NCBI GenBank assembly: GCA_027014125.1
Contig: JALWEI010000007.1
Coordinates: 1 to 50,097, forward strand
From: Acidilobaceae archaeon
GTDB taxonomy: Archaea > Thermoproteota > Thermoprotei_A > Sulfolobales > Acidilobaceae
Direction of reading: 5' to 3'
DNA: 50,097 nt
Shown here: piece after piece, positions 1 to 50,097 of the stretch
Position numbering within the stretch: position 1 is the stretch's first letter
Layout: each line of letters starts with the position of its first letter
The notes under the pieces: generated by a model
Told to the model about the DNA's origin: nothing
The model's input: the letters and a program-made list of their open reading frames with translations, nothing else
Database searches by the model: none
Program-made: the position numbers and the translations under genes

Positions 1-964
1 GGGGTGGGTACTGGTAGGGGTATGGCGGCGGGTATTGCTGGGGTCTGGCCGGTGGCGTCATTGGCTGGCCTTGTTGCTGGGGTGGCGGCTGTGGGGGGTA
101 CATCATCCAGGGCATCATCACGAACGGTGCCACGGCGCCGCTTCCCTGGGCTTTTGATAGGCTCTCTGCTATCCTCTCCCTGCCCTGCCAGTCCCTCTGG
201 TACATGGCTGCGAATGCCCTGGGCCCGCTCATCTGTAGTATTGCCTTGTCCTCGTCGCTTATATCGATCTTAATCATTATGTCGTTTAGCTTGAGGCCGT
301 ACATCTCGTTGACCTTCTGCGCCACCTTAGCCTTCACGTACTCTCCGAACTCGCCTAGCATTGCTAGGAAGTCTGAGACGTTCTGAAGGGTCCTGCCAGC
401 CCTTGCCTGCTCTGAGGCGTACTCGCCTAGGGCGTCTACTAGTGTTGATACTATGAATGGGTTGATCTTCCTCTTCACCTCATCCTTCGTGACCTCGCTC
501 TGGACGCCCATGAACCTGGTGTAGAATAGCTCGATCTTGTTCTCGTCGACTGTGAAGTAGTATGTGCCGTTGAAGAGCAGGTGGACTCCGACCCAGTCTA
601 TGAAGGCCCTGTCGCCGAAGCGGGCCTCGTATTGTAGTAGGTTTATGAAGACAACGTTTGCCTTGAATATAGACTCGCCGTAGAGGCCCTCAACTAGGCC
701 TTTGAGGAAGGGGACGTTCTGTGTGTCGAGCATATGCCTCCCTGGGCCTAGGACTCCCAGTATCTTGCCGTCCCTAAGGAAGACCGCCCTCTGGGACTCG
801 TTTACTATGAGCACTGATCCCAGGTCGATCACGTCCCTGGGGTACTTCCACGCTATGTAGGACTCTGGGTCTAGGTCCTCGGGCCACTTGATTACGACCC
901 TCTCGCCGCCGGCTATCTTGCCGGCTCCCTTGCCTAGGGCCCTGCCGATCTTGTCAAATACCAA
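1..964 (-). CDS. SPFH/virion-core-like protein (YdjI type), C-terminus cut off by window
   Basis: The reverse strand is open for 321 codons from a TTG at 964 to the window edge, so the C-terminus is missing. The start follows a GGGGTG Shine-Dalgarno and a TATA-like box lies about 50 nt upstream. The N-terminal part (VFDKIGRALGKGAGKIAGGE, then a beta-rich stretch with VLGPGRHML) matches SPFH-like proteins of the YdjI/virion core family, which often end in a zinc ribbon. The last visible 40 residues are rich in Pro, Gln and Tyr, typical of the linker before that ribbon. The function is unknown; membrane-microdomain or scaffold roles are only inferred from SPFH relatives. Confidence 0.72.
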   Translation of the reverse strand, partial: MVFDKIGRALGKGAGKIAGGERVVIKWPEDLDPESYIAWKYPRDVIDLGSVLIVNESQRAVFLRDGKILGVLGPGRHMLDTQNVPFLKGLVEGLYGESIFKANVVFINLLQYEARFGDRAFIDWVGVHLLFNGTYYFTVDENKIELFYTRFMGVQSEVTKDEVKRKINPFIVSTLVDALGEYASEQARAGRTLQNVSDFLAMLGEFGEYVKAKVAQKVNEMYGLKLNDIMIKIDISDEDKAILQMSGPRAFAAMYQRDWQGRERIAESLSKAQGSGAVAPFVMMPWMMYPPQPPPQQQGQPMTPPARPQQYPPPYPYQYPP

Positions 965-1012
965 GACATGGGCACCCCGCTGGGGTAGTACGGGGGGTAT
1001 ATGTAGCCTCGT

Positions 1013-1024
1013 CTATATTATATG
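1013..1024 (-). promoter_or_regulatory. TATA box for SPFH-like gene
   Basis: On the reverse strand this reads CATATAATATAG, an archaeal box A. Transcription would begin near 992, leaving a leader of about 28 nt with the GGGGTG ribosome site ahead of the TTG at 964. Confidence 0.45.
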
Positions 1025-1079
1025 TGCGTGGGGATTGATATGGGTAATGTAAGGCTACCTATATAATGCTGGGGGCGGG

Positions 1080-1265
1080 CTAGGTGTATATCTTCATCCT
1101 CCTGGTTATGAAGGGCTTGTCCTCCTGCTTCGCCATGTACTGCTTCAGGGCCCTCCTTATGATCTCGCTCTTGGTGATATTCCGCTTCCTAGCGTACTCC
1201 TCGAGCATGGCGAGCAGGTCTTCTTCTATCTTGAATGAGACTACACGCATCCCTCCCGCCACCAT
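1080..1265 (-). CDS. Small ribbon-helix-helix (CopG-type) DNA-binding protein
   Basis: A 61-residue protein. RVVSFKIEEDLLAMLEEYA forms the beta strand and first helix, and NITKSEIIRRALKQYM the second helix, of a MetJ/Arc/CopG fold. Such proteins bind operators as dimers through the paired strands. The start at 1265 would be nearly leaderless relative to a TATA box at 1289-1298; an internal ATG at 1250 directly follows GGAGGG and is the alternative. The basic tail (ITRRMKIYT) may contact DNA. It is divergent from a second RHH gene at 1400, with dyads between them, so autoregulation is likely. It could also be an antitoxin, but no toxin gene is adjacent. Confidence 0.8.
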   Translation of the reverse strand: MVAGGMRVVSFKIEEDLLAMLEEYARKRNITKSEIIRRALKQYMAKQEDKPFITRRMKIYT

Positions 1266-1288
1266 CAGCCATCAATACTCCTCTGATG

Positions 1289-1298
1289 CTTATATTAC
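1289..1298 (-). promoter_or_regulatory. TATA box for 61-aa RHH gene
   Basis: Reverse-strand GTAATATAAG. The inferred start site near 1268 nearly coincides with the ATG at 1265, which suggests a leaderless message. A CATCAG-N14-CTGATG dyad (1263-1288) overlaps this start region. Confidence 0.4.
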
Positions 1299-1314
1299 AT
1301 GCTCGACGCGTCTA

Positions 1315-1344
1315 CCAGTCTTCCTATTGTAACGGGAAGACTGG
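1315..1344. promoter_or_regulatory. Operator-like perfect inverted repeat, 10-bp arms
   Basis: CCAGTCTTCC (1315-1324) and GGAAGACTGG (1335-1344) are exact reverse complements separated by 10 bp. The element lies between two divergent ribbon-helix-helix genes and just upstream of the TATA box at 1353-1361, where a bound dimer pair could control initiation. It is not followed by a T tract and sits upstream of both genes, so it does not look like a terminator. Confidence 0.65.
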
Positions 1345-1352
1345 AGGATTAA

Positions 1353-1361
1353 GATTTATTA
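1353..1361 (+). promoter_or_regulatory. TATA box for 119-aa RHH gene
   Basis: GATTTATTA about 26 nt before an inferred start near 1383. It is flanked upstream by the 1315-1344 dyad and downstream by the 1374-1397 dyad. Confidence 0.45.
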
Positions 1362-1373
1362 GGCTCCAGTGTA

Positions 1374-1397
1374 GTCTTTCTCTTTAGTGGGGAAGAC
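1374..1397. promoter_or_regulatory. Second operator copy, same half-sites and spacing
   Basis: GTCTTTC (1374-1380) and GGAAGAC (1391-1397) repeat the core half-sites of the upstream dyad (GTCTTCC and GGAAGAC) with the same 10-bp gap and one mismatch. The right arm overlaps the GTGGGGA ribosome site of the gene starting at 1400, so binding could block transcription near its start. Confidence 0.5.
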
Positions 1398-1399
1398 AT

Positions 1400-1759
1400 T
1401 TGCCAACAGTCCACCTGTCGCTGCCGGACGCCACGTACAGGGAGCTGAAGAGGAGAGCAGGAGAGATGGGCATACAGGTCACCGACCTCATAAAGCTCTA
1501 CATAAAGATAGGCCTAGACAGGGGCTTCTCCACTAGCAACAAGGAGGACTCCGAGGTGGTGGCCCACCTAGCCTCGAGGATGGAGAAGATGGAGCGGGAG
1601 TACAGGATGAAGATGACCATACTAGAGGGCAAGTACAGGCAGCTGGAGGAGATGCTCACCTACATACTGGAGAGGGTCGATAGCATAGAGGATCTGATAA
1701 CATCGGCTAGGAGCATGAGCAAGGTTGTTGAGAGGCCAGCGGTATACGAGGAGGGCTAG
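1400..1759 (+). CDS. Ribbon-helix-helix protein with coiled-coil tail
   Basis: A 119-residue protein. Residues 1-45 (PTVHLSLPDATYRELKRRA, then helix-turn-helix GIQVTDLIKLYIKIGLD) form an RHH DNA-binding domain. Residues 55-105 are strongly helical with heptad-like hydrophobics (MEKMEREYRMKM..., YRQLEEMLTYILERV), suggesting a coiled coil for oligomerisation. The TTG start follows GTGGGGA by six bases. Two copies of one dyad surround its promoter. Similar RHH-coiled-coil proteins are common in crenarchaea and their viruses; no function is assigned. Its stop overlaps that of the convergent DUF1152 gene by 4 nt. Confidence 0.75.
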   Translation: MPTVHLSLPDATYRELKRRAGEMGIQVTDLIKLYIKIGLDRGFSTSNKEDSEVVAHLASRMEKMEREYRMKMTILEGKYRQLEEMLTYILERVDSIEDLITSARSMSKVVERPAVYEEG

Positions 1760-2787
1760 CGGCACTCCACGGCACGGCAGCCCTCCATGAAGAGGCGCCT
1801 CCTACCCTCATGGTAGATATCGTCGACCGTCATAGGCCTGCCGGGCTGCATGGACTTGAGCCTATACAGCTCCTCCTCCAGGTCGAGCTCGGTGTAGATG
1901 CACCTCTCGTTGAGCCTCCTCCGAGCCTCCTCGATGCTCCTGGTTCCCTCAACTAGGCCGGGTAGAGGAGTCCACTGGTAGGCCTTATCGGTGTCCAGTA
2001 GGTACATTGATGCTGATACAGGGGTTATCGTGACCCTCCTAGTGCCTCCCCTGATCCGGGTTTCCCCGTACTCGCCGCTGAAGGCCCGCAGGGGGATCTT
2101 GCTGGCCTCACTCACCACTGCCTCGGACACACTGTAGGCGGCGTTGTACTCCCTCCTGTTGAGCCCGTAGACCCCTATGAGGCCCCCCATACGTGCTATA
2201 CGGGATATGTACTGGAGGACCTGGATCCACTCCAGCTCCCCATCCGCTCCTGGGGATAGGATCGCCAGGCCACTCCTGTCCCTAACCCCGGCTAGGCCTG
2301 CCAGGCTTACTGCATCCGCCAGGGGGCTCCTCAGCCCGTCCTCGCACCCCAGGGCTAGGGCATCTCCCCCGGTGTCAAGGCCTATTACATAGTCGAAGCC
2401 CAGCTCATCCACTATTATCCTCATGGCCTCGACCATACCCACGGCACCCTTGGAGAGGTCCAGGTACACCCCCTCCTCGCCTAGGGCCTGGAGTAGCCTG
2501 GCCAGCTGTGGCTTGACCCTCCTGCCCTCCCGTAGTGCTACTATGCTGCCATCCACCAGGGCGATGCTCCTCCAGGCCCTAACAGGCCCTTCAACCGCCT
2601 CGAGGGGTATAGGCCCTGGCACGGGGTCTACCGTGTACCTCTCCCACACGACGCTTCCCAGCATGGGGTGGGCTCCGATGCTCCTGAGCCTCTGGTAGAG
2701 TATGTATGCTCCTAGTACATCGCCTCCACCGCCTGCACCGAAGACTAGGACCTTGAGCCCCCTCAGCTCCTCCAGCGAGTCAACCAA
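1756..2787 (-). CDS. DUF1152 family protein
   Basis: A 343-residue protein with a nucleotide-binding-like N-terminus (KVLVFGAGGGGDVLGAYIL, residues 12-30) and the acidic LDTGGDAL motif in the middle, both typical of the archaeal DUF1152 family. No enzymatic activity is known to me; the glycine-rich loop suggests binding of a nucleotide or phosphorylated ligand. The TTG start at 2787 is placed below a TATA-like box (GATTTATATCC on the reverse strand, about 2824-2834). A decayed relative lies at 5885-6817. Confidence 0.8.
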   Translation of the reverse strand: MVDSLEELRGLKVLVFGAGGGGDVLGAYILYQRLRSIGAHPMLGSVVWERYTVDPVPGPIPLEAVEGPVRAWRSIALVDGSIVALREGRRVKPQLARLLQALGEEGVYLDLSKGAVGMVEAMRIIVDELGFDYVIGLDTGGDALALGCEDGLRSPLADAVSLAGLAGVRDRSGLAILSPGADGELEWIQVLQYISRIARMGGLIGVYGLNRREYNAAYSVSEAVVSEASKIPLRAFSGEYGETRIRGGTRRVTITPVSASMYLLDTDKAYQWTPLPGLVEGTRSIEEARRRLNERCIYTELDLEEELYRLKSMQPGRPMTVDDIYHEGRRRLFMEGCRAVECR

Positions 2788-2910
2788 TGCCGTGCTTCCC
2801 CGCGATACTGGTTGGGCATGCCTGGATATAAATCGTCCTAGCCCCCTAGACCATAACTATTTTTCAACTCTACTATCCATAGATATATCCAGATAACAGC
2901 TATTTCTACT

Positions 2911-2919
2911 GGTTTATTC
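2911..2919 (+). promoter_or_regulatory. TATA box for PsiE-like gene
   Basis: GGTTTATTC lies about 26 nt upstream of the GTG at 2941, so the message may be leaderless. ATCGG-TG-CCGAT (2937-2948) is a short dyad across the start codon. Confidence 0.4.
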
Positions 2920-2940
2920 AATTCACATATACATGTATCG

Positions 2941-3453
2941 GTGCCGATATCTCCGGTTGGTGAAGGGGTTATAGTCCCCACCCTGCTATTATCATGGTGG
3001 GAGGGGTCCAGAGTGGGCGGGGACTCCTGGCTCAGATCCTTCGCCCTGGCACTAATAGAGGCGCTGGAGGCTCTTCTAGCCACCACTATAGTAGTCCTGG
3101 TACTAATCTCTGGCGTGAAGCTCCTGGGTATGGCTTTCAGCATGATGGGGGAGGGTAGTATAGATAAGACCGAGGTTCTCCATATACTGGACCTGACACT
3201 GCTACTAGTGCTATCTATCGATATACTCAGGACCCTGATAACCGCGATACTGGGCAGGTACCTCCCCCTCAGGATCGTGGTTGAAGCAGCTATGATAGCG
3301 GTCCTCAGGGAGATTATCTCTATAGAGATTAGGCATCTGGACTATAAGATGATAATCTCCCTAACTATAGCCCTTCTGGGTCTGGCGGTGCTCTGGATAA
3401 TAGCGTCTGGTATGGAAAATAGGATTAGGAGGATAGCGGCTACTCGCCCTTAG
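2941..3453 (+). CDS. PsiE-like (phosphate-starvation-inducible) membrane protein
   Basis: A 170-residue protein with four predicted membrane helices: about 40-65, 80-105, 110-130 and 138-158. The loop LREIISIEIRHLDYKMIISL before the last helix is characteristic of the PsiE family, whose molecular role is unknown. The N-terminal 25 residues precede the first helix, and start choice is uncertain, though the GTG at 2941 fits a leaderless transcript. Its 3' end overlaps the convergent PCuAC gene by 14 nt. Confidence 0.7.
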   Translation: MPISPVGEGVIVPTLLLSWWEGSRVGGDSWLRSFALALIEALEALLATTIVVLVLISGVKLLGMAFSMMGEGSIDKTEVLHILDLTLLLVLSIDILRTLITAILGRYLPLRIVVEAAMIAVLREIISIEIRHLDYKMIISLTIALLGLAVLWIIASGMENRIRRIAATRP

Positions 3454-3883
3454 CCTTTACTGGCAGGGTAACCGTTAGGGTGTCGCCGTTGTCGAAGTAG
3501 AGTACTAGCTCCAGCGTGGAGCCGGGCTCTAGTTTCGTGTCAAGTATCATAATATGGTATCCGCCGTGCTTCAGCTCCAGGTTCTCGCCGGGCCCGGCGC
3601 ATATCTTCTCTACCGGCTGCATCCTCGCTATACCGTTCTCGTCAACTACGGTCTGATGGAGCTCCACTCTGGCGTCGGGCATGCTTGGTATCTCAGCCTT
3701 GACTAGGCATACTGTGTCCTTGTATCCGTTATGTATGGTCATGAAGGCGCCTCCGCCCATCGGTAGGGCAATGGCGTAGCCGTCTATAAACTCTAGGCCT
3801 CCTCCCCTTGAGGCCAGCATATATGATGCTAGGCCGGCGACCACGACCAGGGCCACTATGCCCGCTATAACCTTGGCATCCAC
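3440..3883 (-). CDS. PCu(A)C-type copper chaperone
   Basis: A 147-residue protein anchored by an N-terminal helix (residues 5-24) with an extracytoplasmic beta domain. The copper motif H(M)X10MX21HXM of the PCuAC family is intact as His76, Met88, His110 and Met112, within ...ELHQTVV..., ARMQPV and GGYHIMI. Family members bind Cu(I) and help load the CuA site of haem-copper oxidase subunit II. It is the last gene of an operon with a thioredoxin-CcdA fusion and SCO. Cys59 and Cys95 are additional cysteines of unknown role. Confidence 0.85.
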   Translation of the reverse strand: MDAKVIAGIVALVVVAGLASYMLASRGGGLEFIDGYAIALPMGGGAFMTIHNGYKDTVCLVKAEIPSMPDARVELHQTVVDENGIARMQPVEKICAGPGENLELKHGGYHIMILDTKLEPGSTLELVLYFDNGDTLTVTLPVKAKGE

Positions 3884-3890
3884 CCCAGGG

Positions 3891-5096
3891 TCACCCCAGC
3901 TCTACTAGGCCGAGGGGGAGAGTCTCGGCTATAAGGTATATGCCGGCGGCTAGTAGTATGAGGCCCTGTATGCGTAGCATTGTGGGGGAGGTGGAGGCCC
4001 TGGTTAGCTTCGATGCTATGCCCCTGAGGCCGTAGGCTGAGGCTATGTAGGGTAGGGAGTATCCGATGGCGAATGCCAGGCCGGTGAGGAGCACTGATAC
4101 TGGCTCAGCCGTTATGGAGGTCATTGCTAGTATCAGGAATGGCAGGCTGCACTGTAGCCCCAGTATGGGGAATAGTATGCTTGACCTGGCGCTCCCGCTC
4201 ATCATAGGCTCCTTGCCCACAATGTTCAGGGCGCCCCATGATGCTATGAATGCCCCGGCAAATACCACGGCTACGGCGAAGGGGTTCACGGTCTTCACCG
4301 CGAAGCTAGCAACGTACAGGAGGGTCATAGCGAAGCCGAGGAGCAGGGTTGCACCGGCCACGGCCATGAACATCATCGCTAGCCTATTCACTCCTCCCCC
4401 GCCTCTTCTGGCCTCGCGGGATGCGAAGGCAGCTATCATAGGTACGCTGCACGGGGCGAAGGCAGCTAGGAGCCCCAGGGTAAGGCCCTTTAGGGGGCCT
4501 CCTAGGAGTGTGGCCTCGTTGGGGTCTCCCTCGGCTTGCCCGTCCTGTTGTGGGTTCTTACTCAGGCTCTCGTCCAGGAAGCTTAGGAGGGCCTCGTACT
4601 GGTCCCCGCCTACCGGGTCGACTGGGAAGAGGCCTACCTGCCTGCCCGTCTCTATGGAGTTAACGTAGACTATTAGTGTAGGGGTGCCCTGCACCATGTA
4701 GTCCTGTAGTATCTTGAGCGCGTAGTCCATGTCCTTCTTAAATATCTCGTCTATATGCACCTTGACGAAGAGCACATCGGGATACCTGTCGGCCGCCTTG
4801 TATATGTAGGGCCTTAGGACCTTGCATCCCGCACAGTTCTTCTGCTCCCAGAAGAGCACCACCTTCTCGTTGGAAGCAATTATCTCGTCCAGCGTCGGCT
4901 CCTTATCCATCACATCAATGACATTGGGCTGGCCCGCCTCGGCCTGGAGGGTGGGTCCCCTCTGTGCTATGGCCTGGCCTAGGGCTAGGAGAAGGGTTAT
5001 TACTCCCGCCACGATGAGAAGGTGCCTAACCCCTATGATCTTGCCCTTGCCGGGGGTCTCCATCCTCAGGCCCTTACGCCTGCCCACCCCCCTCAC
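3891..5096 (-). CDS. Thioredoxin domain fused to CcdA/DsbD-like membrane domain
   Basis: A 401-residue protein with a signal-anchor helix at about 24-44, then a thioredoxin fold (residues 65-180) with Cys88-Ala-Gly-Cys91 and a cis-proline at Thr138-Pro139. Six membrane helices follow (205-400). The membrane part keeps one cysteine in each repeat, APCS (Cys216) and LQCS (Cys316), as in CcdA/DsbD electron carriers. The likely job is to pass electrons across the membrane and reduce the cysteines of SCO or CuA. The domain order is the reverse of DsbD, whose thioredoxin is C-terminal. The GTG start overlaps the SCO stop as GTGA; an internal ATG at residue 12 is possible. Confidence 0.85.
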   Translation of the reverse strand: MRGVGRRKGLRMETPGKGKIIGVRHLLIVAGVITLLLALGQAIAQRGPTLQAEAGQPNVIDVMDKEPTLDEIIASNEKVVLFWEQKNCAGCKVLRPYIYKAADRYPDVLFVKVHIDEIFKKDMDYALKILQDYMVQGTPTLIVYVNSIETGRQVGLFPVDPVGGDQYEALLSFLDESLSKNPQQDGQAEGDPNEATLLGGPLKGLTLGLLAAFAPCSVPMIAAFASREARRGGGGVNRLAMMFMAVAGATLLLGFAMTLLYVASFAVKTVNPFAVAVVFAGAFIASWGALNIVGKEPMMSGSARSSILFPILGLQCSLPFLILAMTSITAEPVSVLLTGLAFAIGYSLPYIASAYGLRGIASKLTRASTSPTMLRIQGLILLAAGIYLIAETLPLGLVELG

Positions 5097-5755
5097 CCTT
5101 CCTCAACTACCTCTAGGACCTTGTCGTACAGCACCTGGGCGGTATCGTATACCCTCTCCCAGTCAGGGTGTACTATGTAGCGGAGGATCCCGTCCTTGTC
5201 TATGATTAGGAAGCCGCCGAAGTGGTTTACCAAGCCGCTCTCCGTCTTCTCCACGTATATGCCATATGCATCGTAGATCTCCTGCATCTTCTCCACGCTG
5301 TCGAAGAGCCAGATCCAGTTCACCTTATCCAGCAGGTCCTTGGCCACCCTCTTCTGGTACTCCACAGCCATCTCCGGGGTGCCGTCCCACGGGTCGACTT
5401 CAACGGTCACCCATACAACCTCGTCGGCCCAGCCCTCCTGCACACTCCTATTCATCACGTAAACCATCATCTGGGACTCCAGGTGGCATATGTCGGGGCA
5501 CCTCACATACTGTGGCACGAGGACCGTAACCTTCCCCTCTATAGGTATCGTCACTGGGCCCACAGTAGAGTTCACGGTGAATACCGGGGCGGGCTTGTTC
5601 CAATTGGACACAGACACGGTTCCATATACCTCAGCTGGCCTATTAGACTCGATCTTAGGCCCTATCATGCCAGCCCCCAGTATATAGCCGACGCTGATAG
5701 ACACCGCGAGGCCTGCTATTGCGGCCACGAGTATAGTCTTTGTCTTTGCATCCAC
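5093..5755 (-). CDS. SCO1/SenC-family copper metallochaperone
   Basis: A 220-residue protein with an N-terminal anchor helix (8-30) and a thioredoxin-like SCO domain. The metal ligands are visible: Cys86-Pro-Asp-Ile-Cys90 and His178 in NHFGGF. SCO proteins bind copper and mature the CuA centre of cytochrome oxidase, or reduce its cysteines. It is the first gene of the operon; the next gene overlaps by 4 nt. Reverse-strand TATA-like elements lie at about 5780-5805. No terminal oxidase gene lies in the window, so the client must be encoded elsewhere. Confidence 0.88.
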   Translation of the reverse strand: MDAKTKTILVAAIAGLAVSISVGYILGAGMIGPKIESNRPAEVYGTVSVSNWNKPAPVFTVNSTVGPVTIPIEGKVTVLVPQYVRCPDICHLESQMMVYVMNRSVQEGWADEVVWVTVEVDPWDGTPEMAVEYQKRVAKDLLDKVNWIWLFDSVEKMQEIYDAYGIYVEKTESGLVNHFGGFLIIDKDGILRYIVHPDWERVYDTAQVLYDKVLEVVEEG

Positions 5756-5884
5756 CCTAGTACACCTAAACCCGGGTGCTTTATCAGGAGGGAATATATA
5801 TTATTAGCTATTGTATAGACACGCAGAGAACCCGCCTATTACAGGAGGAACTAGCAGGCCCCTATAAGACTAGCATCACATGGG

Positions 5885-6817
5885 GTGCCAAGAGTCTTGC
5901 CAGAGCCAGTAGTAGTCGTAGGGGGCTTGGGAGGAGGCGGAGATGTCGGTCTAGCCCTGCTACTAGCCCAAGCCATGGGCCTCAAGCAGGTGAGACCATT
6001 GTCGCCAGCTTCCTACGGTGCTCAGTCAAGAGGGACAGGCTCACAGGCCTCAGCATGGAGGGATTCCTAATCAAGGTGCCGTCGGGCTGCTTCGCTGATA
6101 AGAGGATGTTTGAGGACAAAATACACCTTGCAGGGCTTGGCAGGCAGGGTCTATGCTACATGTATCGAGGACTAGTGGAGCATGACGGCCAGAGGCCTCT
6201 CACGCCTACTAGAAGTGTATAGGCCTAGATGCATGACCCATACAGACCTGGGGGCGACGGAGTCCTACTAGGCTACGAGGAGAACCTAGAAAGCTACACC
6301 ACCAACACCGTGGCCAAGGCCCTCCTATACCGGGCCGCTAGGGAGCATGAGGCTAAGACCCTCATAGCTGCTGGCTGGTTGGCTGCGAGGGAGGGGGTAC
6401 GGAGCTCGACGATGGATAGCTAGCGGCCTCCCTCCTGTACGCCGATAGGCGGGACGCGCTGGTTGAGGTAATGGATCGCCAACCAGCGCCGCTGGGATAG
6501 CCACTGGGCTGCTCGGCCACGCAGAGTCGGGTATGCTACCCTTCTACCTAGCAGCTCTCTGGGGCGAGGAGAGGGCTAGGATAAGAATCGCATACCTCTC
6601 GGGCGAGTACCCGGTAAAGCCATGGTACAGGCACGTCTTCATACTGGATGGGGAGAGGCATTGTAGCATCTCCCCGCTCTGCATGGAGGCAGTGGGCAGG
6701 GGCGTGCAGGCTCTAAGGGAATACCGGAGGAGGAGGCTCCGGCCATCCAGGGAGCTGGAGAACCTGCTCTCGTGGACCCGCAGGGCGGGGGCTGGTAGCG
6801 CCTTTGCGAGCTGTTAA
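5885..6817 (+). pseudogene. Frameshifted DUF1152-like gene remnant
   Basis: Homology-like segments jump between frames. Residues VVVVGGLGGGGDVGLALLLA (5912 on) carry the DUF1152 GGGGDV loop; the next coherent segment (TIVASFLRCSV...) is in another frame from about 5990. LGYEENLESYTTNTVAKALL (about 6270-6390), LAASLLYADRRDALVEVM (from 6420) and MLPFYLAALWGEE...FILDGERHCSISPLC (to 6817) follow in three different frames, with in-frame stops between. The total length of about 310 codons matches a DUF1152 protein. Several independent lesions argue for decay rather than one sequencing error. A leaderless GTG at 5885 below CCTATAAGA is the likely ancestral start. Confidence 0.7.
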
Positions 6818-6819
6818 GG

Positions 6820-7860
6820 ATGATTAGCGTGAGGCGCCCCTCTACAGGGAGTGTACAGGCTAAATCCCGCCAGAGCGGCTTCGCCAGGTGGGTTGCTGGC
6901 TTGCGCAGGGTAGACTATAGGGAGTATCTTGAGTACGCGAGGAGTAGGGGCGTGGTTAGGGTTGAGGGGGTTGAGATAAGGCTCGACCCGGTTAGGGTTG
7001 AGAGGCTCCACCCCACTCCAGAGGAGCTGACCGGCATAGATACTACCGTGTGGAGCTTCCCCAGGAGGGGCTCCTGGGCCACGCACCGGGGCGACTATAG
7101 GGGGAACTGGCCGCCCCAGCTGGCCAGGGCACTCATACTCATGTACACTAGGCCGGGGGACACTGTCCTAGACCCCATGGTTGGGAGTGGGACTACGTGT
7201 GTTGAGGCCATGCTCCTCGGCAGGAACTGCGTGGGTGTCGATATCAGCTATGACGCTGTTATGCTCACCCTCCATAGGCTGTACTGGCTGAGGAGGCACC
7301 TGGAGGAGCTGTCGGGGGGCTGGGAGGGGGAGGTGCCCCTTGACGAGGTCCTCCGGGCTAGGGTTGAGGTGTACCACGGCGATGCCCGCAGCCTGGAGGA
7401 GATTGGGGATGATAGTATTGATTTAGTTGCAACCCACCCCCCATACTATAACATCATAAGGTATACTAGGCATAGGAGCCCCGGGGACCTCTCCGCATCT
7501 AGGAGGCTGGAGGACTACCTCCGGGGCATATACACGGTTGCGCTGGAGGCCTACAGGGTGCTCAAGCCCGGGGGGCACATGGGGATCCTCGTCGGCGACA
7601 CCAGGATTAGGAGGCACTACGTGCCGATAACACACCACGTCCTAGAGGTGCTGCTGAGGGCCGGGTTCACGCTCCGCGAGGAGGTGGTGAAGATCCAGCA
7701 CCGAATGAAGGCTACCAGGGAGAGGTGGGCCAGGGCAAAGAGGGACTTCCTCCTGATATACCATGAGAAGCTCTACATACTTAGGAAGCCGGCGAGGGGT
7801 GAGGGGGCTAGGTACAAGTATAGCCGCTACCTTGACCTGGACGAGGTACTAGACGGCTGA
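6820..7860 (+). CDS. DNA methyltransferase (N4/N6 amino type), orphan
   Basis: A 346-residue SAM-dependent methyltransferase. Motif I is DPMVGSGTT (118-126), preceded by NWPPQLARALI, which resembles the segment before motif I in amino-methylating DNA enzymes. The catalytic motif IV is THPPYYN (205-211), a variant of D/N/S-PPY. KPGGHMGILVGD follows as a later motif. No restriction endonuclease or specificity gene is adjacent, so it looks solitary. A nucleic-acid substrate other than DNA (rRNA or tRNA) cannot be excluded because the motif IV first residue is unusual. The ATG follows the pseudogene stop directly; weak SD TTAAGG. Confidence 0.72.
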   Translation: MISVRRPSTGSVQAKSRQSGFARWVAGLRRVDYREYLEYARSRGVVRVEGVEIRLDPVRVERLHPTPEELTGIDTTVWSFPRRGSWATHRGDYRGNWPPQLARALILMYTRPGDTVLDPMVGSGTTCVEAMLLGRNCVGVDISYDAVMLTLHRLYWLRRHLEELSGGWEGEVPLDEVLRARVEVYHGDARSLEEIGDDSIDLVATHPPYYNIIRYTRHRSPGDLSASRRLEDYLRGIYTVALEAYRVLKPGGHMGILVGDTRIRRHYVPITHHVLEVLLRAGFTLREEVVKIQHRMKATRERWARAKRDFLLIYHEKLYILRKPARGEGARYKYSRYLDLDEVLDG

Positions 7861-7905
7861 GGGGTTAAGTACCCCCACGGGTCGTCTTGGACTATTGCCA
7901 GGTGC

Positions 7906-8787
7906 TTGGCTGGGGTGCTGAGGGACTACCTGATCCTGCTCTTGGCGGTTGTGAACATATCATTCGCATCAATACTAGTCAGGCTGCTGGCAGGGGAGGG
8001 TGTGCATGGCTTCGCCGCCGCTACATGGAGGCTTGCTATCTCCGCGCTGCTAACCCTGGCGCTCCTCACCCTCAGGGGGTGGGAGGGCCCGAGGCCCGGT
8101 GCCAAGGATCTGGCGCTGATGACCGTGGCCGGGGTAGGGCTGGCCCTGCACTTTGACCTGTGGATGCTCAGCCTGGCGTATACGAGTGTGGCGGTTAGTG
8201 TTACGATAGTCGACTCCTACCCCGCGCTCCTGGCTGTGGCTGGCAGGCTCCTCCTGGGTGAGAGGTACTCGCCCATACAGTACCTCGGCGCCGTGGTGGC
8301 GATGGTGGGGGTCGTGCTCCTGGCCACCGGGGGTAGGCTGGACTCGCCCACAGGCATGCTGGGCCCCCTCCTAGCCTTTGGTGGCATGATTGGGGTTGGA
8401 GTCTACTTCATAGTGGGGAAGGTTTTGAGGGCCAGATACTCTACACTTGCCTATACTGGCGTGGTGTATACTATAGCCGCGGTTGTAAGCGCGCTCCTAA
8501 GCCTGGCAATCGGCGTGGAGCTGTGGGGCTATAATGCCCGCTCCTGGACCCTCCTCATACTCCTCGCCCTCCTACCCATGATGGGCGGCCACACCCTACT
8601 CAACTACCTGCTCCGGAGGCTCAGCCTCCTAGCGACAACCGTGCCCGTGCTCGGGGAGCCCGTGGGGGCCACTATACTGGCCGCCCTCCTGCTAGGCGAG
8701 GCCGTGGGGCTGGAGACCGTGCTGTTCATGGCTGTAACGCTGGCTGGAATAGGATTAACGCTAGCCGGGGAGGGTAGGAGAGGCTAG
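7906..8787 (+). CDS. EamA/DMT-family transporter
   Basis: A 293-residue integral membrane protein with ten predicted helices in two EamA repeats. The first repeat ends with LLGERYSPIQYLGAVVAMVGVVLL and the second with LLGEAVGLETVLFMAVTLAGIGL, both showing the family's GE signature. The substrate is unknown; relatives move metabolites, amino acids or nucleotide sugars. TTG at 7906 or GTG at 7915 are both possible starts. Its stop overlaps that of the convergent OsmC gene by 4 nt. Confidence 0.82.
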   Translation: MAGVLRDYLILLLAVVNISFASILVRLLAGEGVHGFAAATWRLAISALLTLALLTLRGWEGPRPGAKDLALMTVAGVGLALHFDLWMLSLAYTSVAVSVTIVDSYPALLAVAGRLLLGERYSPIQYLGAVVAMVGVVLLATGGRLDSPTGMLGPLLAFGGMIGVGVYFIVGKVLRARYSTLAYTGVVYTIAAVVSALLSLAIGVELWGYNARSWTLLILLALLPMMGGHTLLNYLLRRLSLLATTVPVLGEPVGATILAALLLGEAVGLETVLFMAVTLAGIGLTLAGEGRRG

Positions 8788-9197
8788 GCTACGACCTCCT
8801 CTGTGATCACGACCCCGGCCCGCTTTAGAGTGTTGTAGACAGGGCACATCTTTCTTACCCCCTCGATGACCCTCTCAACCCCGGGCCCCGCATCCTCTAC
8901 CACATACCTTATAGCCACCTCCCTTAGGCCCACCCCCACCTCGAAGATGCCTCTAACCCTAACAGTCACCCTGCCATACTCTACCCTCATACGTTGGGCT
9001 ATCATCCTGAACATGGAGACCTCGCAGGCCGCGAGCCCGAGGAGGAACAGCTCTAGGGGCGTTAAGCCCCTGCCTGTTCCCCCCACCTCCGGCGGCTCTG
9101 ATACGGTCACCTCGAGGCTCCTAGCCCGGGCCACCCCCTCCATGTCGGGCGTGGTCTGGGCCTCCACCTCCACGGGTGGTATTGTTGGAACCTCCAC
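8784..9197 (-). CDS. OsmC/Ohr-like peroxide-detoxification protein
   Basis: A 137-residue protein with the OsmC fold: a beta N-terminus, TPLELFLLGLAACEVSMFRM with Cys58 at the start of the central helix, and RKMCPVYNTL with Cys118. These two cysteines are the redox pair that reduces organic hydroperoxides in OsmC/Ohr proteins. The GTG start at 9197 follows GGGGGTGCAGGA. This is an oxidative-stress gene, consistent with an oxygen-using host. Confidence 0.85.
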   Translation of the reverse strand: MEVPTIPPVEVEAQTTPDMEGVARARSLEVTVSEPPEVGGTGRGLTPLELFLLGLAACEVSMFRMIAQRMRVEYGRVTVRVRGIFEVGVGLREVAIRYVVEDAGPGVERVIEGVRKMCPVYNTLKRAGVVITEEVVA

Positions 9198-9275
9198 TCC
9201 TGCACCCCCAGGGTCATGGCGGGGGTGCGGTGGGCCCTGTTAAGTTGTAGCGCTTCTTTTGATCGTTACAAATGG

Positions 9276-10097
9276 CTAGTCGCGGTCGAGCTTCTCCAGG
9301 ATCTTCTGTAGATACGGTGCCTCCTCGCTGCTCTTCATGGCCTCTACTATCAGGCTGCTAACGCGCTCCGGGTGGGGGACCCCGTAGAGGACGTACTGGC
9401 TCCTGCTCCTTGGTACATTGACGCTCCTGCCTCCACCCACAGCTACTCCCACCCCTGCCGGGCCCGCGGAGCCACCAGCGCCTGCTGCCACGCCAGCTAT
9501 GTCCGCGCCCATGCCCAGGCTGGCTTGGCTTATTATGTAGACGTTGCCGAAGCCTAGGATCTTGCCTAGCAGGCCCTTCTCCACGACAACGTCGGAGAGC
9601 CTGGTGTAGACTATATCCCTCTCAACCTCCTTGAAGAGGCCCTTGAACACCGTCTTTATCCTCCTATCCGTCACAATGTAGAGGTGCCTCCTCCTCTTCA
9701 GCTCAACCCCCAGGAGGCCTAGGAGTGCTAGGCCTATAACGCCCAGTAGGCCGTAGAAGGGGCCGTAGCCCAGCTTCCAGGCGGCTAGGGGTGGCAGGAG
9801 CACCACTACGAGGGCCTGGGCTAGTGGGCGCCACGTCACCCTGAAGACGGAGTAGAGCAGCGCTGGGGCTATGACTAGGATTGCTGTGAGGGCCAGGGGG
9901 CCCCAGCCCTCCACCATGGCAGGGGCGAGCCTGCCCAGTAGTGGTAGGTCCTCGAGCCGGGCTGCTAGCCTGGCCCGGTATACCCATACTAGTAGCGCTG
10001 CTAGTATGGTGTAGATCCATAGGGCCATGTCGCCGGCGAATGCTAGGGGGTGGGGCCTTAGCTTGGCCAGTACCTTCTCCCCGTGTATCTCGCTCAT
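9276..10097 (-). CDS. Membrane protein with bacterial PH-like (YdbT-type) domain
   Basis: A 273-residue protein. Residues 15-130 hold three to four membrane helices, and LYIVTDRRIKTVFKGLFKEVERDIVYTRLSDVVVEKGLLGKILGFGNVYI marks a bPH2-type domain (the segment with TDRRI, KVERDI-like and FGNVYI). A Gly/Ala-rich loop of about 30 residues (near 200-225) is unusual. The C-terminus is helical and charged. The role is unknown; relatives are membrane-anchored PH-domain proteins. It is divergent from the BMP transporter operon. Confidence 0.75.
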   Translation of the reverse strand: MSEIHGEKVLAKLRPHPLAFAGDMALWIYTILAALLVWVYRARLAARLEDLPLLGRLAPAMVEGWGPLALTAILVIAPALLYSVFRVTWRPLAQALVVVLLPPLAAWKLGYGPFYGLLGVIGLALLGLLGVELKRRRHLYIVTDRRIKTVFKGLFKEVERDIVYTRLSDVVVEKGLLGKILGFGNVYIISQASLGMGADIAGVAAGAGGSAGPAGVGVAVGGGRSVNVPRSRSQYVLYGVPHPERVSSLIVEAMKSSEEAPYLQKILEKLDRD

Positions 10098-10184
10098 CTC
10101 AGTGCACCTCTACAGGCACTACATTATGGTGTCTCGCCTTGGAGGCTATATACTAGTCCACACATATAAATATATGTCCAGTAG

Positions 10185-10202
10185 TTGATTTACACAAATC
10201 AA
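10185..10202. promoter_or_regulatory. Operator-like palindrome upstream of nucleoside importer
   Basis: TTGATTT (10185-10191) and AAATCAA (10196-10202) are exact reverse complements around ACAC. The element lies upstream of the TATA box of the BMP operon and downstream of the TATA-like run for the divergent PH-domain gene, so it could control both. Confidence 0.55.
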
Positions 10203-10212
10203 TATCTACCCG

Positions 10213-10225
10213 TGAATCCGATTCA
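10213..10225. promoter_or_regulatory. Second palindrome, TGAATC-C-GATTCA
   Basis: TGAATC and GATTCA flank a single C. It lies just upstream of the TATA box at 10232-10240, and a further TGAATCA half-site sits directly downstream at 10241-10247. The repeated GAATCA-like half-sites suggest a regulator binding across the promoter. Confidence 0.5.
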
Positions 10226-10231
10226 AGGCAG

Positions 10232-10240
10232 ACTTAAAAC
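10232..10240 (+). promoter_or_regulatory. TATA box of the BMP transporter operon
   Basis: ACTTAAAAC, with an inferred transcription start near 10262 and a short leader before the GTG at 10280. Half-sites flank it on both sides, so occupancy would interfere with TBP. Confidence 0.45.
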
Positions 10241-10279
10241 TGAATCACACACGACAAGGGAGCGACATGGGGGGCACGG

Positions 10280-11572
10280 GTGGATAGGAGGGACTTCCTC
10301 AAGGCCAGTGCAGGCCTCGTGGCTGGGCTAGCCCTTGGAGCCGTGGGAGGCTACACCCTTGGGGCATCCAAGCCCGGGGGCGAGACCCAGGCAGGAGCCC
10401 AGGCTAGTGGTGGGGGCGGGTCTACTGTTAAGGCCCTCTGGATCTACGTTGGGCCGATAGGGGACTACGGGTGGACACACGCACACCACATCGCGAAGGA
10501 GAGGGTAGCGGAGCACGGCTGGGTGGAGGCGGCCCACCTGGAGAAGGTACCCGAGACGCAGGCATACGACGTGATCAAGGCCCAGCTAGACCAGGGCGGG
10601 TATAACGCGGTCTTCGCTACCAGCTATGGGTACATGGAGGCGATCAAGAGGCTCGCCCCGCAGTATCCAGAAGTCAAGTTCTACCACTGTAGCGGCCCCT
10701 GGGAGGAGTTCCGCGAGCACCCCAACGTCTCCACATACTTCGCAGAATTCTACCAGCTCTACTACCTCAACGGCGTCGCCGCCGGCGCCGTGACGGAGTC
10801 ATGCAAGCTAGGCTACATACCAGCATTCCTCATACCAGAGGTGGTCAGGCACATAAACGCCTTCGCCCTCGGCGCAATCCACGGGGCCAGGGTAGCTGGC
10901 AAATGCGGCGGGGGCTCCCAGATAGAGGTCCTAGTAGCCCCGCCACTCAACAGCTGGTTTGCTCCCGACAAGGCCAGGGCGGCGGCGAAGACCCTGGTAG
11001 ACCAGTACGGCGTGGACGTGCTGGCCTACACCGAGGACTCGACGGCAACCATAGAGGCGGCGGAGGAGTACTGGGCGGAGGGCTCCCGGGTCTACAGCTT
11101 CAGCCACTACAGCGACATGACGCAGTATTACAAGAGCCAGGGCAGGGAGCTGAGGAGCCACCTAACGGGGCAGATAGCAGACTGGAGCCCCATATACTAC
11201 ATCCTCCTAGCTACACAGGCCACAGGAGGCTACAGGAAAATCGATGTGTGGGCCAGGCTAGGCGACTACGTCCCCATAAGGTGGAGGAACCCCAAGGCAA
11301 GCAGGGCCGGGAGCCCCGAGGGCGCCGTGTACCTCGCCCCACTAAACAGGGACACCATACCCCCCAGGGCGCTGGAGGAGATCATAAGGCTATACGAGGA
11401 CATGAAGGAGCTCCTATACGAGCCCTTCACGGGCCCCCTAAGAGGCTATCAGATCGACGAGCAGGGAAGGCCCCAGGAGGAGGCTAGGCTGAAGGTAGCC
11501 GAGGGGTCTAGGCTAGGCCGCGACGAGCTCTGGTACATGGACTGGTTCCACGAGTCGGTGCAGAGGATATAG
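10280..11572 (+). CDS. BMP-family substrate-binding protein with Tat signal
   Basis: A 430-residue protein with an N-terminal twin-arginine signal (RRDFLKASAG then a hydrophobic stretch to residue 30) and a Ser/Gly-rich linker. The mature part matches the Bmp/Med (PnrA-like) binding-protein family: GPIGDYGWTHAHH, VIKAQLDQGGYNAVFATSYGY and VDVLAYTEDSTATIEAAEEY. Family members bind nucleosides such as purine nucleosides. There is no lipobox Cys, so anchoring is by the uncleaved or Tat-processed N-terminus. It is first in an operon with the ATPase and two permeases. The exact ligand is not shown by sequence. Confidence 0.85.
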   Translation: MDRRDFLKASAGLVAGLALGAVGGYTLGASKPGGETQAGAQASGGGGSTVKALWIYVGPIGDYGWTHAHHIAKERVAEHGWVEAAHLEKVPETQAYDVIKAQLDQGGYNAVFATSYGYMEAIKRLAPQYPEVKFYHCSGPWEEFREHPNVSTYFAEFYQLYYLNGVAAGAVTESCKLGYIPAFLIPEVVRHINAFALGAIHGARVAGKCGGGSQIEVLVAPPLNSWFAPDKARAAAKTLVDQYGVDVLAYTEDSTATIEAAEEYWAEGSRVYSFSHYSDMTQYYKSQGRELRSHLTGQIADWSPIYYILLATQATGGYRKIDVWARLGDYVPIRWRNPKASRAGSPEGAVYLAPLNRDTIPPRALEEIIRLYEDMKELLYEPFTGPLRGYQIDEQGRPQEEARLKVAEGSRLGRDELWYMDWFHESVQRI

Positions 11573-11592
11573 GAGCCCCCCGGGGATCAGCG

Positions 11593-13080
11593 TTGGAGCC
11601 CCTCCTAGAGGCCAGGGACCTCTGGAAGATATATCCAAACGGTGTCGAGGCAAACCGGGGGGTTAACATAGCCCTCCACCCCGGCACAGTATACGCGCTA
11701 CTAGGAGAGAACGGTGCGGGGAAGACGACGCTAGTAAAGATACTATCCGGCGCGGAGAAGCCCACCAGGGGGGAGGTCAGGCTAAACGGCGCCCCAGCAC
11801 CCGCGACGCCCCGCCAAGCCCACCAGGCCGGGGTCTACATGGTGCCCCAGCACCCCACACTCTTCCCAAACCTAACAGTGCTGGAGGATGTAGGGCTAAC
11901 CCTGAGGATGGCGGGAGCCAGGCTGGGCAGGGCAGGGGTTAGGAGGCTCATAGAGGAGGCCTCGGCAGGCTACGGCCTAGCAGTAGACCCCGACGCCAGG
12001 GTAGAGGGGCTCAGCGTTGGAGAGAGGCAGAGGGTCGAGGTCCTCAAGGGCGTCCTAGTGGGGAGGAAGGTCCTCTTCCTAGACGAGCCCTCGACCCACA
12101 TGAGCCCTAGCGAGGTTGGGTCGCTAGTGGCGCTAGCCAGGAGGTTAGCCAGGGAGGGCAGGGCTGTGTTCTACATAACCCATAGGATAAGGGAGGCCCT
12201 AGATGTTGCTGATAAGATCCTGATCATGAGGAGGGGCAGGCTAGAGGCCGAGCTGGACAGAGGAGAGGCCTCCAAGGAGAGGATCCTAGCCGCCATGTTT
12301 GGCAGGATACCCGAGAAGCCCCAGCCCGTAGCTACCCGGCCCGGGGGCGAGGTCCTTAGAGCGGAGGACCTATGGGTACCCTCACCCCACGGAGGGTGGG
12401 CCCTCAGGGGTGTGAGCCTCACGGTAAGGGCTGGCGAGATCCTGGGCGTGGCTGGGATAGCGGGCAACGGCCAGAAGGAGCTGGTCGAGGCCATCATAGG
12501 CCTAGCCAGGCCGAGGAGGGGCCGTATCCTCATTAACGGAGTCGACGTGTCCAGCTTAGCGCCGAGGGCCAGGATGAGGATGGGCCTGGCAGTGGTGCCT
12601 GAGGAGAGGCTGGGGTGGGCCGTGGCGCCAGGCCTCAGTATATGGCTGAACACAGCCCTACCCCTCCTGGCCAGGAACGGTGCCCGGCTCCTGCTGAGGA
12701 GGGGTAGGGCCAAGGGGATAGCTAGTAGGGTAGTGGAGCTGGCCGGGGTGAGGGCTCGGAGCCTGGATCAGCCGGTGGAGACACTGAGCGGGGGGAATAT
12801 ACAGAGGCTCGTGGTTGGCAGGGAACTGGAGGCGGGGCCCCATGTGGTTGTCGCGATGAACCCCGCGGCTGGCTTGGACTATAGCGGCGCCTCCATGGTG
12901 GAGTCGATGCTCCTCAAAGCAGCCGCCCGGGGCGCTGGCGTGCTTCTGGTCGACGAGGACCTTGAACTCCTGGCCCGTGTCTCGTCTAGGATTGTGGTTC
13001 TGAGCAGGGGCGTGTTAACCGGGGAGTTCACGCCGCCCTACGATGTGGATGCAATAGGCAGGGCAATGACCATGAGGTGA
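11593..13080 (+). CDS. Duplicated ABC ATPase of nucleoside-type importer
   Basis: A 495-residue protein with two ABC domains in tandem. Domain 1 has Walker A GENGAGKT (38-45), signature LSVGERQR and Walker B FLDEPSTHMSP. Domain 2 has a degenerate Walker A (GIAGNGQKE), signature LSGGNIQR and AMNPAAGLD in place of a canonical Walker B, as is usual in sugar/nucleoside (RbsA/YufO-type) ATPases. It powers uptake with the two permeases downstream. The TTG start follows GGGGATC by six or seven bases. Confidence 0.9.
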   Translation: MEPLLEARDLWKIYPNGVEANRGVNIALHPGTVYALLGENGAGKTTLVKILSGAEKPTRGEVRLNGAPAPATPRQAHQAGVYMVPQHPTLFPNLTVLEDVGLTLRMAGARLGRAGVRRLIEEASAGYGLAVDPDARVEGLSVGERQRVEVLKGVLVGRKVLFLDEPSTHMSPSEVGSLVALARRLAREGRAVFYITHRIREALDVADKILIMRRGRLEAELDRGEASKERILAAMFGRIPEKPQPVATRPGGEVLRAEDLWVPSPHGGWALRGVSLTVRAGEILGVAGIAGNGQKELVEAIIGLARPRRGRILINGVDVSSLAPRARMRMGLAVVPEERLGWAVAPGLSIWLNTALPLLARNGARLLLRRGRAKGIASRVVELAGVRARSLDQPVETLSGGNIQRLVVGRELEAGPHVVVAMNPAAGLDYSGASMVESMLLKAAARGAGVLLVDEDLELLARVSSRIVVLSRGVLTGEFTPPYDVDAIGRAMTMR

Positions 13081-13089
13081 CCACTAGTT

Positions 13090-14043
13090 ATGGGCAGGCT
13101 CACCTCGATAATAGCAGGTATAGCCCTCGGGCTAATGGCTGGTATGATAGGCCTGCTAGCCACCCAGCCGGGCCCCCTGGCCCTGCCCAGAGCCCTGGCA
13201 GCGGTGCTAACAAGCCCCGGGCTGCTTGAGAACGTGGCCAGGCTGGCCGCACCCATAGCTGTTGCAGGCTCGGGCCTAGCCCTAGCCTATAGGGCGGGGT
13301 TCATAACGATAGGCTCGGAGGGCCAGATGCTCCTCGCCAGCCTCGCTAGCCTCTACCTGATAGCCTACCTGGACATAGGTGGCCCCTGGTCCCTCCTAGC
13401 CGCTGTATTGGTGGGGGCCGTATGGGGCCTCGTACCCGGATTGTTTAGGGCGTATGCTGGCGTTAACGAGGTCCTCTCGAGCCTCATGCTCAACTACATA
13501 GCACTTTCCATAGTGAACTACCTAGTCTCGACCAGCCTAAGGGAGGGAGCATTCACCCAGACCAGGTTCATAGGGGAGGACAAGGTACTAGAGGCGCCAC
13601 TAGCCCTGGGTATCGCCCTGCTTACAGCCCTAGGCCTAGAAGCCTTCCTCACACATACCATACCCGGGGCGGCAATGCAGGCCTACGGGTCCGCCCCGAG
13701 GATGGCTAAGACCTACCTAGCAACAAGCAGGAGAATCATACTCCAGGCCGCCCTGGCCTCGGGAGCCGCCGCTGGCCTCGCGGGCTACCTCATGCTAACC
13801 GGCTTCCAGCGGGGCTTCACCGCTATGAGCACCACCCCAGGCTACGGCTACATGGGTGTGCTAGCCGCGTGGCTAGGCCTCAGGAGCCCGCTAGGGGCCC
13901 TAGGGGCGGCCCTGCTCTTCTCGCTCCTAGCAACCGCCGGCTACCTCCTACAGCCCCAGGGGGTGCCCGGTAGTATGGCCCTCCTGGTCCAGGCCCTAGC
14001 GGTTCTCGCCACCGTAACACTACTCTCTAGGGGTGGGAGGTGA
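13090..14043 (+). CDS. ABC importer permease 1 (BMP/nucleoside type)
   Basis: A 317-residue integral membrane protein with eight to ten helices. FITIGSEGQMLLASLASLYL and AGVNEVLSSLMLNYIALSIVNYL are hallmark segments of the RbsC/YufP-type permease (BPD_transp_2). It starts 10 nt after the ATPase gene and overlaps the second permease as GTGA, so stoichiometric co-expression is likely. Confidence 0.88.
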   Translation: MGRLTSIIAGIALGLMAGMIGLLATQPGPLALPRALAAVLTSPGLLENVARLAAPIAVAGSGLALAYRAGFITIGSEGQMLLASLASLYLIAYLDIGGPWSLLAAVLVGAVWGLVPGLFRAYAGVNEVLSSLMLNYIALSIVNYLVSTSLREGAFTQTRFIGEDKVLEAPLALGIALLTALGLEAFLTHTIPGAAMQAYGSAPRMAKTYLATSRRIILQAALASGAAAGLAGYLMLTGFQRGFTAMSTTPGYGYMGVLAAWLGLRSPLGALGAALLFSLLATAGYLLQPQGVPGSMALLVQALAVLATVTLLSRGGR

Positions 14044-14897
14044 TGGCTGACCTCCACGGTATAGTGGTGGCGGCGCTCGCGAACACCGTCCCCCTGGCCC
14101 TAGCCGGGCTGGGGGAGGCCCTGCTCGAGAGGAGCGGCCGGGTCAACCTCGGCGTGGAGGGCCTCATGGCAGTCGGAGCTGCTGTGGGGGTCCTAGCCGG
14201 GATACACCTCGGTAACCCCTACCCGGCCCTGGTTATCGGGGGCCTGGCCGCGGCTCTACTTAGCCTGCTCTACGTGATCCCAGTTATAGTACTGGGGGCG
14301 GACCAGATCGTGGCTGGCCTAGCCCTCTTCTTCGCTGGCACCGCCCTGGCGGACCTAGCCGGGGCGGCCACAGGGGGAGCCCCAGCCCCGCCACTGGTAG
14401 GGAGCCCGTGGGACCCGGTTGCGGCCTCCACGCTGGCGCTGGTCGTGGCCTCCACGCTACTCCTCTACAGGAGCTGGCTTGGTGTCGAGATCAGGGCTGT
14501 AGGGGAGTCTATGGAGCACGCCCAGGCCCGCGGGCTCAGGGTAGCCCAGATCCAGGGGGGCCTAGCTATAGCCGCGGCGTTCCTAGCCGGGGTTGCAGGC
14601 GCCTACATGGCCCTTGCACTCCATAATGGGCGGTGGTACTCGGGCATAACCGCTGGGTGGGGGTGGATAGCGCTGGGCCTGGTTATACTGGGCTACTGGA
14701 GCCCCCCGGGCGTTCTCCTCGCCTCCCTCCTAGCCGGGGCTCTACTCTCCTCGAGAACCCTCCTAGCGGCTCATGGTGTCAACGAGGCTATAGCAGATAT
14801 GGCGCCCTACCTGGCGGTGCTGGCCTCTCTCCTCGTGATGAGCCTCGTGGCTGGGCGCCGGGCCAGGCCTCCCTCGATGGTGTGGAGGAGGGAGTAG
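14040..14897 (+). CDS. ABC importer permease 2 (BMP/nucleoside type)
   Basis: A 285-residue partner permease with the family segments ERSGRVNLGVEGLMAVGAAVGVL and GADQIVAGLALFFAGTALADL, matching YufQ-type proteins. The GTG at 14040 overlaps the previous stop; the ATG at 14043 is an equally good start. It completes the importer: binding protein, double ATPase and heterodimeric permease. Confidence 0.88.
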   Translation: MMADLHGIVVAALANTVPLALAGLGEALLERSGRVNLGVEGLMAVGAAVGVLAGIHLGNPYPALVIGGLAAALLSLLYVIPVIVLGADQIVAGLALFFAGTALADLAGAATGGAPAPPLVGSPWDPVAASTLALVVASTLLLYRSWLGVEIRAVGESMEHAQARGLRVAQIQGGLAIAAAFLAGVAGAYMALALHNGRWYSGITAGWGWIALGLVILGYWSPPGVLLASLLAGALLSSRTLLAAHGVNEAIADMAPYLAVLASLLVMSLVAGRRARPPSMVWRRE

Positions 14898-14905
14898 GTG
14901 CAACT

Positions 14906-14913
14906 CTTTATTT
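14906..14913 (+). promoter_or_regulatory. TATA box of nadE-coaA-type cofactor operon
   Basis: CTTTATTT placed just after the permease stop, with inferred initiation near 14935. It separates the cofactor genes from the importer operon. Confidence 0.4.
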
Positions 14914-14962
14914 CCCTCAAGTCGCATCACGGTGCTCTTGGATAACGCTGGGGGTGGAGGAG

Positions 14963-15817
14963 TTGGCTAGGATCACGCTGGACCATGTGGTCAACCTTGA
15001 CTACGATAGGGTTACAGGCATGCTAGAATCATTCATCAGGGAGAAGGTAGAGGAGGCCGGAGTCAAGGGGGTAGTCGTTGGTGTCAGCGGCGGGGTCGAC
15101 TCCGCCACGACCCTCTACCTCTCCGCGAGGGCCCTGGGGGCCAGGAGGGTTATGGGCCTCGTGATGCCGGACTCAACAGTCACCCCCAAGGAGGATATCG
15201 ACGACGCCATAGAGCTCCTCAGGGGCCTCGGCGTGGAGTTCCACGTGGTCGACATAGCCCCTATAGTGGACGTGTACAAGTCCTCCCTGCCCATATACGA
15301 GGCGGAGGAGGGCCCGGATAGGGTTCCAGTGGGCAACCTCAGGGCCAGGATAAGGATGAGCATACTCTACTACTACGCGAACAAGCTAGGCTACATGGTC
15401 GCCGGCACAGGGGACAGGAGCGAGATACTCATAGGCTACTTCACCAAGTACGGCGACGGGGCGGTCGACATACTCCCGATAGGGGTCCTATACAAGAGCC
15501 AGGTGAGGAGGCTAGCAGCAACCCTGGGAGTACCCGAGAGGGTCGCATACAAGCCCAGCAGCCCCAGGCTGTGGAGGGGCCAGACCGCTGAGGGAGAGCT
15601 CGGGGTCAGCTACGACCAGGTAGACCTAGTACTCTTCAGCATATTCGACCTGGGCCTCAGCCCAGAGGAGACAGTGGAGGCGACCGGCGTGCCCAAGGAG
15701 GTCGTCGACAAGGTCCTAGAGAGGTACAGGGCCTCGGAGCACAAGAGGAACCCGCCCCCGGCTCCAAGCCTAGAACCGATCAAGGAGATGATGCTGGCCA
15801 ACACAAGGGAAGGTTAG
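14963..15817 (+). CDS. nadE: NH3-dependent NAD synthetase
   Basis: A 284-residue protein that amidates deamido-NAD with ATP and ammonia in NAD synthesis. The ATP-pyrophosphatase loop SGGVDSAT is at 42-49, and GTGDRSEILIGYFTKYGDGAVDILPIG is the diagnostic NadE segment. There is no glutaminase domain. The frame is open far upstream, but that stretch overlaps the permease and is not NadE-like; the TTG at 14963, preceded by GGGGGTGG, gives the usual archaeal length. It is followed within 1 nt by the pantoate kinase gene. Confidence 0.92.
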   Translation: MARITLDHVVNLDYDRVTGMLESFIREKVEEAGVKGVVVGVSGGVDSATTLYLSARALGARRVMGLVMPDSTVTPKEDIDDAIELLRGLGVEFHVVDIAPIVDVYKSSLPIYEAEEGPDRVPVGNLRARIRMSILYYYANKLGYMVAGTGDRSEILIGYFTKYGDGAVDILPIGVLYKSQVRRLAATLGVPERVAYKPSSPRLWRGQTAEGELGVSYDQVDLVLFSIFDLGLSPEETVEATGVPKEVVDKVLERYRASEHKRNPPPAPSLEPIKEMMLANTREG

Positions 15818-15818
15818 G

Positions 15819-16646
15819 ATGAACTGCGCATCCGTGCCGCACCACATAACCTCGATATTCATACCCTACACCCAGGGCCCACCGGAGGAGCAGGGCTCCA
15901 TAGGGGCAGGGCTAGCAGTTGAGCCCCCCGCCAGGGCGTGCACCGGAGAGGGGAATACCATACCTACAACCACCGCTAAGAGGACCCTCGAGATGCTGGG
16001 CTGGAGCGGCGACCCCCCGGTAGCAGTGTGGGACCCGCTCCCCCCGGGTGCCGGGTACTCCGTAAGCGCCTCCACCTCCCTGGCAGCTGGACTAGCACTA
16101 GCCCAGGCCAGGGGCATACCACTATACAGGGTATACAAGGCCGCCCACATCGCGGAGGTACTGGAGTCAACCGGGCTGGGGGACGTGCTTGCCATATCAT
16201 GTGGTGTTGGAGTAGTTGTCAGGAGGAGGCACGGCCCTCCTGGGGTCGGCGAGGTGGACTGCACACCCCTCCCCCCGGGAGTTGCGATCCTGTCCTTCAA
16301 CGTTGGCAGCAGGCACACGAGGGAGCTAATCAGAGAGGCATCATCCTACAGGGATGAAGCCTGGAGGAGGCTGTCTAGGATACTCGATGAGCCCAGCCTA
16401 GAGGTGTTCATAGAGGAATCCCAGGCCTTCACCCTTGACATAGGCGCCCAGAGGGTCTTCCCCCGCTGGAGGGAGATCCACAAAACCCCGGGGCTGATAG
16501 GCTACTACTTCAAGAAGAGGGTAGCAGTCATCCTGGTGGAGGAGGACAGGCTCGGGGACGCGGCGAGCCACCTCGAAGCCCTGGGGGTAAGGGCTAGGAT
16601 TCTTCAACCCGCCCGGGGCCCCCTCTGCATCGGTGTCTGCACGTGA
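15819..16646 (+). CDS. Pantoate kinase (archaeal GHMP family)
   Basis: A 275-residue GHMP-fold kinase. IPYTQGPPEEQGSIGAGLAV near the N-terminus and the glycine-rich PGAGYSVSASTSLAAGLALA (about 71-90) are characteristic of archaeal pantoate kinase (PoK). PoK phosphorylates pantoate, the first of two steps replacing bacterial PanC/PanK in archaeal coenzyme A synthesis. The partner PPS gene follows with a GTGA overlap, which strongly supports the call. Confidence 0.88.
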   Translation: MNCASVPHHITSIFIPYTQGPPEEQGSIGAGLAVEPPARACTGEGNTIPTTTAKRTLEMLGWSGDPPVAVWDPLPPGAGYSVSASTSLAAGLALAQARGIPLYRVYKAAHIAEVLESTGLGDVLAISCGVGVVVRRRHGPPGVGEVDCTPLPPGVAILSFNVGSRHTRELIREASSYRDEAWRRLSRILDEPSLEVFIEESQAFTLDIGAQRVFPRWREIHKTPGLIGYYFKKRVAVILVEEDRLGDAASHLEALGVRARILQPARGPLCIGVCT

Positions 16647-17440
16647 CGAGGATACCGAGGAGCCACCCCAGGTATAGGAGCCTCATGATAAGGGAGCGCC
16701 TGGTGGAGGGCTTCAAGAGGGGCCTGGTTGTGCCAGAGGGCCTCATAGCCCACGGGCGGGGTGAGGCTTTCGACTACCTCCTAGGGGAGGTATCGCATCC
16801 CTTCGCCCTAGAGGCTGAGAGGGCAGCGGTTGCGTGGCTGCTCACCGCTAGGAGGCCTGTGATCTCGGTTAACGGCAACTACGCGGCCCTGGCGGCGGGG
16901 GAGATTAGGGGCCTCGCCGAGGCTACCGGGGCCTTGGTGGAGGTTAACCTCTTCTACAGGACGGAGGAGAGGGTTAGGAGGATATGGAGGTACCTGGACG
17001 AGGTGGGGGTGCCAAACCTCCTGCCCTGGGACTGTGAGAAGACCCATATACCTGGGCTGGAGAGCCCCCGGGGGGTTACTTGCAGGGATGGCATAGGCAG
17101 CGCTGACTTCGTCCTCCTGGCAATAGAGGATGGGGACAGGACGGAGGCGCTGGTCAGGGCTGGGAAGGTTGTGGCGGCGATAGATTTGAACCCCTTCAGC
17201 AGGACCGCCCAGACTGCTAGCATAACGATAGTGGACGAGGCGATTAGGGCCACCGTGAACATGGAGAGGATGGCCCGCTCCATGACCAGGGAGGAGGCCC
17301 TGGAGGCCAGGAGGAGCTATGATAACCTAGAGGTCCTTAAGGCCAGCTTCGCTGCGATACTCGAGAGGCTCTCCCACGCCTCTAAGGCGGGGCGCCCCCC
17401 GTCCCCCGGCGGGGGCTACGAGCCTCTCGGCGGCCTCTAG
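16643..17440 (+). CDS. 4-phosphopantoate-beta-alanine ligase (PPS, DUF137)
   Basis: A 265-residue protein matching archaeal phosphopantothenate synthetase: IPRSHPRYRSLMIRERLVEG at the start, VISVNGNYAAL (nucleotide-binding region), and GKVVAAIDLNPFSRTAQTASITIVDE. It joins 4-phosphopantoate and beta-alanine using ATP. Its GTG overlaps the PoK stop. The last 114 nt overlap antiparallel with the gene at 17327-17989; the extra Gly/Pro-rich tail after about residue 250 may be non-essential. Confidence 0.88.
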   Translation: MTRIPRSHPRYRSLMIRERLVEGFKRGLVVPEGLIAHGRGEAFDYLLGEVSHPFALEAERAAVAWLLTARRPVISVNGNYAALAAGEIRGLAEATGALVEVNLFYRTEERVRRIWRYLDEVGVPNLLPWDCEKTHIPGLESPRGVTCRDGIGSADFVLLAIEDGDRTEALVRAGKVVAAIDLNPFSRTAQTASITIVDEAIRATVNMERMARSMTREEALEARRSYDNLEVLKASFAAILERLSHASKAGRPPSPGGGYEPLGGL

Positions 17441-17989
17441 TATTGCGTGGGCGAGGGCTATCTCCCTGGAGAGTAGGTCCTCATACTCTCCCTCGGCTTC
17501 CTCGAGGAACTTGACTAGGAGGGGTAGGTCCTCGAATACTATCCTCCTCAGCCTCCTCCTGTCGGCGTCGCTCATCCTCCTCCCCCGGGCTAGCCTCTTC
17601 AGTGTCTCCAGTATCTTGTCGGGCTCTAGGCTGTAGAACTGGATCCTTAGGAGCCTGGCCCGGGTGTCGTCTCCCCCCTCCCCGGCGGGTGGGAGCCCCT
17701 CGTGCCTCCTGAGGGCCTCTACTATGGCCTCCCTGTCTAGGATCCTCCACCAGTGCTGGCTGGTGGAGTGGTACGTGGTCTCGATGACGCCGTACTCCTT
17801 CTCTAGCTTGGATAGGAGGGGGGCCGGGTTGTATTCCACCCCGTAGCTCCTTAGCCTGTTCCTGACTCCCTTGTAGCTGAAGTCTCCCAGGCCGGGGCCG
17901 CCCCAGTTGGAGTCTGCCTCCTCTATTATGGCCCTGAGTACTAGGTAGCCCCGTTCACCGTACTTGGCTATGAACTCTGTTAGCTCCAA
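17327..17989 (-). CDS. Conserved crenarchaeal protein with winged-helix-like N-terminus
   Basis: A 220-residue protein with no assigned function. Residues 1-95 (GERGYLVLRAIIEEA, KGVRNRLRSYGVEYNPAPLLSKLEKEYGVIETTYHSTSQHWWRI) look like a winged helix with a beta wing. Residues 115-195 are charged and helical. The final 38 residues lie on the strand opposite the PPS tail. A DNA-binding role is inferred only from the predicted fold. Confidence 0.6.
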   Translation of the reverse strand: MELTEFIAKYGERGYLVLRAIIEEADSNWGGPGLGDFSYKGVRNRLRSYGVEYNPAPLLSKLEKEYGVIETTYHSTSQHWWRILDREAIVEALRRHEGLPPAGEGGDDTRARLLRIQFYSLEPDKILETLKRLARGRRMSDADRRRLRRIVFEDLPLLVKFLEEAEGEYEDLLSREIALAHAILEAAERLVAPAGGRGAPRLRGVGEPLEYRSEAGLKDL

Positions 17990-18099
17990 CCTGGGCGGCC
18001 CCCCGGGTATGGTATGTTGTGGGGGTGTGGAGGGTTATCAGTGTATACCCCCGTGGTGGGGGATGGTTTGGATCCGGTGGACAAGAATATTGGCGGGGG

Positions 18100-18387
18100 T
18101 CACCTGGAAACTACTATCTCTATGCTTGAGACCCTCCTCTTCTTGCCCTGCTCGTCGACTACCTCCTCGCTGTAGATGTTTATCGACTTGACCTTGAGAT
18201 CCTTGAGGAACATGTTCCTAAGCGTCTCCACCGTGTCCACGGCCTTGCAGACGTTCCGGCCTCTGGCCCTGATCACTACCTCCTCCACTCCCTCCTGGTT
18301 GAAGAGCCTCAGGGCTGCGAGCACGTAGTTCATAACGGGCTTCCTACCGATTAGGACCGCGTTAGTCGGGTGTGGTACGGCTGACAT
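18100..18387 (-). CDS. alba: Alba (Sac10b) chromatin protein
   Basis: A 95-residue protein with the Alba core: [20 protein letters not shown], the RARGRN loop and SSIEIVVSR at the end. Alba dimers coat DNA or RNA in archaeal chromatin. GRKPVMNYV carries the lysine acetylated in Sulfolobus Alba (by homology). The reverse frame is open upstream to 18558, but the Alba domain starts here. Candidate starts are ATGs at 18396, 18393 and 18387, below GAGGTG and a TATA box (18430-18437). Confidence 0.92.
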
Positions 18388-18429
18388 CCCCATCATACAC
18401 CTCGCACTCAACACCGGGGGCATGGGGGG

Positions 18430-18437
18430 AATATAAG
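18430..18437 (-). promoter_or_regulatory. TATA box for alba
   Basis: Reverse-strand CTTATATT, with inferred initiation near 18408, leaving a leader of 10-20 nt before the candidate ATGs. Confidence 0.5.
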
Positions 18438-18607
18438 CGTCAACCCCGCTTCCTCTTCCTCCCGCCGCCGCACTCCCTGTAGGAGGCGGGTCCCTCCCAG
18501 TCCATAGCCTCAGCCCTCTCATCATCCACGGCGCTGCACCGCCCACCTGTGTGGGCATATGAAGTTAAAGCCTTGCACCTATGGGTCTCCATATCTGGGT
18601 GGTGCTC

Positions 18608-19738
18608 GTGGTCCTGGACGATATACTAGCCACCCCGGGCCCTACGCCGGTGGAGGCGGAGGTCCTACTCGAGTCTGCCCGGCCCGTGTTGAACCATGTG
18701 TCCCCCGAGTTTGAGGAGATCCATGCTGAGACCCTGGATATGCTTAGGAGGCTATTCAACTCGGGCGGCGTGGTGCTTATCCCGGGGAGCGGCACCGCCG
18801 CTATGGAGCTGGCCCTCAGGATGGCTGGGGTCAGGGGGCGGAGGGTTCTCGTCCTCAAGACCGGCCACTTCGGCGGTTACCTCGAGGAGGGGGCCCGCCT
18901 CCTGGGGGGCGTGGTTATCAGCGTGGAGGCGCCCCTCGGGGAGGGGTTCGCCGGCTCCATGCTCGAGGAGCTACTCGGCGACGGCTACGACGTGGTCATG
19001 TTCCAGCACGTGGATACGTCGACGAGCGTGGCTAACCCGCTGAGGGAGCTGGCCTCCACGGCCAGGAGGATGGGGGCCATCACCGTGGTTGACGCTGTGG
19101 CGAGTGCTGGGGGCATGATGATAGACGTCGACAACTGGGGGGTTGACATAGTGTTCACGGGGAGCCAGAAGGCCCTCTCCACCCCGCCAGGCCTAGGTAT
19201 AGTAGCCTATAGGAGCGGCCTGGAGCCGGCTGGGGACTCCAGCCTATACTTCAACATACCCAAGCTCCTAAAGGAGATGGAGTCCACCCGGAACTACTAC
19301 ATAACCCCAGCCGTCACACTGGTGAGAAGCCTACACGCCTCGCTAAAGAGGATCCACAGGGAGGGGATGGAGGCCAGGGCTAGGAGGCACCAGGTCCTAG
19401 CGGAGGCTGTTAGGGCCGGAGTGGAGGCGCTGGGCTTGGAGCTTGTGGCTAAGGAGGGCTGGAGGGCTGACACGGTAACAGCGATCCACCTGCCAGAGGG
19501 CGTGGAGTGGAGCCGCCTCTACGTTGAGGCTAGGAGGAGGGGGGTAGAGCTCGCTGGGGGGCTCGGCTCGTTGAAGGGAAGGATATTCAGGATAGGCCAC
19601 ATGGGGGAGGCCAGCCCGGGATACGTGGCAGCAGTGCTGGCGGCGGTTGAGAGGAGCCTGGCTAGGCTCGGGTATAGGGTAAAAATGGGGTCCTCGCTGG
19701 CTGCTGCGCAGGAGGTGCTTGACGCCGGGGGCCTCTAG
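18608..19738 (+). CDS. Class V aminotransferase (alanine-glyoxylate/serine-pyruvate type)
   Basis: A 376-residue PLP enzyme. ATPGPTPV at the N-terminus, LIPGSGTAAMELAL, VVDAVASAGG and the Schiff-base lysine in TGSQKALSTPPGL (codon at 19169) are diagnostic of the SPT/AGT subgroup, which interconverts glycine, serine or alanine with oxoacids. The frame extends to an ATG at 18581, but GTG at 18608 behind GGGTGGTG fits better. TATA-like GTTAAAG lies at about 18563. Its stop overlaps the convergent PfpI gene by 4 nt. Confidence 0.87.
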   Translation: MVLDDILATPGPTPVEAEVLLESARPVLNHVSPEFEEIHAETLDMLRRLFNSGGVVLIPGSGTAAMELALRMAGVRGRRVLVLKTGHFGGYLEEGARLLGGVVISVEAPLGEGFAGSMLEELLGDGYDVVMFQHVDTSTSVANPLRELASTARRMGAITVVDAVASAGGMMIDVDNWGVDIVFTGSQKALSTPPGLGIVAYRSGLEPAGDSSLYFNIPKLLKEMESTRNYYITPAVTLVRSLHASLKRIHREGMEARARRHQVLAEAVRAGVEALGLELVAKEGWRADTVTAIHLPEGVEWSRLYVEARRRGVELAGGLGSLKGRIFRIGHMGEASPGYVAAVLAAVERSLARLGYRVKMGSSLAAAQEVLDAGGL

Positions 19739-20307
19739 GCCTCCCCCGTGTACTTCTTGACGAGCTTTATGAACTCCCTCATCCACGCCGGGTTGTCTGG
19801 CCACGCCCTGGATGTGACTAGGTTTCCGTCAACCACAACCTCCTCGTCTACCCACTCCGCCCCGGCGTTGACTACCTCAGGCTTCACCGCTATGTAGCTG
19901 GTGAGCCTCCTACCCTTGAGGAGGCCGAAGGCGGCTAGTATCTGGGGGCCGTGGCATATAGCTGCTACCGGCTTCCCCTTCTCCATGAAGTGCCTCACGA
20001 TCCTCCCAACGTCCTCCCCTGCCTGTACCCTAACGTACTCTGGCATCCTGCCCCCGGGTATTACCAGGCCGTCATACTTCTCCGGGTCCACGTCCTTGAG
20101 GGCTTTCGTGGTCCAGGGGAACCTGTAGCCCGGCTTCTCCGTGTAGGTCTCCCAGCCCTCCTCGAAGTCGTGGACCACGGTGTTGAGGGGCTTCCTCGTT
20201 GGCGCCGCCACGTCTACCTTCCAGCCCTCCTCCTTGAGCCTCATGTAGGGGTAGAATATCTCTAGGGCCTCAACTGCATCCCCGCCTATGATCAGGATCC
20301 TAGCCAT
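19735..20307 (-). CDS. DJ-1/PfpI superfamily protein
   Basis: A 190-residue protein with the class I glutamine-amidotransferase-like fold. The nucleophile elbow AICHGPQ (Cys118, His119) and Glu14 are in place as in PfpI peptidases and DJ-1 deglycase-like proteins. VIPGGRMPEY is the second family motif. Roles in proteolysis or repair of damaged proteins are proposed for relatives, and the substrate here is open. The ATG at 20307 is preferred over an in-frame upstream ATG at 20328 because MARILII is the family start. Confidence 0.85.
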   Translation of the reverse strand: MARILIIGGDAVEALEIFYPYMRLKEEGWKVDVAAPTRKPLNTVVHDFEEGWETYTEKPGYRFPWTTKALKDVDPEKYDGLVIPGGRMPEYVRVQAGEDVGRIVRHFMEKGKPVAAICHGPQILAAFGLLKGRRLTSYIAVKPEVVNAGAEWVDEEVVVDGNLVTSRAWPDNPAWMREFIKLVKKYTGEA

Positions 20308-20361
20308 AACCCCCACCTGGGCATACAAGCCTTTACAATATACGTATTAGTGTATGATACA

Positions 20362-20700
20362 TTATAAGCGTTGCCCGGGGCCCTGGCTCCCCCTAGCCCT
20401 CCCTATTATCCTGTCGAGGAGCTCTAGGGTAGCCTCATACCTCTCCCTACCCAGCCCGGTTAGCTCAACTAGGGTCCTCAAGCCCTCGCGGGTCGGGACC
20501 TTTCTTGCCACCACATACCCGTGGCTCTTCAAGGTCCTCAGCTGCCTGTCCAGGTCGCCCCAGGAGATGTCTAGTATCCTTTGGAGCGTAGCCACCGTTG
20601 TTGGGCCCCTTAGGTAGAGTATCGTTGCTATCATGAACCTCTTCGGGTTCACTAGCACCCTGTCCAGCTCCCCGGGCGCGGGTAGGTCCTCCGCCATCAC
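20362..20700 (-). CDS. Winged-helix transcriptional regulator (MarR/ArsR-like)
   Basis: A 112-residue protein. Residues 17-95 (NPKRFMIATILYL, TTVATLQRILDISWGDLDRQLRTLKSHGYVVARKVP, TLVELTGLGRERYEATL) form a winged helix with the wing in KVPTREGLRTL, followed by a dimerisation helix. It is translationally coupled (4-nt overlap) to the membrane protein upstream. The pair is divergent from an ABC-2 exporter with a dyad between, so it probably regulates that transporter; the effector is unknown. Confidence 0.78.
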   Translation of the reverse strand: MMAEDLPAPGELDRVLVNPKRFMIATILYLRGPTTVATLQRILDISWGDLDRQLRTLKSHGYVVARKVPTREGLRTLVELTGLGRERYEATLELLDRIIGRARGSQGPGQRL

Positions 20701-21314
20701 CCTGCCTCCTCGAACACTCTAGCGGCCCTCCTCATGGCCATACTCCCGGTTGCGAGGTATACCAGGAGGAGTAGCCCTGAGGCGGCTGCCTCCCCTGTCC
20801 CCCGGTAGTACTCTAGTGCTAGTGGTATGGGTGATGTGGCTAACATGGATAGTCCAGCCCCTGCTAGGAGTGTCCAGTAGGTGTGGGGTCTGGTTAGGAG
20901 TCCTGCCAGTGCTAGGGAGGCCCCGAGGCCTATGTACCAGGCTACTCCTCCATACCAGCCGCCTAGGAGGGGTGTGGGGAGGTAGGCTAGGGGGAAGCCG
21001 AGGGCGAAGCCTATCATGGACCTGAGGCCGGGCTCCCCCGTGGGGAGGCCTAGGGTGGCTAGGTGCCTCCAAACGGGGGTTGCCACCACCCCGGTGAGTA
21101 TCGTGGCCAGCGCGATCCCCAGTATGATGCTAGCCGCTATCGCCCATGGGCTTGGCTCGAGGGCTGCCGCTAGTAGTAACGCGCCCATCACTGCCATGCC
21201 GTAGGCGAAGAAGTAGTAGGCTCCCGCTGCTGCTCCCGCGAATACTGCAACCCTCCTGGTGAGGCTGGCTAGCCTGGCTAGGTCCTCGTCGGGGCTAGTG
21301 CACTCCTCCTCCAT
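20697..21314 (-). CDS. Uncharacterised six-helix membrane protein
   Basis: A 205-residue protein with a short acidic N-terminus and six hydrophobic helices (about 22-50, 55-80, 97-115, 120-140, 145-165, 172-195). I recognise no family. It is cotranscribed with the winged-helix regulator and divergent from the ABC exporter, so it may be a membrane sensor or a transporter accessory; that is inference from context. Confidence 0.55.
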   Translation of the reverse strand: MEEECTSPDEDLARLASLTRRVAVFAGAAAGAYYFFAYGMAVMGALLLAAALEPSPWAIAASIILGIALATILTGVVATPVWRHLATLGLPTGEPGLRSMIGFALGFPLAYLPTPLLGGWYGGVAWYIGLGASLALAGLLTRPHTYWTLLAGAGLSMLATSPIPLALEYYRGTGEAAASGLLLLVYLATGSMAMRRAARVFEEAG

Positions 21315-21366
21315 GCCCGCCCCCGGTATACCGTAGCTCGGTGTGTGTACAAGTATTTAGTAGAAG

Positions 21367-21390
21367 TTCAAACTCTCGGTTTGAGAGGTT
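21367..21390. promoter_or_regulatory. Overlapping short dyads in a divergent promoter
   Basis: CAAAC-TCTCG-GTTTG and CTCTC-GGTTT-GAGAG overlap here between the regulator/membrane operon and the ABC exporter. The arms are only 5 bp, so chance is possible; the placement next to a wHTH gene is what supports it. Confidence 0.35.
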
Positions 21391-21464
21391 CCATGCCAGC
21401 ATAATACCTCCAAGACACCACCGTCATCCTGGACTATGTCCCCGCGTATGTTGGGGGATCTGGG

Positions 21465-22379
21465 TTGGGGTGCATTGTAAGGGGTAGGGGCCTCTACAAG
21501 GAATACCCGGGCGGGGTTCTCGCCGTTAAGGGGGTGGACCTGGAGGCTAGGCCAGGCAAGACGGCGCTGATGGGGCCTAACGGCAGCGGGAAGACCACGA
21601 CCCTATCCATGCTGGCCGGGGCACTGAAGCCCAGCCGGGGCGAGGTTGAGGTTTGCGGCCTCAACCTGTGGGGACGGGAATGGCTGGAGGCCAGGAGGAA
21701 GATCGGCTTCGCCCCCCAGGATATGCCTTTCCGCGACAAGCTGACGGGCCGGGAGAACCTGGTTTGGCACGGCCTCCTGAGGGGCCTGAGCCTAGGCGAG
21801 GCCTCTAGAAGGGCTAGGAGGCTGGGCGAGGAGCTTGGTATGAGCAGCTACCTTGATAGGAGGGTCGCCACGTATAGCGGGGGTATGAGGAGGAGGCTCA
21901 GCATAGCAGCGGCGCTCATGGGGGAGCCCGAGGTCCTTATACTGGATGAGCCTACCAGCGGCCTGGATCCAGGGGCTAGGGAGGAGCTGTGGGGCCTCAT
22001 CGAGTCCAGGCTGAGGGATCTAACTATAGTATTCTCCACGCACCTGGGGGAGGAGGCGGAGAGGCATGCCGATATAGTCTACCTCTTCTCTCGCGGCAGG
22101 GTCGCTGCCTGGGGAAGGCCCGGGGAGCTGATTGAGAGGTACGCCCCCAGGCCTAGGATTGTCCTCTACCTCCAGGAGGACGCCGAGCCGCTGGAGATCG
22201 ATGGGATGAGGCCCCAGGTCCTGGGCCCAGGGGTGGTTTCCTATACCGTTGACGACCCGGGCATGGGTATGAGGGCCGCTATAGACGCCTACACCCTGAG
22301 GGGTGTTGCTGTTGAGAGGGTTGAGGTGAGGAGGCCTAGCCTGGAGGAGGTCTTCCTAGCCGTGGCAAGGGGTGGGTAG
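21465..22379 (+). CDS. ABC-2 type transporter ATPase
   Basis: A 304-residue protein with one ABC domain: Walker A GPNGSGKT (37-44), signature YSGGMRRRLSIA, and Walker B LILDEPTSGLDP. The C-terminal 80 residues are the usual DrrA/CcmA-type extension. The TTG start at 21465 follows GGGGGATC. With the downstream permease it forms an exporter of unknown substrate. Confidence 0.87.
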   Translation: MGCIVRGRGLYKEYPGGVLAVKGVDLEARPGKTALMGPNGSGKTTTLSMLAGALKPSRGEVEVCGLNLWGREWLEARRKIGFAPQDMPFRDKLTGRENLVWHGLLRGLSLGEASRRARRLGEELGMSSYLDRRVATYSGGMRRRLSIAAALMGEPEVLILDEPTSGLDPGAREELWGLIESRLRDLTIVFSTHLGEEAERHADIVYLFSRGRVAAWGRPGELIERYAPRPRIVLYLQEDAEPLEIDGMRPQVLGPGVVSYTVDDPGMGMRAAIDAYTLRGVAVERVEVRRPSLEEVFLAVARGG

Positions 22380-22381
22380 GC

Positions 22382-23563
22382 GTGTGGCAGGCGTTGTCTG
22401 AGGTGTATGTGACCCTCAAGTCCCTGATCAGGTATAGGGATGCCCTCTTCTGGGTCATAATCTTCCCGGTGCTGGTCACGGTGGTTATGATCGGCATATT
22501 CGCGCGGGGCAACGATGTGAGCTTCACCGTGGGGCTTGAGGTCAGGGATGAGGGGTGGCTGGGTGAGGTGGTTGCCACGGTGTTCAACTCGACCAACGTA
22601 ACCAAGCTGGTGCTGGTAGAGGGGGGTCTAGAGGATGCTGTTGCCAACGGGACCGTGGATGTCGGGGTCCTCATACCGGAGGGGGCCTCCGCGAATATAA
22701 GTAGCGGGAGGCAGGCCTGGGTCAGGATCTACTACCTTGAGGGGGATAGGGGCTCGGAGACGGCTGCCAGCGTCGTGGCCGGGATACTCGATTATATCTC
22801 GGGTAACATAAGCGAGAGGGCGGTGAGTATAGCCTCGGCCTTCGCCCCGGGCCTGGGTGATGTGGCTAGGTTCCTGGCCGAGCCGGTTAGGGTGGAGAGG
22901 AGCGCTATAGAGCCTGAGGCCTTGGCCACGGTTGGGGGTATGAGGGCGTACTTCGCCATCAGCATAATAGGGATACAGGCGCTCTACGCCGGGATATTCT
23001 CCAGCATATCCATGATCGTGGAGAGGAGGAGGGAGGGCGTCTTCAGGGTTCTCCTCTCCAGCCCTATACGCGGCTCTACCCTCTTCATCTCCGACACCCT
23101 ATCAGTGGTCCTCATAATACTAGTCTCCGCGGCCGTCATACTGGCCACCGGGCTCGTTATGGGCGCCGACTACTCGGCCTTCACACCCACAGAGGCCCTA
23201 GCCAGCATAGGCCTTATCATAGTGGGGAGCCTATCCATGATAGGCCTGGGCCTCCTCATAGCCGGTATAGCGAGGACCCAGGAGGGGGCCACAGCGCTGG
23301 CCAACATGATAGCGTTTCCCATGATGTTCATAGGCGGCTTCACCGTGCCCAAGTTCGTGCTCCCCGAGAGCCTGAGGCTGGTGGCGGAGGTCTTCCCCCT
23401 ATCCAGGCTGATCGAGGCAGTTAGGAAGATAGGGGTATACAACTATACCCCCGCAGAGGCCCTTGCCTACGCGGCCCCGGGTATAGTTGCAGGTCTTCTC
23501 CTCTACCTTGCCGGGGCCCTGGTATACAGGAGGGTCTTGGAGAGGGTGGCAGAGGAGCCGTAG
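22382..23563 (+). CDS. ABC-2 type transporter permease
   Basis: A 393-residue protein with an N-terminal helix (about 22-42), a large extracytoplasmic domain with NST and NVS glycosylation-type sequons (residues 45-195), and five C-terminal helices. ERRREGVFRVLLSSPIRGSTL and FPMMFIGGFTVPKFVLPESLR are typical of ABC-2 membrane proteins (YhgE/DrrB type). It starts 2 nt after the ATPase gene. Confidence 0.85.
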   Translation: MWQALSEVYVTLKSLIRYRDALFWVIIFPVLVTVVMIGIFARGNDVSFTVGLEVRDEGWLGEVVATVFNSTNVTKLVLVEGGLEDAVANGTVDVGVLIPEGASANISSGRQAWVRIYYLEGDRGSETAASVVAGILDYISGNISERAVSIASAFAPGLGDVARFLAEPVRVERSAIEPEALATVGGMRAYFAISIIGIQALYAGIFSSISMIVERRREGVFRVLLSSPIRGSTLFISDTLSVVLIILVSAAVILATGLVMGADYSAFTPTEALASIGLIIVGSLSMIGLGLLIAGIARTQEGATALANMIAFPMMFIGGFTVPKFVLPESLRLVAEVFPLSRLIEAVRKIGVYNYTPAEALAYAAPGIVAGLLLYLAGALVYRRVLERVAEEP

Positions 23564-23639
23564 CATGTTGAACCCCAATATATCTGCAACCAACCCTTTT
23601 TAACCGGGCCACCCCGGCTAGCCATCCTGGGGGATAGAG

Positions 23640-25163
23640 GTGGAGTCAAGACCCCCATTCGAGAACCAGCTGATCCTAGACATACTCAAGGAGTACAGGA
23701 CCATATGGGCCCTAGGCCACGCCCAGGCCCTCATGGGGTGGGACAGCGAGACCTACATGCCCCGGGAGGGCGTGGAGGAGAGGGCAGTAGCAAGGGCGGA
23801 GCTGAGCGTGCTCCAGAGGAGCCTACTACTCAAGCCGAGCCTCGTCGAGAAGGTTGAGAAGGCCCAGGCAGTGGAGGGCCTCAACGAGTACGAGGCCGGC
23901 GTGGTTAGGGTTCTGGCTAGGAACATCGATAGGCTGAGGAAGATACCCGAGAAGCTCCTATACGAGAAGGTTAAGGTCAGCCAGGAGGCGGTGCACGTCT
24001 GGGTGGAGGCCAAGAAGGCGGGCGACTTCCAGAGGTTCAAGCCCTACCTTGAGAAGATAGTGGAGCTGACCAGGGAGACGGCTGAGAGGCTGGGCTACGA
24101 GGAGCACCCCTACGACGCCCTCCTAGACATATACGAGGAGGGGCTCAGGACCAGGGACGTTGACGCCCTGTTCCAGGGCCTCATACCCGGGCTCAAGAGG
24201 ATCCTAGACAAGGTACTGGCAGAGGGCTACTACCCCCGCCAGCACCCCCTGGAGGATCTAGAGTACGAGGCCAGCGCGATGGAGGCGGTAAACAGGAAGG
24301 TCCTCGACCTCCTAGGCTACCCCTGGAGCAGGGCCAGGCTCGACGTGAGCCCCCACCCCTTCACCATATCCCTCGGGGTTAGGGATGTTAGGATAACGAC
24401 CCGGTACGAGGGCAGGGACCCCAAGAGGACCGTCTATGCAGTGATACACGAGTACGGCCACGCCCTCTACGAGCTACAGCAGGATGAGAGGCTACTCTTC
24501 ACACCCATAGCCGGGGGAGTAAGCCTGGGGGTGCACGAGAGCCAGAGCAGGTTCTGGGAGAACGTGGTGGGCAGGAGCCCCTGGTTCACGAGCACCCTCC
24601 GCAGGATCATGGGGGAGCACATTCCAGCGGTGGCAGGGGTGAGTGATGAGGAGTTCTATAGGTACGTCAACACTGTGAGGCCCAGCCTCATAAGGGTTGA
24701 CGCCGATGAGGTGACATACAACTTCCACATCTACCTAAGGTTCACACTAGAGAAGCAGCTGGTGGCCGGGGAGATCAGTGTCGGGGACCTGCCAGAGCTG
24801 TGGGACAACATGATGGAGGAGCTCCTAGGGGTGAGGCCCAAGACCCCCAGCGAGGGCGTGCTACAGGACATACACTGGAGCCACGGCTCCATAGGATACT
24901 TCCCCACCTACACTATAGGCACCGTGACGGCCGCCAGGATAGGCGAGGTGCTAGAGGCAGAGGTGGCACCCCTAAGCGAGCTGATAGCGGGAGGCAGGCT
25001 GGGGGAGATCAGGGAGTTCCTCAGGGACAGGATACACAGGTGGGGCTCAACGCTGCCGCCCAAGGAACTGCTCGCCAGGAGCCTCTCCTGGACGCTCAGC
25101 CCAGAGCCGCTACTAGGCTACCTCGAGAGGAAGTACCTCCACAGGTATGGGCAGGAGAGCTAG
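23640..25163 (+). CDS. Thermostable carboxypeptidase, M32 family
   Basis: A 507-residue metallocarboxypeptidase. The zinc site His270-Glu-Tyr-Gly-His274 (HEYGH) and Glu300 in HESQSRFWEN are intact, as are MGWDSETYMPREG near the N-terminus and RVDADEVTYNFHI. It removes C-terminal residues from peptides in the cytoplasm. Its length matches the Pyrococcus and Thermus enzymes. The GTG start at 23640 follows GGGGGATAGAG; TATA-like CCTTTTTAACC lies near 23596. Confidence 0.93.
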   Translation: MESRPPFENQLILDILKEYRTIWALGHAQALMGWDSETYMPREGVEERAVARAELSVLQRSLLLKPSLVEKVEKAQAVEGLNEYEAGVVRVLARNIDRLRKIPEKLLYEKVKVSQEAVHVWVEAKKAGDFQRFKPYLEKIVELTRETAERLGYEEHPYDALLDIYEEGLRTRDVDALFQGLIPGLKRILDKVLAEGYYPRQHPLEDLEYEASAMEAVNRKVLDLLGYPWSRARLDVSPHPFTISLGVRDVRITTRYEGRDPKRTVYAVIHEYGHALYELQQDERLLFTPIAGGVSLGVHESQSRFWENVVGRSPWFTSTLRRIMGEHIPAVAGVSDEEFYRYVNTVRPSLIRVDADEVTYNFHIYLRFTLEKQLVAGEISVGDLPELWDNMMEELLGVRPKTPSEGVLQDIHWSHGSIGYFPTYTIGTVTAARIGEVLEAEVAPLSELIAGGRLGEIREFLRDRIHRWGSTLPPKELLARSLSWTLSPEPLLGYLERKYLHRYGQES

Positions 25164-25210
25164 GCCCACCCCCATCCTCCAGGGTCATGGGCATCACGGG
25201 GCCTCGAGGG

Positions 25211-25693
25211 CTACTCCTCCAGTATCTCCCCGGCTATGTCCGGGGGTGCTATGTATATTGATGCGTCTCCTCTAAGATGCATGTACATATCAAGCACGTC
25301 TATGCAGGAGGCCGTATCCAGGGATGATACTACTGCTATCCCAGCCTTGCCCCTGTGGATCACGAGCCTGACCTCGGTGTCGTCACTAGTAAGGGTTGCG
25401 ACGACCGCTGCCCGCGGTGACTCCTCATACCTCTTCACCGCCTCCTCGATGAGTTTTACGAGGGACACACCCCCGGCCTCGTAGACCACCTCTCCGTTCA
25501 TTAGGAGCTCGGTGAAGGCCAGGTCGTCCACCTCGAGCTTGAGGCATATTGACTGGTTGAGCATCATCCTGAACTTGAGGAGCGCGCTTTGTTGTGCTGG
25601 TATGACTATCCTAGTCTCGCGGCTACTTGCATAGGTGGCCCCCAGCCCCGCTCCCTGACCCGTCTCCTCGACCGCCCTGTACCATAGCTCCAT
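25211..25693 (-). CDS. Unknown protein, 160 residues, with structured leader
   Basis: No family is recognised. The protein looks soluble and alpha/beta: RETRIVIPAQQSALLKFRMML, a central strand region (LKLEVDDLAFTELLMNG), a helix LVKLIEEAVKRYEES and strands AVVATLTSDDTEVRLVIHRG. The last residues are acidic. The ATG at 25693 follows a leader of about 60 nt that can fold into a hairpin (25721-25747) below a strong TATA at 25781. It stands alone on its strand. Confidence 0.5.
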   Translation of the reverse strand: MELWYRAVEETGQGAGLGATYASSRETRIVIPAQQSALLKFRMMLNQSICLKLEVDDLAFTELLMNGEVVYEAGGVSLVKLIEEAVKRYEESPRAAVVATLTSDDTEVRLVIHRGKAGIAVVSSLDTASCIDVLDMYMHLRGDASIYIAPPDIAGEILEE

Positions 25694-25720
25694 GACGCAC
25701 CACTTCTCGGAGTCAGAGAT

Positions 25721-25747
25721 CGCGGATGCTTAGGGTTCGATCCCGCG
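25721..25747 (-). other. Hairpin in 5' leader of the 160-aa gene
   Basis: On the reverse strand CGCGGGAT pairs with ATCCGCG, with one bulged G and a 12-nt loop. The hairpin lies between the inferred transcription start (near 25757) and the ATG at 25693. The opposite strand carries GGGTTCGATCCC, similar to a tRNA T-arm, but no other tRNA parts are nearby. Confidence 0.4.
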
Positions 25748-25780
25748 GTACCCTCCACTTGTAGCGTATACGTGTAGGGG

Positions 25781-25790
25781 TATATATATA
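25781..25790 (-). promoter_or_regulatory. TATA box for the 160-aa gene
   Basis: TATATATATA on both strands, placed so that reverse-strand transcription would begin near 25757. Confidence 0.45.
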
Positions 25791-25878
25791 CTAGCCTGCC
25801 GGGTAGCACCTCCTACTATGGTTTTAGGTGGCTATCGTAATACCGTGTATCTTCACATTTGCATATGCGATAATTCGC

Positions 25879-26856
25879 CTATGCGAGGTCCGGGTTCCTT
25901 ATCTTGAAACGTTCATCCGCCGCTACGAGCCCGCGCTCGTGGTAGGCCAGCGCCTCCCAGACACCATCTATATAGTGATCTACGACCTCTATGCGGGAGA
26001 GCCACTTGGCCGATTTCCAGCCGAATAGCTCGGGGTTGAAGAATCGGGCGGGGAACCCGTTATCGGGGCTCAGCGGGGCCCCGTCTATACCGATGACCAC
26101 CAGGCCGCGGGTGGCGTAATCCATGGGCACCACTGTGCTGTAACCGTTGACGCTATGGAACACCACCCAGCCCCCATCCATGGGGTCCACCTTCTCGAGG
26201 AGGCTTAGGAGGGGGAGCCCCCTCCACCTCCTACCCCTAACGCTCCACCCGGTGACGCAGTGGAAGTCCATCTCGCCGAGCTGCCTGGACTCCCTGGCAA
26301 GGTCCTCCAGGCCCAGCTCTAGGCTGCCCAGCCTGCCCTCCACCTTGAGCCTCCAGGAGCCGGGGTCAACCCTGGGTATCCCCTCGACCGCATATACCAC
26401 GAAGCGAGGGATAGCCTTCTGGCCCCGCGGCCACTCTCCCACACCCCCGGGATCGAGGAGGGTGGGGCCCATGTTCCAGCCCTCCTCTACGCTCCACCCG
26501 GGCCCGACCTCCACTCTAGAGAGCTTCGCTATGTCGCCTGAGAGCGCTATGCTAGCGTTAAGCAGGGTCCCCTCAGTGTCGTGCACGATCCTTAGCTCGC
26601 CAACCGGGATGCCACGGGCCGAGACGGTGTACCTGTTCACAGTGTACCTCCTACCAATAGTCTCCGACCCGCTATACGCTATAGAGCCCTCCAGGCCCGA
26701 GGCCCTGGTGAAGTGGTGCCACGCAGCGCGGGCAGCTAGCCCCAGGTCCCTCCTCTCGGCTATGGAGCCAGATACCGTGCACTCCCCCACTATGGGGAGA
26801 CCCACCTTCTCTAGGAGCCTATTATAGTACCCCCTGCACCCGTGGACCTTCAACAC
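25879..26856 (-). CDS. Sulfite-oxidase-fold molybdopterin protein
   Basis: A 325-residue protein whose C-terminal half (about 160-325) matches the oxidoreductase molybdopterin-binding domain. DFHCVTGWSVRGRRWRG contains the Cys that ligates molybdenum in sulfite oxidase and MsrP, and FHSVNGYSTVVPMDYATR, LSPDNGFPARFFNPELFGWKSAKWLSRIEV completes the fold. The first 130 residues have no family I recognise. No signal peptide is visible, so a cytoplasmic location is inferred. The GTG at 26856 follows GGGGTG; a longer open frame reaches 27180 but overlaps the divergent KaiC-like gene. The substrate is unknown. Confidence 0.8.
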   Translation of the reverse strand: MLKVHGCRGYYNRLLEKVGLPIVGECTVSGSIAERRDLGLAARAAWHHFTRASGLEGSIAYSGSETIGRRYTVNRYTVSARGIPVGELRIVHDTEGTLLNASIALSGDIAKLSRVEVGPGWSVEEGWNMGPTLLDPGGVGEWPRGQKAIPRFVVYAVEGIPRVDPGSWRLKVEGRLGSLELGLEDLARESRQLGEMDFHCVTGWSVRGRRWRGLPLLSLLEKVDPMDGGWVVFHSVNGYSTVVPMDYATRGLVVIGIDGAPLSPDNGFPARFFNPELFGWKSAKWLSRIEVVDHYIDGVWEALAYHERGLVAADERFKIRNPDLA

Positions 26857-27042
26857 GTAGACACCCCATAGGCCTAGAGCCCTCCAAAGGCCAATAGGGG
26901 TTATGCCTCCAGCCTGAAGGGTTAAGCGCCACCCTATACCCCCGTGTGGGGATTGGTGGTATGGGATTCTGGAGGCCAGCGTTACTGTAGAATTATTATA
27001 CTCCAAAGTTGATCTATAACATAGGTATATGGGTGGCTGGTC

Positions 27043-27795
27043 GTGGTGGAGAGGATAAGGACCGGGATACCGGGTATGGATGAGATACTCAACGGTGGGA
27101 TCCCAAAGAGGAACGTGGTCCTCCTCAGCGGGGGCCCGGGGACGGGTAAGTCCATATTCAGCTACCAGTACCTCTGGCACGGGCTGACCAGTGGGGAGCC
27201 CGGCGTCTTCGTCGCCCTAGAGGAGCACCCGGTCCAGGTTAGGATCAACATGGCCCAGTTCGGCTGGGACGTGAGGAGGTACGAGAGGGAGGGCACCTTC
27301 GCTATTGTAGACGCCTTCACAAGTGGCATAGGGGAGGCTGCGAAGAGGGAGCGCTACGTCGTCGTAGACCCGGAGGATGTAGGCAACCTGGTGGACGTGC
27401 TGAAGGAGGCCATAAGGGACGTGGGGGCAGTGAGGGTGGTAGTCGATAGCGTCTCAACACTCTACCTGGCAAAGCCAGCCCTGGCCAGGAGGACGGTGAT
27501 GCTCCTCAAGAGGGTCCTCTCCGGCCTAGGCACCACCAGTATACTAGTGAGCCAGGTCTCAGTGACCGAGAGGGGCTTCGGCGGCCCCGGGGTGGAGCAC
27601 GCCGCCGACGGCATCATAAGGCTCGACCTAGACGAGGTCGATGGGGAGCTTATCAGGAGCCTGCTGGTCTGGAAGATGAGGGGGACTAGGCACAGCATGA
27701 AGAGGCACCTCTTCGAGATCACGGATAAGGGGATCAGGGTCTACCCGGACAAGGTGGTGAAGCTGGGCAGGAGCTTCAGCATACAGACCCTCTAG
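27043..27795 (+). CDS. KaiC/RadA-like ATPase (RecA superfamily)
   Basis: A 250-residue single-domain RecA-fold ATPase. Walker A is GGPGTGKS (30-37), [11 protein letters not shown] is the Walker B region and ILVSQVS follows. The start [27 protein letters not shown] is typical of archaeal KaiC-domain proteins such as PH0284-like paralogues. It lacks the RadA N-terminal HhH domain. The role is probably signalling or DNA related, unproven. IMPDH begins 50 nt downstream on the same strand. SD GGGTGG precedes the GTG start. Confidence 0.83.
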
Positions 27796-27845
27796 CCCTG
27801 TGTGTCGTATTAATACCCCACCCAGCCACGTATACCCGGGATCAG

Positions 27846-29135
27846 GTGCGTGTCTTGAAGCTGGCGGGCGAGTACCTCACATTCGACGACACCGTCATAG
27901 TCCCCGGCCTGTCCCCAGTGGAGCCGCACGAGGTCGACATAACCGGCATGGCCACCAAGGGGATCCACATCTCCATCCCCATCCTATCAAGCCCCATGGA
28001 CACGGTTACTGAGGACAGGATGGCGATAGCCCTAGCCAGGCTAGGAGCCGTTGGGGTAATACACCGGAACCTCTCCAGGGAGGAGCAGGCATCGATGGTC
28101 AAGAGGGTGAAGGAGGCGGTCCCCTCGCCCTGGATGGAGGTCCCCAGGGCCTCCATAAGGGAAGACCCAGGAATCCTCCCGATGCGCATGGCCGAATCCG
28201 GCTCCAGGGCGCTCCTCCTCCTAGACGGGCCCAGGCTAGCAGGGATCCTCCTAGACCCCAGCGCGGACCCCGGGGTTTGGCATGGGAAGGCGGTGTGGCT
28301 CTGGAGGCTCATGACGACGATCAAGCCCATGCCAAGCCTAGACAGCGAGGGCAGGCTACTCGTCGGCGCGGCTGTGAGTCCCTACGACATCGAGAGGGCC
28401 AAGGCCCTGGAGAAGGCTGGGGCCGACTTCCTAGTTACAGACGTGGCCCACCTACACAACGAGAACGCCCTGGGGATGCTATCGAGGCTGGTTAAGAGCG
28501 TCTCCATAGAGGTGGTGGCAGGGAACCTGGGCACCAGGGAGGGCGTGCTAGATACCCTAACCAAGGCCGAGGGGGTCGCGGGGCTGAGGATGGGTATATC
28601 CAGCGGGAGCATCTGTAGCACCGGGGAGGTAGCTGGGGCCGCGGTGCCGACCCTGACGGCTGTACTCAACGCTAGGAGTGCCTTGGAGGAGCTCGGCCTC
28701 GCCGATAAGATCCCGGTCATCGCCGACGGGGGTATAAGGAACCCTGGGGATGCTGCTAAGGCTATAATAGCGGGGGCCAGCAGCGTCATGCTGGGCAGGT
28801 TCCTCGCCGGCACGCTGGAGGCCCCCGGACCCGTTATAAACGTCGGCGGGAAGAGGTACAAGCCCTACAGGGGGATGGCCAGCAGGGGAGCGATGGAGAA
28901 GAGGCACGCGGCCGACAGGTACTCGAGGCCCAGCAAGGCCCTGGAGGAGGGGGTAGAGGGCCTAGTAGAGTTCACCGGCAGCGTGGTTACCAGGCTGGGG
29001 GAGATGGCCCTCGGCCTCCAGGCCGCCCTGGGCTACGCTGGAGCACCAAATATTAGGAGGGCGTGGAGCGCATCCCTGGCCAGGGTCACGCCTCAGGGGA
29101 GAAGCGAAGTTAAGCCTCATGACGTGATATTCTAG
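27846..29135 (+). CDS. guaB: IMP dehydrogenase-like enzyme with reduced CBS region
   Basis: A 429-residue (beta/alpha)8 enzyme of the IMPDH/GMP-reductase family. The catalytic loop SGSICSTGE has Cys257, IPVIADGGIRNPGDAAKAIIAGASSVMLG binds phosphate, and YRGMASRGAM and PSKALEEGVEG are the flap and potassium-site regions of IMPDH. Between residues about 95 and 160 there is only about 65 residues where IMPDH usually carries a CBS pair of about 120. GMP reductase is less likely because the YRGM flap segment favours IMPDH. GTG at 27846 follows GGGATCAG. Confidence 0.82.
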   Translation: MRVLKLAGEYLTFDDTVIVPGLSPVEPHEVDITGMATKGIHISIPILSSPMDTVTEDRMAIALARLGAVGVIHRNLSREEQASMVKRVKEAVPSPWMEVPRASIREDPGILPMRMAESGSRALLLLDGPRLAGILLDPSADPGVWHGKAVWLWRLMTTIKPMPSLDSEGRLLVGAAVSPYDIERAKALEKAGADFLVTDVAHLHNENALGMLSRLVKSVSIEVVAGNLGTREGVLDTLTKAEGVAGLRMGISSGSICSTGEVAGAAVPTLTAVLNARSALEELGLADKIPVIADGGIRNPGDAAKAIIAGASSVMLGRFLAGTLEAPGPVINVGGKRYKPYRGMASRGAMEKRHAADRYSRPSKALEEGVEGLVEFTGSVVTRLGEMALGLQAALGYAGAPNIRRAWSASLARVTPQGRSEVKPHDVIF

Positions 29136-29152
29136 CCTGGGGTGGCGGTGGC

Positions 29153-29593
29153 TTGGGGAAGTCGATACACGGTATGGGGAGGATCCTCTTCGTTAAGGTC
29201 CCCGAGGGCAGCAAGCCACACCAGTACATAGACGAGGTCCTGGCCAGCCAGGGTATAGAGGCGGCCTGGATAAACGGGCTGGGGGGCATGAGGTGGGCCC
29301 GGATAGGCTTCTTCGACCCCCAGGCTTGGAGGTATGATACTATTGATATAGAGTCAAGCCAGGGCAGGGTTATAGAGGTCGCCTCGCTCGTGGGCAACAG
29401 TGTGAGGGGCCCAGACGGGTCCTACCATACGCACATACACGTCACCCTAGGCGTCGAGCCCGGCAGGACTGTGGCGGGCCACCTAGTTGACGCAGAGGTG
29501 GAGCCCTTCCTCGAGCTAGTGATCGTGGAGCTGGTGGGCGGGGTCGACGACCTGAGGAGGCTACTCTCACACAGGTGGAGCCCTCGCCAGTAG
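29153..29593 (+). CDS. PPC/DUF296 domain protein
   Basis: A 146-residue single-domain protein. VKVPEGSKPHQYIDEVLASQGIEAAWINGLGG and SYHTHIHVTLGVEPGRTVAGHL are diagnostic of the PPC (DUF296) fold; the histidines of HTHIH are those proposed to bind metal. In plants the fold is joined to AT-hooks; in archaea its role is unknown. It follows IMPDH by 17 nt, perhaps in the same operon. TTG start behind GGTGGC. Its end overlaps the convergent CBS gene by 27 nt. Confidence 0.85.
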   Translation: MGKSIHGMGRILFVKVPEGSKPHQYIDEVLASQGIEAAWINGLGGMRWARIGFFDPQAWRYDTIDIESSQGRVIEVASLVGNSVRGPDGSYHTHIHVTLGVEPGRTVAGHLVDAEVEPFLELVIVELVGGVDDLRRLLSHRWSPRQ

Positions 29594-30376
29594 CCTGGGC
29601 AGCTTTCTAGCCGAGCCGGCCACCGCCTCCAGCACGATTGCCTCGTCCACAACCCCTACAATGTAGCCCCTAACAGTCACGACGCACACGCTGGACCCTG
29701 TCGACGCCATCATCGCCGCCGCCTCTCCCAGGGACTGGGAGGCGCCGAGTATGCACCTAACCCTCTCAGCCTCCCTGTATACAGGCTCCTCTAGAACACC
29801 GAAGCCCCTCAGGCTCAGGGCCTCCAGAAGGGTCCTAGAATCAATTATGCCCGCTATCTCATCCTCATGCATGACGAGGACCGAGTCCACTCCATGCAGC
29901 CTCATCTGGTGGACGGCGTCCAGCAGCCTGCTACTGGGCTCCACCGAGGGGTACCCGGGCGACATCACTGCCACCACGGGCTCGTCGAGCTCTCCAGGCT
30001 CTATGCTCCTCAGCAGGTCCGAGACCGTGAAGACCCCGGTTTCGCCCCCAGCGGTGACCTCGATGAAGCTTGTGCCCCTACCCGCCATGACCCTGGCGGC
30101 CTCCCTAACGGTTACGCTCCCGTCTACTACTGGCGGGTACTCTAGGGGCAGCAGGGTGGCCCTGAGCCTGGAGAGCCTCTCGGGGCTCCTGATACTGTCT
30201 ATAGTGTATACTATCCCTCCAACCGTGACGTAGGCGTAGCCGCTCCCCATGTAGACTCTGAGCCTCCTAACGCCCCTGTCTGCCATAACCTCGACTACTT
30301 CCCCTAGGCTTGCGTCCCCCGGGACGCCGTATACTATATACCTGGCGTGGACTGCCACGGGGTCGCTTAGCGGCAT
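29567..30376 (-). CDS. Four-CBS-domain protein
   Basis: A 269-residue protein made of four CBS-like repeats at about 10-60, 80-125, 135-185 and 195-250. The repeats show the alternation of a helix (EVVEVMADRGVRRL, EAARVMAGRGTSFI, AVHQMRLHGVDSVLV, EAAAMMASTGSSVC) and a G-V-V/I-D strand end. CBS pairs bind adenine nucleotides and sense energy state. No catalytic domain is attached. It is convergent with the IMPDH-DUF296 genes. The ATG at 30376 is preferred (GGGTG upstream); a GTG at 30385 is in frame. Confidence 0.82.
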   Translation of the reverse strand: MPLSDPVAVHARYIVYGVPGDASLGEVVEVMADRGVRRLRVYMGSGYAYVTVGGIVYTIDSIRSPERLSRLRATLLPLEYPPVVDGSVTVREAARVMAGRGTSFIEVTAGGETGVFTVSDLLRSIEPGELDEPVVAVMSPGYPSVEPSSRLLDAVHQMRLHGVDSVLVMHEDEIAGIIDSRTLLEALSLRGFGVLEEPVYREAERVRCILGASQSLGEAAAMMASTGSSVCVVTVRGYIVGVVDEAIVLEAVAGSARKLPRLLARAPPV

Positions 30377-30538
30377 GCCTGGCACCCAGTACTACTGTGG
30401 TTTTTGGACAACCCATAGTATAGGCCCTAGCCAGGAGTTATATCGGTTTCCCATATTTGGAAAGGGGATAACCTTTATTCTACCGGTACCGTTGCAGCTG
30501 GGTTACATAAGTAGCATTATCATGATATATGGAGGCTC

Positions 30539-31462
30539 CTAGTATAATACGGTTACAGCACCACTATTGCGGGGCTCAGCCACATACACCCTACCCCCGA
30601 CTCCAGCCTCGGCTAGTATAGACCTGAGCAGGGAGGCATCCGACCCGGCGGTGTTCGCTTCCGAGATTGTGTAGAGGGCCGGGCCCCAGCTGGACTGTGC
30701 CAGCACTATGCCATCCCTCGATGCCTCTCCCACGATCCATGACACGTCACCCCTATACACTCCCCCCTGGTTGCGGGAGAAGTAGAGGCCCGTCCCAGCC
30801 TGCACGAGCTTCAGCGCCTCCAACGCATCGCCTAGGTCGCCCCTGGCCACCGCTGAGGCCAGCATGATCGTGCCCTTAGCCATGAGCGCCTCCTCCTTGG
30901 GCCCGGGCCTCCTGGGTTTCATCAACGGCTCCTCCACATCCTCACCCGGCCCCCGGGGGAGGCTTGGGAGCACTACGACAAACCTCCACTCCCTGGGGAC
31001 CTCGAGCCTTGCCAGGGGCTTGAGGGGTCCCGGGGTCCCGGGGTCTACAATGAAGCCCCCATGCATGAAGAGCAGGGTGCCGACCAGGGAGTAGCGGCCC
31101 CTGCCTAGCACTCTAGCAAGGCCCTCCACGCCAAGGCCCCTGGACTCTAGCCTATCTATAGCCAAGCCGAGGGCTAGCGAGGCCTGGGTTGTGGATCCGA
31201 GGCCACTATGCCTCGGGGGCCCCTCTAGGAGCCGGGCGCAAACCCTGGGCTTCAGCCTCTCCCATACCAGGGATGCAACGTCCTGGTAGTCGGGGGGAGC
31301 CTCGATTCTCGGCTCCCCGCACTCCCACGCCTCGGCCTTGACTCCAAGCATGTCTATGTAGAAGCCGGAGCCGCCCCACTTGACACTCCAGCCAGCGTCG
31401 ACCGTGTAGAACCCTGCATGGAGGCGCGATCCCGCTTCAACCCTGACACCGGCCACCCGCAT
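30539..31462 (-). CDS. Beta-ribofuranosylaminobenzene 5'-phosphate synthase-like protein
   Basis: A 307-residue GHMP-superfamily protein. GSRLHAGFYTVD near the start and the loop RHSGLGSTTQASLALGLAI (about 84-103) match the RFAP synthase family, which joins PRPP and 4-aminobenzoate in methanopterin-type C1-carrier synthesis. HGGFIVDPG and RFVVVLPSLPRGPGE are further family segments. Crenarchaea without methanogenesis also carry it and make pterin C1 carriers. It is divergent from the 185-aa gene with an 18-bp palindrome between. Confidence 0.8.
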   Translation of the reverse strand: MRVAGVRVEAGSRLHAGFYTVDAGWSVKWGGSGFYIDMLGVKAEAWECGEPRIEAPPDYQDVASLVWERLKPRVCARLLEGPPRHSGLGSTTQASLALGLAIDRLESRGLGVEGLARVLGRGRYSLVGTLLFMHGGFIVDPGTPGPLKPLARLEVPREWRFVVVLPSLPRGPGEDVEEPLMKPRRPGPKEEALMAKGTIMLASAVARGDLGDALEALKLVQAGTGLYFSRNQGGVYRGDVSWIVGEASRDGIVLAQSSWGPALYTISEANTAGSDASLLRSILAEAGVGGRVYVAEPRNSGAVTVLY

Positions 31463-31489
31463 ACCACCGCTAGGGCGGGGGGTAGCGGG

Positions 31490-31507
31490 GGAGGGTAATT
31501 ACCCTCC
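31490..31507. promoter_or_regulatory. Perfect 18-bp palindrome in divergent promoter
   Basis: GGAGGGTAATTACCCTCC is its own reverse complement. It sits 28 bp upstream of the RFAP-synthase ATG (31462) and just before GGTATAATG of the 185-aa gene. The central TAATTA could also act as the TATA element for the reverse gene, so a bound protein would block TBP. Confidence 0.55.
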
Positions 31508-31517
31508 AACGGGTATA

Positions 31518-32075
31518 ATGCTTGGCTCTGGGTGCCTGGAGGGGTTGCAAGGTCCTAGGCGTAGGAGGATTGACGAGTTCCTCGGCGAGGGCTGCGACCC
31601 GGATGAGGTAGCCCGGCTGGCCGCCGAGAAGGCTGTAGCCCTACTGGCTAAGGGTATACTGGAGGAGCTGAAGGAGATCAGGGAGAGGCTGGAGAGGCTG
31701 GAGGCCGAGGTCAAGCGGGGCCGTGGCCGGAGGAGGGGCGGCGGGCTCGTGGAGAAGGTCCGGGAGGCCCTGGAGAGGGATAGGTACATACTGGGCTCCC
31801 AGGCGAGGGGCAAGGTTGGGGTGAGCCCTCAGGCCCTCTATGGTGTGGCCTCGGGGATGGATGGTGTTAGGATCATAGAGGCTGGGGGCGACTTTATAGT
31901 GTTCGACTCCATGGGGTTCGACGAGTTCAGGGCCCTACTATCCACAATACAGACCAGCGACCCCGAGGAGGCGGCTAAGAGGCTGGGCCCCTTTAGGGAC
32001 GCTTTCAACGCTTTAAGGCGGGCCGGGTCCGTGTACTTCGATGGAAGGGAGAAGCGTTGGAGGATTGTGGTGTAG
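31518..32075 (+). CDS. Unknown coiled-coil protein with possible winged helix
   Basis: A 185-residue protein with no recognised family. Residues 20-70 form a charged coiled coil (GILEELKEIRERLERLEAEVKRGRGRRRGGG), then VEKVREALERDRYILGSQARGKVGVSPQALYGVASGMDGVRIIEAGGDFIVFDS resembles a winged helix. The tail ends in a beta hairpin (GSVYFDGREKRWRIVV). ATG at 31518 overlaps a TATA-like GGTATAATG, so TTG at 31545 may be the true start. A DNA-binding role and a link to the adjacent palindrome are inference. Confidence 0.5.
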   Translation: MLGSGCLEGLQGPRRRRIDEFLGEGCDPDEVARLAAEKAVALLAKGILEELKEIRERLERLEAEVKRGRGRRRGGGLVEKVREALERDRYILGSQARGKVGVSPQALYGVASGMDGVRIIEAGGDFIVFDSMGFDEFRALLSTIQTSDPEEAAKRLGPFRDAFNALRRAGSVYFDGREKRWRIVV

Positions 32076-32389
32076 GAAGGGGCTTCAGCCTCCGCCTGAT
32101 AGAGGTGCCTGGCTACGGCGTTATGGCGGCCCTTGCCGACTTAGAGGAGCTGGGCCGGGTGGAGGAGGATCCTGATAGGGGGCTGAGGCTGGAGGTTAGC
32201 CCCGCCTTCTATAGTGGCAGGGTTGTGTGCATGGAGGAGGCTAGGAGGGTCCTCAGCACCGCCACGATACTGGTACTGGCGGGCCGTAGGATCGTTAGCC
32301 TGGCAGTGGAGATGGGCCTCGTCAACCCGGACTCCATACTGGAGGTAAACGGGCTCCCCCACGTGCAGGTCTACAAGTTCCGCTTCTAG
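32057..32389 (+). CDS. DUF424 family protein
   Basis: A 110-residue protein matching archaeal DUF424: GVMAALADLEELGRVEED, LEVSPAFYSGRVV, VLAGRRIVSLAVEMGLVNPDSILEVNGLPHVQVYKF. The family is widespread in archaea and without a firm function; the GLPHVQ segment is its most conserved end. It overlaps the upstream gene by 19 nt, so translation is probably coupled. TTG is the assumed start. Confidence 0.8.
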   Translation: MEDCGVGRGFSLRLIEVPGYGVMAALADLEELGRVEEDPDRGLRLEVSPAFYSGRVVCMEEARRVLSTATILVLAGRRIVSLAVEMGLVNPDSILEVNGLPHVQVYKFRF

Positions 32390-32455
32390 CACATACCACC
32401 CTATAATTAGCCTCCCCGGGCTACTATACACAAACCAGGGGCTGGTGTACCACAC

Positions 32456-32995
32456 ATGCACGGGGAGCTTAACCCGATCGACAGGAGCTTCATGGACCTG
32501 ATAGAGGAGATATACTGGGTCGAGCCGCTCGAGGAGGCCGAGAGGCTGCTAGCGGAGAAGCTGGAGGCAATGGACGAGGACCTGAGGAGCATGCTACTAG
32601 AGAGGAGGAAGAAGCTTTGCAGCGACCATAACAACGTGCTCGAGGTCGTGAGGCTGGAGGCGATGGCGGAGGCGGCAGAGACGGAGACCCTGGCTAAGCT
32701 GCTCCTAGCCAGGAGCCTCCTGGGGGCCGGGTTCCTGATGCAGTGCACCCCAGCCTGGTCAAAGCTCACCCCAAGGGAGAAGGCTTGGATACTAGCGCCC
32801 CTCTACAAGGCGGCCCATGGCATGGACCTGGCGCTCAAGAAGTGGCCCTCTAGCCTCGACGAGACCCACCTGGAGTATGCGATAGAGATGCTTGACAAGG
32901 CCCTGGAGAGGGCCCAGAAGCTTGGCATACTAGACCAGCTGAGGAGGTTCATAGAGGAGACCGTGGAGAGGATAACCGCCGAGGATGGTGGCTAG
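32456..32995 (+). CDS. Unknown all-helical protein, 179 residues
   Basis: No family is recognised. The protein is predicted to be entirely helical and strongly charged, with two cysteines (in KLCSDHNN and MQCTPAW). Segments EEAERLLAEKLEAMDEDLRSMLLERRKKLC and LEYAIEMLDKALERAQKLGILDQLRRFIEETVERI suggest a helical bundle. TATA-like CCTATAATTA lies at about 32400. ATG at 32456 has no strong SD. Confidence 0.5.
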   Translation: MHGELNPIDRSFMDLIEEIYWVEPLEEAERLLAEKLEAMDEDLRSMLLERRKKLCSDHNNVLEVVRLEAMAEAAETETLAKLLLARSLLGAGFLMQCTPAWSKLTPREKAWILAPLYKAAHGMDLALKKWPSSLDETHLEYAIEMLDKALERAQKLGILDQLRRFIEETVERITAEDGG

Positions 32996-33145
32996 GGGCT
33001 CGGGTACGGCCACACTCCTCACCCTGTCGGTAAAGCCCACCACTCCTCACAGCCCCTACAAAGGGGCTCCCCCCGCTGGGGGTTATAACGGCGTGTAGGA
33101 GGCGCTGGAGGGTATAGTGTGGTAGGGAGCCACCCCGCCGTCGGG

Positions 33146-33251
33146 TGGTCCCGCCGCGGGGATTCGAACCCCGGACCACCCGGTGTCTGCGGACACCGGG
33201 CCTTGGCCCGTCTCACTACAGCCGGGCGCTCTGCCGCTGAGCTACGGCGGG
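33146..33251 (-). tRNA. tRNA-Tyr (GTA) with 31-nt intron
   Basis: Read on the reverse strand: acceptor CCCGCCG (33251-33245) pairs with CGGCGGG, followed by discriminator A and encoded CCA. The D stem is GCTC/GAGC, the anticodon stem CCCGG/CCGGG with loop CTGTAG plus A, giving anticodon GTA, and the T arm is CGGGG-TTCGAAT-CCCCG. C1-G72 is the archaeal tyrosine identity pair. Without the intron the tRNA is 75 nt including CCA. Confidence 0.93.
33185..33215 (-). other. tRNA-Tyr intron (positions 37/38)
   Basis: A 31-nt insertion after G37, before A38, the usual site for archaeal tRNA introns cut by the splicing endonuclease at a bulge-helix-bulge. Its interior can form GGGCC/GGCCC pairing. Exact boundaries could shift by a base. 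Confidence 0.75.
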
Positions 33252-33280
33252 GGTCCACATCTCCATATTGAGGGGTGGGG

Positions 33281-33288
33281 GTTTAAAC
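33281..33288 (-). promoter_or_regulatory. TATA box of tRNA-Tyr
   Basis: GTTTAAAC, itself a palindrome, lies 30 nt upstream of the tRNA 5' end, a normal distance for an archaeal tRNA promoter. Confidence 0.6.
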
Positions 33289-33290
33289 GT

Positions 33291-34526
33291 TTACTTTGCC
33301 CCTCCGTGCCTCTTGTATATGTCGTCGAGAGCCTCTAGTAGCTTCTCCACGTCGCTTATGCAGTTGTATATGTAGAGGCTTGCCCTCACGCTTCCCTCGC
33401 TGTGGCCTAGGGCGTCGTGGAGTATGTGGGCGCAGTGTAGGCCTGTCCTCACCGCTATCCCCCTCCTGTCTAGGGCTAGGCCCACCCAGTCGGGCTTCAT
33501 GCCCCTTATGTTGAACGCCACTATTCCCTGCCTCCTCCCGGGGCTCCGGGGGCCGAGTACCTCTATGTACTCCCTCTCCGCGATGCCCTCTAGGAGAGCC
33601 CTGGTCAGCTCCTCCTCGTGCCTCTCCACGTTCTCCATGCCTATAGCCTCTAGGTATCTTACCGCCTCTGCTAGGCCCACCGCCTCTATTATCGGCGGGG
33701 TCCCGGCCTCAAACTTCCAGGGCGTCGTGCTCCACCTTATCTCGACCCCTCCACTACCTAGCTTGACCCTGTCCACCGTGCCGCCGCCTCCTAGTGGGGG
33801 CTCCAGCTCCTCTGCTAGGTCCCTGCGTATCCATAGTACCCCTATCCCGGTGGGGCCAAGCATCTTGTGACCGCTGAATGCAGCCATGTCCACGCCCATG
33901 GCCTTGAAGTTCACGGGCGTGTGGGGGACTCCCTGGGCGCTGTCCAGTACTAGCAGTGCACCCGTGCTCCTCGCCTTCCTGGCTACCTCCTCTACCGGTG
34001 CCTTGCTGCCGGTGACGTTGGATATGTGGCCTATCGCCACCACGCTGGTCTTGGGGGTTAGGTACTCGTCTAGCAGGTCCCAGCGGGGTACCCCCTCCTC
34101 GTCTAGTGGGAGCATCTTAACGCTGGCCCCGGCCATCTTGGCTACCCTGAGCCATGGTATCATGTTGGCGTGGTGCTCCGCCATCGTTATGAGTATCTCG
34201 CTTCCCCGGGTTATGACGCCGTTGGCGTATAGCGTGAGTGCGGCTGTTTGGAGCGACTCGGTGCTGTTCCTAGTGAACACCACCTCCTCCCATGTGCCCC
34301 CCACGAACTTTGCCACTACCTCGTGTGCGTCCTCGTAGGCTTTGCTTGCCTCCATGCTCAGCCTGTAAACCCCCCGGTGGACGTTGGCGTAGCTGCTCAG
34401 CCCGAAGCTGTGCATGGCCTCCATGACGCTCCTGGGCTTCAGCGTGCTGGCTGCGTTGTCAAGGAAGACTAGCCCGCTGGATAGTGGGGGGAAGTCCTGC
34501 CTCACCCTAGTACAGTCCAGCGCCAT
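33291..34526 (-). CDS. sufS: SufS-type cysteine desulfurase
   Basis: A 411-residue class V PLP enzyme. The PLP lysine is Lys221 in SGHKMLGPTGIGVLW and the catalytic cysteine Cys365 in RTGLHCAHILHD, the SufS/CsdA pattern. AEHHANMIPW and LDSAQGVPH are further family motifs. It takes sulfur from cysteine for Fe-S clusters or thiolation. It follows the TusA-like gene by about 20 nt. No other suf genes are in the window. Confidence 0.9.
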   Translation of the reverse strand: MALDCTRVRQDFPPLSSGLVFLDNAASTLKPRSVMEAMHSFGLSSYANVHRGVYRLSMEASKAYEDAHEVVAKFVGGTWEEVVFTRNSTESLQTAALTLYANGVITRGSEILITMAEHHANMIPWLRVAKMAGASVKMLPLDEEGVPRWDLLDEYLTPKTSVVAIGHISNVTGSKAPVEEVARKARSTGALLVLDSAQGVPHTPVNFKAMGVDMAAFSGHKMLGPTGIGVLWIRRDLAEELEPPLGGGGTVDRVKLGSGGVEIRWSTTPWKFEAGTPPIIEAVGLAEAVRYLEAIGMENVERHEEELTRALLEGIAEREYIEVLGPRSPGRRQGIVAFNIRGMKPDWVGLALDRRGIAVRTGLHCAHILHDALGHSEGSVRASLYIYNCISDVEKLLEALDDIYKRHGGAK

Positions 34527-34547
34527 CCCTCCCGCACCTCAAGACGG

Positions 34548-34802
34548 CTAGGAGCCCTTCCTGTATGCTATTATCCGGTAGGTGCCCACCAGGTCATCCC
34601 TCTCCTCCACGTCGTAATCAAAGCCCTCATCCTCCAGGGTGTCTAGGATTAGCGTGAATGGCATAACAGAGTCCTCCCCCACGATGACCAGCCTGTCCCC
34701 AGGCCCTGCATCCATGAGGGCGGATACGAGCCTCACGCTGGGCTTATCCCTACACCCGCTCCAGGCCTCGTAGGTGAATGTTAGCCTGATCTCCCTCCCC
34801 AT
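34548..34802 (-). CDS. Small TusA/SirA-like protein upstream of sufS
   Basis: An 84-residue alpha/beta protein. REIRLTFTYEAWSGCRDKPSVRLVSALMDAGPGDRLVIVGED and the last strand DLVGTYRIIAYRK follow the TusA fold, with GCRDKP in the place of the CPxP sulfur-carrier motif. If the Cys is reactive it could accept sulfur from SufS. The altered motif makes this uncertain. A frame start at GTG 34814 is also possible. TATA-like GTTTATAGG lies at about 34843. Confidence 0.5.
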   Translation of the reverse strand: MGREIRLTFTYEAWSGCRDKPSVRLVSALMDAGPGDRLVIVGEDSVMPFTLILDTLEDEGFDYDVEERDDLVGTYRIIAYRKGS

Positions 34803-34880
34803 TAGCCTGGGCACCCCTAGTATATGAGGGGCCCCGTGGCCTATAAACGGCTACTAGAGGGGTTAGAACGCGTCGAAATG

Positions 34881-35177
34881 CTATATGGTTGAGAGCGTGT
34901 CCAGTAGCCGGGTCAGCCTGCTCTGGTAGAGGCCCAGGCCGGGCTGGTAGAAGCTCCCGCTCGACGCTATCCTAACCCTGAGGCTCCTGGTCATGGCTAG
35001 TAGGTCCTCCACCTCCCTCGGCTCCGCCCCGTAGAGGAGCCTGAGGACCTTGAGCACCTCGTCCAGGGCGTCCTCCAGCTCCCCGGAGTATATCGTGTCC
35101 GGCACTCCACGTGATAGGTGCTCCAGGTCCTCCCTGAGTAGCCTGAGCCACTTCCTGGTGAAGGTGTCTCCTACCAA
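34881..35177 (-). CDS. Small helical protein, paralogue B of tandem pair
   Basis: A 98-residue helical protein. It shares a pattern with the upstream gene product: WLRLLREDLEHLSRGVPDTIYSGELEDALDEVLKVLRLLY against the partner's matching region, then a helix with LRVRI and an ending FYQPGLGLYQSRLTRLLDTL. The TTG start at 35177 overlaps the upstream stop by 7 nt. The function is unknown. Confidence 0.55.
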   Translation of the reverse strand: MVGDTFTRKWLRLLREDLEHLSRGVPDTIYSGELEDALDEVLKVLRLLYGAEPREVEDLLAMTRSLRVRIASSGSFYQPGLGLYQSRLTRLLDTLSTI

Positions 35178-35551
35178 GCCCTGTCCCCCCTGTAGAGGCT
35201 CAGGGGTAGCTGGGGGTGGTAGCCGAGGGCCTGCCTGGCCTTGCCCAGGAACATGTCTAGCCTGTGGTTGAAGTGGGATATCCCTGATACCGTGTGGAGG
35301 CCCGTGTGCTCTATCCTTAGCCTCAGGGCCCTGGCCAGCTGGTATAGCAGGGCGGCCTCGCTGGATAGGCCCGTGTAGGGCCTCTTCACGTACTGGGGCT
35401 GGGCCTGGATGCCCCTGAAGACGTGGACTGCGTCGGAGAGGGCCTCCTCCATGCTGCCATCAGCCAGGCTCTCGGGGACCCTGAGCCTCAGCTCCTCCAG
35501 CTCCAGGACGAGCCTCTCCGCCGCTCTCCTCCACTCGGGCCCTTTACCCAC
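35171..35551 (-). CDS. Small helical protein, paralogue A of tandem pair
   Basis: A 126-residue helical protein. WRRAAERLVLELEELRLRVPESLADGSMEEALSDAVHVFRG and YQLARALRLRIEHTGLHTV...HFNHRLDMFLG align by pattern with paralogue B. A loop with YVKRPYTGLSSEAALL and a basic tail distinguish it. The GTG at 35551 lies below a TATA-like CTTTATAAG (about 35597-35605). The function is unknown; HEPN- or antitoxin-like helical folds are possible but no catalytic motif is visible. Confidence 0.55.
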   Translation of the reverse strand: MGKGPEWRRAAERLVLELEELRLRVPESLADGSMEEALSDAVHVFRGIQAQPQYVKRPYTGLSSEAALLYQLARALRLRIEHTGLHTVSGISHFNHRLDMFLGKARQALGYHPQLPLSLYRGDRAW

Positions 35552-35690
35552 CTCGCCCGGCCCTCCCTAGGCTGGTTGTGTAACAACGGTGGGTCCTTAT
35601 AAAGCCATGCCCCCGGGTATACCGGTTTAAATCCCTTTAATGAACAGGTGTATATGTATATCGGCGGCGTAGGCGCCCCCACGGATCTAT

Positions 35691-35918
35691 TTAAGCTTGA
35701 CCCCGGGGGAGGCACTCGTCCCTGAGGCTGAAGAGGTCCTCAACCCTCACCCCGAAGAAGGCGGCGATCTTGAGCGCGAGGGTGAGGGAGGGCAGGTACC
35801 TCCCATTCTCTATAGCTATAATCGTCTGCCTAGTCACCCCCACAGCCCTGGCTAGGGCCTCCTGCGTCACACCCCACCGGGCCCTAGCCTCCCTTAGCCT
35901 CACCTCGACGCACCCCAT
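35691..35918 (-). CDS. Xre-family helix-turn-helix regulator
   Basis: A 75-residue regulator consisting of one Cro/CI-type HTH: VRLREARARWGVTQEALARAVGVTRQTIIAIENGRYLPSLTLALKIAAFFGVRVEDLF, with the recognition helix VTRQTIIAIENG. Such compact Xre proteins accompany DUF2178-type membrane genes in archaea. It overlaps the upstream membrane gene by 19 nt. It probably binds the twin dyads at 36331-36369. Confidence 0.88.
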   Translation of the reverse strand: MGCVEVRLREARARWGVTQEALARAVGVTRQTIIAIENGRYLPSLTLALKIAAFFGVRVEDLFSLRDECLPRGQA

Positions 35919-36316
35919 CCAACCCCCACCCTCCTATAGTATACGCTGGCCAGCGATGCAACCGCTATGAGCACTAGGATTGAAAGTGCGACCCCGTCTA
36001 AGACCCCCTCATGGTAGCTCGAAAGCGATATAAGGCCATGCTCCCTAGCCAGCAGGCTAGCCACAACGACTAGGCCCGCTAGAAGGGTGAAAGCCGTCAG
36101 GGCTACCCTGCTGGACTGGGCGAGGATCACCATCTCCATCTCATCCTCTAGCACACCCTCCTCTCTAAGACGCCTCCTGGCCTGGAGCACCTCGCCGAGT
36201 ATGAGCAGGGGTAGAGCTACCAGCAAGCCTAGGGTCAGGGACCCGGTGGCGTCAACGGCCAGGACTAGGGCTACGAAGCCCGCCAGCCATAGAAGCCTGG
36301 GTATGCTGGGCCGCAA
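35900..36316 (-). CDS. DUF2178-like membrane protein, partner of Xre regulator
   Basis: A 138-residue protein with four hydrophobic helices (about 7-25, 27-45, 70-92, 104-128) and a charged loop QARRRLREEGVLEDEMEMVILAQS between the second and third. This architecture matches archaeal DUF2178 proteins that precede small Xre regulators. It may sense the membrane or modulate the regulator. The TTG at 36316 follows GTGGG. Confidence 0.65.
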   Translation of the reverse strand: MRPSIPRLLWLAGFVALVLAVDATGSLTLGLLVALPLLILGEVLQARRRLREEGVLEDEMEMVILAQSSRVALTAFTLLAGLVVVASLLAREHGLISLSSYHEGVLDGVALSILVLIAVASLASVYYRRVGVGWGASR

Positions 36317-36330
36317 CCCACAGGCACCAA

Positions 36331-36348
36331 TGTAAAGGATCCTTTACA
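36331..36348. promoter_or_regulatory. Perfect 18-bp palindrome operator 1
   Basis: TGTAAAGGATCCTTTACA is its own reverse complement. It lies 14 bp upstream of the TTG start of the DUF2178-Xre operon, near the expected transcription start. It uses the same TGTAAA/TTTACA half-sites as the next element. Confidence 0.7.
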
Positions 36349-36351
36349 AGA

Positions 36352-36369
36352 TGTAAATAAGCCTTTACA
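36352..36369. promoter_or_regulatory. Operator 2, TGTAAA-N6-TTTACA
   Basis: The same 6-bp half-sites, also 18 bp long, centred 21 bp (two helical turns) from operator 1. CTTATTTACA on the reverse strand within it is the likely TATA box, so binding would block TBP. It overlaps the stop codon of the upstream MFS gene. Confidence 0.62.
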
Positions 36370-37504
36370 CCCGGCGGGGGTAGAGAGAAGCCACAACCAG
36401 GGGAAGCACAACGCCGAGGACCAAGTACGGGGCCCCACCAGACCCCAACCCGTGCTCATACAAGAACCCGGCAACCAAGGGGCTAACAAGCACCCCCAGA
36501 TTCAAGGCAGCATTACTCAGCCCCACAACAGCCGCCCCACCAGCACCAGGCAAGAGGTTCCTGTTACGGGTTAACGGCATACTAGCCCTGACCCCTACAC
36601 TAGCCAACACGAAGCCAAGGCCAAGGAGCAGGGTGCTCCCATGGGGTAAGCCGAGGAGCACCGACCCGGCAGCGGCTATGAGGGTGACAACAGCCAGGGC
36701 AGGAGGGATTCCCACCCTGTCAGCCAGGGCACCCGAGGCCAGGCCAGCCAGAAACGCTGCCACGCCAGCCACCCCCAGGAGGCTGCCCAGCGCCTCCCTC
36801 GAGAGCCCGTAGACCTCGTGGCTGTAGATGTAGAAGTACTCTCGGAGGAGGCCATTCAACAACCCCAGGGCCAGGGTGACGAGGAGGACCCAGGCTACAA
36901 TCCTAGAGCGGAGGCGGCCTGCCAGTGACCTAGCACTTCTCGCCCTCACGCTAGGCGGGTGCATGGCGAGGGCCACACCTATCAGGAGAGCGGGCGGAAC
37001 CATGAGTAGGGCCCCCAGCTTCACAACCTCCCCGTAGCCCAGGTCTAGGTGGCCGAAGAGCCAGTTGCCAGCCGAGACTCCTATGGTGCCCAGCGCGAAG
37101 TAGACTGAGAGAACTGTCCCGCTCCTCCCTCCAGCCATCTCGGCAACAGCGATCTGCACTGTGGGCCAGGTTAGGCCGCCCAGGAGGCCCCACACCGCCA
37201 TGAGGCCGATGACCAAGCCAGGGCTCCCCGTGTTGGGGATAATGTATACTACAAGCCCGGCTAGGGCTGCTGGGATGCTTGCTAGGAGCCACTGCCTGCC
37301 CGGTGCCAGCTCGCTCGCCACGCCAGATACTATACTTGTCAGCATACGCCCGAGCATGAAGCTGCTGGTCAGGCTTGCCGTTGCCAGCATCGTTGACTCT
37401 AGGCTGTACCTTGTGTAGAACGCTATAGCCGGCCTGGCCAGGCCGGTAGCCACGCTGACCAGGACTACGGCGGCCATTACCAGTATTAGTGGTGTCCTCT
37501 CCAC
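36365..37504 (-). CDS. MFS transporter
   Basis: A 379-residue membrane protein with twelve predicted helices in two halves. GLARPAIAFYTRYSL in helix 1, the loop GRMLTSIVSGVASELAPGRQ between helices 2 and 3, and GALADRVG in the second half match the major facilitator superfamily. The substrate is unknown. GTG at 37504. It ends within operator 2 of the Xre operon and may be cotranscribed with it when not repressed. Confidence 0.83.
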   Translation of the reverse strand: MERTPLILVMAAVVLVSVATGLARPAIAFYTRYSLESTMLATASLTSSFMLGRMLTSIVSGVASELAPGRQWLLASIPAALAGLVVYIIPNTGSPGLVIGLMAVWGLLGGLTWPTVQIAVAEMAGGRSGTVLSVYFALGTIGVSAGNWLFGHLDLGYGEVVKLGALLMVPPALLIGVALAMHPPSVRARSARSLAGRLRSRIVAWVLLVTLALGLLNGLLREYFYIYSHEVYGLSREALGSLLGVAGVAAFLAGLASGALADRVGIPPALAVVTLIAAAGSVLLGLPHGSTLLLGLGFVLASVGVRASMPLTRNRNLLPGAGGAAVVGLSNAALNLGVLVSPLVAGFLYEHGLGSGGAPYLVLGVVLPLVVASLYPRRV

Positions 37505-37587
37505 CCAGCCTACCCCAGAGGGCTGCGTGCTTCATTATCGGATTTATTCTAGATATAGCGGCTTGTCTAGGGTGTGGTGTGTATGGT

Positions 37588-38016
37588 ATGATGCAGAAGC
37601 TGGATGTACCCGTGGTTTCGCTGATCTCGAGGACCGCCATCGTTATGAGGGAGGATAACACCGTGGCGGAGGCTGTTGAGAGGATGAGCTCCGAGAATAT
37701 AGGGAGCGTTGTGGTTGTTGACGACGCTATGAGGCCTGTGGGGATATTCACGGAGAGGGACCTGCTGATGAGGGTGTGCGCCAGGAACCTGGACCCCAGG
37801 GAGACGAGGCTGGGCGAGGTTATGACGAGGGATCCGATCGTGGTTAGGGAGGATGAGCCCGCAAGGAAGGCCATGGAGGCCATGATCCACTTCGGCTTCC
37901 GCCACATACCGATAGTAGACTCCCGGGGGAAGGTAGTCGGGGTCCTGAGCCTGAGGGACCTATCCAGGCTGGCCGCCGGGGAGGTTGATGTTGACGAGCT
38001 GCACTCGGCCGGCTAG
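37588..38016 (+). CDS. Two-CBS-domain protein
   Basis: A 142-residue CBS pair. Repeat 1 spans about 12-65 (ISRTAIVMREDNTVAEAVERMSSENIGSVVVVDD...GIFTERDLL) and repeat 2 about 78-135 (VMTRDPIVVREDEPARKAMEAMIHFGFRHIPIVDS...GVLSLRDL). It probably binds a nucleotide and acts on an unknown partner. The frame is open to 37489, but this ATG-ATG at 37588 behind GGTGTGGTG starts the domain. It is divergent from the MFS gene. Confidence 0.88.
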   Translation: MMQKLDVPVVSLISRTAIVMREDNTVAEAVERMSSENIGSVVVVDDAMRPVGIFTERDLLMRVCARNLDPRETRLGEVMTRDPIVVREDEPARKAMEAMIHFGFRHIPIVDSRGKVVGVLSLRDLSRLAAGEVDVDELHSAG

Positions 38017-38024
38017 AATACACA

Positions 38025-38034
38025 AAATATTTTA
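38025..38034 (+). promoter_or_regulatory. TATA box of the small zinc protein
   Basis: AAATATTTTA, with inferred initiation near 38056 and a GAGGCGGG ribosome site before the ATG at 38072. Confidence 0.5.
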
Positions 38035-38071
38035 GTACCAGACGTCCCTGCCAAGGGGAGAGGCGGGACGA

Positions 38072-38272
38072 ATGGTATACGAGGTCACCCTGAAGGGGGA
38101 GAAGTTCTACGCCTGCGGCGAGTGCGGGCTGATCTACGAGGCCCCAACCCACGCCAGCCTATGCGAGGAGTGGTGCAAGGCCCACAGGACATGCAACACG
38201 AGCATAGCCAAGCACTCCATAGGGCGCCTGAAGCCCTACACCCGGGGCCTCAGGATGCAGGGCAGGGTATAA
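38072..38272 (+). CDS. Small zinc-binding protein
   Basis: A 66-residue protein with four to five cysteines plus histidines: YACGECGLIYEAPTHASLCEEWCKAHRTCN. CGEC and the later CxxxC and HRTC positions suggest one zinc site of zinc-finger type. Similar short proteins (start VYEVxLxGEKxYxCxECG) are conserved in crenarchaea; their role is unknown. It sits 50 nt before the Gins23 gene but has its own TATA-like element after it, so it may be a separate unit. Confidence 0.7.
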   Translation: MVYEVTLKGEKFYACGECGLIYEAPTHASLCEEWCKAHRTCNTSIAKHSIGRLKPYTRGLRMQGRV

Positions 38273-38280
38273 CCTTTATC
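38273..38280 (+). promoter_or_regulatory. TATA box of the Gins23-MCM-Hel308 run
   Basis: CCTTTATC immediately after the zinc-protein stop. Inferred initiation near 38303 supports ATG 38322, not the in-frame GTG at 38301, as the start of Gins23. Confidence 0.45.
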
Positions 38281-38321
38281 TACTCCAGCCACGCCTTAAG
38301 GTGGCATACGGGCTAGGCCGG

Positions 38322-38882
38322 ATGGATATAAATAGCAGGCTCAGGCTAGTCAGGCTAGACTACATGGCGAGGGGCGTCAGGGTACTATTCCTCAGGGACC
38401 ACCCAGACCTGCCCACGCCGGGAGGCGTGGTCAACGCCAGGCGGGGGGATGAGATGACCCTCCCCCGATGGCAGGCGAAGATGCTGGAAGCCCAGGGCGT
38501 GGTGGACATAAGGGACACAACGGTGGACATAGACATAATCAACATGTACCACTTCAGGGAGAGGAAGAGCAGCGCCGCAAACAAGCTAAGCCAGCTACCC
38601 CAGGACTTCTACATGAAGGCCGGGGAGCTGGTCGAGAGGCTGGACAGGCTCATAAGGGAGGCGCCCAGTAGCATGCTGATCAGGGACAGGGAGGTGCTCG
38701 AGAAGAACCTGGCCGAGCTGAGCGAGGCTAGGCTCCTGAAGATACTAAGGCTAGCCCAGACGGGTGGCGGGGAGGAGCTTAGGGATAGGATGACGCCGGA
38801 GGAGCAGATCATCTATGACAACGTGAAGAGGGTGGTCGACTCGTGGAGGGGGTACATACGTAGCCTATTCCCCGGGGTGTAG
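38322..38882 (+). CDS. GINS complex subunit, Gins23 type
   Basis: A 186-residue protein. The N-terminal beta (B) domain (RLVRLDYMARGVRVLFLRDHPDLPTPGGVVNARRGDEMTLPRWQAKMLEAQGVV) precedes a helical A domain (from FYMKAGELVERLDRL to WRGYIRSLFPGV). B-before-A order is that of Sld/Psf2-3-like Gins23. GINS binds MCM and Cdc45/RecJ in the replicative helicase. It precedes mcm by 5 nt, as in Sulfolobus where gins23 also adjoins mcm. Confidence 0.85.
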   Translation: MDINSRLRLVRLDYMARGVRVLFLRDHPDLPTPGGVVNARRGDEMTLPRWQAKMLEAQGVVDIRDTTVDIDIINMYHFRERKSSAANKLSQLPQDFYMKAGELVERLDRLIREAPSSMLIRDREVLEKNLAELSEARLLKILRLAQTGGGEELRDRMTPEEQIIYDNVKRVVDSWRGYIRSLFPGV

Positions 38883-38887
38883 AAGGG

Positions 38888-40963
38888 GTGGCGGTTGACC
38901 AGGTCGAGATAGGCTATGTCGAGAAGTTCAAGGACTTCCTAAGGAACTATAGGGACGAGGCCGGCAGGTTCAAGTACCTGGAGAGGATCAGGAGGCTCAT
39001 AAACTACAACCAGACGAGCCTCCTAATAGACTACTCCGACATCTACCGCTACGACACAACGCTGGCGGAGGCCCTCGTAGAGGAGCCCGACAAGCTCCTC
39101 AAGGAGGCGGGGGAGGCGATCAGGGAGATAGTCAGGGTAGAGGACCCCGAGTACGCTGAGAAGAGGAAGTTCACGCCACGTATCCTAGGCCTATACGAGA
39201 CCGTGGGTATAAGGGAGCTGAGGAGCGAGCACCTAGGGAGCCTCATCCAGATAGATGGGATCATAACCAGGATGCACCCCCTCAGGAGCAGGATGATCAA
39301 GGCGGTCTTCAGACACGAGAAGTGCGGGGCAGAGTTCGAGTGGCCCCAGGGCGAGGACGAGCAGATAGGGGAGAAGATAGAGAAACCCTCCATATGCCCC
39401 GTGTGCGGGGAGGGCGGCGGGAAGTTCATACTAGTCAAGGAGAAGTCCAAGTACATAGACTGGCAGAAGGTCGTCGTGCAGGAGAGGCCGGAAGATGTGC
39501 CCGGCGGGCAGATGCCGAGGAGCATAGAGGTCCACCTAACCGAGGACCTAGTCGACATAGCCAGGCCCGGGGACAGGGTCACGATAGTCGGCATACCCAG
39601 GCTGGAGCAACAGAGCGACAGGAGCCCCCTCTACGAGATGTATATAGAGGCCAACAGCGTCAGGATATCGGAGAAGGTCCTCGAGGAGGTCAGCATAACC
39701 AGGGAGGACGAGGAGAGGATCAGGGAGCTAGCCAGGGACCCCTGGGTCAGGGAGAAGATCATAGCCAGCATAGCACCAAGCATATACGGCCACTGGGACC
39801 TCAAGGAGGCGATAGCCCTCCTCCTCTTCAGCGGCGTCCCCAAGACCATGCCAGACGGCACGAGGATAAGGGGAGATATACACGTGCTCTTCATAGGAGA
39901 CCCTGGAGTCGCCAAGAGCCAGCTACTACAATCGGCAGCGAGGATAGCCCCTAGGGCCGTGCTCACCAGCGGCAAGGGCTCCACCGCCGCTGGGCTTACC
40001 GCCGCGGTGGTTAGGGACAACAAGACGGGGGAGTTCTACCTGGAGGCCGGGGCCCTTGTCCTGGCCGACGGGGGAGTCGCTATTATAGATGAGATCGACA
40101 AGATGAAGTCCGACGACCGTGTAGCTATACACGAGGCTATGGAGCAGCAGCAGATTAGCATAAGCAAGGCCGGGATAGTCGCGAGGCTGAACGCCAGGGC
40201 CAGCGTGCTGGCTGCGGGGAACCCCAAGTATGGGCTCTACGATCCCTCCAAGAGCTTCGTGGACAACATAAACCTGCCCCCCACGATACTCTCGAGGTTC
40301 GACCTGATATTCGTGGTTAGGGACGTGATCAACATGCAGAGGGACAGGGAGCTGGCCAGGTACATACTAGAGGCCCACAGCAACATTGAGAAGTTCAAGC
40401 CCGAGGTGGACCCCCAGCTCCTCAAGAAGTACGTGATCTACGCTAGGAGGTATATCAGGCCCAAGCTCAGCCCCCAGGCCAAGAGGCTCATAGAAGACTT
40501 CTTCGTCGAGATGAGGAGCTCGGCCCTAGCCGGCCAGGAGGGGCAGCAGACCGCCATACCCATAACCGCCAGGCAGCTGGAGGCGATAGTCAGGCTGTCG
40601 GAGGCCCACGCCAAGATGGCCCTCAAGGACGAGGTGGGGGAGGATGATGCGGAGGAGGCGATAAGGATAACCATAGCCTTCCTCGAGAGCGTGGGCCTAG
40701 ACATAGAGACCGGGACGATAGACGTCAGCATAATCACCACAGGAGCCAGCCTCCACACGAGGAGGGTGATGAGCCTCGTGGTGGATACGATCAAGAAGAT
40801 AACAGAGGCGGGCGGCAAGAGGTGCGCGAAGATGCAGGAGATCACCGCCATGATCAAGGAGGCTCACAACGTCTCAGAGGAGAAGGTGAAGGAGGCGATA
40901 AGGAGGCTCCACCAGGAGGGACTCATATACGAGCTAAGGACGGACTGCTACAAGGCGACGTGA
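38888..40963 (+). CDS. mcm: MCM replicative helicase
   Basis: A 691-residue hexameric DNA helicase. N-terminal OB fold with zinc ligands His143, Cys146, Cys170 and Cys173; Walker A GDPGVAKS (337-344); Walker B DEID (401-404); arginine finger Arg470 in LSRFDLIF; and a C-terminal winged helix (from about 620). The length matches archaeal MCM. It is sandwiched between Gins23 and Hel308 with gaps of 5 and 12 nt. GTG start behind AGAAGG. Confidence 0.96.
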   Translation: MAVDQVEIGYVEKFKDFLRNYRDEAGRFKYLERIRRLINYNQTSLLIDYSDIYRYDTTLAEALVEEPDKLLKEAGEAIREIVRVEDPEYAEKRKFTPRILGLYETVGIRELRSEHLGSLIQIDGIITRMHPLRSRMIKAVFRHEKCGAEFEWPQGEDEQIGEKIEKPSICPVCGEGGGKFILVKEKSKYIDWQKVVVQERPEDVPGGQMPRSIEVHLTEDLVDIARPGDRVTIVGIPRLEQQSDRSPLYEMYIEANSVRISEKVLEEVSITREDEERIRELARDPWVREKIIASIAPSIYGHWDLKEAIALLLFSGVPKTMPDGTRIRGDIHVLFIGDPGVAKSQLLQSAARIAPRAVLTSGKGSTAAGLTAAVVRDNKTGEFYLEAGALVLADGGVAIIDEIDKMKSDDRVAIHEAMEQQQISISKAGIVARLNARASVLAAGNPKYGLYDPSKSFVDNINLPPTILSRFDLIFVVRDVINMQRDRELARYILEAHSNIEKFKPEVDPQLLKKYVIYARRYIRPKLSPQAKRLIEDFFVEMRSSALAGQEGQQTAIPITARQLEAIVRLSEAHAKMALKDEVGEDDAEEAIRITIAFLESVGLDIETGTIDVSIITTGASLHTRRVMSLVVDTIKKITEAGGKRCAKMQEITAMIKEAHNVSEEKVKEAIRRLHQEGLIYELRTDCYKAT

Positions 40964-40975
40964 GGAGCAGGGGAC

Positions 40976-43114
40976 ATGCCAACAAGGGCTACCAGGAGGC
41001 TCATGGAGCTGCTAGGCTACAAGGCCCTCTACCCCCCACAGGAGGAGGCCCTGAGGGCCGGTGTCGAGGCCGGGGAGAGCATACTACTCGCCACCCCCAC
41101 CGCCTCGGGCAAGACATTCATAGCCATGACCGCCCTGACCAACAACCTCTCCGGCGGGATAGGCTTCTACACCGTCCCCCTGAGGAGTATAGCCCAGGAG
41201 AAGTACAGGCAATTCAAGGTACTCGAGAAACTGGGCTACAGGGTCAGGGTATCCATAGGGGACTACGCCGAGGGCGCCCCAAGGGCGGATATAGTCATTA
41301 CTACATACGAGAAGCTGGACTCCATGCTAAGGAACGACCCCAGCCTCTACAAGAGGATAACCGTCCTAGCCGTAGACGAGGTCCACTATATAGGGGAGCC
41401 AAAGAGGGGCCCCGTGCTTGAGTCGCTCCTGGCAAGGATAACAAGCCTATCCAACCCCCAGATAGTGGCCCTCAGCGCCACAGTGCCGAACGCCTGGGAG
41501 ATAGCGGAGTGGCTAGGGGCCAAGGCGGTGGTCTCCAGCTGGAGGCCCGTCCCCCTCAGGGAGGGCGTCTACCGCCAGGGCACCATACACTATAGCGACG
41601 GATCCACCAGGAGCATCATAGAGGAGACGGGGCACGCCCACGTGGACCTAGCCATAGACTCCTCCCGGGAGGGTGGCCAGGTCATAGTATTCACCCAGTC
41701 CAGGAGGAGGGCAGCCCAGCTAGCGGCCAAGGCGGCAAAGTACGGATCCAGGCTTAGCTACGACGAGACACGGGCCAGGGAGGCGGCTAGGCTCTTCAGG
41801 CAGACAGAGGGCCCCTCGACCCTCAGGGAGGAGGTGGCTAGGCTACTCGAGAAGGGAGTCTCATACCACCACGCGGGCCTGTCGAATAGGCAGAGGCAGA
41901 TCGTGGAAGACGCGTTCAGGAGCGGCGGGATAGCGGTGGTATACGCCACCCCCACCCTGGCGGCTGGCGTGAACCTCCCAGCCAGGAGGGTTGTGGTGGA
42001 GGACTACTACAGGTTCGAGGAGGGCATGAGGAAGCCGATAAGCGTCGCAGAGTACAAGCAGCTTGCAGGCAGGGCCGGAAGGCCGGGCCTGGACCCCTAC
42101 GGGGAGGCTGTGATAATAGCCCGGGGCAGGGACACTGTCGAGGAGCTCATGGAGGACTATATACTGGCGGAGCCGGAGCCCGTGGAGAGCAGGCTGGGCG
42201 GCCTCAGGGGGCTCAGGCACAGCATACTGGGCACGATCGTAGCCGGCGTCACCAGGCTCAGGAGCGTTGTCGAGATACACGCCAACACCCTCTACGCCAG
42301 GAGCCTGGGGACGAGGAAGATGGGATCCCTCATAGCCAGGGCCGTGGAGGACCTAGTATCATGGGGCCTCGCCACCCTCCAGGGCGACACCCTGGCCCCC
42401 ACCCTGCTGGGTGTCGAGGCGGCTAGGAACTACCTAGACCCGGAGAGCGTGGAGGTGGCTAGGAGGCTCCTCCCACGCCTAGGCGGTGCAGGAGACCTAG
42501 GCCTCCTCTACGTTATATCCAGCCTCCCCGACATGACCAGGCTACCCGTGACTAGGAGGGAGGAGGACTACCTACTGGACAGGCTCCTGGACGAGGCCCC
42601 GGAGCTGGTGGACAGGCTAGAGTGGACGGGACCCTGGGAGATGAGGGTTCTCAAGACCGCCCTCCTGCTCTACGACTGGATCAACGAGGTCGGGGACGAG
42701 GAGATAGCCTCCAGGTACAACGTGGGCCCCGGCGACGTCGCGGCACTAGTAGACACCGCCGCCTGGCTGGCCAGGAGCCTCTCGGGGATAGCCAGGATGC
42801 TCGGCCACCAGGCCCCCGGAGAGAGGCTCGCGCTCCTCGAGAAGAGGATAAGACACGGCATAAAGGAGGAGCTACTCCCACTCGTAGCCATACCCGGGAT
42901 AGGGAGGGCCAGGGCCAGGAGGCTCTACAACCACGGCTACAAGACCCTCCACGACCTTATAACCGCCGATCCGAGGGAGCTACTCAAGATACCCGGCATA
43001 GGCCCAGGCGTGGTCGCCAGGATACTAGAGTTCACCGGCCGCAGGGACGAGGCGGAGAAGTACACCAAGATGGAGAGCCTCAGGGGGAAGGGGCTCCAGG
43101 CCCTCATGGACTAG
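40976..43114 (+). CDS. Hel308/Hjm superfamily 2 helicase
   Basis: A 712-residue Ski2-like helicase for stalled forks. Q motif at 18-22 (LYPPQ), Walker A TPTASGKT (40-47), DEVH (134-137), SAT (167-169), motif VI QLAGRAGRPG, a winged helix and ratchet in the middle, and HhH repeats near the end (IPGIGRARARRLYNHGY and IPGIGPGVVARIL). It unwinds lagging-strand forks and works with Hjc and RadA in other archaea. ATG start, GGGG SD. Its stop overlaps that of GH130. Confidence 0.94.
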   Translation: MPTRATRRLMELLGYKALYPPQEEALRAGVEAGESILLATPTASGKTFIAMTALTNNLSGGIGFYTVPLRSIAQEKYRQFKVLEKLGYRVRVSIGDYAEGAPRADIVITTYEKLDSMLRNDPSLYKRITVLAVDEVHYIGEPKRGPVLESLLARITSLSNPQIVALSATVPNAWEIAEWLGAKAVVSSWRPVPLREGVYRQGTIHYSDGSTRSIIEETGHAHVDLAIDSSREGGQVIVFTQSRRRAAQLAAKAAKYGSRLSYDETRAREAARLFRQTEGPSTLREEVARLLEKGVSYHHAGLSNRQRQIVEDAFRSGGIAVVYATPTLAAGVNLPARRVVVEDYYRFEEGMRKPISVAEYKQLAGRAGRPGLDPYGEAVIIARGRDTVEELMEDYILAEPEPVESRLGGLRGLRHSILGTIVAGVTRLRSVVEIHANTLYARSLGTRKMGSLIARAVEDLVSWGLATLQGDTLAPTLLGVEAARNYLDPESVEVARRLLPRLGGAGDLGLLYVISSLPDMTRLPVTRREEDYLLDRLLDEAPELVDRLEWTGPWEMRVLKTALLLYDWINEVGDEEIASRYNVGPGDVAALVDTAAWLARSLSGIARMLGHQAPGERLALLEKRIRHGIKEELLPLVAIPGIGRARARRLYNHGYKTLHDLITADPRELLKIPGIGPGVVARILEFTGRRDEAEKYTKMESLRGKGLQALMD

Positions 43115-44172
43115 TATATCCTCCCCCTATCCAGCTCCCCCAGAACCTCGTCCATGTCCAGCAGGGCGAAGCCGACCACGTAGTCCGCTCCGCCATACGA
43201 TACGAGGAGGCCCCACCTAGTCGAGGCAAGGCCGCAGGGGAACACGGTGTAGGGCCTATCACCATACAACTCATAGCTCTCCCTAGGCTCCATCAAATAC
43301 CTCCTAGTGACAGCCTTAACCACCGGGCCCTCACCCGGGCTCAGCTCTATGAGGGCGGCGAAGACCCTGTAGGCCTGCATCTCCCTACCAACACCGTGGA
43401 GGAGGAAGAGGTAGTCCCTGCCCCTGACCCTAACCGGTGGAGGCCCCCACCCAATCTTAACCTCAAAGCTGGCAGGCTCCATGACTAGCCAGCTCCTCCC
43501 AGGCCTAACCTCAACCATGCCCCCTGCCTGAGGTAACTGGAGCTGGGAGGCTAGGAGCATGTAGGACCCGTCCAGTAGCTGGGGCCTGTGGAATAAGAGC
43601 AGGCTACCCCCCTCCCCGGCGACGAAGGCGTTCTTATCATTAGACACCCTCCCCTCCAGCCACTCCGGGGGCTTGTGGACCACAAGCTTCTCCCATTCTC
43701 CATCTAGCCGCGCTGCTGTTATGGGCAAGGTCCTATCGGTGCCCCCCGTGTTGAAGTAGCCTAACGTGCGCCCCGTGTAGGTTATGTACAGCCTCTCCCC
43801 CAGCCTGTACGCCCTAGGATCCTCGACGCCCCAGAGGTCGTACTTGGTCGAGGGGGTTAGCGCTAGCGTGGATGAGTAGGTATTCATGCTAACCGACCCG
43901 TCGAGTATATCGTCTAGGGGGATCCTCGCCTCCACGACCGCCGAGACATACTTGTAGTAACCAACTATTATCCTAGGGAAAAGCACTACGTCCCTCCCAT
44001 CCACTATCATGCCCGGGTTGAACGCTGCAACCGGGTTCCTGACAGGGAACCCGTTGAGGAAGAGCCTGTCCGGGGTTATCGTGCCCAGCCTCCTAGCAAT
44101 ATCCCTCGACTCGTAGAGCCTCAGGCTAGGCGCCTCAGGGCCCCCGAGCGCCGTGGCCATCACGGCCGTCAC
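43111..44172 (-). CDS. Glycoside hydrolase family 130-like (mannoside phosphorylase-like)
   Basis: A 353-residue five-bladed beta-propeller protein. NPVAAFNPGM, WGVEDPRAYRLGERLYITYTGR, SNDKNAFV, LLFHRPQ, GPPPVRVRGRDYLFLLHGVGREMQAYRVFAALIEL and SYGGADYVVGFALLDMDEV are in the order of GH130. Members phosphorolyse or hydrolyse beta-mannosides. It overlaps the glycosyltransferase gene as GTGA, so they act on related glycans. The exact substrate is unknown. Confidence 0.82.
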   Translation of the reverse strand: MTAVMATALGGPEAPSLRLYESRDIARRLGTITPDRLFLNGFPVRNPVAAFNPGMIVDGRDVVLFPRIIVGYYKYVSAVVEARIPLDDILDGSVSMNTYSSTLALTPSTKYDLWGVEDPRAYRLGERLYITYTGRTLGYFNTGGTDRTLPITAARLDGEWEKLVVHKPPEWLEGRVSNDKNAFVAGEGGSLLLFHRPQLLDGSYMLLASQLQLPQAGGMVEVRPGRSWLVMEPASFEVKIGWGPPPVRVRGRDYLFLLHGVGREMQAYRVFAALIELSPGEGPVVKAVTRRYLMEPRESYELYGDRPYTVFPCGLASTRWGLLVSYGGADYVVGFALLDMDEVLGELDRGRIY

Positions 44173-45317
44173 CCTAGCAGCCTCCTGTACAGGGCTAGGT
44201 GCCTCTTAGCCATTCGGGGCCACGAGGTCCGGACTGCGTAGGAGTAGAGGGGCCCCGCGTAGGGGACCACCAGCTCATACGCCTCCGCCCTAGAGATGGT
44301 GTCTAGCAGCCTGGCTAGGCCCCGGGGATCCCCGGCCCTGAATACTAGGCGTGGGGCTAGCGTGTATAGCTCCGTGAGCCTGGGGACGTTGGTCCCTATT
44401 ATGGGCTTGAGGCTCCCCATGCTAAGGTGAAGCACCCCGCTGACCGCGTACTTGCCCGGGGGGTCCCGGTAGGGCAGGAGGATCACGTCTGAGAGCGCCG
44501 AGAGCATTAGTATCTCGCTTGTTGACAGGTAGCGGGGTATGAGCCTCACCCCGGGGGCGCCGTCGAGGAGCTTGAGCAGGCCCTCGTCCCGTGGCTCCCC
44601 TGCAACGATGATCCTAGCCCTCCCCTTTATCATCCCGGCTGCCTCGGCCAGGGTGTCGAGGCCCTTGTCTGGCCTTAGGAATCCGGGCACCACTGCTATG
44701 AAGCCGTCTAACACGCTACTCGGCAGGCCTAGGAGGCTTGCTAGCCTAGGCCTGGGCGTGCTGAGGTAGGGGTTAACCATAGTACCGTGGGGGATCCTCG
44801 TTATCTTCTCAAGGTAGCCCCCGGCCTGGGCGTGGAGCTCGAACTCCTGCTGCGGGCTATGCACTATCACAGCGTCCGCCTCGCTCAGGACTGCCTCCTG
44901 GAACCGGGTCTCGCCCCTACGAGCCGCTAGTGGGTGGTAGACCGTGTGGAGGGTGAAGACGATCCTCCTAGCCAGCCCCTCCCTCCTGGCCTCGGCCGCC
45001 AAGTCTAGTATCCTGGTGGAGGTGGTGTAGATCCCGTACTCGTGCTGCACGTGTAGTATATCCACTCCCCCCGCATCTGCCAGGGCCTCTAGGACCCCGT
45101 CTAGGCTGGAGGGGTCGCCCCACTTGAATGAGGGCCTTACAGTGGCTCCTGCATCGGCATCGTGATAACCAGCACCTACACCCTCCTCGGCCATGACTAG
45201 TATGCTCGCCCCCAGGTCGCGGCCGTGGAGTGCTGTGAGGAGGAGCCTAGTGTACTCGCCCACGCCACAGTGGACGGGCGGGTATGTTGACACCACTCCA
45301 AGCCTGAGCCCAGGCAA
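44169..45317 (-). CDS. GT4-family glycosyltransferase
   Basis: A 382-residue retaining glycosyltransferase. GVVSTYPPVHCGVGEYTRLL is a donor/acceptor loop found in GT4 mannosyltransferase-like proteins, VQHEYGIY is typical, and VVPGFLRPDKGLDTLAEAA, IIVAGEPRDEGLL and LPYRDPPGKYAVSGVLHLSMGSLKPIIGT define the GT-B C-terminal domain. It is paired with GH130 through a 4-nt overlap. Start TTG 45317 is a choice among several; the upstream leader contains AT-rich TAATGTTATTATT. Confidence 0.84.
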   Translation of the reverse strand: MPGLRLGVVSTYPPVHCGVGEYTRLLLTALHGRDLGASILVMAEEGVGAGYHDADAGATVRPSFKWGDPSSLDGVLEALADAGGVDILHVQHEYGIYTTSTRILDLAAEARREGLARRIVFTLHTVYHPLAARRGETRFQEAVLSEADAVIVHSPQQEFELHAQAGGYLEKITRIPHGTMVNPYLSTPRPRLASLLGLPSSVLDGFIAVVPGFLRPDKGLDTLAEAAGMIKGRARIIVAGEPRDEGLLKLLDGAPGVRLIPRYLSTSEILMLSALSDVILLPYRDPPGKYAVSGVLHLSMGSLKPIIGTNVPRLTELYTLAPRLVFRAGDPRGLARLLDTISRAEAYELVVPYAGPLYSYAVRTSWPRMAKRHLALYRRLLG

Positions 45318-45526
45318 CCGTGTAGACCCCGGAGAGCCGGCTCAGGTTGTTGATAGCGGCGGAATAATAACATTAGGAAGCATCGGAGCACCCTGTACAG
45401 TCGGGGATGAGGAGGAGCCATCCAGGCTGGCTGGCTAGGCCCCTCCTGGGGCTGGTGGCCTGCACGCCCTTCACCGACCCGCCTTTAACCCCCAGTTCAC
45501 GCCCTAGCCCAAGGTGGGACAGCCAT

Positions 45527-46177
45527 ATGAAGGGCCTTGCAGGCATATACCCTAGGATTGTGCTGGACGTCGAGCTGTATAGGCCGAGGACCGGGAGGGG
45601 CAGGAGCGGCTTCTTCACGGGAAAGCTCATCGCCATAGGCTTGGGTGTTCAGCGTTCCCCTAGCGATGCCAGGGTTGAGGTTCTAACCGTTGATGGCCTA
45701 GGCGAGGCGGGGCTAGTCAGGAGGACCCTGGAGATCCTCGAGGCCGAGGCCAGGAGGGGGAGGGGAGTACTGGGTGGCTACAACATACTCTCCCTAGACC
45801 TGCCGGTTATCCTGAGCAAGGCTTACACCCTCCTTGGGGATAGGTGGGGCAGGAGGGCGGCCTCAACCCTCTATAGGAGATTCCTTGTGGTAGACATGTT
45901 CCAGCATGCCCTCCACTCTTATGAGGGGGAGGGCCTGCCCAGCTTCAGGTGGTTCTACCAGAGGCTTGCCTGCTCCCATGGCCTGCCTGTGCCCCCTAAG
46001 GACAGCGGGTATAACGTGCACGAGCTCTACGAGGCCGGGGATATGGGGAGGATCGTCGAGTATTCTAGGCTAGACACGGCCCTGCACCTTCTAGCCTTGT
46101 CGGCCCTCCTAGGCGACCCGGGCACGGGTAGGTTAGCGGGTAGACTGGGTGTTGGCGGCGGGAGGGCTGTATGCTAG
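45527..46177 (+). CDS. PolB-type 3'-5' exonuclease-like protein
   Basis: A 216-residue DnaQ-fold protein. IVLDVELYRP (Exo I with Asp-x-Glu), VLGGYNILSLDLPVILSKAY (Exo II, with Asp) and a C-terminal EYSRLDTALHLLAL (Exo III with Asp) follow the order of stand-alone PolB-like exonucleases. It probably degrades single-stranded DNA 3' to 5', perhaps in repair. Frame is open to 45407, but the exonuclease domain starts at this ATG, below CCTTTAACC and AAGGTGGG. Confidence 0.75.
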   Translation: MKGLAGIYPRIVLDVELYRPRTGRGRSGFFTGKLIAIGLGVQRSPSDARVEVLTVDGLGEAGLVRRTLEILEAEARRGRGVLGGYNILSLDLPVILSKAYTLLGDRWGRRAASTLYRRFLVVDMFQHALHSYEGEGLPSFRWFYQRLACSHGLPVPPKDSGYNVHELYEAGDMGRIVEYSRLDTALHLLALSALLGDPGTGRLAGRLGVGGGRAVC

Positions 46178-46653
46178 CCCTTGCCAGCCCATTCTAGCAG
46201 CATTGAGGCTATGTTGGACCCGTCTACCAGCTCGTGCAGGGAGAACAGTATCCTGATATCCTGGACCCCGGGGAGTGCGGCTATCTCGTCCAGCACCCTC
46301 CCGGCTGCCTCCCTGTTTGGAGCCGTGATCTTTACGAGGAAGTGGTACTCCCCGGTTATCTGGTGGGCCTCGCACAGGTATGGTATCTTCCTTAGCTCCT
46401 CTCTGAGAGTCTTTATCTTACCCGCCTCCGCCCTTATGAGTATGAAGAGCACCACGTCGAGGCCCAGCTTCTTCCTGTTCAGCTTGACGGTGAACCCCTC
46501 CAGGACGCCCTCCTCCTGTAGCTTCTTCACCCTCATGTAGATCGTGGACTCGCTCACGCCCAGCTCCCTGGCGATGCGCCTCCAGGGAGCCCTGGCATCC
46601 TTCTCTAGGAGGCTCAGGATCTCTAGGTCCCTCTTAGCTAGCAGCTGGCCCAT
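46174..46653 (-). CDS. Lrp/AsnC-family regulator
   Basis: A 159-residue protein with an N-terminal HTH (LAKRDLEILSLLEKDARAPWRRIARELGVSESTIYMRVKKLQEEGVLEGFTV) and a RAM domain (VLFILIRAEAGKIKTLREELRKIPYLCEAHQITGEYHFLVKI...). It probably senses an amino acid. Ahb siroheme decarboxylases share this fold, but the residues fit Lrp better, with the ITGEYH pattern of the regulators. It precedes geranylgeranyl reductase by 9 nt on the opposite side of the cluster. Confidence 0.85.
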   Translation of the reverse strand: MGQLLAKRDLEILSLLEKDARAPWRRIARELGVSESTIYMRVKKLQEEGVLEGFTVKLNRKKLGLDVVLFILIRAEAGKIKTLREELRKIPYLCEAHQITGEYHFLVKITAPNREAAGRVLDEIAALPGVQDIRILFSLHELVDGSNIASMLLEWAGKG

Positions 46654-46662
46654 GATAGTGCT

Positions 46663-47721
46663 TCACCCCAGAAGCTTCAGGAGCCTGAGGGCCAGCCTTG
46701 GCTTGGAGGCTAGCTCCCTGGCTATAACCCCCTTATCCAGCCTGCCCAGAGCCACCTCCGCGTGTACCCTGGGCGTGAGGCCCTTTAGGAGGCTCCTCCT
46801 CTCCTTGGGCTCCATGCCCTTGACGGCCTCGAGTATCCTCCTCTGCACCTTTATCGCCCTCGTTATCCACTCCTCCTCCATACCCCGCCTCGGGTCTCCG
46901 CCCGCGGCGAGGCTCTTGGCTGCTGCCATGCCTGAGAGCATGCTGGGCCTTATACCCTCACCTGTTAGGGGTAGTACATACCCGGCCGCCTCTCCTATCT
47001 TCTCCAGGCCCCCGATCCGGCCGTAGGCTATCCCCCCGGCCGCTATCCTGGCCCCCTCTAGCTTGAGCCTCTTGGCGTCTCTCAGCCTCTCGTCTTGTTC
47101 TATGAACCTGTCTAGCCTCGTCTTGAGTCCCTTGTAGTCCATGAATCCGCCTACTCCAACGTCCACTGTGCCGGGCTCGGCTGGGAATACGTAGTAGTAG
47201 CCTAGGATACCGGTGTCGAAGTAGATCTCCAGGTGGTCCGCGTCGTCGAAGTGGCTGGTGGCTAGCCTGTACTGGATGGCCAGTATCTTCTCACCGGTAT
47301 AGTAGGGGTGGCCCCCGGCGAAGAGGGCCGAGCCAGGGCTGGGCTCTATGCTTGAGCCTCCAACCCTCACCCTGCCCAGCCCCGGGTTATACTTGGCGCC
47401 ATACACCACCTCAGCCCCTGCACTAGCGAAGGCCCCCTCGAGGAACCCGGTCTTATCGACGATATACCCGTTGAAGACGTCCCGCAGCTCGAAGAGGAGC
47501 TCGCCATCCACGTACATGATGGCCCTCCTGATCCTATGGTAGACCACGCTCCTGGGCGGCTCATACCCTATATCGCCAAGGACGGGTATCCCCCTGCCGC
47601 ACGGCTTGGCTGCCAGCCTATCCTGGGCCTCGTAGACTATTATCCTGTCGTAGTGGCCCCTAGCCGCTAGGGCGGCCCCCGCGCCGGCGGGGCCCCCGCC
47701 AATTATCTCCAGCCTCTTCAA
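46663..47721 (-). CDS. Geranylgeranyl reductase-family FAD protein
   Basis: A 352-residue flavoprotein. GGGPAGAGAALAARG binds FAD, KPCGRGI is the family signature near the substrate cleft, and YYYVFPAEPGTVDVGVGG carries the YxWxFP-like motif. ARIAAGGIAYGRIGGLEKIGEAAGYVLPLTGEGI lines the second FAD region. These proteins hydrogenate the isoprenoid chains of archaeal lipids. A role in another polyprenyl or quinone reduction is possible. Confidence 0.85.
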   Translation of the reverse strand: MKRLEIIGGGPAGAGAALAARGHYDRIIVYEAQDRLAAKPCGRGIPVLGDIGYEPPRSVVYHRIRRAIMYVDGELLFELRDVFNGYIVDKTGFLEGAFASAGAEVVYGAKYNPGLGRVRVGGSSIEPSPGSALFAGGHPYYTGEKILAIQYRLATSHFDDADHLEIYFDTGILGYYYVFPAEPGTVDVGVGGFMDYKGLKTRLDRFIEQDERLRDAKRLKLEGARIAAGGIAYGRIGGLEKIGEAAGYVLPLTGEGIRPSMLSGMAAAKSLAAGGDPRRGMEEEWITRAIKVQRRILEAVKGMEPKERRSLLKGLTPRVHAEVALGRLDKGVIARELASKPRLALRLLKLLG

Positions 47722-47802
47722 GGCTCCCCGTCTGTAGCCCGGGGCGTGGCTGGGGGTTTATAGTGAATGCATGTACACCGGCACTAGCCCGGGTTGGGTA
47801 GC

Positions 47803-48471
47803 CTAGGCTGCGTGTTCCCGTATTATCTCTAGAGCCCTCTCCACTGCCGCCTCTTGGTCGCCCTGCTCTACTGCTTTCTTGAACTCCTCGTCCTCTGCTA
47901 TCTCGAAGTATAGCTTGAACCTCTTCTTCGGGTCCTGTATCACCTGCTTCATTATCCTCTTCACCGTCCTCATGGCATGGTATAGCGTCTCTAGGTCCCC
48001 CCGGGACTCGAGGTGCTTCGCCGCCTCTTCCAGGGCCCTCCTGGCCGCTATTCCTGCCTCTCCTAGGCTTGTGGAGGCTAGGTGTATTCCGCCCCACACC
48101 GTTGCCCGGAATGGTATGATCACGTCGCCCTCCATGGCGCTGGTGGCGTTGTTTACCATGACGCCCTCGTCCATAGCTATGCCCGCTATTATCCTGTTGG
48201 CCTCGCTACTGCTCATGGCTAGGACGACTAGCCAGGACTCCCTGACCAGCCTCCTCGCTAGATCCTCGTCCCCTGGTACCCTGAGCCTCACCAGCTCGAT
48301 CCTGCCCCTGGACGCCAGCTCCTCGAGCCCCTTGCTGAACCTCTCCGCCGCCACGACTACCTGGGCTCCATGCTCTAGGAATAGGCGGGCTCTCCTCTCG
48401 CCCACCATGCCGCCCCCGAATATTGTTACCCTCTTGCCCTCGACGTCTATGTAGAGGGGCAGGTGTGTCAT
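47803..48471 (-). CDS. Precorrin-2 dehydrogenase / sirohydrochlorin ferrochelatase-like
   Basis: A 222-residue protein equal to the N-terminal (CysG-A/Met8) half of siroheme synthase. THLPLYIDVEGKRVTIFGGGMVGERRARLF binds NAD; SSSEANRIIAGIAMDEGVMVNNATSAMEGDVIIPFRATVWGGIHLA is diagnostic. A methyltransferase domain is absent. It supplies siroheme to the Ahb haem genes just upstream, from which it is separated by 4 nt. Confidence 0.9.
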   Translation of the reverse strand: MTHLPLYIDVEGKRVTIFGGGMVGERRARLFLEHGAQVVVAAERFSKGLEELASRGRIELVRLRVPGDEDLARRLVRESWLVVLAMSSSEANRIIAGIAMDEGVMVNNATSAMEGDVIIPFRATVWGGIHLASTSLGEAGIAARRALEEAAKHLESRGDLETLYHAMRTVKRIMKQVIQDPKKRFKLYFEIAEDEEFKKAVEQGDQEAAVERALEIIREHAA

Positions 48472-48475
48472 GGTA

Positions 48476-49612
48476 TCAGTCCTCCAGTGGGCATAGGGGG
48501 TCGTCTCCCCAGAAGTCCCCTGTTAGCGCTAGCGCCCTGCCTCTGCTGCCGCCGCCGCAGTACTCTTTGTATGGGCAGCTGGCGCACCTTGGGCCTCGTA
48601 GCATCTTGTGGGTTTCTAGGAAGGGCTTTAGCTTGGGGTTGCTTGGGCTTAGTATCGCTGCTAGGCTCTCCCTCCTGAGGTCGCCCAGGTCTATGTGGTC
48701 TATGAACTGGCAGGGCTTGACCTTGCCGTCTGGGTATATGCTCACCGCCTTCCTCCCGCAGTCTCCCTGGCCCCCTATCAGCTCTAGGAGGTCCTTGAGT
48801 TCTCCGGGTGTGCGTGATAGCTTCTTGGCGATGTATATCCCGCCCTGGTTGAACCTCACCAGTAGTATCTCTAGCATGCCCGCGTACTCCCTCGCCTTCT
48901 CCACCAGCGTGTCGAGCAGACTCCTAGCCTGGCTGGGGGTTGGGAGGTCCTTGGCTAGCAGCTTGCCCCTTCCTACGGTGTCTAGCATGTAGAGTGCCAC
49001 CCTGCTGGCCCCTAGGCTGGCGGCTAGGTCGATCACCCCTGGTATCTCACCTATGTTCCACCTGGTTATAGTGGTCCTCACGCCCACTGGTATGCCATGG
49101 CTGAGGAGGCTCTTGACGCCCCTAACGGTCATCTTGAACGAGCCGGGGAGCCCCCTGAACTTGTCGTGCACCTCTGGCCTCACACTGTCTAGGGATACGC
49201 CAGCGTATTTGAAGCCCAGCTCGGCGAGCCTCGAGGCTACCCTATCATCTATGAGTGTGCCGTTGGTGCTTAGGCTCATTGATGGCCTGCCTAGCTCCGC
49301 CAGCCTGGCGGCTAGGCTCCAGAAGCCCTTTGCCAGTAGGGGTTCTCCCCCTGTCAGGACTACATGCGGTATCCCATGGCTTGACAGCTCCTCTGCTATC
49401 CTGAGCTTCTCATGAACCCCCAGCTCGGGACCGCCGCTGGGGCCCGCGTTTATGTAGCAGTGCATGCAGTGGAGGTTGCACTTGTATGTTAGGTTCCAGA
49501 ATACTATGGGCCTGAGAGCGGTGGTGAACCTGCTGGGCCTCCTGCCCCTCCTGCCCGTGATCCTCTCGGATACTGTGCCCCTCCCAGTTACTAGTATTGA
49601 GACCGGTATCAT
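48476..49612 (-). CDS. ahbC: Radical SAM haem-synthesis protein, AhbC/NirJ-like
   Basis: A 378-residue radical SAM-SPASM enzyme. The cluster motif is Cys45-x3-Cys49-x2-Cys52 in KCNLHCMHCYI, with LTGGEPLL, SLSTNGTLI and VSLDSVRPEVHDKFRG downstream; C-terminal CGRKAVSIYPDGKVKPC and CASCPYKEYC bind extra Fe-S clusters. RPIVFWNLTYKCN best fits AhbC, which removes acetate side chains from didecarboxysiroheme. AhbD is the alternative. ATG at 49612 lies 3 nt after the AhbA/B stop, with GAGGTAG as SD. Confidence 0.78.
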   Translation of the reverse strand: MIPVSILVTGRGTVSERITGRRGRRPSRFTTALRPIVFWNLTYKCNLHCMHCYINAGPSGGPELGVHEKLRIAEELSSHGIPHVVLTGGEPLLAKGFWSLAARLAELGRPSMSLSTNGTLIDDRVASRLAELGFKYAGVSLDSVRPEVHDKFRGLPGSFKMTVRGVKSLLSHGIPVGVRTTITRWNIGEIPGVIDLAASLGASRVALYMLDTVGRGKLLAKDLPTPSQARSLLDTLVEKAREYAGMLEILLVRFNQGGIYIAKKLSRTPGELKDLLELIGGQGDCGRKAVSIYPDGKVKPCQFIDHIDLGDLRRESLAAILSPSNPKLKPFLETHKMLRGPRCASCPYKEYCGGGSRGRALALTGDFWGDDPLCPLED

Positions 49613-49615
49613 GGG

Positions 49616-50097
49616 CTACCTCACCGTGTGGGGCTTAAGGTCCTCGAGGCTGTAGAGGACCATCGAGTCCCTGGGCTTGCAGGTCTCCTGGGCCTGGAGG
49701 CGGGCCTGCTCTATCCTCTCCCTGGTTGTCGCGTGGACCATGAAGTAGCATATGTGCCTCCACCTATCCCTCGGGTATGCCTCCCTCCACACCACGTGGG
49801 TGCTGTAGGGGAACTTTGCAGCGCAGTTGCATAGCTCCAGCTCGTCCTCGTCGCTGCACCCAGCGGGCTCCATCACGACCATGCCATTCTCCTTGAAGCC
49901 CGCTAGCCTGCCCTCCAGGGCTGCCCCGGGGTCTCCTAGTATGCCCTTCTCCAGCATCTCGCCCACCAGGGCGACGACGTCCCCCTCCGTCATGCCGTGC
50001 TTCCTGGCCGCGCTGGCGTAGGGCCTCTCCTCTATAGGCAGGGCCCGGAGGCTGTGGGGGAGGGTCTTGGGTATGCCAAGGTCCTCGGGCCTGGGCG
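49616..50097 (-). CDS. Siroheme decarboxylase (AhbA/B-like), N-terminus beyond window
   Basis: The reverse strand is open from the window end to 49616 (160 codons shown). LPHSLRALPIEERPYASAARKHGM then GDVVALVGEMLEKGILG is an Lrp-like HTH, followed by NGMVVMEPAGCSDEDELELCNCAAKFPYSTHVVWREAYPRDRW and HICYFMVHATTRERIE, then LYSLEDLKPHTVR. This is the AhbA/B pattern, including the LfS-E-LK-like end. The enzyme decarboxylates siroheme at C12 and C18. It leads the operon into AhbC. Because the N-terminus is missing, a fused AhbA-AhbB cannot be excluded. Confidence 0.75.
   Translation of the reverse strand, partial: PRPEDLGIPKTLPHSLRALPIEERPYASAARKHGMTEGDVVALVGEMLEKGILGDPGAALEGRLAGFKENGMVVMEPAGCSDEDELELCNCAAKFPYSTHVVWREAYPRDRWRHICYFMVHATTRERIEQARLQAQETCKPRDSMVLYSLEDLKPHTVR

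Follow-up and report, generated by a model that had tools for sequence, protein, structure and literature searches.

Small ribbon-helix-helix (RHH) repressors of the CopG/ORF56 type regulate themselves through a dyad operator placed over their own promoter, and in MatP, another RHH protein, a coiled coil at the C-terminus connects two DNA sites. aCcr1 is reported in the 2023 work of Yang and of Li to be an RHH protein that represses cell-cycle genes in Sulfolobales. Few other regulators of cell-cycle transcription are known in Thermoproteota. The published aCcr1 box, GTAWTAC, lies between the TATA element and the start codon. In the portions covered of four papers, aCcr1 represses cdvA and other cell-cycle genes in Saccharolobus (PMC12796447, PMC12284271, PMC7617429, PMC11796394), and RHH-controlled genes form a small portion of the cyclic genes according to the part covered of a review (PMC7617429). 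In haloarchaea the RHH protein CdrS regulates ftsZ2 (PMC7439475, in the part covered).

The window considered here is the whole stretch of 50,097 nucleotides from an Acidilobaceae archaeon (contig JALWEI010000007.1), near the beginning of which an aCcr1-family gene and the gene of a 119-aa protein (henceforth RHH119) diverge from a region with repeated dyads. aCcr1 and autoregulating RHH repressors are already known; no description of the RHH119 gene and its doubled operator was found in the covered parts of the aCcr1, RHH, cdvA and DUF1152 literature, a scope outside which the two founding aCcr1 papers lie. The features of the locus are:

1080..1250, minus strand: aCcr1-family RHH protein of 56 aa if started at the conserved Met, or 61 aa if started at the ATG at 1265; NCBIfam equivalog NF053762, aCcr1_fam
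1263..1288, no strand: third dyad of the earlier reading, CATCAG-N14-CTGATG, probably chance and outside the module; broken in the sister L004
1289..1297, minus strand: putative TATA-like box TAATATAAG of the small RHH (aCcr1-family) gene, read from the sequence
1315..1344, no strand: site A, CCAGTCTTCC-N10-GGAAGACTGG (core 1318-1341), its arms perfect over 10 bp, between the divergent TATA-like boxes; pattern, and copies at the same distance from the 119-aa start in relatives
1346..1361, plus strand: putative BRE/TATA-like element GGATTAAGATTTATTA of the 119-aa gene, between sites A and B, read from the sequence
1373..1398, plus strand: site B, AGTCTTTCTCTTTAGTGGGGAAGACA (dyad core 1374-1397); motif from 30 family promoters
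1400..1759, plus strand: RHH119, 119-aa RHH-like protein with a long C-terminal coiled coil, TTG start; family and order matches, predicted helices, Foldseek
1756..2787, minus strand: convergent DUF1152 gene; PF06626, E=1.9e-102

This locus resembles the aCcr1 system of Sulfolobales in that the small divergent gene falls in the same family by the NCBIfam equivalog model, and in that site B lies between the TATA-like box and the start codon, as aCcr1 boxes do. It differs in that the dyad is a 26-bp spaced palindrome whereas the aCcr1 box is the short GTAWTAC, in that cdvA of the source genome is devoid of that box, and in that the operator is situated at RHH119, a neighbor without a description in the covered parts of the aCcr1 literature. 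CopG and ORF56 are both among the Foldseek matches of RHH119 and share with it a dyad operator over the own promoter; in contrast to them, RHH119 has a 62-residue C-terminal helix and two dyads flanking the core promoter, and is chromosomal and conserved across an order. As in MatP, which appears at Foldseek rank 44, the combination of an RHH-like region with a coiled coil could bridge two sites, but no sequence relation is shown (Foldseek E 3.6) and the sites of RHH119 are putative promoter operators. CdrS likewise links an RHH transcription factor to cell division in archaea, but it is of another family and goes with another division machinery, and it is not known to be paired with an RHH119.

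The 119-aa protein and its divergent neighbor

RHH119 belongs to no named family. Its predicted helices comprise residues 10-23, 27-41 and 49-110, the last of which is the 62-residue C-terminal helix; residues 1-5 have a pLDDT below 50 and the strand region is of low confidence. The N-terminal motif PT[VI]H is nearly invariant among relatives. RHH structures dominate the top ranks of the Foldseek search, with PutA, CopG, Arc and FitA appearing early, none of them at E<0.001. Among 19 members of the family, the Pfam RHH models CopG_antitoxin, RHH_5 and RHH_1 matched 10, 7 and 4 proteins, respectively, and none of these models rose above its gathering cut-off (best E 0.001). The sequence-only reading had described the gene as encoding an RHH domain with a coiled coil: the predicted helices and the fold matches agree with this, but with the Pfam RHH models below cut-off the sequence supports it weakly, and we term the protein RHH-like without filing it in the RHH (MetJ/Arc/CopG) superfamily. 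Solved structures listed as matches of RHH119 are coiled coils that look like chance similarities, and a search for virus-borne copies found none in 50,697 phage records or in viral contigs.

The small divergent gene probably starts at Met6 (window position 1250), giving a 56-aa product, because the segment MRVVSFK is the start kept in relatives. It scores 62.1 bits (E 3.3e-17) against NF053762, which has a curated cut-off of 60 bits, and is the sole match of the source genome above that cut-off; by this sequence model the gene belongs to the aCcr1 family. Two tested orthologues from the corresponding locus fall under the cut-off (53.9 and 51.9 bits). In G085, presumably Sulfolobus acidocaldarius, the best aCcr1_fam match is the 58-aa gene divergent from RHH119 (79.1 bits). 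We take aCcr1 itself to be 58 aa long, a size near that of the small RHH protein. Relatives of the latter also occur in 83 archaeal virus records, many of them of Sulfolobus and Acidianus viruses, including ATV and AFV1, and three genomes of family f7 (G072, G082 and G097) have up to 12 aCcr1_fam matches each.

The position of this start bears on the third dyad, which had been thought to cover the start of the 61-aa RHH gene. The dyad is indeed present at 1263-1288, but with a probable start at 1250 it falls in the 5' region instead. Its right arm reads CTAGTG in L004, the closest sister species, whose 119-aa protein is 92% identical to that of the source genome. By a hand estimate, chance alone should produce about 0.7 dyads with 6-bp arms and any gap up to 20 in 150 bp. 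We therefore reject it as an operator and regard it as probably a chance occurrence.

RHH119 is found in 40 of the 48 family genomes, including all 25 of good quality, and in 50/78 genomes of the order (E<=0.001), of which families f3, f6 and f9 mostly are without it; CdvA is present in 66/66 good genomes of the order. A class-level sample of 197 genomes yielded RHH119 matches in 123, two of which belong to other orders and display the same divergent pair. An aCcr1-family gene lies divergently near RHH119 in 42 of 43 clear order genomes, and in the 43rd, G060, the locus is at a contig edge (this count uses 45 clear rows at E 1.1e-8 or better, with 13 weaker rows left out). The separation of the pair is 146-203 bp between matched stretches. 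The proposal that the two regulators diverge from an operator region in common is thus borne out by an arrangement conserved across the order, and the RHH119/aCcr1-family pair looks like a real and old control switch.

The duplicated operator and its conservation

In the window the core of site A is GTCTTCC-N10-GGAAGAC (1318-1341) and that of site B is GTCTTTC-N10-GGAAGAC (1374-1397); each has a gap of 10 bp, and they are 56 bp apart from start to start. These coordinates and distances agree with those given from the sequence alone, as does the bracketing of the TATA of the 119-aa gene, since the TATA-like box read at 1354-1361 falls between the dyads. The promoter roles ascribed to the TATA-like boxes follow general archaeal promoter rules. 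Site B ends 1 base 5' of the RHH119 start codon and would cover the expected transcription start of the gene. Throughout the source genome (1,823,860 bases) the pattern GTCTTYC-N10-GGAAGAC occurs at dyads A and B only, with none for the reversed-pattern control, and a more complete version of the operator pattern, allowed up to 3 mismatches, recovers just these two as well. The suggested search for the half-site pair elsewhere in the genome thus gave no further copy, and a genome-wide regulon of such dyads is unsupported there. Dyads A and B themselves are real and beyond chance.

A Gibbs search of the 55 bases 5' of RHH119 in 30 family genomes recovered a 26-bp motif, AGTAYTWCTCTT-N4-GGGGRAGACA, which usually ends 0-4 bases before the start codon, and scanning with it showed that many of them have another copy 5' of the TATA-like box; several of these upstream copies are weak. 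The 56-bp offset between the copies ranks first among 111 offsets in 13/30 genomes (0.3 expected), with a mean z of 2.13 against an SD of 0.41 over offsets; as the genomes are related, these counts are not independent trials. In the other 17 the best offset differs, being 53 (three genomes), 84 (three), 54 (two), 70 (two) or a value seen once. With one mismatch allowed, the operator pattern has 45 matches in the 48 family genomes, 37 at this locus, 2 near DUF1152 and 6 elsewhere, as assigned by manual reading, compared to 14 for the reversed control in places of any kind. The two dyads are one duplicated operator type, approximately TGTMTTCC-N10-GGAAKACA, site B having the form of the Gibbs motif. 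Hence the notion that each regulator has its own operator holds for the 119-aa gene, but A and B are of a single type and the third dyad probably arose by chance.

Other families, among them Sulfolobaceae, again show the motif trained on this family together with comparable spacings; the fit is poor in families f4 and f7, and the best offset at 18 loci outside the family is 56 in three, 58 in three and 44 in four. Across the 78 order genomes, the pattern as originally read matches in three genomes, twice at the RHH119 locus and once in G061, and a symmetric pattern matches at 8 places, of which 3 are at the RHH119 locus (G000, G048 and G101). In G101 and G048, sister species from another family, the site A core starts 82 bp before RHH119 just as in the source genome, and their 26-bp sites, TGTATTCC-N10-GGAATACA and TGTCTTCC-N10-GGAAGACA, differ solely by matching changes in the two arms. 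Over 33 sites, arms agree with their own partners at 5.61 of 8 positions versus 4.78 with swapped arms, the former value being reached in 0/5000 shuffles, and C at position 3 goes with G at 22 (9/9) while T at 22 goes with A at 3 (10/10); these sites were hand-picked among the clearer ones and their relatedness inflates the count. Lack of conservation of the dyads in sister genomes had been named as the finding that would speak against them, and they are conserved there. Between the two closest species, there are 4 changes in the 57 positions of sites A and B and 11 in the remaining 92, so that conservation of the sites is not clearly higher than that of the rest. A common helical phase of A and B was also considered and rejected: the spacings of 42, 53, 56, 58, 70 and 84 share no single phase, which leaves a rigid loop unsupported.

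In 7/30 family loci (L006, L008, L010, L012, L017, L020 and L021, from genera g2, g3 and g4), the convergent DUF1152 gene has a strong palindrome of the operator type close to its 5' end, scoring 11.0-31.1 where the highest of 145,302 background windows reached 10.5; L007 and L032 also score above background but further off, and are excluded from the seven. No such palindrome was found near the DUF1152 5' end in the source genome. Where they occur, the palindromes suggest that the regulon of these genera includes DUF1152. The picture of a self-contained switch is accordingly doubtful, both on account of these operators and because aCcr1 of Saccharolobus acts on other genes according to the literature.

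Candidate binders and a proposed mechanism

The aCcr1 box bears on which protein binds the dyads. GTAATAC or GTATTAC directly precedes the cdvA start codon in 8/8 Sulfolobaceae, in keeping with the published aCcr1 box, whereas the RHH119-aCcr1 intergenic regions of the same eight genomes contain the exact GTAWTAC in 0/8 and instead have dyad-like A and B, weak in some. This argues that the dyad is most likely not an aCcr1 site, and RHH119, as the product of the flanked gene, is therefore the best candidate binder. Most likely, then, RHH119 rather than aCcr1 binds the dyads and represses itself, perhaps acting on aCcr1 too. Taken as a whole, a duplicated operator bound by RHH119, with autorepression and a possible effect on the aCcr1-family gene, is an account that we consider slightly better than even.

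The operator element is present in two conserved copies that flank the RHH119 core promoter, and the divergent neighbor is an aCcr1-family gene. Each dyad would be bound by the N-terminal ribbon-helix-helix of RHH119, and the C-terminal coiled coil might join dimers and so hold sites A and B together. Occupation of site B would block the transcription start of RHH119 and that of site A the access of TFB/TBP, the two together resulting in autorepression. Since site A separates the two TATA-like boxes and is about 20 bp away from the one belonging to the aCcr1-family gene, its occupation may also determine how much aCcr1-family protein is made; in many relatives this protein might itself use a separate box (GTAWTAC). 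In this way the locus would link a repressor of the cell cycle with a second, autoregulated RHH protein that is so far unstudied. That it represents an ancient two-protein RHH switch above archaeal cell-division control, with RHH119 controlling both itself and the aCcr1 gene, is a more tentative proposal that we would not yet bet on; if true, RHH119 would be a missing upstream layer of the archaeal cell cycle. The presence of RHH119 and a conserved operator beside an aCcr1-family gene offers a direct handle on the control of aCcr1 itself, and Sulfolobus acidocaldarius or Saccharolobus islandicus could serve to test the operator.

Alternatively, the aCcr1-family protein might bind the dyads, their half-sites being degenerate aCcr1 boxes and RHH119 a conserved target like cdvA. 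The position of site B between TATA and start codon, like that of the Sulfolobaceae cdvA boxes, is consistent with this, as is its left half, which reads GTATTAC or GTACTAC in many genomes and so resembles the box. Moreover, the exact GTAWTAC occurs in 22 of 47 readable intergenic regions (51 examined, 4 unreadable; about one expected by a hand estimate), mostly on the aCcr1 side or mid-region and twice inside site B, and aCcr1 binds further promoters in Saccharolobus in the part covered of PMC12796447. However, besides the Sulfolobaceae contrast given above, the right arms GGAAGAC are unlike the box, and aCcr1 has several genes under its control, yet the source genome contains the long dyad only twice. 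We therefore regard aCcr1 binding as rather unlikely. The same boxes on the aCcr1 side, occurring besides the dyads in many genomes, and the fact that the pair was not seen apart except at contig edges, would fit a two-input switch, in which RHH119 occupies the dyads and the aCcr1-family protein those halves that resemble GTAWTAC, the two proteins either competing or binding jointly; but as the exact box is absent from the window as well as from the eight Sulfolobaceae regions, it is not general in that form, and we consider such sharing improbable. The same absence tells on the supposed own operator of the aCcr1-family gene, whose likely box, GTAWTAC, differs in sequence from the dyads. Five upstream regions of RHH119 in family f7 share a GTATTAC box 89-91 bp before the gene, a different arrangement of the same module.

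An explanation at the level of RNA, with site B as a ribosome-binding or leader signal and site A as chance or an unrelated repeat, draws on the location of site B 0-4 bases before most start codons and on GGAGG-like bases in some genomes. It appears very improbable, because site A is upstream of the TATA-like box and would not be transcribed from the RHH119 promoter, because site A matches in either orientation with covarying arms, and because relatives have operator copies near the DUF1152 5' end. Returning to RHH119 as the binder, the consequences for cell division in the source genome should be drawn with care: cdvA was considered there as a GTAWTAC target and discarded, as no such box was found in its upstream region. 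Repression of cdvA by the aCcr1-family protein is accordingly not part of our reading of this organism, the membership of the protein in the family being by sequence.

Neighboring genes

Downstream of the aCcr1-family gene and in the same direction lies a gene of the SPFH/Band 7 family (1-1000, minus strand; PF13421, E 9.4e-21). On the other side, a PsiE-family membrane protein gene is found at 2941-3453 (PF06146, E 7.1e-10). At 3440-5755 there are three minus-strand ORFs resembling a copper/cytochrome assembly cluster, for which the names PCuAC-like, thioredoxin-membrane fusion and SCO1-like come from reading the translations.
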